Shown here one piece after another: positions 1 through 41,729 of a DNA stretch of 41,729 bases. Each line of letters starts with the position of its first letter. Position 1 is the first letter of the stretch. Made by a program: the position numbers and the translations under genes. The notes beneath the pieces were generated by a model, which was given only the letters and a program-made list of their open reading frames with translations, was not told the DNA's origin and ran no database searches. The stretch is from Kamptonema formosum PCC 6407 (GTDB lineage: Bacteria > Cyanobacteriota > Cyanobacteriia > Cyanobacteriales > Microcoleaceae), in the NCBI RefSeq assembly GCF_000332155.1, contig NZ_KB235903.1, positions 1,253,360 to 1,295,088 of the forward strand. The letters are read 5' to 3'.

Positions 1-14
1 TCTCTTCCCCTCTT

Positions 15-47
15 CCCCTAGCCCCTAGCCCCTAGCCCCTAGCCCCT
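15..47. repeat. CCCCTAG heptamer array before first kinase
   Basis: Four perfect CCCCTAG units (15-42) plus a partial fifth run to within five bases of the ATG at 52. No Shine-Dalgarno motif is visible, so the array occupies the place of the ribosome binding site. The same heptamer recurs at about 2540-2575, 17905-18020 and 18365-18440, and briefly near 19880. Confidence 0.9.
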
Positions 48-51
48 TCTT

Positions 52-2187
52 ATGCAACTGCAACGCCAATTCAGCGGACAATTAATTACCTTAGACACCC
101 GTAGCGCGATCGCATCGGGCGGAGAAGGCCGCATTTACGCAGTCTTGCAAAACCCCTCCCTAGTAGCAAAAATTTACCATAAGCCCACAGACGAAGACGC
201 AGACAAACTGACAGTAATGTTCAGTATGCCGCCCGACGCGCCGATCGCAGCCCCCGGACACGCCTCAATTGCCTGGCCCATTGACTTACTGCGAACCGCC
301 GGCACTACCGAAAAAATCGTCGGCTTCCTCATGCCCCGCGTTACCAAGGTAGCCCCGATCCACACCTTCTACACCCCCAAAACTCGCCGCGAACAAAAGC
401 CCCTATTTAATTATCTTTACCTACACCGTACAGCCCGCAACCTCGCCGCCGCTGTCAACGCCCTTCACGTTCGAGGTTACGTGATCGGAGATGTCAACGA
501 GTCGAATATCCTCGTCACCGACACCGCCTTAGTTACTCTCGTAGATACTGATTCCTTTCAAGTCCGAGATCCTTACACGGGCTACGTTTACCGCTGTCCT
601 GTAGGTAAACCAGAGTTTACGCCCCCAGAATTGCAGGGTCAAACCTTCCGCAATATCGATCGCACTCCAGAACATGACTTATTTGGCTTAGCAGTGCTAA
701 TTTTTCAGCTATTAATGGAAGGGACGCACCCTTTTGCAGGAGTTTATCAAGGTAGCGGCGAACCTCCGCCCATAGAAATTAGGATAAAATCAGGTTATTT
801 TCCCTACGCCCTCAAACGAGTTCCCTTTCGCCCTATGCCTGCGGCACCGCCTTGGGACATTTTACACCCAACTTTGCGGCAGATGTTTCTGCGGTGTTTT
901 GAGGAAGGGAATCAAAACCCTGTCAACCGTCCAGATGCTAAAAGTTGGGTTAGTGCTTTAAAAGAAGCCGAAGATGCGCTGGTAACTTGCCATAAGAATA
1001 CTCAGCATAAATATGGGAATCATTTAAAAGCTTGTCCTTGGTGCGATCGCGCCAAGTTACTCAAAGGCCGCGATCCCTTCCCCTCCCGTAGCGCCGTCCG
1101 CAGCGGACAGAACTTGCAACCGATGAAGGCTAAACGCAAACAGCAAGCGCCGCCTCAGATTGTGACAGTACCACAACAGCGCAGCCAGATGCAGACATCC
1201 CCCACACCCCAGAGGGGTTTAACTCGTCAATTGGGACAATACCCAGTACCGCTGATTGTTACTGGGATGTCACACCGCACTCCGGCGGTACAATCGCCCC
1301 CTATTGGCGGATTTCGAGGCTTTGTTCAGGATACCGTTTGGGGTACAGCTTGGGGCGGTTTGTGTTTGGCGGCGATCGCAGGTGGAATTTACGCCGCAAC
1401 AGATCGGGATGGCGGTGCAATTTTGGGCGCAATCTTTGTAGGTACAATTTGGGGAATTTTCTTTGGCGTAATTTGGGGCGTATTAACTGTCCCACCCAAT
1501 CAAGTTGGGCGAAAATGGGCAGGTATATTTTTGGGTGCGATTTCCGGCGCTTTGTTGTTAACTGCGATCGGCGGTGTAGTATTTGGCGCAATTAACAACA
1601 AACCTGAGATTGGAGAAGCGATCGCAACTGGTCTTTGCGCTGGTACCTTTTGGGGCGCTGTTTGGAGTGGTTTTAAGCCACCCTGGGCGATGCCTGTAGG
1701 CCGCGTCTGGGGAAGACAGGGGGCATTCTTGGGGATGATTTGGGGCGTTTTTCTAGGGGCAATTGCTGGAGCTCTTTTAGGTTTGGGGTTTGCAATCTGG
1801 CCAGAACTCAATGGTAAGAATACTCCCCCTGTGGAATTGGCAACTCTATTAGTTCAGGTGATTGTGATCTCGGCTGGTTTGGGTTCTGTAGGAGGTTGTC
1901 TCGGAGGTGCGTTATTGGGGGCTTTTGGGGCTGCACCCAAGCTGCCAGCAGCGTTTCAGCCTTCGGGAGGCAAAGGCGCGATTTTGGGTACGATTTGGGG
2001 TAGTTTTTTGGGTGCGATCGCCGCCGCAATTTTAGGCGGTGTCTTGTCTGCGGCATTACCTGTATTTAATAGTACGCCACCAGTGGAAGTTGGAACCTTA
2101 CTAGGTGCGATCGTCTCATCCGCAGGTTTAGGCGCGATTTGGGGTATCATCTCCGGTGCCGTCTGGGGGGCCTTAGCGAGATGGTAA
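52..2187 (+). CDS. YegI-like atypical protein kinase with membrane tail
   Basis: A 711-residue protein. Residues about 10-320 form a kinase fold: glycine loop SGGEGRIY (22-29), lysine in LVAKIYHK (K40), catalytic loop GDVNESN (146-152) and metal motif VDTDSFQ (164-170). Those last two differ from canonical HRDxKxxN and DFG but are the usual form in YegI-like kinases, a family often encoded beside VWA and PP2C genes; any such partners would lie outside the left edge. A Cys/His cluster (CHKN...CPWC, about 315-336) may bind zinc. Residues about 420-711 are a Gly/Trp-rich hydrophobic region with repeated GxIWGxFLGAIAGA motifs, probably several membrane helices, and the last two units are a clear duplication. 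The start lies directly after a heptamer array with no ribosome binding site. The substrate is unknown. The kinase assignment is good; activity is inferred. Confidence 0.8.
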   Translation: MQLQRQFSGQLITLDTRSAIASGGEGRIYAVLQNPSLVAKIYHKPTDEDADKLTVMFSMPPDAPIAAPGHASIAWPIDLLRTAGTTEKIVGFLMPRVTKVAPIHTFYTPKTRREQKPLFNYLYLHRTARNLAAAVNALHVRGYVIGDVNESNILVTDTALVTLVDTDSFQVRDPYTGYVYRCPVGKPEFTPPELQGQTFRNIDRTPEHDLFGLAVLIFQLLMEGTHPFAGVYQGSGEPPPIEIRIKSGYFPYALKRVPFRPMPAAPPWDILHPTLRQMFLRCFEEGNQNPVNRPDAKSWVSALKEAEDALVTCHKNTQHKYGNHLKACPWCDRAKLLKGRDPFPSRSAVRSGQNLQPMKAKRKQQAPPQIVTVPQQRSQMQTSPTPQRGLTRQLGQYPVPLIVTGMSHRTPAVQSPPIGGFRGFVQDTVWGTAWGGLCLAAIAGGIYAATDRDGGAILGAIFVGTIWGIFFGVIWGVLTVPPNQVGRKWAGIFLGAISGALLLTAIGGVVFGAINNKPEIGEAIATGLCAGTFWGAVWSGFKPPWAMPVGRVWGRQGAFLGMIWGVFLGAIAGALLGLGFAIWPELNGKNTPPVELATLLVQVIVISAGLGSVGGCLGGALLGAFGAAPKLPAAFQPSGGKGAILGTIWGSFLGAIAAAILGGVLSAALPVFNSTPPVEVGTLLGAIVSSAGLGAIWGIISGAVWGALARW

Positions 2188-2190
2188 GTC

Positions 2191-2242
2191 CGTAACGCCG
2201 CCATCTTGGCGGTATCCTAACCGCCAAGATGGCGGCGTTACG
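2191..2242. repeat. Perfect 23-bp palindrome, possible terminator
   Basis: Arms 2191-2213 and 2220-2242 are perfect reverse complements around a 6-base loop. The outer arm CGTAACGCCGC resembles the ends of the palindromes at 10243-10290 and 25742-25928, so this is one member of a dispersed family. Its place four bases after the kinase stop codon suggests it may also end transcription, though there is no T run. Confidence 0.85.
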
Positions 2243-2321
2243 TATGACCTCAATCAAAAGCGATCGCCTAGTTAAAAAGACTAAACCAACGCGACAATAA
2301 ATATGTTATTCAAGATTAAAG

Positions 2322-2396
2322 GGCGAACGATGGGACTCGAACCCACGAGATGGTGGTACCACAAACCACTGCCTTAACCACTTGGCTACGCTCGCC
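2322..2396 (-). tRNA. tRNA-His (GTG)
   Basis: The reverse complement folds as a cloverleaf. The 8-bp acceptor stem GGCGAGCG/CGTTCGCC includes the extra G-1 pair typical of tRNA-His. The D arm is GCCAAGTGGTTAAGGC. The anticodon arm GTGGT-TTGTGGT-ACCAC carries anticodon GTG. The T arm contains GGTTCGAGTCCC. CCA is not encoded (CTTT follows), which is common in cyanobacteria. It is the only minus-strand gene in the first 6.5 kb. Confidence 0.95.
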
Positions 2397-2461
2397 ATCA
2401 CATTGACATTTATGAATATAACACTTTACCTTCGCATAAGTCCATAGTTTCACTAAAAATT

Positions 2462-2577
2462 TTCCTGTCTCCTCCCTCCCCCATCTCCCCCCACTCCTCC
2501 CCCCCTCTCCCCCCCTCTCCCCCCTCTTCCCCCTCTTCCCCCTAGCCCCTAGCCCCTAGCCCCTAGCCCCTCTCCCC
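2462..2577. repeat. Pyrimidine tract and CCCCTAG array before second kinase
   Basis: About 80 bases of C/T-only sequence lead into four CCCCTAG-type units and then directly into the ATG at 2579. As with the first kinase gene there is no purine-rich ribosome binding site. Confidence 0.85.
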
Positions 2578-2578
2578 C

Positions 2579-4072
2579 ATGACCCACTGTGTCACCCCTG
2601 GATGCCAAAACCCCCGAAACCCAGACACAGCGCAACATTGCCAGAGTTGCGGTTCCCGGTTGTTACTTCAACAACGCTATCGACCCATGCGGCCCATCGG
2701 TCAAGGTGGCTTTGGGAAAACCTTTTTAGCAGTCGATGAACAAATTCCCCTCAAACCATCCTGCGTCATCAAACAATTTTCCTTTCCCACTCACGACCCA
2801 GAAAGCTACAATACAGCCGCTAGATTATTTCGCCAAGAGGCCCTGCGCCTTAACCAACTTGGCGGACACCCTCAAATTCCTCAACTATTAGCCCACTTTG
2901 AAGAAAATCACCTTCTCTATCTAGTTCAAGAGTTTATTGAAGGGCTAACTCTCTCCCAAAAATTGCGCCAAACAGGGATTTTTAACGAAGAGGAGATTTG
3001 GGAATTGCTACGGGACTTGTTACCCGTACTCCAATTTATCCACGAACATTCTATCATTCATCGCGACATTAAACCAAGCAATATTATTAGCCGCAATAGC
3101 GATAGCAAACCAGTTTTACTCGACTTTGGGATTGCTAAAATGATTCCCAACAATGCTGTCATTCATACGGGTACGATTATTGGTTCTCCCGAATATATGG
3201 CCCCCGAACAATCGCGAGGAAAAGCGATATCAGCTAGCGATCTATTTAGTTTAGGCGTTACCTGTATTCACTTAATGACAGGTGTTTCTCCTTGGGATAT
3301 GTATGACATGGTAAATGACCGTTGGGCGTGGCGAGATTTTTTACCTACTCGTAACAGTGACAACTTAAATAAAATTCGTCAAAGCCAGGTTAAGCTCGGT
3401 AAAATCTTAGATAAATTGCTAGAACATTCTCTGGGTAAACGCTATCAGTCGGCAGAAGAAGTTTTAAAAGACACGATCGCTAGCACTAATCCAGCTATTA
3501 GCAAAACTTCTAAAGTAGTCAAGTCTAAGCTTACACCAGTGAAATCGGTTTCATCACCATTTCGTCCTAGTTTTCTGGTAAAAATCCTACCTTGGTCTGT
3601 TAAACCTACTGGAGATAATTTGATATCGGCAGCAGGTGTTGATTACACTCAATTGCAACATTTACTAGCAGCACAAAAATGGAAACAAGCGGATCTAGAA
3701 ACTTGGATAGTTCTCTGTCAAGCTTTGGGTAAACCAACTAAATGTTATCTTCATCCCAATGAAATTGATAATTTACCTTGTGTAGATTTGGAGACAATTA
3801 ATCAACTGTGGGTGAAGTACAGTAACGGGCAATTTGGCTATAGCATACAAACGCAAATTTATGATAGTGTTGGCAATGATTACGCGAAATTTTGCGATCG
3901 CGTTGGCTGGCTTACTTATAATCCTCATAATCCCTACGAAGGCCTAAACTTTAGTCGCACAGCGCCACCTGGACATTTGCCCTCGCGGATATGGGTAGTC
4001 GGCTTAAAATGGTGGCGACATCTAGAAGTAATGGCTGCTAAACTCAGTCAATGCGAAGTATATTTTAAGTAG
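2579..4072 (+). CDS. Zinc finger-Ser/Thr kinase-GUN4 fusion protein
   Basis: A 497-residue protein with three parts. Residues 4-24 hold a four-cysteine zinc-ribbon pattern (C4, C9, C21, C24). A canonical Hanks kinase follows: GQGGFG loop (41-46), K65, HRDIKPSN (161-168), DFG (182-184) and SPEYMAPEQ. About 355-495 is a GUN4 domain, recognisable from DYTQLQHLLAAQKWKQAD through CDRVGWLT to the NFSRTAPPGHLP segment. GUN4 binds protoporphyrin IX and its Mg form, so the kinase may respond to tetrapyrrole status; that link is inference. All catalytic residues are present, unlike the kinase upstream. The start abuts a heptamer array. hemC, an early step of the same pathway, lies about 6 kb downstream but not in the same operon. 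Confidence 0.9.
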   Translation: MTHCVTPGCQNPRNPDTAQHCQSCGSRLLLQQRYRPMRPIGQGGFGKTFLAVDEQIPLKPSCVIKQFSFPTHDPESYNTAARLFRQEALRLNQLGGHPQIPQLLAHFEENHLLYLVQEFIEGLTLSQKLRQTGIFNEEEIWELLRDLLPVLQFIHEHSIIHRDIKPSNIISRNSDSKPVLLDFGIAKMIPNNAVIHTGTIIGSPEYMAPEQSRGKAISASDLFSLGVTCIHLMTGVSPWDMYDMVNDRWAWRDFLPTRNSDNLNKIRQSQVKLGKILDKLLEHSLGKRYQSAEEVLKDTIASTNPAISKTSKVVKSKLTPVKSVSSPFRPSFLVKILPWSVKPTGDNLISAAGVDYTQLQHLLAAQKWKQADLETWIVLCQALGKPTKCYLHPNEIDNLPCVDLETINQLWVKYSNGQFGYSIQTQIYDSVGNDYAKFCDRVGWLTYNPHNPYEGLNFSRTAPPGHLPSRIWVVGLKWWRHLEVMAAKLSQCEVYFK

Positions 4073-4107
4073 ATTAATATCAACTAGGATTTACCCACGT
4101 CGAGGTT

Positions 4108-4173
4108 AGAAACCGGGTTTCTTCGTAGATATCTAGTTGAGAATCGGGGATTTGTCAGAGAAACCCGGTTTCT
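4108..4173. repeat. Paired GAAACCGGGTTTC palindromes
   Basis: Two 15-base near-palindromes (AGAAACCGGGTTTCT at 4108-4122, AGAAACCCGGTTTCT at 4159-4173) are also exact reverse complements of each other, giving a hairpin with a 36-base loop. It sits between the GUN4 kinase and the CHAT gene. A half copy recurs near 8369-8383. Confidence 0.8.
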
Positions 4174-4242
4174 TTGTGTAAGTCATAAATTTATGATACA
4201 ATTACTAAATAATAATTCTCGGCTAATCTCTCCCTACCTGAA

Positions 4243-5991
4243 ATGGACGAACTACGCCGCCAAGCTTATCAAAATTTGATTGATGCCCTCCTCACCTGCG
4301 ATCGCGAGGAAGAAATGGGCATTATGCAGGCTAATTTAGAGTTGATAGACGAGGGTTTTGCCCAATTTTTGCGGCGAGACTGGGCAACTCAAACTCTGGG
4401 AAAGTTGCAGGATGAAGAAGCTTTCAATTGTGCTATTAATTTACACAACTTTAATCTGGGTTTTTCTAGTCTGCGGCAAGGCAGTCGGGCAAGTAATTTA
4501 GAGGTAAGTATCGCTTGTTTGGAGATTGGGTTAACTGTTATTACTCGCGAAGCTTACTCGGAATATTGGGCAGCGTTTCAAAACAATCTGGGGGCTGACT
4601 ACGGCAACAGAATCAGAGGGGAAAAAGCAGAGAATTTGGAAGTGGCGATCGCGGCTTATTTGGCATCTTTGGAAGTTTACACCCGTGAGGCTTTTCCGAT
4701 CAATAATGCTGAAACTTTATATAACCTCGGACTTGCCTACCGGGATAATTCCCAACTCCCAGCAGCTTACGATACCTTTAACACTGCCATTGAGACAGTC
4801 GAATTAATGCGGAGTGAAATCATTATCGGTGGTGAAGCAGACAGACAGAAATTAGCTGAAGAATGGAATAAACTTTATCAGGAAATGGTCGAAGTTTGCC
4901 TAGCAATGGCAAACCAAACTGCCGCCCTAGAATACGTCGAACGCAGCAAAACCCGAAACCTCGTAGAATTATTTTACAATGCCCGCAGTGTCCCGCAAAA
5001 TCCACAGCCGATTAGTTTTGCTGAAATTGGCAATCTGTTAGCTGAAGATGAGGCAATTTTGGAATGGTACATTACCTTTAACGGCTTTAAAGTTTTCATT
5101 GTCACCTATCAACCCTTCTTAGCCCCCCCTTACCAAGGGGGGGTTGGGGGGGTTGATGTTTGGGAATCTTCCGAACAAGATTTGCAAGCATTAGAGGAAT
5201 TTCAACGGGAATATATCGACGACATCAAAGATAATGAAAAATACGACAACTGGAAAAACCAGCTAGAAACCCGCCTGGAAAAATTAGCTGAAATCTTACA
5301 TATAGATGAAATAATTTCTCGCCTCCCGGAAACTTGTAAGCGATTAATCTTAGTTCCCTTCCGATATTTGCACTTGTTACCACTTCACGCCTTAACCAGT
5401 CGCCGACTCAGGGAAAATGTAGAAGAAACTGGCAGTCTCCTCGATCTTTTCCCTGGCGGCGTGAGATATACTCCCAGTTGTCAGCTATTACTATTATCTC
5501 AGCGGGTAAATCCGCCTGGGGAAGATTCATCACCGAGAAAATTGTTTGCCATTCAAAACCCGACAGAAGATTTAGACTTCACCGATATCGAAGTTGAAGC
5601 TATTGCTAAATCCTTTAATCCTGCCGAAGTTTTGAAGAGGGAAAAGGCAAGTAAGACAGGATTGCAGGAACGAATTACCGGGTTACAAGATGCCGATATC
5701 GCGCATTTTTCTTGTCACGGTTTTTTCGACTTTTCCAATCCCCGGAAATCCGCTTTAATCTTAGCTGGGTCGAAAGTAACCCCCCTTAATCCCCCCTTGG
5801 TAAGGGGGGAGACTGGAGAGGATTTCTCCTTGGTAAGGGGGGAGACTGGAGAAGATTCCCCCTTACCAAGTGGGGAGACTGGAGAGGAGAAAAAAGAAAA
5901 TTCTCCCTTGGCAAGGGGGGAGACAGGAGAAGATTTCCCCTTACCAAATGGCGAGACAAGAGAAGTCCCCCCCTTACCAAGGGGGGGCTAG
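4243..5991 (+). CDS. TPR-CHAT caspase-like protease, N-terminal part
   Basis: A 582-residue open frame. Residues about 1-230 are helical TPR-like repeats (NNLGADYGNRI, YNLGLAYRDN, AALEYVERSKTRNLVELF). From about 330 comes a CHAT domain: RLILVPFRYLHLLPLHAL, YTPSCQLLLL, and the catalytic-His motif HFSCHGF (His492). The frame then runs through a minisatellite and stops at TAG 5989-5991. The catalytic-Cys half continues in another frame (5992-6506), so as written the protein lacks its Cys. One extra G in the G7 run at 5981-5987 would join both halves exactly. A second repeat copy (about 5122-5151) is carried in frame as PPYQGGVGGV. CHAT proteases cleave partner proteins in bacterial immunity and death pathways; the coupled pair at 8464-10232 are plausible partners. 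There is no clear ribosome binding site. Confidence 0.85.
   Translation: MDELRRQAYQNLIDALLTCDREEEMGIMQANLELIDEGFAQFLRRDWATQTLGKLQDEEAFNCAINLHNFNLGFSSLRQGSRASNLEVSIACLEIGLTVITREAYSEYWAAFQNNLGADYGNRIRGEKAENLEVAIAAYLASLEVYTREAFPINNAETLYNLGLAYRDNSQLPAAYDTFNTAIETVELMRSEIIIGGEADRQKLAEEWNKLYQEMVEVCLAMANQTAALEYVERSKTRNLVELFYNARSVPQNPQPISFAEIGNLLAEDEAILEWYITFNGFKVFIVTYQPFLAPPYQGGVGGVDVWESSEQDLQALEEFQREYIDDIKDNEKYDNWKNQLETRLEKLAEILHIDEIISRLPETCKRLILVPFRYLHLLPLHALTSRRLRENVEETGSLLDLFPGGVRYTPSCQLLLLSQRVNPPGEDSSPRKLFAIQNPTEDLDFTDIEVEAIAKSFNPAEVLKREKASKTGLQERITGLQDADIAHFSCHGFFDFSNPRKSALILAGSKVTPLNPPLVRGETGEDFSLVRGETGEDSPLPSGETGEEKKENSPLARGETGEDFPLPNGETREVPPLPRGG
5122..5151. repeat. In-frame C7TTACCAAG7 repeat in CHAT gene
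   Basis: A G/C homopolymer palindrome (CCCCCCTTACCAAGGGGGGG followed by TTGGGGGGG) lies inside the CHAT reading frame and encodes PPYQGGVGG. It is the same element that expands at 5779-5998. Confidence 0.8.
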
Positions 5992-5998
5992 GGGGGGT
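5779..5998. repeat. 33-bp minisatellite inside CHAT domain
   Basis: Tandem units built on CCTTGGTAAGGGGGGAGACT or its TTACCAAG inversion, with lengths of about 33, 33, 45, 33 and 33 bases. Every unit is a multiple of three, so the frame is kept and encodes a peptide repeat like LVRGETGEDFS. The final unit ends in G7-CTA-G7, where the frame is lost. The array lies between the catalytic His and Cys halves of the CHAT domain. Confidence 0.9.
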
Positions 5999-6506
5999 TT
6001 CCTCCAACCAAAGTTATATTCGTTCCCGCCGAGGCGAAATCTTCGATATTACCCAATGCGTAACGCTGACAGAAATCTTTGATTTAAAGTTAAATAAGTG
6101 CAGTTTAGTTACCCTTTCCGCCTGCGAAACTGGGTTGACTGATATTAGAGATACCACTGATGAGTATATCGGATTGCCTAGCGGTTTTTTCTATGCGGGG
6201 GCCACGAATGTAATTAGCACTTTATGGGCAGTTAATGATGTATCTACGGCTATTTTGATGATCAGGTTTTATGAACTTTTGCTATCGGAAATTCGGCCGC
6301 CTGTGGCCATCGCTTTGCGGGAGTCGCAGTTGTGGCTAAGGGAGGCAACTGTGCAAAAGTTGGTAGAATGGGTGGCAGATTGTCAGTTAATTGCAGATGC
6401 CAAGAAACAGGAAATACAAGATTATATTAAATGGGGTGAAAACCCAGAAAATAAACCTTATCAATCTCCCCATTTCTGGGCGGCGTTTTGTGCAGTTGGG
6501 CAATAG
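5992..6506 (+). pseudogene. CHAT protease, C-terminal half out of frame
   Basis: The frame open from the G tract to TAG at 6504-6506 encodes SSNQSYIRSRRGEIFDITQC, then LVTLSACETGL, GFFYAGATNVISTLWAVND and YQSPHFWAAFCAVGQ. These are the second half of a CHAT domain, with the catalytic Cys in SACETG (codon 6123-6125). It has no start codon or ribosome binding site of its own; an internal TTG at 6135 lies past the Cys. It is therefore the continuation of the 4243 gene rather than a separate gene. No other lesion is visible, which suggests recent frame loss, phase variation or a sequencing error in the homopolymer. Confidence 0.85.
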
Positions 6507-6568
6507 ATTTCTCAGGAAATGGCAATCGAGACAAGCCTTTGCCATCATGTCAAGTTAAGCTGAAACCC

Positions 6569-6591
6569 GCCAGGGGTTAAAACCCCTGTCT
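6569..6591. repeat. Left copy of 23-bp repeat flanking IS110 element
   Basis: The 23-base sequence beginning GCCAGGGGTTAAAACCCCTG is itself nearly palindromic. Its exact reverse complement lies at 8326-8348. The two copies bracket the IS110-type transposase. Confidence 0.85.
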
Positions 6592-6599
6592 AATAGCTT

Positions 6600-8290
6600 A
6601 AGTCCTCCTCAGAAACTCAATCTAGTTTTGAGGCGCAAGCAACCAGCTCAAACCCAAGAGATTGAGCTGTTTTCTCCAGCTTAGAGACAATACGTTGTCG
6701 ATATTTCTGTTCGTAATAGTCAGCACCTGAATCGGCATAAGCGGTTTTTGTACTCCAGAGGTGATAGAAGATGCGGGCTAGCTTGTGGGCAGTAGCGGTA
6801 TTAGCCTCTGGAGCGCCCAATCTGGCTCGTAACCGACGATAAAAAGCCCCCAAAGCTGATTGAGAGCGAGATAAAGATTGAGCAGCTAAACGGAAGGCAT
6901 TAGCAGCCCGATTAACTACACAACGGGTATGAGAACTTTTGACTTTACCGCCTGTAATCCTCGCAGACGGACACAACCCTAACCAAGAACAAAAATGCTT
7001 AACAGTGGGAAAACGAGTAGCATCCAATCCGACTTCCGAGAGCAGAGCTTGTACTGTGAGGACATCAAAACCAGGGATTTGAGTAAAATCTACTCCACTA
7101 ATCCGATACAACTGATGGCGCAAGTCAAAATTGGGTTCGTGACCTCTGGGCTTTCTGTTACCCCGTTTGGGAGGGTCTGGTGGAGGATGGTTTTCTTCGC
7201 TAGCAAAGCTAGCTAAATATCGCTCAATCTCCACATCGCAGCTAGCAATTTGCTCTTGATAGATGTCGTAGAGTTGTAACTCTTGTTTTAACACAAATAT
7301 ATGCTCAACTCGATAGTCTCCACTCAAGGCTTTAGCAATATCTGCGGTACTACTTTTAATCCGAGAATTTTTCAAATTAGCTAAGACTTGAGGATTCCCT
7401 TTCTCCAGCTACAATGGCGCGGATAATGCCATCCCAGTGACTCCTGTGATGTCACTGATGACTTTATGTAGTTGCAGATTCATTTGAATTAATGCTTTCT
7501 GCATCCGCAGTACGTGGCTGCTACTGCTTTTGATTAAGTTATCGCGGTGGCGAATGTAACTACGTAGAACACAACTTTGGTCATCAGGACGAAAGGAACC
7601 GGACAATAAACCATAAGTATGTAGCTGTTGCAACCATTGACAATCCAACACATCACTTTTTCTGCCCGGTACGGTTTTGACGTGATGGGCATTCACCAGT
7701 TTGACTTCGATACCCCTGGCTTCAAAAATTTGAAAGGCTGGTATCCAATAGACTCCTGTCGATTCCATCGCGATGGTGTCTATCCCACATTCCACTAACC
7801 ATGAGGCCATCTCGATTAAGTCAGGGGTAAAACAGCCAAATTTACGTACATTCTGTGACGTTCGATCAGGTGGAACGCAAACCCAGTGTTCTTGTGAGCC
7901 AATATCTATACCTGCGGCATTTGGGTTAATCTGGGTGAAATTAGACATTTCACCCGCAACAGGTTTGCTTATCTTGCATCGGATCATTTAGATGACTCCT
8001 CTTGGCGCTCGAACGAAAGGAAGTGTCCCGATTGGTGGGCGGATGTGATCTTAGATTCTCCTCAACGGGATAGGGTAATAGCCCTTCACCAATGTCATAA
8101 TCATCATGCCCACGACCACGCTCTGAATCAGGCTCAAAATCGCACTATTGATTTGTCGGTCTTTGACTCTCAGGACACAGGGATAATATATCCGACTGGC
8201 AACTTTTGGGCTAGCTTTACTGTTTCTGTGATTCATAACGGGCACGCCGGGCCCGTGGAACGCTCTGAAGAGGACTAATTAAATTTCAAA
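6600..8290 (-). mobile_element. IS110-family insertion sequence, decayed
   Basis: The element holds one transposase gene (6617-7987, minus) and about 300 bases of non-coding DNA upstream of its start (7988-8290). IS110 elements lack ordinary terminal inverted repeats, so the ends cannot be fixed from one copy; the limits given are approximate and lie between the 23-bp repeats at 6569 and 8326. In this family the non-coding end next to the recombinase start encodes a bridge RNA, so 7988-8290 is the place to look for one. No obviously broken host gene is visible at the junction. The element separates the CHAT gene from the 8464/8805 pair. Confidence 0.75.
6617..7987 (-). pseudogene. IS110-family transposase, two compensating frameshifts
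   Basis: Read on the minus strand, 7987 to 7412 encodes a DEDD RuvC-like domain: IDIGSQEHWVCVP, MESTGVYWIP and RKSDVLDCQWLQ. The part from 7375 to 6617 encodes the C-terminal Transposase_20 domain (FPTVKHFCSWLGLCPSARITGGK and following). Both halves are in one frame but a TAG lies at 7411-7409. The adjacent frame across that point reads IIRAIVAGER, which fits the family between TGM and NPQVLANLKN. The simplest reading is loss of one base near 7425-7430 (GCAATT to GCATT) and gain of one in the C run at 7397-7399, bracketing the stop. The product would be about 455 residues if repaired. The sequence does not show whether the change is real decay or base-calling error. Confidence 0.85.
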
Positions 8291-8463
8291 GTCTTCTTAG
8301 TCCTCTTCAGAGGACTCGATCTTTGAGACAGGGGTTTTAACCCCTGGCTGTTTTCGAGGAATATTGACGCAGAAACCGGGTTTTTGTCCCCGCGTGCGTA
8401 AGTCCTGCCCTTGTGAATATAATAGAATTATCAAACCCCAAATTACCAGGAGGCAATTTAGCC
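7988..8463. other. Non-coding region: IS110 end and dense palindromes
   Basis: No convincing gene is seen here. 7988-8260 is the presumed left, possibly bridge-RNA, end of the IS110 element. 8263-8278 (CTCTGAAGAGGACTAA) and 8297-8312 are a perfect 16-bp inverted repeat, and AGTCCTCTTCAGAGGACT (8299-8316) is a small hairpin by itself. The 23-bp repeat copy at 8326-8348 follows, then a GAAACCGGG half-repeat near 8371. AGGAGG at 8449-8454 is the ribosome binding site of the next gene. Confidence 0.6.
8326..8348. repeat. Right copy of 23-bp repeat flanking IS110 element
   Basis: This is the exact reverse complement of 6569-6591 (AGACAGGGGTTTTAACCCCT and three more bases), 1.76 kb away on the other side of the transposase. 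Confidence 0.85.
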
Positions 8464-8805
8464 ATGAATCCAGAAATAATGATTGATTCTTTTCTCAAAG
8501 TATTGAAAACCTGTCCTAGTTTATTTTCCGAAACAGCCACCGCCGGATTAAAAACCCTTGAGACAAAAGTTGTCGCGGCAGAAAATGAATCAAATCAAAC
8601 AATTTCCGATATTCTTAGCGATTGGTGTAGCGACTATGACGAAATTACAAACGCAGTAAAAGCCGCCACCAGAGGCAAAGTTATCCCCAAAGCTAGTAAA
8701 CCGCAAGGAGACGAAAATATAGAAGAAAATCACTTTCCCCGCCTATTTCCCAAGCTGCTAGAATGTTTAGAAAAGCGGATTAAATCAAATAACCCAGAAA
8801 ATTAA
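8464..8805 (+). CDS. Small acidic protein, possible CATASP-like partner
   Basis: A 113-residue protein. The ATG at 8464 is chosen because AGGAGG lies 10 bases upstream; a GTG at 8413 in the same frame would add 17 residues but has no ribosome binding site. The sequence is mostly helical, with no membrane segment or known catalytic motif: FLKVLKTCPSLFSETATAG, then LETKVVAAENES, a DEITNAVKAATRGK stretch and a basic-acidic tail ending LLECLEKRIKSNN. It overlaps the next gene (TAATG, stop 8803-8805, start 8805), so the two are translationally coupled and probably bind each other. From memory this resembles the small protein (CATASP) found beside CATRA proteins in caspase/TPR conflict systems, but I cannot confirm this. 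Otherwise unknown. Confidence 0.75.
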   Translation: MNPEIMIDSFLKVLKTCPSLFSETATAGLKTLETKVVAAENESNQTISDILSDWCSDYDEITNAVKAATRGKVIPKASKPQGDENIEENHFPRLFPKLLECLEKRIKSNNPEN

Positions 8806-10232
8806 TGACTGAAATCGAAACAATTTTAAAGCCTAATGTCTATATTTTTGCCTTCCATCTCATCAGCGGTACTAGGGGTAAAGATAATCCCCTTTGGAAT
8901 TGGGCGGATGAGTTTTTAGAAAGCTTTACCTCCCAAAAACTTAAATTCCAGCTTCAATTTCCCGAACCACCGTCTAAATTCCGAGTTGATTTATTGCCAG
9001 CAGATATCAGCTTAAATTTTGAGACGGAAATCAACGATCAAAATCGTGAATTAGAAGTCAGCGGGTTTGCTTTCCCTCTCCAGATTGGAGACAGTTATGC
9101 CCTATTTTTGAATGTCGGTTTACCGGATAGTTGTATGGAGGAAGTTTCCCCACAATTGCTGAGTAAATTTAACCCGCAAAATTTATTAGGAATTGTCACC
9201 GGTGAAGAGTTTTTAGGGGAAACCATTTTAATTACCGCTAAATTACCCTCACAATTACAGTCAGCAAGTCCAGAAGAACTACAATCTCTAGCTGACAAAT
9301 GCTGCAACGCTTTACTTCCTGCACAATATCGCCCTACTTTCCACCGCCACGATAAGTTATTTGGCAGTCCGATTTTTGAGTATGGTTTAACTAAGCAAAT
9401 TGCTAATTATCGGCACTTGCTTGTCTGGTTTCCCCACAACGAAGCATCGGAAGATAAGCTGGGTATTTACCAGCAGGAAATATTAGACCTGTTTTACTAC
9501 CGAAATAAAATTATTAAATCCTTTCAAAACAGCCGGCAAATTCACGGCAAACTGTTGGATGTTTACAGGGAAGTCGAGAATAATGTGGGAGAGTTGCAAC
9601 AGCAAATAGATCGACTAAATACTGACTTGACTCCTGAAAATTTACAAAAATTTAAGACGGAGTTAAAAAAACTCCTGAGAATTGCACTGGCTTATACCCA
9701 AGGGCTAACAAAATTAGAAGATTATGACAATACAATTGCGATAAATCTTAACAATTACAATGAAAAATTAGAGCAAATTCGTGTTAAAGTGGGAGTTGAT
9801 AAGGAAGAACTATCTATCTTAAATCACTTCCGTAGAAAAACCGCGCCATATATGCGATCGCAAATCGCGGGTGACTTAGGATACTTCAAACACGGGACAG
9901 ACTTAATCGAAAGCGCGATCGCCTCCATCCGAGGCATAGTTGAGATCGAACAAGCCAGAAGCGATCGCGAAACCCAACAACTACTCAGAGATAACGAGAA
10001 AGCAGATAACGAGCGAGGGGAAAAACTAGAGAAAAGCATTCAAGCGATCGGCGTAGGCTTAGCCGCAGGCGGTATCGCCGCCTCTAGCGGGCCAGAAAAA
10101 CTTTTAACAACCCTACAAAACTATCACATCCCCGTACCCCATCCCTTCATCTTCTCATTTAGCCTCAGCATCGCGATCGCGGCCTTAGCGTGGTGCATCA
10201 CACGGTGGCTACTGGGAAAAGGGCAGCCATAA
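8805..10232 (+). CDS. 475-aa protein with C-terminal membrane anchor, CATRA-like
   Basis: I do not firmly recognise the family. Residues 1 to about 200 look beta-rich and globular (YIFAFHLISGTRGKDNPLW, FAFPLQIGDSYALFLNVG). About 210-425 is helical with coiled-coil character (VENNVGELQQQIDRLNTDL, then IEQARSDRETQQLL to GEKLEKSIQAIG). A glycine-rich stretch (GVGLAAGGIAASSG) is followed by one strong membrane helix (about 446-468, FIFSFSLSIAIAALAWCITR) and a short basic tail. The layout, a sensor-like head with helical stalk and tail anchor, would suit a membrane-acting effector or scaffold. It is translationally coupled to the small protein before it and lies downstream of the CHAT protease, with an IS110 element between. 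A match to CATRA (caspase and TPR repeat-associated) domains is suspected. A role as CHAT substrate is inference. Confidence 0.75.
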   Translation: MTEIETILKPNVYIFAFHLISGTRGKDNPLWNWADEFLESFTSQKLKFQLQFPEPPSKFRVDLLPADISLNFETEINDQNRELEVSGFAFPLQIGDSYALFLNVGLPDSCMEEVSPQLLSKFNPQNLLGIVTGEEFLGETILITAKLPSQLQSASPEELQSLADKCCNALLPAQYRPTFHRHDKLFGSPIFEYGLTKQIANYRHLLVWFPHNEASEDKLGIYQQEILDLFYYRNKIIKSFQNSRQIHGKLLDVYREVENNVGELQQQIDRLNTDLTPENLQKFKTELKKLLRIALAYTQGLTKLEDYDNTIAINLNNYNEKLEQIRVKVGVDKEELSILNHFRRKTAPYMRSQIAGDLGYFKHGTDLIESAIASIRGIVEIEQARSDRETQQLLRDNEKADNERGEKLEKSIQAIGVGLAAGGIAASSGPEKLLTTLQNYHIPVPHPFIFSFSLSIAIAALAWCITRWLLGKGQP

Positions 10233-10247
10233 ACTATAATTTGTAAT

Positions 10248-10283
10248 GCCCTCCCCTGGCGGTACGATCGCCACCCAGAGGGC
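10248..10283. terminator. Hairpin after the CATRA-like gene
   Basis: GCCCTC (10248-10253) pairs with GAGGGC (10278-10283) and TGGCG (10257-10261) with CGCCA (10269-10273). The flanks GTAATGCC and GCAGCGTTAC echo the GTAACGCCGC palindrome family at 2191 and 25742. It may end the coupled pair's transcript; there is no T run. Confidence 0.4.
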
Positions 10284-10393
10284 AGCGTTACAATAACAAT
10301 CTTTAACTCCTGTAAACGTCTTCTAATAGCAGGCCCCACCTGCGGTAGTCTAGATCGAGTGACTCTATTGGCACTTTTGACGCGATCGCTCTT

Positions 10394-11365
10394 ATGTCTC
10401 CAACCACATCCGCACCCACACGCACCGTCCGCATCGGTTCCCGCAAAAGCCAACTCGCCCTCGTCCAAACCTACTGGGTGCAAGAACAGCTACAGCAACG
10501 TTTCCCCCAATGCACCTTTGAAGTCCACACCATGTCCACCCAAGGCGACAAAATCCTCGATGTCCCCCTCGCCAAAATTGGAGACAAAGGACTCTTTACC
10601 AAAGAGCTCGAAGTGGGAATGCTCAGCAACGAAACCGACTTCGCCGTACACTCTCTCAAAGACTTACCCACAAACTTGCCCGAAGGCTTAATATTGGGAT
10701 GCGTCAGCGAACGGGAAAACCCCGCCGACGCTCTTGTAGTCCACGCCAATCATCAAGACAAACAACTCGAAACCCTCCCCCCAGGCGCAGTCATCGGCAC
10801 ATCTTCCCTGCGGCGACTCGCCCAACTACGGCATCACTTCCCCCACCTCGAATTTAAAGATATTCGAGGCAATCTCAACACCAGACTTGCTAAACTTGAC
10901 GAAGGCGAATACGATGCCATTATCTTAGCAGTAGCCGGATTGCAAAGATTAGGAATGGGCGATCGCGTCCACCAAATCATCTCTCCAGAAATCTCCCTCC
11001 ACGCCGTTGGACAAGGAGCACTCGGCATCGAATGTCGCGCCGGAGACGACGACATCTTAGAATTGATTAAAGCCCTTGAACATACCGAAACTGCCCAACG
11101 TTGTTATGCCGAACGCGCATTTTTGCGAGAACTAGAAGGCGGATGTCAAGTTCCCATCGGTGTTAATACCAAAATCGAAGGCGACCAACTAACCTTAACA
11201 GGATTAGTAGCCAGTCTCGATGGTCAAAGATTAATCAAAGATACCGTCACAGGTGCCGCCGCCACCGCCGAACTTTTAGGAATTGACCTCGCCCACCGCT
11301 TACGGCAACAGGGAGCACAGGAAATCTTAGAAGAAATCTTTGCCCTAGTTAATCGCGGTTCCTAA
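10394..11365 (+). CDS. hemC: Hydroxymethylbilane synthase (porphobilinogen deaminase)
   Basis: A 323-residue cytoplasmic enzyme that joins four porphobilinogen molecules into hydroxymethylbilane for heme and chlorophyll synthesis. Family landmarks are all present: [14 protein letters not shown] at the N-terminus, [31 protein letters not shown], the arginine-rich [12 protein letters not shown] and [10 protein letters not shown], and [10 protein letters not shown] with the dipyrromethane-cofactor cysteine at C251. Length is normal for the family. The ATG at 10394 follows a HIP1 site (GCGATCGC, 10382-10389) and has no clear Shine-Dalgarno motif. It appears to be monocistronic, with repeat DNA after the stop. 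Confidence 0.97.
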
Positions 11366-11613
11366 TAGCAATCAAAGTTGAATGTTCATAGCTAATAGCT
11401 AATAGCTAATGGGAAGAAAAAACAATTACAGGAATTATACGAAAACACCATTTTCAGTCATTGCGAGCAGTATTTTCAGTCATTGCGATCGCAGCGAAGC
11501 AATCCCAATCTGTAAGTTTTCGCCAGCAGTCCTTAGTTCCTGTATTAGCTATTAGCTTTAAAGCCATACCAATCACCAATAAATAACCTATCTCCATCGA
11601 GGGAAAGCCAAAA
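11366..11613. other. Intergenic repeats between hemC and protease gene
   Basis: Three to four AGCTAAT heptamers lie at 11389-11412. A scrambled copy of the repeat GTCATTGCGAGCGAAGC...GCAATC lies at 11455-11510; its intact palindromic form is at 25795-25859. The end holds the GAGGG ribosome binding site of the next gene (about 11599-11603). Confidence 0.7.
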
Positions 11614-12450
11614 ATGAGCGATCTGGATATCGAAGAAAAATTTCAGTTAAAACCATCAAAATCTAAGGCCATTTATCGCCAGATGCAGGAAGCTCGTACC
11701 GCCTTACGACAGCAATTAAACGAGCTAAAAACCCAGTCGCGAAAAATATCAGCCTCCGTTGAGAAAGTCTTAGAATCCGTAGTTTCAGTTTATGTTATCA
11801 ATTGGGATACAGAAGAAAAAATTGCTATTGGTAGCGGCTTTTTCGTCGGCCCCGATGTCATAGTCACTAATTACCACATTGTCGCCGACATTGCAGAGGA
11901 AGATACCCTCTATGAAGAAGACGAAAGTGCAATGATTTTAGTGCAAACTCCCAACGAGCAACTGAGAATAGCAGAAGTAGTTTTTACTGGCAATTCAGAC
12001 GAAGATTTGGCGATATTATTTATCACCGATTTTATCCTCGATCGCGACACTGGGGAAGAAGTAGAAATTCCCCAAGAATATCCTCCCGTCACCTTATCTT
12101 TTGAAGCTCAAGAGGGAGAGCAAGTTATTACTATTGGCTATCCTTTAGGTGAAACTGCTTCCACAGTAAATCAAGGCACAATTAGCAATATTTTAGTGTC
12201 ACAAAAATCTGGAGGAGATGAGGACATGGAGGTAATTACTGAGGTCAAAGTGCTGCAAATAGATGCAGCTATTAATCGCGCTAACTCTGGTGGCCCGTTA
12301 ATTAATCTTGCAGGTCAGGTAGTCGGTATAAATGCTTGGGGTTGGGATGAAAAGAAGGATGTAAACTTAGCTATATCTTCTGATATTCTGGCTGACTTTT
12401 TAGATCGATTTGAAGAACTTTATGAGGATGATTGGGAAGATAATTTATAA
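11614..12450 (+). CDS. Trypsin-like serine protease with N-terminal coiled coil
   Basis: A 278-residue protein without signal peptide, so probably cytoplasmic. Residues about 18-60 form a charged helix or coiled coil (IYRQMQEARTALRQQLNELK). A trypsin-2/DegP-like domain follows with the full triad: His88 in VTNYHIV, Asp131 in DEDLAIL and Ser225 in NSGGPL, plus ITIGYPLGETASTVNQGTIS. There is no PDZ domain. Family members without PDZ or signal peptide occur as effectors in NTPase-based conflict systems as well as in ordinary protein quality control; the sequence does not decide. The start is supported by GAGGG about 10 bases upstream. It stands alone, ending directly in a tandem array. Confidence 0.9.
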   Translation: MSDLDIEEKFQLKPSKSKAIYRQMQEARTALRQQLNELKTQSRKISASVEKVLESVVSVYVINWDTEEKIAIGSGFFVGPDVIVTNYHIVADIAEEDTLYEEDESAMILVQTPNEQLRIAEVVFTGNSDEDLAILFITDFILDRDTGEEVEIPQEYPPVTLSFEAQEGEQVITIGYPLGETASTVNQGTISNILVSQKSGGDEDMEVITEVKVLQIDAAINRANSGGPLINLAGQVVGINAWGWDEKKDVNLAISSDILADFLDRFEELYEDDWEDNL

Positions 12451-13103
12451 TGGCTAATGGCTAATTGCTAATGGCTAATTGCTAATGGCTAATTGCTAAT
12501 GGCTAATTGCTAATGGGCGATCGCACATATTAGTAGGTTGGGTTAGGCGTGACGATTAACTTGACACGCCAATAGAAAAAAATTGACCGCATCATAACCC
12601 ACCACAAGGCTACTGGCTAAAAAAGTTGTTTTGCATAAGTTTTGTTTTTGTTGGTAATTGTTATCTGTTCTCCTACTTAACCACCAACCACTAAGCTATC
12701 TTAGCCAGTTAAGTGAATAAATTTGCTAGTAGCCATGAGGGAACTAATGAAGTTTTTATTTCGTCGTTTGTTCTTAGTGAGTAAAAGAGCGATCTCGTAT
12801 TGGAACAACGATCGAGTTATAGCAACCCCGAAGACGGTTACAACGTTCTTAATTGCTTAAGTCATTGCTTTTCTTGCCTCCTGCCTTCTGCCTCTTACAT
12901 AAGAGCCTCCTGCCTCCTTAAGTTTCCTGGAGTGCGACGACAAAGTTTTATGAATTTAATAGTTGCTGTTTGTGAACTTTAATTACAATCTAATTGAGTG
13001 AGACATGACTAAGAGACACGATCGAATATATTCAGTCTTGGGCAATGAATTGTGTTAAAATAGAACTAAGCAAGGATTTATCAGAATTTTAGGAAAAGGC
13101 GTT
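12451..13103. other. 653-bp gene-poor region with tandem array
   Basis: 12451-12516 is a tandem array alternating GGCTAAT and TGCTAAT, starting right after the protease stop codon. GGCGTG (12546-12551) pairs with CACGCC (12565-12570), inside a GGTTGGGTTA...TAACCCACCA frame, as in small palindromic elements. TGCCTTCTGCC-type units lie near 12880-12920. The frame 12735-12860 could encode a 41-residue basic peptide (MRELMKFLFRRLFLVSKRA and on) but has no supporting evidence. The last 20 bases hold the ribosome binding site (AGGAAAAGG) of the antitoxin gene. Confidence 0.6.
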
Positions 13104-13394
13104 ATGTTAACGAACGAAAAATTCCGGTTTATTAAAGCACCTGTGAAAACAGATGACCAAGGTTGCTTAAGTCTGGAGTTGGAAACAAAGGCGACTGAGT
13201 ACCGCGTACTCAGTAATGATGATGGACAAATCTTGCTAGACCCAATGGAAAATATTCCTGAGTACGAACGGTGGTTGTGGCGGAATCAAGAGGCCCTTGC
13301 GTCTGTGCTGCGTGGACTTGAACAGGCAGCGGTAGGTGATGTTCACTATTTGGGGGACTTCGCTGATTATGCAGATTTGGAGATTGAGGATTAA
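13104..13394 (+). CDS. Putative antitoxin of type II pair
   Basis: A 96-residue acidic protein (MLTNEKFRFIKAPVKTDDQG through to a YADLEIED tail). I do not recognise the DNA-binding part. It lies directly upstream of a RelE/ParE-like toxin and overlaps it (TAATG: stop 13392-13394, next ATG at 13394), the usual antitoxin-toxin layout with translational coupling. ATG is preceded by AGGAAAAGG at a good distance. The residues EYERWLWRNQEALASVLRGLEQ form a helix like those seen in antitoxins that wrap around RelE-type toxins. The assignment rests mostly on context. Confidence 0.75.
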   Translation: MLTNEKFRFIKAPVKTDDQGCLSLELETKATEYRVLSNDDGQILLDPMENIPEYERWLWRNQEALASVLRGLEQAAVGDVHYLGDFADYADLEIED

Positions 13395-13684
13395 TGAAGT
13401 TCCGGCTGCAATTTTCAACTGAGGCGAAACAGTATTTAGCTAATCTTCAAGAACATGATTTTAAGAAGTATAATAAGGTGAGGAAAACGCTGGGATTGAT
13501 GGCAAATAATTTGCGTCATCCCGGTCTTAATAGTCACAAGTTTGAGGCTCTGTCTGGCCCTGATGGCGAGGATATTTTTGAGGCTTATGTTGAGAATAAA
13601 ACGCCGGGAGCTTTTCGGGTTTTTTGGTATTATGGGCATGGTCAGGGACAGATTACGGTTGTTGCAATTACACCTCATCTGTGA
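13394..13684 (+). CDS. RelE/ParE-superfamily toxin, putative
   Basis: A 96-residue protein with the RelE/ParE outline: an N-terminal strand (MKFRLQFSTEAKQYLANL), two helices, the central HPGLNSHKFEALSGPDGEDIFEA-type segment, and C-terminal strands (FRVFWYYGHGQGQITVVAIT) ending PHL. Members act as ribosome-dependent mRNA endonucleases or gyrase poisons. Its catalytic residues cannot be assigned by eye, so activity is inferred. The start overlaps the antitoxin stop codon. An RNA ligase gene lies 200 bases downstream on the same strand. Confidence 0.75.
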   Translation: MKFRLQFSTEAKQYLANLQEHDFKKYNKVRKTLGLMANNLRHPGLNSHKFEALSGPDGEDIFEAYVENKTPGAFRVFWYYGHGQGQITVVAITPHL

Positions 13685-13715
13685 GTAGCGATCGCTCTTA
13701 AGTCCAATAAGTAGC

Positions 13716-13737
13716 TCCACCTAATTAAACATAAGAT
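13716..13737. repeat. 22-bp direct repeat, copy 1
   Basis: TCCACCTAATTAAACATAAG plus AT occurs here, downstream of the toxin gene, and again at 23523-23544, downstream of the hybrid kinase. Both copies lie within 40 bases of a stop codon. Confidence 0.85.
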
Positions 13738-13881
13738 CGAGATGGCTAAAAAGCTGATTGTATAAACCTTCTTCCTTCTTTCATACATAACTAAATCCTT
13801 CTTCCTTCTTCCTTCTACTTACCACACTTTAAGTTTTAGCAATTAAGAACGTCGTCACCGTCTTAGCAGGTGGTATAGCTC

Positions 13882-14676
13882 ATGCAGCAGCAAATTTACA
13901 AATATCCTCGCACTCATCACATTGAAGGTTCGCGGCTACAACCGGGGGATGAGGATCTCGATAGCGTTCCCTTTAGCGCGATCGCATCTCAGTTTACAGT
14001 TGTAGAAGAAAAAGTAGACGGTGCTAATGCTGCCATCAGCTTTGCCTCGAATGGTCAAATGTTGCTCCAAAGCCGAGGTCATTACCTCACAGGAGGAGAG
14101 CGAGAAAAACACTTTAACTTGTTTAAACAGTGGGCTTATACCCATACTGAAACTTTCTGGAAAGTGTTAGGCGATCGCTACATACTTTACGGTGAATGGC
14201 TCTATGCTAAACATACCATATTTTATAACGCTCTGCCTCACTATTTCCTAGAATATGACGTGCTCGACCGACAGCAACAGCAATTTCTCAGCACCCAAAG
14301 CCGCAAACAGTTACTAGCAGAATTACCTCTAGTTTCTGTTCCAGTTTTATTTGCAGGTAAGCTTAAATATCACAAACAACTGATAGAATTCATCGACAAC
14401 TCCCATTATATTGAACCTGGGCATCTAGAACAATTACGCCAAGTTTGCCAGGAAAAAGGTTTGGACGCAGATCGCGCGATCGCCCAAACAGATCGCACAT
14501 CCTTAATGGAAGGTCTGTATATTAAAGTTGAAGAAGACCAGACGGTTATCGCCCGCTACAAATACGTCCGCCCCAGCTTTTTAACTACCATGCTGCAATC
14601 AGACGGACATTGGCTCAACCGCCCTATTATCCCTAATCTCTTGCGTCCGAATGTCGATTTATTTTCAATTTTATAG
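13882..14676 (+). CDS. Stand-alone RNA ligase (T4 Rnl-type nucleotidyltransferase)
   Basis: A 264-residue member of the covalent nucleotidyltransferase superfamily, RNA ligase branch. Motif I is EEKVDGAN with the lysine that takes AMP at K44. Motif III is in ILYGEWLYAKHTIFY, motif IV is MEGLYIKVEE, and motif V is IARYKYVR. An early RGHYL segment fits motif Ia. The protein is close to the minimal catalytic core and has no kinase or phosphatase domain, so end-healing would need another protein. The ATG is preceded by AGGTGG at 13869-13874. It is expected to seal nicks in RNA; the substrate is unknown. It lies just after a putative mRNA-cleaving toxin pair and just before the putative replication origin. 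Confidence 0.85.
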   Translation: MQQQIYKYPRTHHIEGSRLQPGDEDLDSVPFSAIASQFTVVEEKVDGANAAISFASNGQMLLQSRGHYLTGGEREKHFNLFKQWAYTHTETFWKVLGDRYILYGEWLYAKHTIFYNALPHYFLEYDVLDRQQQQFLSTQSRKQLLAELPLVSVPVLFAGKLKYHKQLIEFIDNSHYIEPGHLEQLRQVCQEKGLDADRAIAQTDRTSLMEGLYIKVEEDQTVIARYKYVRPSFLTTMLQSDGHWLNRPIIPNLLRPNVDLFSIL

Positions 14677-14778
14677 CCACTACCAATCTGGATTCGATAT
14701 TTTGAGAACAAGGGAACCGCTCAGAGAGCCGTGTTATAGCCATACTAGGTATAAAAGCTTGCGATCGCATTTAACCAT

Positions 14779-14861
14779 TTTTCCACAAGTTTTCCACAGG
14801 GAATTCAGCCGTGAAACATAAGCACAGAGGTAATCTGCTGATTTTTTCCACATTTTCCACA
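14779..14861 (+). other. Putative oriC: four perfect DnaA boxes
   Basis: TTTTCCACA occurs four times, all on this strand, in two close pairs: 14779-14787 and 14790-14798, then 14844-14852 and 14853-14861. A near match (TTTTCTCACA) is at about 14926-14935, within an AT-rich stretch. TTTTCCACA is the DnaA box described for cyanobacteria, and in Synechococcus elongatus the origin lies beside dnaN, as here. Replication activity is inference from position and motif. Confidence 0.75.
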
Positions 14862-15051
14862 AGCAATACTAGGGACTATTTTCTCAGGCGATCGCCTAGC
14901 AGAGCTTGAGTACATTTTTATACATATTTTCTCACAAAACTTACGCGCTGACTACAATTTCTCTCAAAACCGAACATTGCAACCGCTACGATCGTTAGGA
15001 CAATTTTATAATTTATAGCAGTCGCCAAGGCGATTAGGACGCGATGCCACC

Positions 15052-15103
15052 TGCCTTGTGCCTTGTGCCTTGTGCCTTGTGCCTTGTGCCTTGTGCCTTG
15101 TGC
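15052..15103. repeat. CCTTGTG heptamer array upstream of dnaN
   Basis: Six to seven consecutive CCTTGTG units, followed by CCTCCTGCCACCTGCCA. They lie between the DnaA boxes and the dnaN start. Confidence 0.9.
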
Positions 15104-15271
15104 CTCCTGCCACCTGCCACTGCGATAAATTGCGTGGGATTGCTCAGGCCAATAGTGATAAGATTTTCTTCTGTGTCAGGGCGGTTTCTAAATCCCAATT
15201 GGACTTACCGACTCCTCAAGATATTCTCAAACTCAACCCCACAAATACTAAGCCCTACATTTAGCATTACA

Positions 15272-16435
15272 ATGAAACTGATTTGTACACAAAGTGACCT
15301 CAATAGCAACCTTTCCCTAGTCAGTCGGGCAGTGCCCTCTCGCCCGACGCATCCGGTACTTGCTAATGTTCTATTGGTAGCAGACGAAAAAACCCAGCGG
15401 GTGAGTTTAACAGGGTTCGATCTTAGCCTGGGAATTCGCACTAGCTTTGCAGCACAGGTGGATGAAGGCGGTAGTTTTACATTACCTGCGAAGTTGCTTA
15501 ATGATATTATTTCTAGGCTGCCAGATGGAGAGATTAGCTTAGATGACGATGCGGGGGAGGCGATCGCAACTGTCACATCCTCATCGGGCAAATATACAGT
15601 TAGGGGTATGGGGCCCGAAGAATTCCCAGAATTGCCAGAAATAGAAGGAGGAGAATTGATTAATTTGCCTCCTGAAGCCTTGATAGCGGGCTTAAAAGGA
15701 ACTTTATTTGCAACTAGCCCCGACGAAACAAAACAAGTCTTGACTGGCGTACATTTAAAAGTGCAGCAAGATAGCCTAGAATTTGCTGCTACTGACGGTC
15801 ATAGATTGGCGGTAGTAGAAACAGCTAAAGTGAGCGATCGCGAGTATGACGAAGCCTCATTACCAACTCAAGAATCCTCAGCTATATTTGAGATCACTGT
15901 GCCAGCAAAAGCCTTACGAGAAATAGAAAAAATGGTAGCGGCTGGTCAAAGCAGCGAACCTGTGGCCCTACATTTAGATCAAGGTCAAATTGTGTTTGAA
16001 TGGGCAGATCAACGGTTGACAACGCGGACTTTAGAGGGGCAATATCCCAATTATCGGCAGTTACTTCCGCGCTCTTTTGAACGGCTAATTACGCTAGAAA
16101 GGCGATCGCTTTTAGCAGCAGTAGAAAGAATTGCAGTTTTGGCAGATCAAAAAAATAATATCCTCAAGTGTAGTATCGACGCTGAAAATCAGAAAGTAAC
16201 TTTGTCTGTGGATGCCAAAGATGTTGGTAGCGGTACGGAATCTATGTCTGCTCAAATCTCCGGGGAGAGTATAGATATTGCCTTTAATGTTAAGTATTTA
16301 ATTGATATTTTGAAAACTGCTCCTTCTCCTGAAATTCAGATGCAGTTAAATGAGGCAACTGCTCCTGTAATTATCAGGCCTTTGGGAGGAGTTAATGCTA
16401 CTTTTCTGGTGATGCCGGTGCAACTTAGAGCTTGA
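15272..16435 (+). CDS. dnaN: DNA polymerase III beta subunit (sliding clamp)
   Basis: A 387-residue clamp that holds the replicative polymerase on DNA as a ring dimer. The frame is open from 15044, but the ATG at 15272 is preferred: the protein then begins MKLICTQSDLNSNLSLVSRA, the usual clamp N-terminus, and the upstream part is translated heptamer repeat. Three clamp domains are recognisable, with VLANVLLVADEKTQRVSLTG in the first, GVHLKVQQDSLEFAATDGHR in the second, and ISGESIDIAFNVKYLIDILK with the C-terminal VMPVQLRA in the third. No ribosome binding site is evident. Four DnaA boxes lie 410-490 bases upstream, so this gene marks the probable origin. Confidence 0.96.
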   Translation: MKLICTQSDLNSNLSLVSRAVPSRPTHPVLANVLLVADEKTQRVSLTGFDLSLGIRTSFAAQVDEGGSFTLPAKLLNDIISRLPDGEISLDDDAGEAIATVTSSSGKYTVRGMGPEEFPELPEIEGGELINLPPEALIAGLKGTLFATSPDETKQVLTGVHLKVQQDSLEFAATDGHRLAVVETAKVSDREYDEASLPTQESSAIFEITVPAKALREIEKMVAAGQSSEPVALHLDQGQIVFEWADQRLTTRTLEGQYPNYRQLLPRSFERLITLERRSLLAAVERIAVLADQKNNILKCSIDAENQKVTLSVDAKDVGSGTESMSAQISGESIDIAFNVKYLIDILKTAPSPEIQMQLNEATAPVIIRPLGGVNATFLVMPVQLRA

Positions 16436-16686
16436 TTTTTGTGACTTGTAGGGTGGGCGCTGCTGATAAATTATTCTGAACTCATGGACAGAGGTTATCG
16501 TAGCGCCCATCTTAAAAAGTCCTAGCAGCTTATATTTCTAAGCAGTTTCTAGCTACAGATATACTAGGGTCATTACACCCGATCGGTTATCGAACTCACT
16601 TCGGTAATGGGTAATTGGAAGTGCTTAGCAGTCATTCTCAGAATAGAATCATCAATAACTAACCACTAAGCACTAACCACTAACAA
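16436..16686. other. Convergent dnaN/desB intergenic region
   Basis: AGTGCTTAG (16620-16628) and CTAAGCACT (16666-16674) form a 9-bp inverted repeat just after the desB stop, and GTGGGCGCT...AGCGCCCAT pair across a long loop nearer dnaN. Either could help end the two convergent transcripts. Nothing else is seen. Confidence 0.4.
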
Positions 16687-17823
16687 TTAACCTTCTAATT
16701 CAGTTTTAGACTTGTGATAAACTGCACTACCTCGATCGGGTACGAAATGGCAAAGGCGAGAAGAACGCCAAAAATCGCCTAAAATTGACCCCTTAGACTT
16801 GCGGTAGTAGTCTCCCAAAATCGGCTTAATTGCTTCATTTGCAGTTAACAAGTGGTAATGGGGAATGCTCAAGAAAATATGGTGAACCACATGAGTGCCG
16901 ATATTATGGTGGATGTTATTGATAAACCCATAATCGCGGTCAATCGTGGACAAAGCACCTTTGAGAAAATACCAATCTTTGCCGCGATACCAGGGAATAT
17001 CTGCCTCAGTATGATGCAGATATGTTACTAAATCTAGCCACGCTACAAACACGAGGTAAGGCATCGCATAATATTTTACCAACCACATGAAGCCCCATTG
17101 ATAGGTCAAAAATCCCAGCAACCCTACCATTATACTAAAACAGATAGTGCTGGTAATGACATCCCATTTCTCCGAAGGTTTGAACAGATCGCTATTAGGG
17201 TTAAAGTGGGAAGCTTCAGGTCTTTCTGGCGACCGTTTAAACAGATATACCGGATAGGCAAACAGCATTAAAAACTCAAACCGGAGAAACTTTTCTAAAG
17301 AGTTCATGCTCCGATATTTGGTTTCGGTGACGGGATACCAGCTTTCATCGGTTTCGATGTTTCCAGTATTTTGGTGATGGGTGCGATGGCTGATCCGCCA
17401 ACCGTGATAGGGTACGAGAATGGGAGTGTGAGAGATGTGACCGATGAGGTTATTTAGCCATTTGTATCTGGAAAAAGAACCGTGTCCGCAGTCGTGTCCG
17501 ACTACAAATAATGCCCAGAACATGGTACCTTGTATCACCCAGAATACTGGCCAGAAAAACCAGGAATCTAGGGCGTGTGCTGCCGCATAAAGACCGCTGA
17601 TTATTGAGATATCGAGAAAGAAGTAAAACAGGGATTTCCCGGTGGAAGGTACGAAACATTCTGAGGGAATGGCTGCCTTCAATTGTTGTAGGGTGAAGGG
17701 GAGTTCAGAACTGCCGTTCAGGGATTCGTCTGGGAGAGTAACGCTTAACTGAGCGATCTTAGATGGCACGATTATCTCAAAATGACGGTAAACAATGGGG
17801 CTTATTCTACCTTTACTGAGCAT
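16687..17823 (-). CDS. desB: Omega-3 acyl-lipid fatty acid desaturase
   Basis: A 378-residue membrane di-iron enzyme introducing the omega-3 (delta-15) double bond into membrane-lipid acyl chains with ferredoxin as electron donor. All three histidine boxes are present: HDCGH (110-114), HRTHH (146-150) and HVVHH (311-315). NIHHNIGTH directly precedes the last box. Hydrophobic helices at about 66-108 and 225-265 give the two double-spanning membrane units. The N-terminal 35 residues are poorly conserved, so an internal start is possible. In other cyanobacteria desB is induced by cold; no control site is recognised here. It is convergent with dnaN. The omega-3 rather than delta-12 call rests on overall resemblance. 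Confidence 0.9.
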   Translation of the reverse strand: MLSKGRISPIVYRHFEIIVPSKIAQLSVTLPDESLNGSSELPFTLQQLKAAIPSECFVPSTGKSLFYFFLDISIISGLYAAAHALDSWFFWPVFWVIQGTMFWALFVVGHDCGHGSFSRYKWLNNLIGHISHTPILVPYHGWRISHRTHHQNTGNIETDESWYPVTETKYRSMNSLEKFLRFEFLMLFAYPVYLFKRSPERPEASHFNPNSDLFKPSEKWDVITSTICFSIMVGLLGFLTYQWGFMWLVKYYAMPYLVFVAWLDLVTYLHHTEADIPWYRGKDWYFLKGALSTIDRDYGFINNIHHNIGTHVVHHIFLSIPHYHLLTANEAIKPILGDYYRKSKGSILGDFWRSSRLCHFVPDRGSAVYHKSKTELEG

Positions 17824-18445
17824 AATTAACCAGTCTTTTAAAATTAACCCATTAGGTGTATGCTATGGCTTCGATTCTCTCTTTTTGTTGGTAGGTCGCC
17901 TGGGAGCTAGGGGAAAAGAGGGGCTAGGGGCTAGGGGCTAGGGGCTAGGGGAAGAGAGGAACAGGGGCTAGGGGCTAGGGGCTAGGGGAAGAGGGGCTAG
18001 GGGCTAGGGGCTAGGGGCTAGGGGAAGAGAAGGAAGAGAGGCTAGGATGCTCCGATGAGGGCTAGGGAAAGAAGGGGAAAAGGGGAAAAGGGGAAAAGGG
18101 GAAAAAGGGGAAAAAGGGGAAAAAGGGGAAAAAGGAATAGTTTACTGCATTTTCCTTCTTCCTTCTTCCTTTAGCAAAGATTTAGCGAACTGAAGAAAAA
18201 ATTAAGCGGATTGTGGTAAAGTTTTGTGTCGAACCCTGTAGACTCTGAGTTCCTAAAACCCTTGATTCTAGTTCCTTCTTCCCTGAACATCGGAGCATCG
18301 TAGCCCCTCTTCCTCTCTTTCCTGAGCATCGGAGCATAGGAGCATCCTAGTCCCTCTTTTTCTCTTCCCCTAGTCCCTAGCCCCTAGCCTAAGCGCCCCT
18401 CTCTTCCCCTAGCCCCTAGCCCCTAGTCCCTAGCCCCTAGTTATA
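17824..18445. repeat. 622-bp repeat-filled intergenic region
   Basis: No gene. 17905-18050 is an array of GGGGCTA heptamers with AAGAGAGG interruptions. 18060-18135 is a polypurine array of GGGGAAAA units whose A count rises from four to five along it. 18160-18175 is CTTCCTTCTT. 18285-18345 has CATCGGAGCATCGTAG-type units, and 18365-18440 is CCCCTAG on the opposite strand to the first array. The two heptamer arrays are thus inverted relative to each other around the purine array. Promoters for both divergent neighbours (desB and the DUF3370 gene) would have to lie in here, but none is recognisable. Confidence 0.85.
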
Positions 18446-19870
18446 ATGTTCGTGCCAATTTTGCCCCTGGCGCAAGCCATCCCCGTACCGCCTGCCCAAC
18501 AAGTCATCCTCCCTCCAGAAGTTCCAACGGAGGCAGATGAACTTCTGAACCCGCCGCCGCCGCGCATTCCGCCCAAACCGGTGATGCAAACTCAAGAAGT
18601 CCGGCCTTTACCTGGACAACTAGATAGCATTCCTGTCTTCAATAGCAACAGTCCAGAAATGGTGCAGACAGAAGGTATTTTGCTTTCTACCTTCCCCTCG
18701 CAAGGAAAGCAAACACCGTCTGCACACTTAAATTTTCCCTTCAAAGGCCGTTTTGACATATTTAGCCACCACATTGTGAAGGCTAAAACTACTCAACAAA
18801 CTCGTACTCTCTATCAGGGCATCATTGCCTATAATCCCAATTCTCAACCTGTCAATCTGGATGTATTGCAAGCAGTCAGCTACCTGACTCGGCCGGATGC
18901 ACTATTTGTGAGTTTACCTTCTTATCTTGAAAACCCTTTGGGTACGGTCTTTGCTGGGCCTGGGAGTCGGGTGACAAATGATGTGCTCCGAGGGCGCAGA
19001 CAAGATAGTTTTCCGGCGGCGATGGAGATTCCTGGGGGTAGAAGTCAGATGTTAATCAATTTGCCGATACCAGTTGGTAATGTAACGCCGTCATCGAATG
19101 GCCGCACTACTCTGATGCGCCTTTCGAGTAGTAACTCACTATATATTGCTACTTTAGCGATGTTTGCTCCTTTGGATGCCAAGGGTAAGGAGCAATTTCC
19201 GACTTTGGAACAGTGGGAGAAGCTGTTAAAGACTGGTCGTTTAGCGGGGCCGAGAGATTTGGCTCCTACTTTACCTGGTTTGGCTAGTCCGCGAGTGATT
19301 TACGGCCGTGTGGCGGGAGTTGCTGAAGGTTCGCAGTGGTTGGCGCGTGTTACGGATAATCCGAAGGTGGATTATTTGAGCGTACCTCAACGGGGAAAGG
19401 CGTTTTCTTATGCTTTGAGCACTACTTACACGGGGACTTTCGGGACTGGTCAAATTCAAAGTGCGAAGATGCTGGCTCGTTATCCCGATACTGCTTACTA
19501 TGCTCACGGTAATTATGGTGTGCAGTATAGTTTGACTTTTCCTTTATACAACCCAGAGAAGCAAGCTAAAACTATTAGTATTGAGATGCAAACGCCGGTG
19601 AAGGCGAATAAGCAGGCTGAGGGTCTGATGTTTTACGATCCTCCTGATAATCGGGTATTTTTTCGGGGTACGATTCGAGTTCTTTATAATGACGATCGCG
19701 GGGCGACGCAAAACCGCTATATTCACATCATACAGCGGCGAGGTCAGCAGGGGGAACCTTTGGTGACGATGAATATGAAGTCTGGGGAACGCCGCACTGT
19801 TCAGGTTGAGTTTCTTTATCCGCCTGATGCTACTCCGCCGCAGGTTTTGACGTTGCGATCGAGTGGTTAA
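18446..19870 (+). CDS. DUF3370 family protein, probably exported
   Basis: A 474-residue cyanobacterial protein of unknown function, recognised as DUF3370 from FNSNSPEMVQTEGILLSTFP, GRFDIFSHHIVKA, VIYGRVAGVAEGSQWLARVT and GNYGVQYSLTFPLYNP. The mature part is beta-rich. Its N-terminus MFVPILPLAQA followed by a Pro-rich stretch looks like the tail of a signal peptide with an AQA cleavage site, but the hydrophobic core and basic start are missing. A TAG in frame at 18431-18433, within a CCCCTAG array, prevents any longer start. The array may have replaced the original 5' end. The protein is probably periplasmic or surface-bound if still exported. Confidence 0.8.
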   Translation: MFVPILPLAQAIPVPPAQQVILPPEVPTEADELLNPPPPRIPPKPVMQTQEVRPLPGQLDSIPVFNSNSPEMVQTEGILLSTFPSQGKQTPSAHLNFPFKGRFDIFSHHIVKAKTTQQTRTLYQGIIAYNPNSQPVNLDVLQAVSYLTRPDALFVSLPSYLENPLGTVFAGPGSRVTNDVLRGRRQDSFPAAMEIPGGRSQMLINLPIPVGNVTPSSNGRTTLMRLSSSNSLYIATLAMFAPLDAKGKEQFPTLEQWEKLLKTGRLAGPRDLAPTLPGLASPRVIYGRVAGVAEGSQWLARVTDNPKVDYLSVPQRGKAFSYALSTTYTGTFGTGQIQSAKMLARYPDTAYYAHGNYGVQYSLTFPLYNPEKQAKTISIEMQTPVKANKQAEGLMFYDPPDNRVFFRGTIRVLYNDDRGATQNRYIHIIQRRGQQGEPLVTMNMKSGERRTVQVEFLYPPDATPPQVLTLRSSG

Positions 19871-19975
19871 TATTATAGCTAGCCCCTAGCCCCTAGCCCC
19901 TAACCGCCCTGGCGGTTGCTATAAGTGGATTTGTCAGCCTCATCCCCTTAGTATCTTGGTCGATTATTTCTGAGC

Positions 19976-22900
19976 ATGAAAATTTTAGTTGTAGAAGACG
20001 ACGAACTGACCGCTCAAGCATTGGTAGCGACCCTTGCTAGCCAAAACTACACAGTCGAAACAGCTTCCGATGGACAAGAGGGGTGGGAATTAACAGAAGC
20101 CTTTGCCTATGACCTGATTCTGCTGGATGTCACACTACCCAAACTAGATGGGATTACGCTGTGTCAAAGGTTGCGATCGCAAGGCCATCAAATGCCAATT
20201 CTCCTGCTCACAGCTCGAAATACCAGCCATGACAAGGCTCTGGGCTTGGATGCAGGGGCGGATGATTATGTCGTCAAGCCTTTTGAACCGGAAGAATTAG
20301 CTGCTCGGATTCGCGCATTACTGCGCCGGAATCAGCTCACCAGTCAATCTGTACTGGAGTGGGGCGACTTGGTGTTCGATCCCATAAGCTGTGAAGTTAC
20401 ATATAAAACCAAACCTTTATCCCTGACTGCCAAAGAATATGCCCTGCTAGAGCTGTTTTTGCGAAATAGCCGCCGCGTATTTAGCTGTGGAGCAATCTTA
20501 GAAAACCTGTGGTCGTTTGAAGAGGTTCCCAGCGACGAAGCCGTTAGAACCCACATCAAAGGACTGCGGCAAAAGTTAAAAGCGGCTGGTGCGCCAACAG
20601 ATATGATCGAAACCGTCTACGGGATCGGCTATCGCCTCAAGCCGAAGGAAAGGAGAGAGGGGAAGGGGAGACGCAAAGATGAGGAAACGGGAGAGAGAGA
20701 TATTCAGAGTTCAGATTCTAGTGTTAGCGAAGGGACTCAAAACCAAACGCTGGCGATGGTCAGCAAAGTTTGGTCTCAATTCCAGCAACGGGTAAGCGAA
20801 CAAGTTGGAGTCCTAGAACGAGCCGTTAACGCCTTGTGGCATCAGGAATTGGATCGGGAGTTACAACAACTGGCAAAACAGGAAGCTCATACGCTGGCGG
20901 GATCGTTGGGGACGTTTGGTTTATCGGCGGGTTCGGAATTGGCCCGACGGATCGAACGCACCTTAAAAGTTGAACAGCCTTTGAGCCAGGATCGAGTGAG
21001 ACAATTACGCGAATGGGTGAGACTGCTGCGGGAGGAAATTGAGCGATCGCATAGTATTTCCGAATTATCGGTTACACCAACAGAGCCAGATCCTACTCCC
21101 TCTGCTACAGAGGCTACAACCGCAGATGAGCGTCCTTTACTGTTAATTGTCGATCGCGATCGCTCCCTAGCTAAAAAACTAATTGCTGAAGCTACAACCT
21201 GGGGATTCGATCTCGAAGTTGCTACCAACCTGACTATAGCCAGAAATAAAATCGGCTTAAAATCACCAGACTTAGTGCTTTTAGAGCCTGCGATTTTTCC
21301 TACAGCCGCAGAAAGTCTGACCTTATTAGCTGAATTAAAAAAACACGCTCCCCCTATTCCCGCCATCATCTTTACTGAACGCGATGATTTAACTACACGC
21401 TTAGAGGTTGCTCGTCTGGGGGAACACACATTCTTGCCAAAATCGGTTCCCCCCTCACAGATATTGGATGCAATTAACCAAGTATTGCATCAAGTAGATC
21501 GGGAAAAAGCGAGGGTAATGGTAGTCGATGACGATCCAAAAATGCTGGCAATTGTGCGATCGCTGCTCGAACCCTGGGGACTCAAAATCATCGCCCTTGC
21601 CGATCCCAGACAATTTTGGGAATTGTTAGAAACAACTTCACCCGATTTGCTGATTCTAGATATCGAAATGCCACAGATTAGTGGAACTGAACTCTGTCAA
21701 ATTGTCCGAAACGACTCATCTTGGAGCAGCTTACCGATTCTATTTCTCACAGCTCACAGCGATGCTGAGAGCATCAACCAGGTCTTTTCAGTGGGTGCAG
21801 ATGATTTTGTCAGTAAACCAATTGTCGGGCCAGAACTTGTCACCCGCATCATTAATCGACTAGAACGAATCCGAGCTGTCAAACGCGAGATGGGCGATCG
21901 CCAACAGGCAAAAGCAGGATTGACTAGGAGCGAACTGCGGCTCCAACTAGCCTTAGAAGCAGGTCAAATGGGGATTTGGGACTGGAACTTACTGACCAAT
22001 CAAATTATCTGGTCTGAAGAACACGAAAGATTGTTTGGTCTGGCTCCTGGAACCTTTGATGGTACGGATAAAATGTTCTATTCTTACCTTCACCCAGAAG
22101 ACTGTGAAAGTTTAATTGCCCAGTTAAATCTTGCCCGCCAACAACAAACAGACTATAGCCAATATTATCGGATCGTTTGGTCTAATGGTAGCATTCATTG
22201 GATTGAAAGTAAAGGAAAATTTTTTTATAACGAAACGGGTGAACCTGTCAGAATTCTAGGAACTGTTAGAGATATTACTGCTTGCAAACAAGCTGAGGAA
22301 GCGCTACAAAACGAAAAGAATAATCTAGAACGAAGAGTTACAGAGCGCACAACTGAGTTACAGGAAGTTAACAACTGTATGCAATCAGAACTGGAAGAAC
22401 ATAAACGCATCCAAGAAGCTCTCCAGATTTCCCAAGCGCGGTTTGCAGGCATTCTAGATATTGCAGAAGATGCCATTATCTCTCTCGATCGCCATCAGCG
22501 CATTACTCTATTTAACCAGGGAGCAGAGAAAATCTTTGGCTATTCAGCAGAGGAAGCGATCGGACAACCTCTAGATGTTTTGTTGCCATTACGCTTTGTT
22601 CAAGTCCATCAGCAATATGTAAATGACTTTGGGCAATCTCCTATTAGATCTCGGCGGATGGGAGAAAGGCGCGAAATTTCTGGTCGCCGCAAAGATGGTA
22701 CTGAATTTCCAGCAGAAGCCTCTATTTCTAAATTGAATTTAGACAAAGAAGTAGCATTTACTGTATTTTTGCAGGATATCACTGACCGCAAGCAAATCGA
22801 GCGCATGAAAGATGAGTTTATCTCCATTGTTAGTCATGAACTCCGCACGCCCCTAACTTCGATTCATGGTTCGCTAGGAATGTTAGCAAGCGGTTTGCTC

Positions 22901-23503
22901 AAAGCGGACTCAGAGGAAGGTAAACGAATGTTATATATTGCCGTAGATAGCACCGATCGCCTAGTGCGTCTGATCAATGACATTCTAGATATCGAACGCA
23001 TTGAGTCGGGCAGAGTGAAGATGGAAAAGCAATGCTGCAATGTTGAGGATCTGATTACAGAAGCAGTAAATGTAGTACAAGCTCTGGCTAATAAAGTTGA
23101 GGTAACTCTCTCGGTTTCCAGTCTCTCTATTTCGCTTTGGGCAGATCCAGATCGCATTGTCCAGACATTAATTAATTTGCTCAGCAACGCAATTAAATTT
23201 TCACATACTGGCAAGATAGTTTGGCTCACAGTTCAACAGCAAGATCGCCATCTATTGTTCATAGTTAAGGATGAAGGGCGTGGCATTCCTACTGAAAAAC
23301 TTGAAAGTATTTTTGAGCGCTTCCAACAAGTAGATTCATCAGATTCTCGAAATCATGAAGGCACAGGTTTGGGTTTAGCTATTTGTCGCAGTATTGTGCA
23401 ACAGCACGACGGTCATATTTGGGTGGAAAGCGTTCTAGGTGAGGGTAGTATATTCTATTTCATGATTCCGATTCGGGACTGCGAGCAGGAGAGGATAGGG
23501 TGA
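19976..23503 (+). CDS. Hybrid histidine kinase, REC-wHTH-Hpt-REC-REC-PAS-PAS-HK
   Basis: A 1175-residue soluble multidomain signalling protein. In order: receiver 1 (1-115, acceptor D51, KPF motif); OmpR-type winged helix (about 125-225, ending YGIGYRLK); Hpt (about 260-355, EAHTLAGSLGTFG, H305); receiver 2 (about 388-500), where the acceptor position holds glutamate (E437 in LVLLEPAIF); receiver 3 (about 513-630, D562, SKP motif); PAS 1 (about 650-770) and a coiled coil; PAS 2 (about 820-935); HisKA (H954 in IVSHELRTPLTS); and HATPase (DPDRIVQTLINLLSNAIKFS, KDEGRGI, GTGLGLAI). A DNA-binding response regulator and a full phosphorelay thus sit in one chain. No membrane segments, so signals are likely cytoplasmic. 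A CheY-like regulator follows at 23614. Confidence 0.93.
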   Translation: MKILVVEDDELTAQALVATLASQNYTVETASDGQEGWELTEAFAYDLILLDVTLPKLDGITLCQRLRSQGHQMPILLLTARNTSHDKALGLDAGADDYVVKPFEPEELAARIRALLRRNQLTSQSVLEWGDLVFDPISCEVTYKTKPLSLTAKEYALLELFLRNSRRVFSCGAILENLWSFEEVPSDEAVRTHIKGLRQKLKAAGAPTDMIETVYGIGYRLKPKERREGKGRRKDEETGERDIQSSDSSVSEGTQNQTLAMVSKVWSQFQQRVSEQVGVLERAVNALWHQELDRELQQLAKQEAHTLAGSLGTFGLSAGSELARRIERTLKVEQPLSQDRVRQLREWVRLLREEIERSHSISELSVTPTEPDPTPSATEATTADERPLLLIVDRDRSLAKKLIAEATTWGFDLEVATNLTIARNKIGLKSPDLVLLEPAIFPTAAESLTLLAELKKHAPPIPAIIFTERDDLTTRLEVARLGEHTFLPKSVPPSQILDAINQVLHQVDREKARVMVVDDDPKMLAIVRSLLEPWGLKIIALADPRQFWELLETTSPDLLILDIEMPQISGTELCQIVRNDSSWSSLPILFLTAHSDAESINQVFSVGADDFVSKPIVGPELVTRIINRLERIRAVKREMGDRQQAKAGLTRSELRLQLALEAGQMGIWDWNLLTNQIIWSEEHERLFGLAPGTFDGTDKMFYSYLHPEDCESLIAQLNLARQQQTDYSQYYRIVWSNGSIHWIESKGKFFYNETGEPVRILGTVRDITACKQAEEALQNEKNNLERRVTERTTELQEVNNCMQSELEEHKRIQEALQISQARFAGILDIAEDAIISLDRHQRITLFNQGAEKIFGYSAEEAIGQPLDVLLPLRFVQVHQQYVNDFGQSPIRSRRMGERREISGRRKDGTEFPAEASISKLNLDKEVAFTVFLQDITDRKQIERMKDEFISIVSHELRTPLTSIHGSLGMLASGLLKADSEEGKRMLYIAVDSTDRLVRLINDILDIERIESGRVKMEKQCCNVEDLITEAVNVVQALANKVEVTLSVSSLSISLWADPDRIVQTLINLLSNAIKFSHTGKIVWLTVQQQDRHLLFIVKDEGRGIPTEKLESIFERFQQVDSSDSRNHEGTGLGLAICRSIVQQHDGHIWVESVLGEGSIFYFMIPIRDCEQERIG

Positions 23504-23522
23504 TTGGCAGGCGATCGGTAAA

Positions 23523-23544
23523 TCCACCTAATTAAACATAAGAT
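23523..23544. repeat. 22-bp direct repeat, copy 2
   Basis: Identical to 13716-13737 (TCCACCTAATTAAACATAAG plus AT). It lies between the hybrid kinase and its response regulator. Confidence 0.85.
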
Positions 23545-23613
23545 TTTGAGATTTAAAAGATGATAGAATGATATTAACCCCTAGTGAAAGAAATTGTTGA
23601 CAGGGGGGTAAAT

Positions 23614-24000
23614 ATGACAACAAAACGCATTCTCATAGTTGATAATGAGGAATACATTCAAGAAGTTGCTAAGGTTTGCCTGGAAACCGTAGCGGGTTGG
23701 GAAGTGCTGACCGCTAGTTCTGGTCAAGAGTGCTTGAGTAAAGCCGAAACTGAACAACCTGATGCCATTTTGCTAGATGTGATGATGCCCGATATGGATG
23801 GGCTTGCGACTTTTAAAAAGCTTCAGGAAAATTCAGCGACTAAAGGTATTCCAGTAATTCTATTGACGGCAAAGATCCAATCCTCTGACCGTCGCCGCTA
23901 TACTCAAATGGGTCTAAGTGATGCGATCGCTAAACCCTTTAATCCCCTGCAACTTGCCGGTCAAGTCGCTGCTGCATTGGGCTGGAAATTAGATCAATAA
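23614..24000 (+). CDS. CheY-like single-domain response regulator
   Basis: A 128-residue receiver domain: MTTKRILIVDNEEYIQEVAK, acceptor aspartate in ILLDVMMPDMDG, threonine in VILLTAK, and lysine in DAIAKPFNPL. There is no output domain. The ATG at 23614 follows the purine run AGGGGGG and is preferred over a GTG at 23584 in the same frame, which would add ten residues. It lies 110 bases after the hybrid kinase and is probably cotranscribed with it, acting as a diffusible phosphate acceptor or as competitor for its receivers. Confidence 0.92.
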   Translation: MTTKRILIVDNEEYIQEVAKVCLETVAGWEVLTASSGQECLSKAETEQPDAILLDVMMPDMDGLATFKKLQENSATKGIPVILLTAKIQSSDRRRYTQMGLSDAIAKPFNPLQLAGQVAAALGWKLDQ

Positions 24001-24340
24001 ATTTGCTCCTTTGACCAGTTTGACAAGCGTTCGACTGAGCTCTTCGACGGGTTCAGGGCACAGTTGTAGTCCCTGAACCCGTCGAAGGGTAAAGTCTTAG
24101 TCTCACCGTCCGCCTTCATTTGATTAATTTTCTATAGTAAAATGTAGATATTCTGCGATCGCTCTGGCAACATGACAATTACAGCTAACCTGATGGAAGC
24201 ACTTAAGCAAGCTAAAGATTTTAGCACATCTCATAGCTCTGCCTTTTTAAGAGGGTTAGCGGGAGCCGCTTGCTAACTTAGAATAATCTGGAATAGGACT
24301 AATTGTACTTAGATATCCCAGCCTGAAAATTGTAGGCTTT
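24001..24340. other. Intergenic region with perfect 17-bp hairpin
   Basis: CTTCGACGGGTTCAGGG (24042-24058) and its exact complement (24071-24087) form a strong hairpin with a 12-base loop, 40 bases after the response regulator, a possible terminator or a small dispersed palindrome. The rest holds a doubtful 34-residue frame at 24172-24276. Confidence 0.75.
24172..24276 (+). CDS. Doubtful 34-aa ORF, possible gene remnant
   Basis: ATG to TAA encodes MTITANLMEALKQAKDFSTS and a short tail ending GLAGAAC. The N-terminal helix is like those of small antitoxin-type proteins, and the end after FLRGLAG looks cut short. There is no clear ribosome binding site and no partner gene. It may be the 5' remnant of a longer gene. 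Confidence 0.25.
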   Translation: MTITANLMEALKQAKDFSTSHSSAFLRGLAGAAC

Positions 24341-25690
24341 ATGCAAACAAACACTCTAAATTTTGAACAAGCCCTCGCCATCGTAAATCAAGCAGTTTTC
24401 ACCAATGCTGGCAGATATCTAACTGATGTCGAAACTACTATATTTCACGGGGCGTGGCTGCATCAAACCTACGAAGAAATGGCAGCCAATACAGAATATA
24501 CTGTCAATTATCTCCAGCGAACAGTCGGTCACAAATTCTGGAAATTACTTTCCGAAGCCTTGGGAGAAGAGGTAAGTAAAAGTAATTTTCGCACAGCACT
24601 AGAACGAAAATCTGTCACCTTAACGCCGACAAAATTACCATCTGACCTTTCACTAGAATTTCCAGAAGGGCCAGTTGAATTGGATTCAACTTTTTACCTA
24701 GAACGTCCGCCCATTGAATTAGATTGTTGTCAAGCAATTTTACAACCAGGAGCTTTAATCCGCATCAAAGCCTCCCGGCAAATGGGCAAAACTTCACTAC
24801 TCAATCGAATTTTAAATAGTGCCATTCAAGCTGGATACAAAACAGTAAATTTAAACCTGTTGCTAGCAGATAGAGGAGTATTAAAAAGCCTGGATCAATT
24901 TCTCCGCTGGTTTTGCAAGTGCGCGAGCAGAGAGTTACAACTACCGAATAAATTAGCTGATTATTGGGATGAAGAACTGTTTACCAGCAATACTAACTGT
25001 ACAAATTACTTCGAGGATTATCTACTTTCAGAAATAGATACACCAGTAGTATTAGGATTAGATGAAGTCGATCGCATTTTCCCTCATCCCGAAATTGCTC
25101 AAGATTTTTTTGGATTGCTGCGAGTATTGCACGAGTATGCAAAACTCAAGGATTCTATCTGGAAAAAACTGCGGCTAGTAATCGTACATTCCACAGATGT
25201 TTATATCCCTCTGAAGGTGAATCAATCCCCATTTAATGTTGGTTTGCCCATAGAATTACCCGAATTTACTCCCAAACAAGTACAAGATTTAGCGGAGCGT
25301 TACGGTCTAAATTGGGAGACTAATACAGGAGAAGCATATCTTGCAGATTTAATGGCAATGGTAGGAGGCCATCCTTATCTAGTACAATTGGCAATTTATC
25401 ACCTCCGTCGTCAGAATTTGACCCTAGAACAATTGCTAGAAAATGCTCCTACAGATTTAGGAATTTACCGCGAACATTTGCAGGGACACTGGGGTACTAT
25501 TCAAGAATATCCTCAACTGGCAACAGCTTTCAAACAGGTAGTTAATACTAACGGTAGCGTGCAGTTAGAATCAATGCTACAATTTAAATTGCTGAGTATT
25601 GGATTAGTCAAACAGCAGCAAAATGGGGTGATACCCAGTTGTCAGTTATATCGGCAGTATTTTCAAAATAAATTTCGCGATCGAGCTTAA
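24341..25690 (+). CDS. AAA-like NTPase with N-terminal vMAP-type HTH
   Basis: A 449-residue soluble protein. Residues 1-92 match the helix-turn-helix module seen at the N-terminus of vWA-MoxR-associated (vMAP) and related cyanobacterial conflict proteins: LTDVETTIFHGAWLHQTYEE through VNYLQRTVGHKFWKLLSEALGE. Then comes an AAA-like (AAA_35, STAND-related) NTPase: Walker A SRQMGKTS (145-152), Walker B VVLGLDEVDRIF, a sensor-like IVHST, and the GGHPYLVQLA motif. There is no effector domain or repeat sensor at the C-terminus, so it probably works with another protein. The next gene has the same NTPase domain with WD40 repeats, separated by a nested palindrome. A conflict or immune role is inference. 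Confidence 0.85.
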   Translation: MQTNTLNFEQALAIVNQAVFTNAGRYLTDVETTIFHGAWLHQTYEEMAANTEYTVNYLQRTVGHKFWKLLSEALGEEVSKSNFRTALERKSVTLTPTKLPSDLSLEFPEGPVELDSTFYLERPPIELDCCQAILQPGALIRIKASRQMGKTSLLNRILNSAIQAGYKTVNLNLLLADRGVLKSLDQFLRWFCKCASRELQLPNKLADYWDEELFTSNTNCTNYFEDYLLSEIDTPVVLGLDEVDRIFPHPEIAQDFFGLLRVLHEYAKLKDSIWKKLRLVIVHSTDVYIPLKVNQSPFNVGLPIELPEFTPKQVQDLAERYGLNWETNTGEAYLADLMAMVGGHPYLVQLAIYHLRRQNLTLEQLLENAPTDLGIYREHLQGHWGTIQEYPQLATAFKQVVNTNGSVQLESMLQFKLLSIGLVKQQQNGVIPSCQLYRQYFQNKFRDRA

Positions 25691-25741
25691 TAATTTAAGT
25701 AGGCAAATACAAATAAACTACTATGATTAAGACCTTCATCC

Positions 25742-25928
25742 GTAACGCCGCTTTGGGCGGTAATACCAAATCCGGGTTTACTACCCTTTTTATTGTCATT
25801 GCGAGCGAAGCGAAGCAATCGCCTAGTCTCTGCGATTGCTTCGCTTCGCTCGCAATGACGGATTATTACTAATAAAGGGGATTACTAAACCCCGATTTGG
25901 CATAAGATACCCCCCAAAGCGGCGTTAC
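25742..25928. repeat. Three nested inverted repeats
   Basis: The outer arms, 25742-25762 and 25908-25928 (GTAACGCCGCTTTGGG and on), are 21 bp with one mismatch. The middle arms, 25766-25780 and 25886-25900 (CCAAATCCGGGTTTA), are 15 bp with one mismatch. The inner arms, 25795-25822 and 25832-25859 (GTCATTGCGAGCGAAGCGAA and on), are 28 bp, perfect, with a 9-base loop. All share one centre. The outer family also occurs at 2191; the inner one is scrambled at 11487. Confidence 0.95.
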
Positions 25929-25955
25929 CTAAGTTGTCAACCAATATAAATTACT

Positions 25956-28900
25956 ATGTTAATTGAAAAATCCTATCAAGTTGGGGGAAGTTTAGAAGAT
26001 CGACACCCTACTTATGTAGTCAGGGAAGCAGATAATCGGCTTTATAATGGTTTGAAAAAAGGAGAATTTTGTTATGTATTGAATTCGCGCCAGATGGGGA
26101 AATCTAGTTTGTGGGTGCGAACTTTCCAAAGGTTAAATGCAGAAGGAATTATCTGCGCTGCTATCGATCTTACAGAAATTGGCAGTCTAGATGTAACGCC
26201 AGAAAAATGGTATTTAGGTATTGTCAGAAGATTAGTTAAGGAGTTTGATTTATCCAACAAAATTAACTGTATAGATTGGTGGAAACAACATAATTTATTG
26301 TCACCTTTAGACAAATTTAGCGAATTTATTGAGTCGGTTTTGCTGCGGGAGTTACCGCAAAATATTGTAATTTTTATAGATGAAATAGATAGTATTATCT
26401 CCCTCAATTTCAAAGATGATTTTTTTGCTTTTCTCCGTGCTTGCTACAACAAACGCGCCAACAATGCCGAATATAATCGCCTCACTTTTTGCCTTTTGGG
26501 AGTAGGTACGCCCCAGGATTTGATTACTGATAAACAGCGGACGCAGTTTAATATCGGTCAAGGTATTGAGCTAACTGGTTTTACTTTTGAGGAAGCGAAG
26601 CTATCTTTAACAGAGGGATTAGCAGAAGTTGCAGACAACCCTGAAAGTGTTTTACAAGAGATTCTAACTTGGACGGGAGGACAACCGTTTTTAACTCAGA
26701 AATTATGCCAAATAATTGCTAAAAATGCTGATAGTAGAACGCCGAATGTAGAGCAAATTGTCCGCGATTATGTTATCGAAAATTGGGAATATCGCGATGA
26801 ACCCGAACATTTAAAGACAATTCGCGATCGCATCCTCAGAAGCGAACAGAATTCTGGCCGACTTCTGGGACTTTACCAGCAAATTTTACAGGATCAAGTT
26901 ACCGCCGATGGTAGTCCTGAACAAACAGAATTACTACTATCTGGTTTAGTCGTTAAACAAGATGGGAAACTAAAAATTTACAACCGTATCTATCAAGAAA
27001 TATTTAATCAAAAGTGGGTAGATAGAGCCTTAGCTTCTCTACGGCCCTATTCCGAAGCAATTACAACTTGGGTTAATTCCAGTCGCCTAGATGACTCGCG
27101 ACTATTGCGGGGTCAAGCATTGCGGGATGCTCAAATCTGGGCCGCAGATAAAAGCTTAAACGATCTAGATTATCAATTTTTAGCTGCTAGTTTGGAATCC
27201 GAAAAACGAGAGGTGATAATTGCCTTAGAAGCTGAAAAACAGGCATCTGAAATATTAGCTATTGCTAATCAGACATTGATAGAAGCGCAACAGAAAGCTA
27301 AGCGCACAATCCAGAAAGCTCTTTTGGGACTTGGGCTAATTTCAATCGCAGCAATAATGGCCGCATGGGGAGCTGCTTATCAAACAAAAGAAGCATTTAA
27401 TGCAGGTTCTCAAAAAAGACAAGCAGAAATTGCTGAAATCAAAGCGCTAAATTCCACATCTCAAGCTCTGCGAGTTTCAGGAAACCAGCTTGATGCTTTA
27501 GTAAATAGTTTGCGGGCGGCTAAAAAATTGCAGTTATTAGGAGCATTTAATCTCCTGCAAAAAGAAGTGATTCGCAATTTACAGGGGCCGCTATCCGAAG
27601 TGCAAGAGTACAATAGATTAGAAGGACATAAAGGTTGGGTTTGGGATGTGAGTTTTAGTCCCGATGGAAAAACTATTGCTACTGTTGGTGATGATAAAAT
27701 TGTAAAACTTTGGAGCGATCGCGGTGAGTTGATTAAAAATCTCGAAGGACACAGCGATCGCATTTATGCGGTGAGTTTTAGTCCCGATGGTCAGAAAATC
27801 GCGACTAGCAGCAAAGATAAAACCGTGAAAATTTGGAGTATTGAAGGTAAATTACTTGAAACTTTTTCGGGTCATAGTGAAAGTGTTTTCAGTGTCAGTT
27901 TCAATCCTCAAGGAACGATTCTCGCTTCTGCAAGCAAAGACAATACTATAAAACTTTGGAATCTGAAGCAGGGGAGCAGAGGGGCAGAGGAGCAGGGGGG
28001 CAGAGGAGCAGAGGAGCAGAGGGGCAGAGGAGCAGAGGGGCAGAGGAGCAGAGGAGCAGAGGGGCAGGGGAGCAGAGGGGCACAAGGGGAATTTTTCTCT
28101 TCCATCTCCCCATCTCCCCCGCTCCCCATCTCCCCCGCTCCCCATCTCCCCCGCTCCCCCGCTCCCCTGCGCCCCCGCCCCATTACGCTTAAAGGACATA
28201 ACAGCGGCGTTACGAGTTTGAGCTGGAGTAGGGACGGTAAAATGCTTGCTAGTGCTAGTTTTGACAACACCGTGAAACTTTGGAGCATTGAGGGCGAAGG
28301 GGGTAAGAAATTTGCTTTTATCAAAAATCTCAAGGGTCAAAATACTGATGTTACAAGTGTAAGTTTTTCCCCAAATAGTGATATTATTGCTACCGTTGGT
28401 GCTGACAAATTGGTGAAAATTTGGAGCATTAATGGAACGCTTTTAAGAACATGGGAAGGTCACGAGCGCGGAATTAGAAGCTTGAATTTTAGCCCGAACG
28501 GTCAGACATTAGCAACTGCCAGTGAAGATAATAGTGTGAAAATTTGGAGGCTTGACGGCAGTCTGTTAACAACATTAAAAGGTCACAGAGCGATAATTTA
28601 TGGCGTGAGTTTTAGCCCTGATGGTCAAACTATTGCAACTGCTAGTGCAGACAATACGGTGAAACTCTGGAGACCTGATATTTGGCTATTGAAAACTCTC
28701 GAAGTCAAATTTCCAAAGGATCGCGAGCATTTGGTGTACGGTGTGAGTTTCAATCCTAATGGTAATATAGTAGCGTCGGCAAGCCGGGACAAAACGGTAA
28801 AACTTTGGAATTTGAAAGCAGAAGGAAGAAGGCAGAAGGCAGAAGAATTTAGTTATTTACGAGATTCAATTATTCCTTTGCTCCTGAAGGGGCATCAAGA

Positions 28901-29726
28901 ATGGGTTTATAGCGTAAGTTTCTCACCAGATGGCTCTACAATTGCTTCAGCGAGTAAGGATAAAACGGTGAAACTTTGGAGTTTGGGGGGGGAGGCGATC
29001 GCAAGTTGGAAAGCTCACAACGATGAAGTCTTCGACGCGAGTTTTAGTCCTGATGGTCAAACTATTGCCACTGCTAGTGCTGACAAAACGGTGAAGCTTT
29101 GGAATAAAAATGGGAAATTGCTGCGGACGATCGCAGGTCACAGTGGTTGGGTTTACAGCGTTTGTTTCAGTCCCGACGGTCAAGTTATTGCTACTGCTAG
29201 CGCTGATAGAACAGTCAAACTCTGGAACAAAAATGGGAAATTGCTGCGAACGATCGCCGAAGGCGGCGGCGAGGTCAATTGGGTGACATTCAGCCCCGAT
29301 GGCCGTACTATTGCCTTAGCCTCTGACGACAATACAGTAAAAATACGGACTGTGGACGGTCGCCTGTTGAGAACTCTAGAGGATCACAGCAATAAAGTTT
29401 CCAGAGTCAGTTTTAGCCCAAATGGTAGAGTTTTAGCCTCGTCTAGTTTTGACAATACTGTAAAACTTTGGAGTTTGGACGGTCGCTTATTGAAAACCCT
29501 CGCAGGCCATCGCGATCGCGTCTACGGCCTCAGTTGGAGTACCGACGGGAAAATGCTGGCATCGGGCAGTTGGGATGGAACGGTGAAACTTTGGGGCGTT
29601 GAAGAGATGACTCCGTTAGCTGTTAACAGTGAGATGAACGATCGCGTAGGAGAACTGGTAGGTCGAACTTGCGATCGCATCCACGACTATCTCAGGTACA
29701 ACCTCCAAGACACCACCTGCAATTAA
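25956..29726 (+). CDS. AAA-like STAND NTPase with TM helix and 14 WD40 repeats
   Basis: A 1256-residue protein. The N-terminal AAA-like NTPase (about 10-350) has Walker A NSRQMGKSS, Walker B IVIFIDEIDSI and GGQPFLTQKL. A helical linker with coiled coil leads to one membrane helix (about 452-470, ALLGLGLISIAAIMAAWG). From about 555, 14 WD40 repeats of the FSPDG...DxTVKLW type follow, enough for two seven-bladed propellers. Between repeats 3 and 4 lies an in-frame low-complexity insert of about 71 residues (DNA 27967-28187), and between 8 and 9 a shorter one (about 28813-28870). STAND proteins with WD40 sensors switch on oligomerisation when the propeller binds a ligand; here no effector domain is obvious. 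It shares the NTPase type with the gene before it. No ribosome binding site is evident. Confidence 0.92.
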   Translation: MLIEKSYQVGGSLEDRHPTYVVREADNRLYNGLKKGEFCYVLNSRQMGKSSLWVRTFQRLNAEGIICAAIDLTEIGSLDVTPEKWYLGIVRRLVKEFDLSNKINCIDWWKQHNLLSPLDKFSEFIESVLLRELPQNIVIFIDEIDSIISLNFKDDFFAFLRACYNKRANNAEYNRLTFCLLGVGTPQDLITDKQRTQFNIGQGIELTGFTFEEAKLSLTEGLAEVADNPESVLQEILTWTGGQPFLTQKLCQIIAKNADSRTPNVEQIVRDYVIENWEYRDEPEHLKTIRDRILRSEQNSGRLLGLYQQILQDQVTADGSPEQTELLLSGLVVKQDGKLKIYNRIYQEIFNQKWVDRALASLRPYSEAITTWVNSSRLDDSRLLRGQALRDAQIWAADKSLNDLDYQFLAASLESEKREVIIALEAEKQASEILAIANQTLIEAQQKAKRTIQKALLGLGLISIAAIMAAWGAAYQTKEAFNAGSQKRQAEIAEIKALNSTSQALRVSGNQLDALVNSLRAAKKLQLLGAFNLLQKEVIRNLQGPLSEVQEYNRLEGHKGWVWDVSFSPDGKTIATVGDDKIVKLWSDRGELIKNLEGHSDRIYAVSFSPDGQKIATSSKDKTVKIWSIEGKLLETFSGHSESVFSVSFNPQGTILASASKDNTIKLWNLKQGSRGAEEQGGRGAEEQRGRGAEGQRSRGAEGQGSRGAQGEFFSSISPSPPLPISPAPHLPRSPAPLRPRPITLKGHNSGVTSLSWSRDGKMLASASFDNTVKLWSIEGEGGKKFAFIKNLKGQNTDVTSVSFSPNSDIIATVGADKLVKIWSINGTLLRTWEGHERGIRSLNFSPNGQTLATASEDNSVKIWRLDGSLLTTLKGHRAIIYGVSFSPDGQTIATASADNTVKLWRPDIWLLKTLEVKFPKDREHLVYGVSFNPNGNIVASASRDKTVKLWNLKAEGRRQKAEEFSYLRDSIIPLLLKGHQEWVYSVSFSPDGSTIASASKDKTVKLWSLGGEAIASWKAHNDEVFDASFSPDGQTIATASADKTVKLWNKNGKLLRTIAGHSGWVYSVCFSPDGQVIATASADRTVKLWNKNGKLLRTIAEGGGEVNWVTFSPDGRTIALASDDNTVKIRTVDGRLLRTLEDHSNKVSRVSFSPNGRVLASSSFDNTVKLWSLDGRLLKTLAGHRDRVYGLSWSTDGKMLASGSWDGTVKLWGVEEMTPLAVNSEMNDRVGELVGRTCDRIHDYLRYNLQDTTCN
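27967..28187. repeat. In-frame minisatellite in WD40 gene
   Basis: A purine-rich array of GAGCAGAGGGGCA-type units (27967-28085) is followed by a pyrimidine-rich array of CCATCTCCCCCGCTC units (28108-28180). The two halves are roughly complementary and could pair. Translated, they give GAEEQ/GQRSR repeats and then SPAPHLPRSP repeats. Confidence 0.9.
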
Positions 29727-29777
29727 AAATTTGCTAATGGGTAAATGGTAATTGGCAAATCCCCTGCATCCATAAAC

Positions 29778-29999
29778 TTAGGGATTACTGCTGTCGGGAA
29801 CTGTTGAACTCAGCTTTGTTGCTAGCTCAAAGTTGGACATAGGTAACACTATTGGCCAGAAAAGCGGAACCAACATTAACGCCACCCAAGATGTGCAGTC
29901 AGTTTTGGCAGTTGTAGCATCGCTCCAAAAAGCTTCCAGCCACACGCTAAAAACTGCCAGGGCAATAATTAAATAGCAGACAAGTGCATTTTCTAGCAT
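29778..29999 (-). CDS. Small conserved membrane protein
   Basis: A 73-residue protein with two hydrophobic segments: LVCYLIIALAVFSVWLEAF (about 6-24) and VALMLVPLFWPIVLPM (about 39-54). I believe close homologues occur throughout cyanobacteria as hypothetical proteins, but no function is known. The ATG is preceded on this strand by AGAGGTAG at a good distance, supporting translation. It is the only minus-strand gene between desB and the MocR gene and is convergent with the WD40 gene. Confidence 0.75.
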   Translation of the reverse strand: MLENALVCYLIIALAVFSVWLEAFWSDATTAKTDCTSWVALMLVPLFWPIVLPMSNFELATKLSSTVPDSSNP

Positions 30000-30505
30000 G
30001 GCAATCTACCTCTGGACTGATGTTGATTCTTTAATTATCTCACTATCAACAGTTTTTTGATACTTTTGAGTGATGCACATCACCAACTTGCAACGATATC
30101 GATCGCCCAAACACTTTCTATAAATTGCATTTTCATCCTACATAAGAGCCTCCTGCCTTCTGCCTCCTGCTATAGATTAGAGCCTAGAGCTATGAGAGGC
30201 TCAAATCTAGACTATAGTAGATATTCACGATTTATAAGTATTTTTACTTAGTTAGCGAGCAGCAATAATACGTAAGTACAATCTTGAGATTTGCCCGCCT
30301 ACAGCCCAGTCTACGGAAGCTTTACCTAAACTTTACAGTATTTTCCCTCCAACTTCATCGAAACTTCACACAATCACCGTATTTACCGCAGACAAATACT
30401 CATAACTAGCAATATACTTAAAACTATTAAATCCAAACACAAAGCCATCCATCAGTATTTTCACGAAACAAGTGGGTTAACTTAACAAGATAGGGGTGTA
30501 CTGCC
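30000..30505. other. 506-bp non-coding region, divergent promoters
   Basis: It lies between divergent genes, so promoters for both are expected. A short CCTTCTGCCTCCTGC array (about 30148-30170) and a hairpin GAGCCT...AGGCTC (about 30179-30201) are visible. The last 200 bases before the glycosyltransferase are free of repeats and may be a long leader; AGGGG at about 30492-30496 is its ribosome binding site. No gene is supported. Confidence 0.5.
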
Positions 30506-31759
30506 ATGAAAATGATTAATGTACTTAATGTATCCATCCACAATTTCTCAGCAGCCGAGTTACTTCGTCGGCTAAAGTGTGAGGGAGGAGTTGTCTTTAC
30601 CACTAATGTAGACCACTTGATGAAGCTGCAAAAAGATAGAGCATTCTTCCAAGCTTATCAAGAGGCTAATTACCGGGTGTGTGACAGCAAAATCGTGATG
30701 TACGCCTCAAAATTTTTAGGCAGTCCCCTGCAAGAAAAAATATCGGGTTCTGATTTTTTCCCAGCCTTTTATACTTATTACAAACACGACAAAGATGTAA
30801 CAATATTCCTGCTGGGCGCGGCTGAGGGCGTAGCAGAAAAAGCAATGGTCGAAATCAATGCCAAAGTTGGACGGAATATAGTAATCGCTTCTCATTCTCC
30901 CTCTTTTGGCTTTGAAAATAATGTAGAAGAATGCCACAAAATTGTAGATTTAATCAATCAATCGGGCGCTACAGTCTTAGCAGTTGGAGTGGGATCGCCC
31001 AAGCAAGAGATCTGGATTCACAAATATAAAGATCAACTAAAGAATATTAAAGTATTGTTGGGAATTGGTGCCACCATTGATTTTGAAGCTGGCTACCGCA
31101 ATCGCGCCCCAAAATGGATGAGTGAAGTTGGCTTGGAATGGTTCCATCGGCTGCTATCGGAGCCTCAACGCCTCTGGAAAAGATATTTACTAGAAGGCTT
31201 ACCTTTTTTCTGGCTGATTTTCCAACAGAAGTTAAACATCTATCAAACTCCTTTTGTAATTTCTCCTGAGTTTGTAGCCCCCAATTCCCAAAATATTGCT
31301 GCACCTAAAACTCAAAGAACCGAAGCTAGCCTGATGGCTGAAGCTCAAGTAGCTAAGCAAAATACCTCAAAACCAATCGGTCAAATTTTGCAAGAGGCCG
31401 GCTTAATTTCCTCTGAGCAAGTAGCAGCGGTGCTGCAAGAACAAGCAGAAGATAATTACCGCCTGCGGTTTGGGGAAATTCTAGCGCGGCGAGGTTGGAT
31501 CAAGCCTGAAACTATTGATTTTTTGGCAGAGCATTTGCCAAATTTAGCGGCAACAAAGGAGAAAAAACCTTTAGGTCAATATCTTAAATCTGCTGCACTG
31601 TTAGATGACGATCAAATTAGTACGCTTTTGATTGAGCAACGCAAAACAGGGAAGCGCTTCGGGGAGATGGCCGTTCACAAAGGCTGGCTTAAGGCGGAAA
31701 CTATAGACTGGTTTCTGAAATATGTTGCTCCTGAACTAAAATCCATGTCTTTGGTTTAA
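30506..31759 (+). CDS. WecG/TagA glycosyltransferase with two MshEN-like modules
   Basis: A 417-residue protein. Residues 1 to about 245 are a WecG/TagA/CpsF (GT26) glycosyltransferase: FTTNVDHLMKLQ, RVCDSKIVMYASKFLG, KISGSDFFP, FLLGAAEGVAEKA, VGVGSPKQEIWIH, GIGATIDFEAGYRNRAPKW and LEWFHRLLSEPQRLWKRYL. This family adds a sugar to a lipid-linked precursor in surface polysaccharide synthesis. After a linker, residues about 289-345 and 352-410 are two copies of a GspE-N/MshEN-like module (PIGQILQEAGLISSEQVAAV, RFGEILARRGWIKPETIDFL; then PLGQYLKSAALLDDDQISTL, RFGEMAVHKGWLKAETIDWF). MshEN modules bind cyclic di-GMP, so direct second-messenger control of polysaccharide synthesis is a reasonable inference. 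An AGGGG ribosome binding site supports the start. Confidence 0.9.
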   Translation: MKMINVLNVSIHNFSAAELLRRLKCEGGVVFTTNVDHLMKLQKDRAFFQAYQEANYRVCDSKIVMYASKFLGSPLQEKISGSDFFPAFYTYYKHDKDVTIFLLGAAEGVAEKAMVEINAKVGRNIVIASHSPSFGFENNVEECHKIVDLINQSGATVLAVGVGSPKQEIWIHKYKDQLKNIKVLLGIGATIDFEAGYRNRAPKWMSEVGLEWFHRLLSEPQRLWKRYLLEGLPFFWLIFQQKLNIYQTPFVISPEFVAPNSQNIAAPKTQRTEASLMAEAQVAKQNTSKPIGQILQEAGLISSEQVAAVLQEQAEDNYRLRFGEILARRGWIKPETIDFLAEHLPNLAATKEKKPLGQYLKSAALLDDDQISTLLIEQRKTGKRFGEMAVHKGWLKAETIDWFLKYVAPELKSMSLV

Positions 31760-31778
31760 AGCTGAAATAGAGCGAAGC

Positions 31779-31826
31779 GGAGAGGAATTGATGGCTGATT
31801 ATGCTTTCAGTCATCAATTCCTCTCC
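31779..31826. terminator. 20-bp hairpin after the glycosyltransferase
   Basis: GGAGAGGAATTGATGGCTGA (31779-31798) pairs with 31807-31826 with one mismatch around an 8-base loop. It lies 20 bases after the stop codon, without a T run. Confidence 0.6.
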
Positions 31827-31845
31827 TAAATGTTAAATTTTATGA

Positions 31846-31900
31846 TACTAATACATTATCTTGAGCGAAAACCGCAGGGATAATGTATTAGTATTTTTTT
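31846..31900 (+). terminator. Rho-independent-type terminator
   Basis: TACTAATACATTATC (31846-31860) and its exact complement (31879-31893) are followed by seven T residues (31894-31900). The stem is AT-rich and the loop is 18 bases, so strength is uncertain. It would end the glycosyltransferase transcript. Confidence 0.65.
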
Positions 31901-32137
31901 ATAGACTAGGTACTGTAGCCCTGGAATTTCCAGCAAACTACCTGTAACTTATAGCAACCGCCACAAGGGTTAGGAGATTCTCGATCGCCCAAACCCTTTC
32001 TATTATTCCATTTTCCTCCTGCCTTCTGCATAGCAGCCTTCTGCCTCCTGCCTCCTGCCTTCTGCATAGCAGCCTTCTGCCTTTAAGTCATTACTATTAG
32101 CCTTTAGTGAATTACAATTAGGAAATACTCATTACTA
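31901..32137. other. Repeat-bearing leader of pyrF-pyrE
   Basis: TGCCTTCTGCATAGCAGCCT units occur at 31998-32085, with the GCATAGCAGCCTTCTGCC block repeated twice about 42 bases apart. The tail holds AGGAAA about 17 bases before the start. No gene. Confidence 0.6.
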
Positions 32138-33613
32138 ATGAACATTCAACTTAATTTCTTTGATAAATTGCTGACAGCGATCGAGCGCAATCAAAGTTTA
32201 CTCTATGTAGCACTTGACCCCGATCCCGAAATTTTCTCGACTGGTTCACCTGCGAGCGAGCGAGTTCAAATCTTAGTCACTAACTTGGAAAATGAACTAC
32301 AGTCTGTCATCAGCAAAACAGCAGATTTTGTCTGCGCTTATAAACTCAGCTTAGGATTTTATCAAGCTCTGGGCATTCCCGGTTTGGAACTTTTGCAACA
32401 AACTTTAAAAAGTATTCCTCCTCATATTCCAGTAATTTTAGATGCCAAACACGGGGATTTAAACACCAGTACCGCCTTTGCTCGTAACGCCTTTGAAGAC
32501 TGGCAAGTAGATGCTGTTACTTTGTCTCCTTACGCCGGAGTTGACCAAGTAACTCCTTTTTTAGTATACCCTGGAAAAGCAGTTTTTATACTTTGTGCAA
32601 CTGCTAACCCTTCTGCCGCTACTTTGCAAGAATATCCGACGGCTGAGCATCCTCTTTACTTAGAATTAGTACAAGCAGCTCAAAGTTGGGGAACTCTAGA
32701 TCAACTGGGTTTAGAAGTAGGAGTAATGGCGGATATGTTAGCTCGCATCCGCAAAGCTGCTCCCGAACGGTTAATTTTAATTCACGGAGATATAGCAGAA
32801 GAAAACGATCTTACAGAAGAGGACGATCTCACCCAGATTCTTGCTGCTGGTTTGAGTAAAAATGGCGAAGGATTGCTATTACCAGTCCCCCCAAGTTTAT
32901 TAGTAAAAGAGGATAATGGCAAGGCAATTAAGAAGTTGCGGGACGCTGTTAACGAACAGCGACTTCGGGTAGTAGAAGGCAGTCCTACTTGCGACTTGTG
33001 GCTTCCAGATGTCTGCTTTTTGCAACCTGAACCTCACCGCGATTTAATCTTACAACTTTATGACATCGGCTGTATAATTTTTGGCGACCACGTACAAGCA
33101 TCGGGAGCGGTATTTCCCTATTATATTGATTTGCGACCCATTATCTCCATTCCCCAAATTTTCCATTTAATTGTCAGTGCTTATGCGGACATTCTGAAAG
33201 ACCTGAAATTCGATCGAATTGCAGGGATACCTTATGGTTCTTTGCCAACAGCAACAGGTTTAGCTTTACGAATGGAACGGCCGATGATTTTCCCGCGTAA
33301 GGAGGTGAAAGCTTACGGTGCGGGAAGATTAATTGAGGGGCATTTTCAGGCTGGCGAAATGATTGTGGTAGTCGATGATATTCTGATTTCTGGCAAGAGT
33401 GCGATGGAAGGTGCTGCTAAGTTAAAGTCGGCGGGTTTGGAGGTGGAAGATATTGTGGTATTTATCGATCATGGACAGGGGGTAAAAGATAGATTACAGG
33501 AGAATGGATATCGGGCTCACGCGGTTTTAACGCTGCTGGAAATTGCAGAAATTTTGTATCAATCTGGTCGCGTTGATAGCGAGCAATTTAATCTTTTGAC
33601 GGAGGTTCAGTGA
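32138..33613 (+). CDS. pyrF: Bifunctional OMP decarboxylase / orotate phosphoribosyltransferase
   Basis: A 491-residue fusion catalysing the last two steps of UMP synthesis in reverse domain order. Residues 1 to about 270 are a PyrF-type orotidine-5'-phosphate decarboxylase with catalytic LDAKHGDLNTS (D102, K104, D107) and VDAVTLSPYAGVDQVTPFL. Residues about 285-491 are a PyrE-type orotate phosphoribosyltransferase: GIPYGSLPTATGLALRMERP, RKEVKAYGAGRLIEG and the PRPP loop VVVDDILISGKSAMEGA. The PyrF-PyrE order is known in cyanobacteria and is opposite to animal UMP synthase. It is probably monocistronic. Confidence 0.94.
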   Translation: MNIQLNFFDKLLTAIERNQSLLYVALDPDPEIFSTGSPASERVQILVTNLENELQSVISKTADFVCAYKLSLGFYQALGIPGLELLQQTLKSIPPHIPVILDAKHGDLNTSTAFARNAFEDWQVDAVTLSPYAGVDQVTPFLVYPGKAVFILCATANPSAATLQEYPTAEHPLYLELVQAAQSWGTLDQLGLEVGVMADMLARIRKAAPERLILIHGDIAEENDLTEEDDLTQILAAGLSKNGEGLLLPVPPSLLVKEDNGKAIKKLRDAVNEQRLRVVEGSPTCDLWLPDVCFLQPEPHRDLILQLYDIGCIIFGDHVQASGAVFPYYIDLRPIISIPQIFHLIVSAYADILKDLKFDRIAGIPYGSLPTATGLALRMERPMIFPRKEVKAYGAGRLIEGHFQAGEMIVVVDDILISGKSAMEGAAKLKSAGLEVEDIVVFIDHGQGVKDRLQENGYRAHAVLTLLEIAEILYQSGRVDSEQFNLLTEVQ

Positions 33614-33636
33614 GGAAATAGATGATCAGCTTGTTT

Positions 33637-35133
33637 CTATATCTCGTTGGCTGTGTACTCTTTAGCGATAGCTTTCCTTTGCGGAGAGTCTAAACAATCT
33701 TTAATTATTTCACCTAATACTGAAATCCCGCGCTCAATTTCTTCTGGACTGCGAGAATAATTCAAACGTAAAGCAGCATACCCTTGTTGACCAGGAAAAA
33801 ATAGTGTCCCGTCACCGATAAGAATCTTTCGGGATAAAGCTTGCTGATAAATTGAGTGCATCGACAAACCTGACGGCAAATGCACCCAAAGAAATAAGCC
33901 ACCGTTGGGAACAGTCCAAGAAGCAGAAGTGGGAAAATAACGCTCCAAAGCACTTAGCATTGCATTCCGGTTTTGGAGTAGTTGACCTCGCAAATGAGCC
34001 AAATGTCGGCGGTAATGTCCAGATGCTAAATATTCGCTAACAATTGCTTGAGAAATAGTAGAAACGTGCAAGTCATGAAGCAATTTACCTTCAACTAATG
34101 GCTGATAATTTTTACCTGTAACTACCATATAACCCACTCTAATCCCCGGCATTAGAGTTTTAGAAAAAGTGCCGATATAAGTCACGCAATCCTGTCTATC
34201 TAATGCCTTAATTGGTGCGGGTACGGGGTCGAAATTTAATCCTTCATAGGCGTTATCTTCGAGAATTTGACATTTATACATTTCTGCTAGCCGTAGCAAT
34301 TGCTGGCGGTGGGATTGAGAGGTGGTGACACCTGTGGGATTGTGTAGGGTGGAAACTGTGTAAATTAGCTTAGGATGATGAGTATAGAGGTATTTTTCCA
34401 ACAATTCTAAATTCATGCCTTCCGCTGTCATCGGAATGCCAATTACTCTGGCTCCTCTATGGGATAAAACTGCTAGCATTCCGTGATAGGTAGGACTTTC
34501 TACTATTACCCAATCTCCCGGTTGCACGTAGTGGTGAATAGCTAAAGATAGCCCTTGTTTAGAACCGTTAGTAACAATTAAATAATCTGGTGTTACTTCT
34601 AATCCCCGCTGTACTAACATCCGGCTGATTTGTTGTCGGAGCGTTAATTGTCCTTGGGGCAAATCGTAATTAAATAGGCTCGTGCCGATTTGTTTGACGG
34701 CTCGCCTAGCAATCCGCTGCAAATCTTCTGAACCAGATTCTAGGGGAAAACCGCTACTAAAATCGATCGTTCCTAAGTGTTGCCGCGCTTCGATACCACC
34801 CATATAAATATTAAAAAATCCACCACCTTCTCGCTCGGAAACTATTACATCTTGGGGTGGGGCAAAGTTTGAAGCTGATTTAGGACAGGTAATTTCGGGG
34901 CTACTGACATAATAGCCTGCACCGGGACGGGCGTGAATTAACCCATCGGCTTCTAGGACGCTATAGGCCTCAATTACGGTTAATTTGTTTACCCCTGCAT
35001 TCAAAGCTAAAGAGCGAATTGAAGGGAGTTTTTCTCCAGGTTGCAAGGCTCCTGATTCGATCAGGCGCGAAATGCGATCGCGTATTTGTAGATAAACGGC
35101 TTTGGAGGATTTTCGCTCTAAAGGAATTCTCAC
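33637..35133 (-). CDS. MocR/PdxR-type GntR regulator with aminotransferase domain
   Basis: A 498-residue protein from a GTG at 35133, chosen because CTGAGGAAAA lies at ribosome-binding distance and the protein then begins at the conserved RIPLERKSSKAVYLQIRDRI. The frame is open to another GTG at 35232 (531 residues), whose added 33 residues look non-conserved. The N-terminus is a GntR winged helix (GALQPGEKLPSIRSLALNAG, VIEAYSVLEADGLIHARPGA). The rest is a fold-type I aminotransferase domain with the PLP lysine in YIGTFSKTLMPG, plus NGSKQGLSLAIHHY and LHNPTGVTT. Such proteins are PLP-sensing regulators or sometimes active aminotransferases. It is convergent with pyrF and divergent from the small gene at 35387. 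The target is unknown. Confidence 0.88.
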   Translation of the reverse strand: MRIPLERKSSKAVYLQIRDRISRLIESGALQPGEKLPSIRSLALNAGVNKLTVIEAYSVLEADGLIHARPGAGYYVSSPEITCPKSASNFAPPQDVIVSEREGGGFFNIYMGGIEARQHLGTIDFSSGFPLESGSEDLQRIARRAVKQIGTSLFNYDLPQGQLTLRQQISRMLVQRGLEVTPDYLIVTNGSKQGLSLAIHHYVQPGDWVIVESPTYHGMLAVLSHRGARVIGIPMTAEGMNLELLEKYLYTHHPKLIYTVSTLHNPTGVTTSQSHRQQLLRLAEMYKCQILEDNAYEGLNFDPVPAPIKALDRQDCVTYIGTFSKTLMPGIRVGYMVVTGKNYQPLVEGKLLHDLHVSTISQAIVSEYLASGHYRRHLAHLRGQLLQNRNAMLSALERYFPTSASWTVPNGGLFLWVHLPSGLSMHSIYQQALSRKILIGDGTLFFPGQQGYAALRLNYSRSPEEIERGISVLGEIIKDCLDSPQRKAIAKEYTANEI

Positions 35134-35386
35134 GGGGGTTTTCCTCAGAATGGCTATAGGGAGATATTTAGCACTATATAGGATGGGGAAGCGTTTTGGC
35201 TGGTACAGTTTAACCTTGTTTGAGTATAACACTTTAATTTATTTTTAACTGTACTAGCTAAGATTTATTATTTTGTAGGCTGTATTTGTAAAATTATGAT
35301 ACGATATCTCGCCTTCCTACTCCGTAACGAGTTATTATGTTCAATATATCGCAATAATATTAGCTGTACAAAATAGAGTAATAACT

Positions 35387-35656
35387 ATGCCTAAATATCC
35401 AAAACTAATGGATGAATATGAGGAACAACTTGAGAACTGGCTTTCCCAAGGCGAAATTAATGAAGAAGTTCGCAACCGCCTTAGAAGTGCTGCTAATAGA
35501 GTTTTTGAAGCGCTTTTGGCAGCATCTACAAAAGAGGAGATTCTGGAAGATATAGGTAAGCTATTTCCACCAGAGGGATACCGTACTGTTGTCAACCATC
35601 TCAAAAATATTGTAGATGCACGCAATAGCCATATAAAAACAGAGGAAAAACGGTAA
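35387..35656 (+). CDS. 89-aa hypothetical protein
   Basis: Begins MPKYPKLMDEYEEQLENWLS and continues helical and highly charged to a lysine-rich end, without membrane segment or recognised domain. It has plausible codon use, but no strong ribosome binding site before the ATG. It starts 254 bases from the MocR start on the opposite strand, so it could be under that regulator's control, as divergent neighbours of MocR genes often are. Function unknown. Confidence 0.6.
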   Translation: MPKYPKLMDEYEEQLENWLSQGEINEEVRNRLRSAANRVFEALLAASTKEEILEDIGKLFPPEGYRTVVNHLKNIVDARNSHIKTEEKR

Positions 35657-35949
35657 TATTTATAGGATTTTTGCAATTGAAATTTGAAACATCGATTCCT
35701 CCTGCTCCTCTAAAAAATGAGGGGACATTCAAAGCAGCCTTTTAAGGGAGCTAGGAGATTTATTCTCTCTAAGTGATGGTTTATATACTTAAAATTTTGA
35801 AGTTCGTATATAATGTTTGATCGACTACTTTTACCTCAATTTTCACTTGAGAAGTTAAGGAGTCACAAGTCATCAGTCTTGCTTGTAGATTATAGTATAC
35901 TAGATCCGCGAGATCCCAAATCAGCTAACCATCGGTTAATTGTAAAATC
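35657..35949. other. Intergenic region, nothing recognised
   Basis: AT-rich sequence between the small hypothetical gene and the lipoprotein gene. No tandem array, strong hairpin or short gene was found. The promoter of the lipoprotein gene is expected here, for example around TATAATGTTTGATC near 35809. Confidence 0.4.
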
Positions 35950-37350
35950 ATGTTACAAAAAAGAACATTTATCCTGCTCTTTTTTTTGAGCCTTGTATTA
36001 GTAGCCTGTCTGAATCGTACATACAAGCCAGTAGCAGAATCCACACCCACACAAACGACAGCAAATCCCACCGCTGACAATACCTTAAACATTTGGTGGA
36101 ATAAGGGTTACTATCCAGAGGAAGATGCAGCATTTCGCCAAATCATTTCTGAGTGGGAAAAGAAAAGCCCGAACAAAGTTAAGTTGAGTTTTATTACTGA
36201 TGCTAATATTATTCAACAGACAGACAAAGCCCTAAGTAGTAACAATCTACCGGATATTTTCTTCGCGCACTTAACAGATATTAATTGGAGTCCGAAATGG
36301 GCTTGGGAAGGCAAGCTAGTAGATGTTTCTGATGTGATAGATCCCGTCAAAAACCTGTACACTCCTAATGCCATAGAATCTGTATATTTATATAACAATA
36401 AGGTCAAAAAACGCAGCTACTATGCAGTTCCGATTGAGCAGCAGACAATTCACATCTCTTACTGGCGTGACCTACTTAAAGACGCAGGCCTAAGCGAGCG
36501 AGAGGTTCCTAAAGATTGGGATGGATTCTGGAACTTCTGGAAACAAGCTCAGAAAAATTTGCGCCAACAGGGGCAACAAAATATTTATGCTTTTGGGTTG
36601 CCAATGTCTCCCGGAGGTTCAGATACTTACTTCATGTTTGAGCAATTCTTAGAAGCATACAAGGTAAGATTATTAGACGAAAATGGTCAACTTCTGCTAG
36701 ACGATCCCACAACCAGACAAAGCATTATTAAAGTATTAGATTGGTGTACAAACCTTTATAAGGAAGGATACGTACCCCCAAATGCGCTGAATTGGCAAAA
36801 TACAGATAATAATGTTAACTTTCTGAACAAAACTGCTCTAATCACAGCCAATCCCAGCTTATCAATTCCGACTTCACAGAAGCAAGATACAGACCTTTAT
36901 TACGATAAAATTGGCACAATGGAGTTTCCCAATCAGCCAGACGGGAAACCGACTCGATACATGGCTTCTGTCAAGCAGGTAGTTATATTTGCATCATCTC
37001 AACATCAGAAAGTAGCTAAAGAATTTCTATCTTTCTTGATTCAGCCTGAGAACTTAGGAGCTTATATTAAGAATTCCGCAGGGCGATGGTTCCCTGTCAT
37101 GCCAAAACTTCTAAAAGATCCTTTCTGGAACGATCCCAAAGATCCGCATTTGTCAGTAGCAGTTAAGCAATTTACTGAGCGCCAGATCCGCCCTTTTTAT
37201 CCGGCACTGAACCCTGCCTATGTTAAAGTGCAGCAGGAGAATGTGTGGGGGCAAACCCTCAATCGCATCCTGAAAGATGGTTTATCGCCGGAGCAAGCTG
37301 CTGATGAAGCGATCGCGAAAATCAAACAGATTTTCTCTGAGTGGAAATAG
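35950..37350 (+). CDS. Extracellular solute-binding lipoprotein (sugar type)
   Basis: A 466-residue protein with a lipoprotein signal peptide: hydrophobic core FILLFFLSLVLVAC with lipobox LVAC and C20, then a Thr/Pro-rich linker. The mature part is an ABC-type family 1 (sugar) binding protein: NTLNIWWNKGYYPEEDAAFR, LPDIFFAHLTD, YAVPIEQQTIHISYWRDLLK and PENLGAYIKNSAGRWFPVMP. No permease or ATPase gene follows; instead a sensor kinase with an extracytoplasmic Cache domain comes next. It may therefore serve as ligand-presenting partner for that sensor rather than for import, which is inference. A decayed copy of its 3' end lies at about 37565-37660. Start: ATG without ribosome binding site. Confidence 0.9.
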   Translation: MLQKRTFILLFFLSLVLVACLNRTYKPVAESTPTQTTANPTADNTLNIWWNKGYYPEEDAAFRQIISEWEKKSPNKVKLSFITDANIIQQTDKALSSNNLPDIFFAHLTDINWSPKWAWEGKLVDVSDVIDPVKNLYTPNAIESVYLYNNKVKKRSYYAVPIEQQTIHISYWRDLLKDAGLSEREVPKDWDGFWNFWKQAQKNLRQQGQQNIYAFGLPMSPGGSDTYFMFEQFLEAYKVRLLDENGQLLLDDPTTRQSIIKVLDWCTNLYKEGYVPPNALNWQNTDNNVNFLNKTALITANPSLSIPTSQKQDTDLYYDKIGTMEFPNQPDGKPTRYMASVKQVVIFASSQHQKVAKEFLSFLIQPENLGAYIKNSAGRWFPVMPKLLKDPFWNDPKDPHLSVAVKQFTERQIRPFYPALNPAYVKVQQENVWGQTLNRILKDGLSPEQAADEAIAKIKQIFSEWK

Positions 37351-37677
37351 GGGGCAGTTTCCACTTTTGAGAAAGTGCAGAACTTACGCAGAAGGTGGCT
37401 GAAAATCCGCTTTCTGCGTCAATATCTCAGAAAATAATTTGTAGATCATAAAGCTGAGCAAATAGCTCAAGCTAATCAGAATATTACTAATTTTAAGGTT
37501 TATAATGATATTACAATTTTGGTACTAAAACAAAAGTAGTAGTAACCCTCTATCTCTATTCAACCTTTCGTATGTTAGAGTGCAGCAAGAGAATGTTTAG
37601 GACAAGCTCTCAATTGTATTCTGAAAGACAGTTTCGGGAGGCGATTGCCTCACTCTATAAACTAGGAGTAAAAAAGC
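37351..37677. other. Region with hairpin and decayed gene copy
   Basis: ACGCAGAA (37386-37393) pairs with TTCTGCGT (37412-37419), a possible terminator for the lipoprotein gene. 37565-37660 is the degenerate duplicate listed separately. CTAGGAG at 37661-37667 is the ribosome binding site of the kinase. Confidence 0.6.
37565..37660 (+). pseudogene. Decayed duplicate of solute-binding gene 3' end
   Basis: TATGTTAGAGTGCAGCAAGA and the following 40 bases align with 37219-37278 of the lipoprotein gene (TATGTTAAAGTGCAGCAGGA and on), through CTCAAT and CTGAAAGA, then GAGGCGATTGCC against GAAGCGATCGCG after a deletion. Conceptual translation gives YVRVQQENV and then a stop. It therefore looks like the remnant of a second, tandem binding-protein gene between lipoprotein and kinase. 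Confidence 0.8.
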
Positions 37678-39531
37678 ATGAAATTTTGGCAGAAAAGCTT
37701 GACAGTCAAGCTTTCTACCGTTTTCTTATTCATGTCTCTAGTGACAGTAGGAGTTGTAGGATATGTCGCTTGGGCTAAGGCTAGAGCTGACTTAGAGCGA
37801 CTTGTATTCAATCAGTTAAATATTTCTGCAACTCTCAAAGAAGGTGAACTCGATCGGTGGTTTGACGATCAACGACAAGCTTTTCTATTGATTAATCAGT
37901 CATCCGAGTTCACGGTTCATATTAAGAACTTATTGACTCGTAAAGCATCGGAACCTGAGTATCGCTCAGCCTACGCCGCCTTGAGTAAATATTTGGAGCA
38001 AGCAGTTAGCACTCAGCCAAACTTACCAGAAATTTTTATTCTTACTAATGGCGGTAAAATTATTCTTTCCAATAACAAGTCTCGCGAAGGAACTTATGAA
38101 AATTTCTCAAATTTTACGCAATTAGGTGAAAATATGGAGTTGACACCAGCTTTTTATCCTTCGTCAGTAACTGGGCAGCCAATGACGACCCTATCTCTGC
38201 CATTATTAGCTCCGACAGGTAAAGTTATCGGGTTAATAGCAACTAATTTAAGTCTAGAAAGAATAGATAAAATTATTCGCGAGCGTTCCGGTTTAGGAGA
38301 CACTGGTCAAACTTATTTAGTAGGTAAGTTGGCTGCTAGAAATACGTTTATATCAGGAAGTTCATCGGGAAAACCCGACTTATCTGAAGAGGTTAAGAGT
38401 TTTGGGATTGATGAGGCTACCAGCGGTATAGATAGTTCTGCATTTTATTTAAACCATCATGGAATACCAGTAATTGGTGTTTATCGTTGGCTTGATAAAC
38501 GAAACTTAGCTTTGTTAGCGGAGATGCACCAGGATGAAGCTTTTGCACCAGCAAATCAACTCGCTCTGGGGATTATTATAGTGGGTTTAGGTGCGGCTGT
38601 AATGTTAGTGGTAGGAGTATATTTACTGCGGATTTTAGAGGAGAAGGCTGAGCAAATGGAGAAGACTTTGGGAGAACTAAAACAAACCCAATCTCAACTA
38701 ATTCAGACAGAAAAAATGTCTGGTTTAGGGCAAATGGTGGCTGGCGTAGCTCACGAAATAAATAATCCTGTTAACTTTATTCATGGTAATCTTACCTACG
38801 CTAGTAAATATGCTCAAGAGTTGCTAGATTTAATGCTCCTCTATCAGGAAAATTATCCAAATCCGACACCGGAAATTAAAAATTCGCTTGAAGAGATTGA
38901 CCTGGAATTTATAGTGGAAGATTTGCCCAAGATCCTATCTTCAATGAAGGTAGGTACTGAACGCATTCGCCAGATAGTTTTGAGCTTGCGAAACTTTTCC
39001 CGTCACGATGAATCCGAGATGAAGCGAGTTGATATTCACGAAGGAATTGACAGCGCATTAATGATTTTGCAGCATCGTTTAAACGCTCAGACCGCAACTT
39101 CGGAAATTAATATTATTAAAGATTATGGAAACCTGCCACAGATAGAATGCTATCCTGGGGATCTGAATCAAGTCTTTATGAATATTTTGACAAATGCGAT
39201 TGATGCTCTGGAAGAGAGCATCAAAAAGGGTGGGTTTGAAAAGGTAGGCGATCGCTCCTGGAATATTACTATTTATACTCAAATACTAAAGGAAACTTCT
39301 CGTGCTGCGATCAAAATTCGAGATAATGGCTGTGGAATGCCTACTGAAGTCAAAAACCGGGCTTTCGATCCTTTTTTCACTACTAAGCCTGTCGGTAAGG
39401 GCACGGGTTTAGGGCTTTCTCTAGCTTACAAAATTGTCGTAGAAAAGCATAGAGGAATGTTGCAGTGTTCCTCCGAACCCAATCGAGGAACTGAATTCGC
39501 GATTGAAATTCCCATTAGCCAAAATCACTAA
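37678..39531 (+). CDS. Cache-domain sensor histidine kinase
   Basis: A 617-residue membrane kinase. One membrane helix at about 10-30 (STVFLFMSLVTVGVVGYVAW), an extracytoplasmic dCache-type region (about 35-290, with PEIFILTNGGKIILSNN and LSLPLLAPTGKVIGLIATNL), a second helix at about 299-318, a coiled coil, then an NtrB-like HisKA (phospho-acceptor H359 in AGVAHEINNPVNF) and HATPase (NQVFMNILTNAIDALEE, IRDNGCGMP, GKGTGLGLSLAYKIV). No HAMP domain is obvious. The cognate response regulator is not adjacent. AGGAG seven to twelve bases upstream supports the start. The preceding gene encodes a solute-binding lipoprotein that may act as co-sensor. Confidence 0.92.
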   Translation: MKFWQKSLTVKLSTVFLFMSLVTVGVVGYVAWAKARADLERLVFNQLNISATLKEGELDRWFDDQRQAFLLINQSSEFTVHIKNLLTRKASEPEYRSAYAALSKYLEQAVSTQPNLPEIFILTNGGKIILSNNKSREGTYENFSNFTQLGENMELTPAFYPSSVTGQPMTTLSLPLLAPTGKVIGLIATNLSLERIDKIIRERSGLGDTGQTYLVGKLAARNTFISGSSSGKPDLSEEVKSFGIDEATSGIDSSAFYLNHHGIPVIGVYRWLDKRNLALLAEMHQDEAFAPANQLALGIIIVGLGAAVMLVVGVYLLRILEEKAEQMEKTLGELKQTQSQLIQTEKMSGLGQMVAGVAHEINNPVNFIHGNLTYASKYAQELLDLMLLYQENYPNPTPEIKNSLEEIDLEFIVEDLPKILSSMKVGTERIRQIVLSLRNFSRHDESEMKRVDIHEGIDSALMILQHRLNAQTATSEINIIKDYGNLPQIECYPGDLNQVFMNILTNAIDALEESIKKGGFEKVGDRSWNITIYTQILKETSRAAIKIRDNGCGMPTEVKNRAFDPFFTTKPVGKGTGLGLSLAYKIVVEKHRGMLQCSSEPNRGTEFAIEIPISQNH

Positions 39532-39604
39532 TTTTTTGATAAAATTAGAATCGCAGAGATAAATTTAATCTCTACTATACCACATTAAAAAGTACAAGGT
39601 AACA

Positions 39605-40909
39605 ATGGATAATCTCGAAGCTTATTGGATGCCATTTACAGCAAACCGTCAATTTAAAGCCAATCCTCGGATGCTGGTATCGGCGAAAGGTATGCACTTT
39701 ACTACAGATGATAACCGCTCAATTTTAGATGGTACTGCGGGACTTTGGTGTGTCAATGCTGGTCATTCCCGCGACAAGATTGTAGAGGCAGTTTCCAAGC
39801 AGGTATCCCATCTAGATTATGCGCCTCCTTTCCAAATGGGACATCCGGGGGCTTTTGAACTTGCGGAACGTTTAGTAAAGATGATGCCGGGTAAATTCGA
39901 TCGTGTTTTCTTTACTAATTCTGGTTCGGAATCAGTGGAAACTGCTTTAAAAATTGCGATTGCTTATCACCGGGTTAAAGGTGAAGGTACTCGCCAAAGA
40001 TTAATCGGACGGGAACGGGGATATCATGGTGTAGGTTTTGGTGGTATTTCTGTCGGCGGCATTTCTCCTAATCGTAAGTTCTTTGGGAGTTTACTTAATG
40101 GTGTCGATCATTTACCTCACACTCATAATTTAGAAAAAAATGCTTTTACACGCGGACAACCAGAATGGGGGGCACATTTAGCTGATGAGTTAGAGGGGAT
40201 TGTTACTTTGCATGATGCGTCTACGATTGCGGCTGTAATTGTTGAACCTGTGGCGGGTTCTACGGGGGTATTGATTCCGCCAAAAAGCTATTTAGAAAGG
40301 CTGCGGGCGATTTGCGATAAGTACGGTATTTTGCTGATTTTTGATGAAGTAATTACGGGTTTTGGTCGTTTGGGTGCAAGTTTTGCGACTGAATATTTTG
40401 GAGTGAAGCCTGATTTAGTTTGCACCGCTAAAGGGATTACTAATGGGACGATTCCAATGGGTGCGGTATTTGTTCGCCCAGGCATTTATGATGCTTTTAT
40501 GGATGCGCCGGAGAATGCGATTGAGTTGTTTCATGGTTATACTTATTCTGGTCATCCGGTTGCTTGTGCTGCTGCTTTAGCTACGCTGGATATTTATCAG
40601 GAAGAGGGATTGTTTGAACGTGCTGCTAGTATGGCTAGGTATTGGGAAGATGCGGTGCATTCTTTGAAGGGTGTGCCTCATGCGATCGATGTTCGCAATC
40701 TGGGATTGGTGGCAGGTATTGAGTTGGAATCAATTGCGGGTAAGCCGGGTAAGCGGGCTTTTGATTGTTTTCTAAAGTGCTTTGAAAAAGGGCTGTTGAT
40801 TCGGACGGCGGGTGATATCATTGCGCTGTCGCCACCATTGATTATTGAAAAGGAACATATCGATCGAATTGTGGATATGTTAGGGGGAGTTTTGCGAGAA
40901 ATGGCTTAA
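39605..40909 (+). CDS. Omega-amino acid--pyruvate aminotransferase, class III
   Basis: A 434-residue PLP enzyme: YWMPFTANRQFKANPRMLVS, FTNSGSESVETALKIAIAYH, GRERGYHGVGFGGISVGGI, LLIFDEVITGFGRLGASFAT, and the PLP lysine in TAKGITNGTIPMG. The pattern matches beta-alanine/omega-amino acid:pyruvate transaminases, which move the amino group from beta-alanine or other omega-amines to pyruvate. Substrate choice cannot be fixed from sequence alone. It lies 73 bases after the kinase stop and may be cotranscribed. CAAGGTAACA before the ATG provides a weak ribosome binding site. A strong terminator lies at 41016-41055. Confidence 0.92.
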   Translation: MDNLEAYWMPFTANRQFKANPRMLVSAKGMHFTTDDNRSILDGTAGLWCVNAGHSRDKIVEAVSKQVSHLDYAPPFQMGHPGAFELAERLVKMMPGKFDRVFFTNSGSESVETALKIAIAYHRVKGEGTRQRLIGRERGYHGVGFGGISVGGISPNRKFFGSLLNGVDHLPHTHNLEKNAFTRGQPEWGAHLADELEGIVTLHDASTIAAVIVEPVAGSTGVLIPPKSYLERLRAICDKYGILLIFDEVITGFGRLGASFATEYFGVKPDLVCTAKGITNGTIPMGAVFVRPGIYDAFMDAPENAIELFHGYTYSGHPVACAAALATLDIYQEEGLFERAASMARYWEDAVHSLKGVPHAIDVRNLGLVAGIELESIAGKPGKRAFDCFLKCFEKGLLIRTAGDIIALSPPLIIEKEHIDRIVDMLGGVLREMA

Positions 40910-41015
40910 TCTTTTTAAGATGTGAAGTTTAAGATTTTGTCATTACTAAGTTTTTCAACCCACATTCCGCAGATATTTAAGCAGATTTAATTTCAGATAA
41001 ATTCGGAATCACGAA

Positions 41016-41055
41016 AGCCCAAAATGATTGCCATACAATCATTTTGGGCTTTTTT
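41016..41055 (+). terminator. Perfect 15-bp Rho-independent terminator
   Basis: AGCCCAAAATGATTG (41016-41030) and its exact complement (41036-41050) around loop CCATA, followed by a T run to 41055. It ends the aminotransferase transcript or shields the transposase gene from read-through. It may also mark the left end of the insertion sequence. Confidence 0.85.
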
Positions 41056-41096
41056 AGGATATAATAACTTCCACAACTAACCCAACTCTAAAAACT

Positions 41097-41729
41097 ATGA
41101 AAAAGCCCTCAGAAGCGATAAATATCGTAAATTTAGACCATTTAGGAATAGTAGCAGGAATAATAGATGAGATGGAATTGGTAGAAGAAGTCAACAAAAA
41201 AGTGGGATTAAGAACCAAAGAAACCCTCAGTCCAGGACAAGTAATGAAAGCGATGATTTTGAACGGATTGGGTTTTTTGAGCGCTCCAATATACCTATTC
41301 GACACATTTTTTGTAGGAAAAGCAACAGAACATCTAATTGGAGAAGGAGTAACGCCTGAACAATTAAACGATGACAGGATAGGAAGAGCATTAGACAAAT
41401 ATTATCAAGCTGGGACGACAAAATTATTCACAGCAATTGCCTTGAAAGCAGCGATGAAATTTCAAGTAGAAATGAAAAGCGTTCACCTAGACAGCAGTTC
41501 AATATCAGTAGAAGGAGAATACAAAAGCTGTCAGAAAGAAGGTCAAGTAATTGAAGCAGAATCCTTAGAGAGAGAAGATGAAATGAAAGCCATAAAAATC
41601 GTACATGGATACTCAGGGGATAGAAGACCAGACCTGAAACAATTTATCATAGACACAATCGTAACTGGAGATGGAGACGTACCATTGTATCTCAAAATAG
41701 ATGACGGAAACGCCGACGATAAAAGTGTA
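41097..41729 (+). CDS. IS1634-like transposase, cut by window edge
   Basis: An open frame of 211 codons from ATG at 41097 to the window end, without a stop. It begins MKKPSEAINIVNLDHLGIVA, with LSPGQVMKAMILNGLGFLSA and LNDDRIGRALDKYYQAGTTK, the DUF4277-type N-terminus of IS1634/IS4-related transposases. The DDE domain starts near VHLDSSSISVEGEY (first catalytic Asp) and PLYLKIDDGNADD (probable second). The rest, including the catalytic Glu, lies outside. It shows no frameshift in the visible part. The element's left end probably lies between 40910 and 41096. Confidence 0.85.
   Translation, partial: MKKPSEAINIVNLDHLGIVAGIIDEMELVEEVNKKVGLRTKETLSPGQVMKAMILNGLGFLSAPIYLFDTFFVGKATEHLIGEGVTPEQLNDDRIGRALDKYYQAGTTKLFTAIALKAAMKFQVEMKSVHLDSSSISVEGEYKSCQKEGQVIEAESLEREDEMKAIKIVHGYSGDRRPDLKQFIIDTIVTGDGDVPLYLKIDDGNADDKSV

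What the first reader, a model, noticed from the sequence alone, without database searches (positions are those of the whole stretch)
4243..10232. Candidate CHAT-protease conflict cassette: TPR-CHAT, small coupled protein, tail-anchored protein
Seen: a TPR-CHAT protein with His492 and SACETG Cys is followed on the same strand by a 113-aa acidic protein and a 475-aa protein with beta-rich head, coiled coil and C-terminal membrane helix, the last two sharing a TAATG overlap. Known: CHAT proteases act on neighbouring partner proteins in Craspase-type and gasdermin systems. Inference: the 475-aa protein is a membrane effector or scaffold kept in check by the small protein and released by CHAT cleavage. 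It may belong to the computationally described CATRA/CATASP group, whose function I do not know to be tested. An IS110 element has been inserted in the middle.
Basis: partly seen in the sequence, partly recalled or inferred. Interest (0 to 1): 0.8.

Follow-up and report, generated by a model that had tools for sequence, protein, structure and literature searches.

The report
Protease-linked CorA-like membrane protein cassette
Filamentous cyanobacteria carry a repeated three-gene cassette in which a caspase-like protease gene sits beside a small helical protein and a membrane protein that looks like a magnesium channel, which suggests a protease-controlled membrane switch; the copy in this window has a broken protease gene.

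Summary
The cassette is real and recurrent, but the window's copy is damaged: the CHAT gene is split into two frames between His492 and the SACETG cysteine by a repeat block, and a degenerate IS110 lies between it and an intact 113-aa/475-aa pair sharing TAATG. The 475-aa family has 8 copies in this genome, all just downstream of CHAT, and was found in 35 of 291 cyanobacterial genomes. Of 92 neighbourhoods with room upstream, 85 have a same-strand CHAT gene, 5 a divergent C14 caspase, 2 neither. All 75 full-length cassette CHAT domains keep His and Cys. The small domain is fused to CHAT in 6 loci. The 475-aa model (pLDDT 90.6) has a head, long helices and a two-helix membrane hairpin; its best PDB matches are CorA/Mrs2/ZntB, a resemblance supported only weakly by sequence. 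Pfam CATRA-N, CATRA-C and CATASP pass their cut-offs in 0 of 291 genomes, but no positive control rang. Most likely: a caspase-superfamily protease controls a CorA-like membrane effector through a small adaptor. Binding, cleavage, gating and toxicity are inferred.

The parts
4243..5991 (+). N-terminal fragment of the TPR-CHAT gene, with His492 (HFSCHG)
   Evidence: Pfam CHAT 5-171/289, E 5.9e-14; ends in the repeat block
5775..6020 (.). GC-rich direct and inverted repeat block inside the CHAT gene, between the His and Cys motifs
   Evidence: repeats of the same type at the same place in several orthologues, in or out of frame
6003..6506 (+). C-terminal fragment of CHAT (SACETG), in another frame
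   Evidence: Pfam CHAT 206-289/289, E 4.4e-20 for 6135-6506
6617..7987 (-). IS110-family transposase, frame interrupted by one stop
   Evidence: Pfam PF01548 and PF02371; frame display
8464..8805 (+). small protein, 113 aa: predicted helical bundle 3-69, disordered 72-91, C-terminal helix 94-109
   Evidence: profile family; AlphaFold2 model pLDDT 71.4
8805..10232 (+). 475-aa CorA-like membrane protein: alpha/beta head 1-212, long helices 223-427, C-terminal membrane hairpin
   Evidence: AlphaFold2 pLDDT 90.6, pTM 0.81; Foldseek; family
10026..10085 (+). first hydrophobic segment (about residues 408-427, Gly-rich), candidate TM1
10143..10220 (+). second hydrophobic helix (about residues 447-472), candidate TM2

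Best explanation
A three-part membrane effector module under the control of a caspase-superfamily protease. The TPR-CHAT protein (or, in one branch, a C14 caspase fused to STAND, WD40, TPR or other domains) senses a trigger and becomes an active protease. The small helical protein binds the protease and links it to the 475-aa protein, a CorA/Mrs2-like oligomeric channel-type protein with a cytoplasmic head and stalk. On activation the protease cuts the small protein's disordered linker or the large protein, which opens or releases the membrane part and depolarises or kills the infected or stressed cell. Shown here: recurrent linkage, exchange of protease type, conserved dyad, co-variation, gene fusion, predicted fold. 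Inferred: binding, cleavage, gating, toxicity, defence role.
For: 8 of 8 copies in this genome beside CHAT; 85 CHAT and 5 C14 of 92 neighbourhoods with room; 7 of 7 plasmid neighbourhoods read have a CHAT or C14 gene next door. His and Cys kept in 75 of 75 full-length cassette CHAT domains; CHAT and 475-aa distances co-vary, r 0.70, 0 of 2000 permutations as high. Small domain fused to the CHAT C-terminus in 6 loci, in two parts of the tree; small protein found by profile in 74 of 89 CHAT-linked loci (one, L100, is doubtful). 475-aa model pLDDT 90.6; the first 23 PDB matches are all CorA, Mrs2 or ZntB. Profile score with 15 cyanobacterial CorA proteins 36.6 against at most 30.0 in 120 shuffles. 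C14 partners carry nSTAND1, WD40, TPR, and copies lie on mobilizable or conjugative plasmids. Precedents read in passages: Csx29 (TPR-CHAT) cleaves Csx30 (PMC10028731); a CRISPR CorA effector loses immunity without its membrane domain (PMC10600005).
Against: No cleavage, binding or toxicity data. Only 2 PDB matches have E <= 0.001, with query-normalised TM-scores of about 0.12-0.22 among the first 23; hhalign probability is only 26%; the GMN motif of CorA is missing in 89 of 90 members, so ion conduction is not implied. In the C14 branch the gene in the small position is not recognised by the small-protein profile (0 of 5). The small protein's model is modest (pLDDT 71) and has no fold match. 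The window's CHAT gene is broken, and so is the CHAT of a second own-genome copy (L023). PADLOC gives no match for the window's 475-aa protein, and no cassette was tested for phage defence.
Confidence: 0.42

Rival explanations
1. A distant branch of the CATRA ternary systems: the small protein is a CATASP and the large one a CATRA that the Pfam models miss.
For: Same set of parts by name: caspase-like protease with TPR, a small protein, and a large protein with a helical second half; CATRA-C matches weakly on 4 of 90 members (best E 0.012), and 3 of the 62 weak CATRA-C places in 291 genomes fall on this family with long coverage (L035, L039, L055). PMC8195603 names caspase-dependent CATRA ternary systems (one passage).
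Against: CATRA-N, CATRA-C and CATASP over cut-off in 0 of 291 genomes; many of the other CATRA-C places lie in ORFs of 1131-1206 aa, of the length of SMC proteins (my reading), so coiled coil alone gives such scores. No positive control rang, and no true CATRA sequence was obtained for a profile comparison.
Confidence: 0.25
2. A membrane scaffold or signalling platform: the 475-aa protein anchors the protease at the membrane and is not itself an effector.
For: No GMN motif; long helical stalk; fusions and co-variation fit a scaffold equally well.
Against: CorA-like topology with a conserved Gly-rich first hydrophobic segment and a second membrane helix.
Confidence: 0.2
3. A developmental or stress-response module of filamentous cyanobacteria rather than a conflict system.
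For: Genomic matches are confined to one order; CHAT proteins also serve development there (HetF, PMC8406250, listing only).
Against: Eight diverged copies in one genome (20-50% identity to the window's copy), patchy presence (35 of 291), presence on plasmids, STAND/WD40-fused caspase partners.
Confidence: 0.1

Closest known systems
CATRA ternary systems (Pfam PF20269 CATRA-N, PF20270 CATRA-C, PF20271 CATASP)
   Same: Caspase-like protease with TPR, small protein and larger partner as a gene set (Pfam names; one passage in PMC8195603)
   Different: None of the three models reaches its cut-off in 291 cyanobacterial genomes; whether CATRA proteins have a membrane part was not seen in any call
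CRISPR type III CorA effectors (PMC10600005, passages)
   Same: CorA-like membrane part behind a different soluble N-terminal domain; the membrane part is needed for immunity there
   Different: There triggered by SAM-AMP and paired with NrN; here paired with CHAT or C14 genes
Craspase / type III-E Csx29-Csx30 (PMC10028731, passages)
   Same: TPR-CHAT protease encoded beside partner proteins, one of which is its substrate
   Different: No Cas gene among the neighbouring genes scanned; partner proteins unlike in predicted fold (Csx30 not compared by sequence)
CorA/Mrs2/ZntB channels (Pfam PF01544)
   Same: Head, long helices, long stalk helix running into TM1, short loop, TM2
   Different: GMN motif missing; no Pfam CorA match for the window protein; a true CorA gene is present elsewhere in this genome
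Bacterial gasdermin systems
   Same: Protease beside a membrane-acting protein (recalled; listings only)
   Different: Predicted helical membrane hairpin; no gasdermin among the window protein's Pfam matches

Membership tests
CATRA/CATASP ternary system | CATRA-N domain in the large protein | tested here: not met
   0 of 291 genomes over cut-off, 4 weak at E <= 0.1; own genome best E 0.52, not at this locus; no control genome rang over cut-off, so no positive control
CATRA/CATASP ternary system | CATRA-C domain in the large protein | tested here: inconclusive
   0 of 291 over cut-off; 4 of 90 members weak, best E 0.012; 3 of 62 weak places on this family
CATRA/CATASP ternary system | CATASP small protein | tested here: not met
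   0 of 291 over cut-off; no CATASP among the 25 families listed of 102 matched by 68 small proteins; no positive control
CATRA/CATASP ternary system | caspase-superfamily protease gene next door | tested here: met
   85 CHAT and 5 C14 of 92
CATRA/CATASP ternary system | profile or fold similarity to true CATRA members | not tested
   no CATRA sequence was obtained; the defining paper is not held
CorA/Mrs2/ZntB superfamily | overall fold: head, stalk helix, C-terminal two-helix hairpin | tested here: inconclusive
   first 23 PDB matches are of this group, best E 5.4e-4, but TM-scores low; hhalign probability 26%
CorA/Mrs2/ZntB superfamily | GMN motif after TM1 | tested here: not met
   G[MVIL]N in 1 of 90 members
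CorA/Mrs2/ZntB superfamily | Pfam CorA (PF01544) match | tested here: not met
   window protein: none at E <= 1; not among the 25 families listed of 193 matched by 90 members
CHAT protease family | CHAT domain with His-Cys dyad in one protein | tested here: not met
   window gene: domain present in two pieces, dyad split over two frames; relatives: 75 of 75 full-length domains keep both residues
Craspase (type III-E) | Cas7-11 gene beside the TPR-CHAT gene | tested here: not met
   genes between 52 and 16435 scanned with Pfam: kinase, kinase-GUN4, CHAT, IS110, unknowns, hemC, trypsin, RNA ligase, DNA polymerase III beta; the rest of the window was not scanned
Bacterial gasdermin systems | gasdermin fold in the membrane protein | tested here: not met
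   AlphaFold2 model is a helical stalk with a membrane hairpin; no gasdermin among the first 50 PDB matches

The most novel reading that the evidence does not exclude
Cyanobacteria have turned a CorA-type channel into a death effector gated by caspase-superfamily proteolysis: an adaptor or the channel itself is cut by CHAT or by a C14 caspase and the membrane opens. It would be a channel-based counterpart of caspase-gasdermin logic, with interchangeable protease and sensor modules.
Probability: 0.3. Interest if true: 0.87.

Novelty: new variant of a known kind. Interest (0 to 1): 0.67.

Why it matters
It gives some of the many CHAT genes of filamentous cyanobacteria (37 CHAT matches in this genome) a concrete, testable partner set, links caspase-type proteolysis to a CorA-like membrane protein outside CRISPR, and offers natural CHAT/caspase exchanges and CHAT-adaptor fusions with which to find binding and cleavage sites. 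No paper describing this cassette surfaced in the listings; the paper that defines CATRA is not held, so an earlier description is not excluded.

Tried and rejected
Rejected: a single-helix tail anchor. CATRA/CATASP as Pfam models it is not supported, but without a positive control. A separate trypsin-linked class was rejected: the plasmid protein annotated trypsin-like begins with a C14 caspase domain. CHAT neighbours on four Streptomyces plasmids and one Pseudosulfitobacter plasmid gave no match to the large or small profile. Led nowhere: phage records (no match), Rfam on 3500-11500, PDB by sequence (best E 0.009, coiled coils), PADLOC (weak, coiled-coil-like), fold search of the small protein (best E 4.7), viral fold library (none at E 0.001), CATRA-N on five plasmid records (nothing rang anywhere, so no evidence of absence). 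Weak NCBIfam similarity to helical pore-forming toxins (NheC, 7 of 90 members, best E 0.003) stands beside similar scores for SMC and Rad50 and was set aside as a coiled-coil effect; it is not disproved.

Counts and dropped rows. One search scored at most 5 candidates per genome, so its counts are lower bounds. 80 of its 93 non-own matches were fetched; the 13 weakest, mostly fragments, were dropped. The 111 loci gave 108 proteins covering at least 300 profile positions; L103, L111 and L128 (broken or cut) were dropped, then 2 duplicates, leaving 106; 92 had at least 1.8 kb upstream and 14 had less (4 CHAT, 10 none). The 2 with room and no protease are L055 and L099. One search used 75 of 89 CHAT-linked pairs (full-length CHAT domains only). 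A4 has 90 of 92 non-redundant proteins (L099 and L101 left out); A6 has 68 of 70 (L028 and L055 left out). The tree left out L101 and the duplicates and used 6 of the 7 plasmid proteins read (the seventh is a near copy); 7 of 13 plasmid records were read. CorA alignment A5: 15 of the 22 matches. A CHAT_N dN/dS value is missing for L109. L100 was not counted as a fusion: its small-profile hit lies in the TPR part.
Full report
What is in the window. The window lies in a 6.9-Mb, 12-contig cyanobacterial genome. The break lies in a block of GC-rich direct and inverted repeats. Inserts of the same type sit at the same place in related CHAT genes: in frame in L018, L109, L110 and L117, off frame in L028 and L108, and absent in L017, L107 and L116 (L117 and L028 also hold N runs there). 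Both CHAT halves still look conserved (dN/dS 0.19-0.34 against L107-L109), like the small (0.19-0.33) and the 475-aa gene (0.25-0.26), so the break is recent, bypassed or an assembly error. An IS110-family transposase frame with one internal stop sits between CHAT and the pair. The pair itself is intact.

The cassette is real. The 475-aa protein has eight copies in this genome (a ninth listed match, E 0.05, was not counted); each lies just downstream of a CHAT match on the same strand. A profile of the eight found the family in 35 of 291 sampled cyanobacterial genomes, in 22 of 115 genera, all within the window's order, as a lower bound; a plasmid of Pseudanabaena extends it outside the Nostocales and Oscillatoriales records. 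Named hosts include Microcoleus, Tychonema, Spirulina, Kamptonema, Fortiea and Nostoc. Among 92 distinct neighbourhoods with at least 1.8 kb upstream, 85 have CHAT on the same strand within 3.5 kb, 5 a C14 caspase, 2 neither. All 75 full-length CHAT domains keep the His-Cys dyad, and distances among CHAT domains follow those among 475-aa proteins (r 0.70, 0 of 2000 permutations as high, highest 0.19). Cassette CHAT genes and 475-aa genes therefore travel together.

Protease exchange and fusion. In the C14-linked members the protease gene is transcribed away from the pair, and these members cluster in one part of the tree (7 rows, 2 changes). Their caspases carry nSTAND1, WD40, TPR or, in L093, RelA/SpoT-type domains. 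On plasmids, 7 of 7 neighbourhoods read have a caspase-superfamily gene next door: CHAT upstream in three, CHAT downstream in one, C14 in three, of which two are near copies. The small protein is found by profile in 74 of 89 CHAT-linked loci, one of them doubtful, but in 0 of the 5 C14-linked ones, where only its position is kept. Its domain is fused to the C-terminus of CHAT in six loci (L019, L035, L038, L040, L082, L119), in two parts of the tree. This is the best evidence that the small protein works with the protease.

What the proteins look like. The 475-aa model is confident (pLDDT 90.6, pTM 0.81): an alpha/beta head, two long helices, and a 95-residue helix running into a Gly-rich hydrophobic stretch, then a short loop and a second membrane helix. 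By hydropathy 86 of 90 members have two or more C-terminal segments at a lax threshold and 48 of 90 at a strict one; the window's own protein has two and one. The first 23 PDB matches are all CorA, Mrs2 or ZntB (best E 5.4e-4), but only two have E <= 0.001 and TM-scores are low. A profile comparison with 15 cyanobacterial CorA proteins aligns the membrane hairpins (score 36.6, probability 26%, E 7e-4); 120 shuffled CorA profiles reach at most 30.0, the reversed profile 23.6 and CHAT, C14 and small-protein profiles at most 20.0. The GMN motif is missing. I read this as a CorA-like protein whose homology is likely but not proven. The small protein is modelled as a four-helix bundle, a disordered linker and a C-terminal helix (pLDDT 71), with no fold match.

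Mechanism. Precedents: Csx29, a TPR-CHAT protease, cleaves Csx30 encoded beside it (PMC10028731, passages), and a CRISPR CorA effector loses immunity when its membrane domain is removed (PMC10600005, passages). By analogy the most likely scheme is sensing through TPR or STAND/WD40 parts, activation of the protease, cleavage in the small protein's linker or in the large protein, and opening of the membrane. Every step after linkage and fold is inference. A review lists one cyanobacterial orthocaspase with a CorA-like domain (PMC7475262, one passage), a hint that caspase-CorA pairings exist.

Known or new. None of the three Pfam models reaches its cut-off in 291 genomes, but no control genome rang over cut-off either, and the CATRA-C hints are weak. 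I therefore do not file it as CATRA and leave a distant relation open. It works like a caspase-linked ternary system and is best called a new variant of that kind, with a CorA-like membrane component as the new part.

Noticed in passing
L093:4530-10301: One ORF joins a C14 caspase domain, an AAA/NACHT-type NTPase, TPRs and RelA/SpoT, TGS and ACT domains: a caspase fused to a (p)ppGpp synthetase-like part.
   Followed up: partly
window 2579-4072: Ser/Thr kinase fused to GUN4; strong match to a PADLOC PD-T4-6 model (604 bits).
   Followed up: no
L023:4147-6390: A second own-genome cassette has a CHAT cut short: the profile matches positions 7-101 only.
   Followed up: no
L055:6057-6452 and L066:4151-4519: HEPN and nucleotidyltransferase genes, of the kind that form toxin-antitoxin pairs (recalled), sit inside or beside some cassettes.
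   Followed up: partly
window 5775-6020: Related CHAT genes carry repeat inserts of the same type in the loop between His and Cys, in or out of frame: a hot spot for inserts.
   Followed up: partly
window 11614-12450: Trypsin-like peptidase gene downstream of hemC.
   Followed up: no
L177:4017-7039: 46 Pseudosulfitobacter plasmid records match the CHAT query; the one read has a CHAT gene overlapping a 478-aa gene, not a relative of this family by profile.
   Followed up: partly
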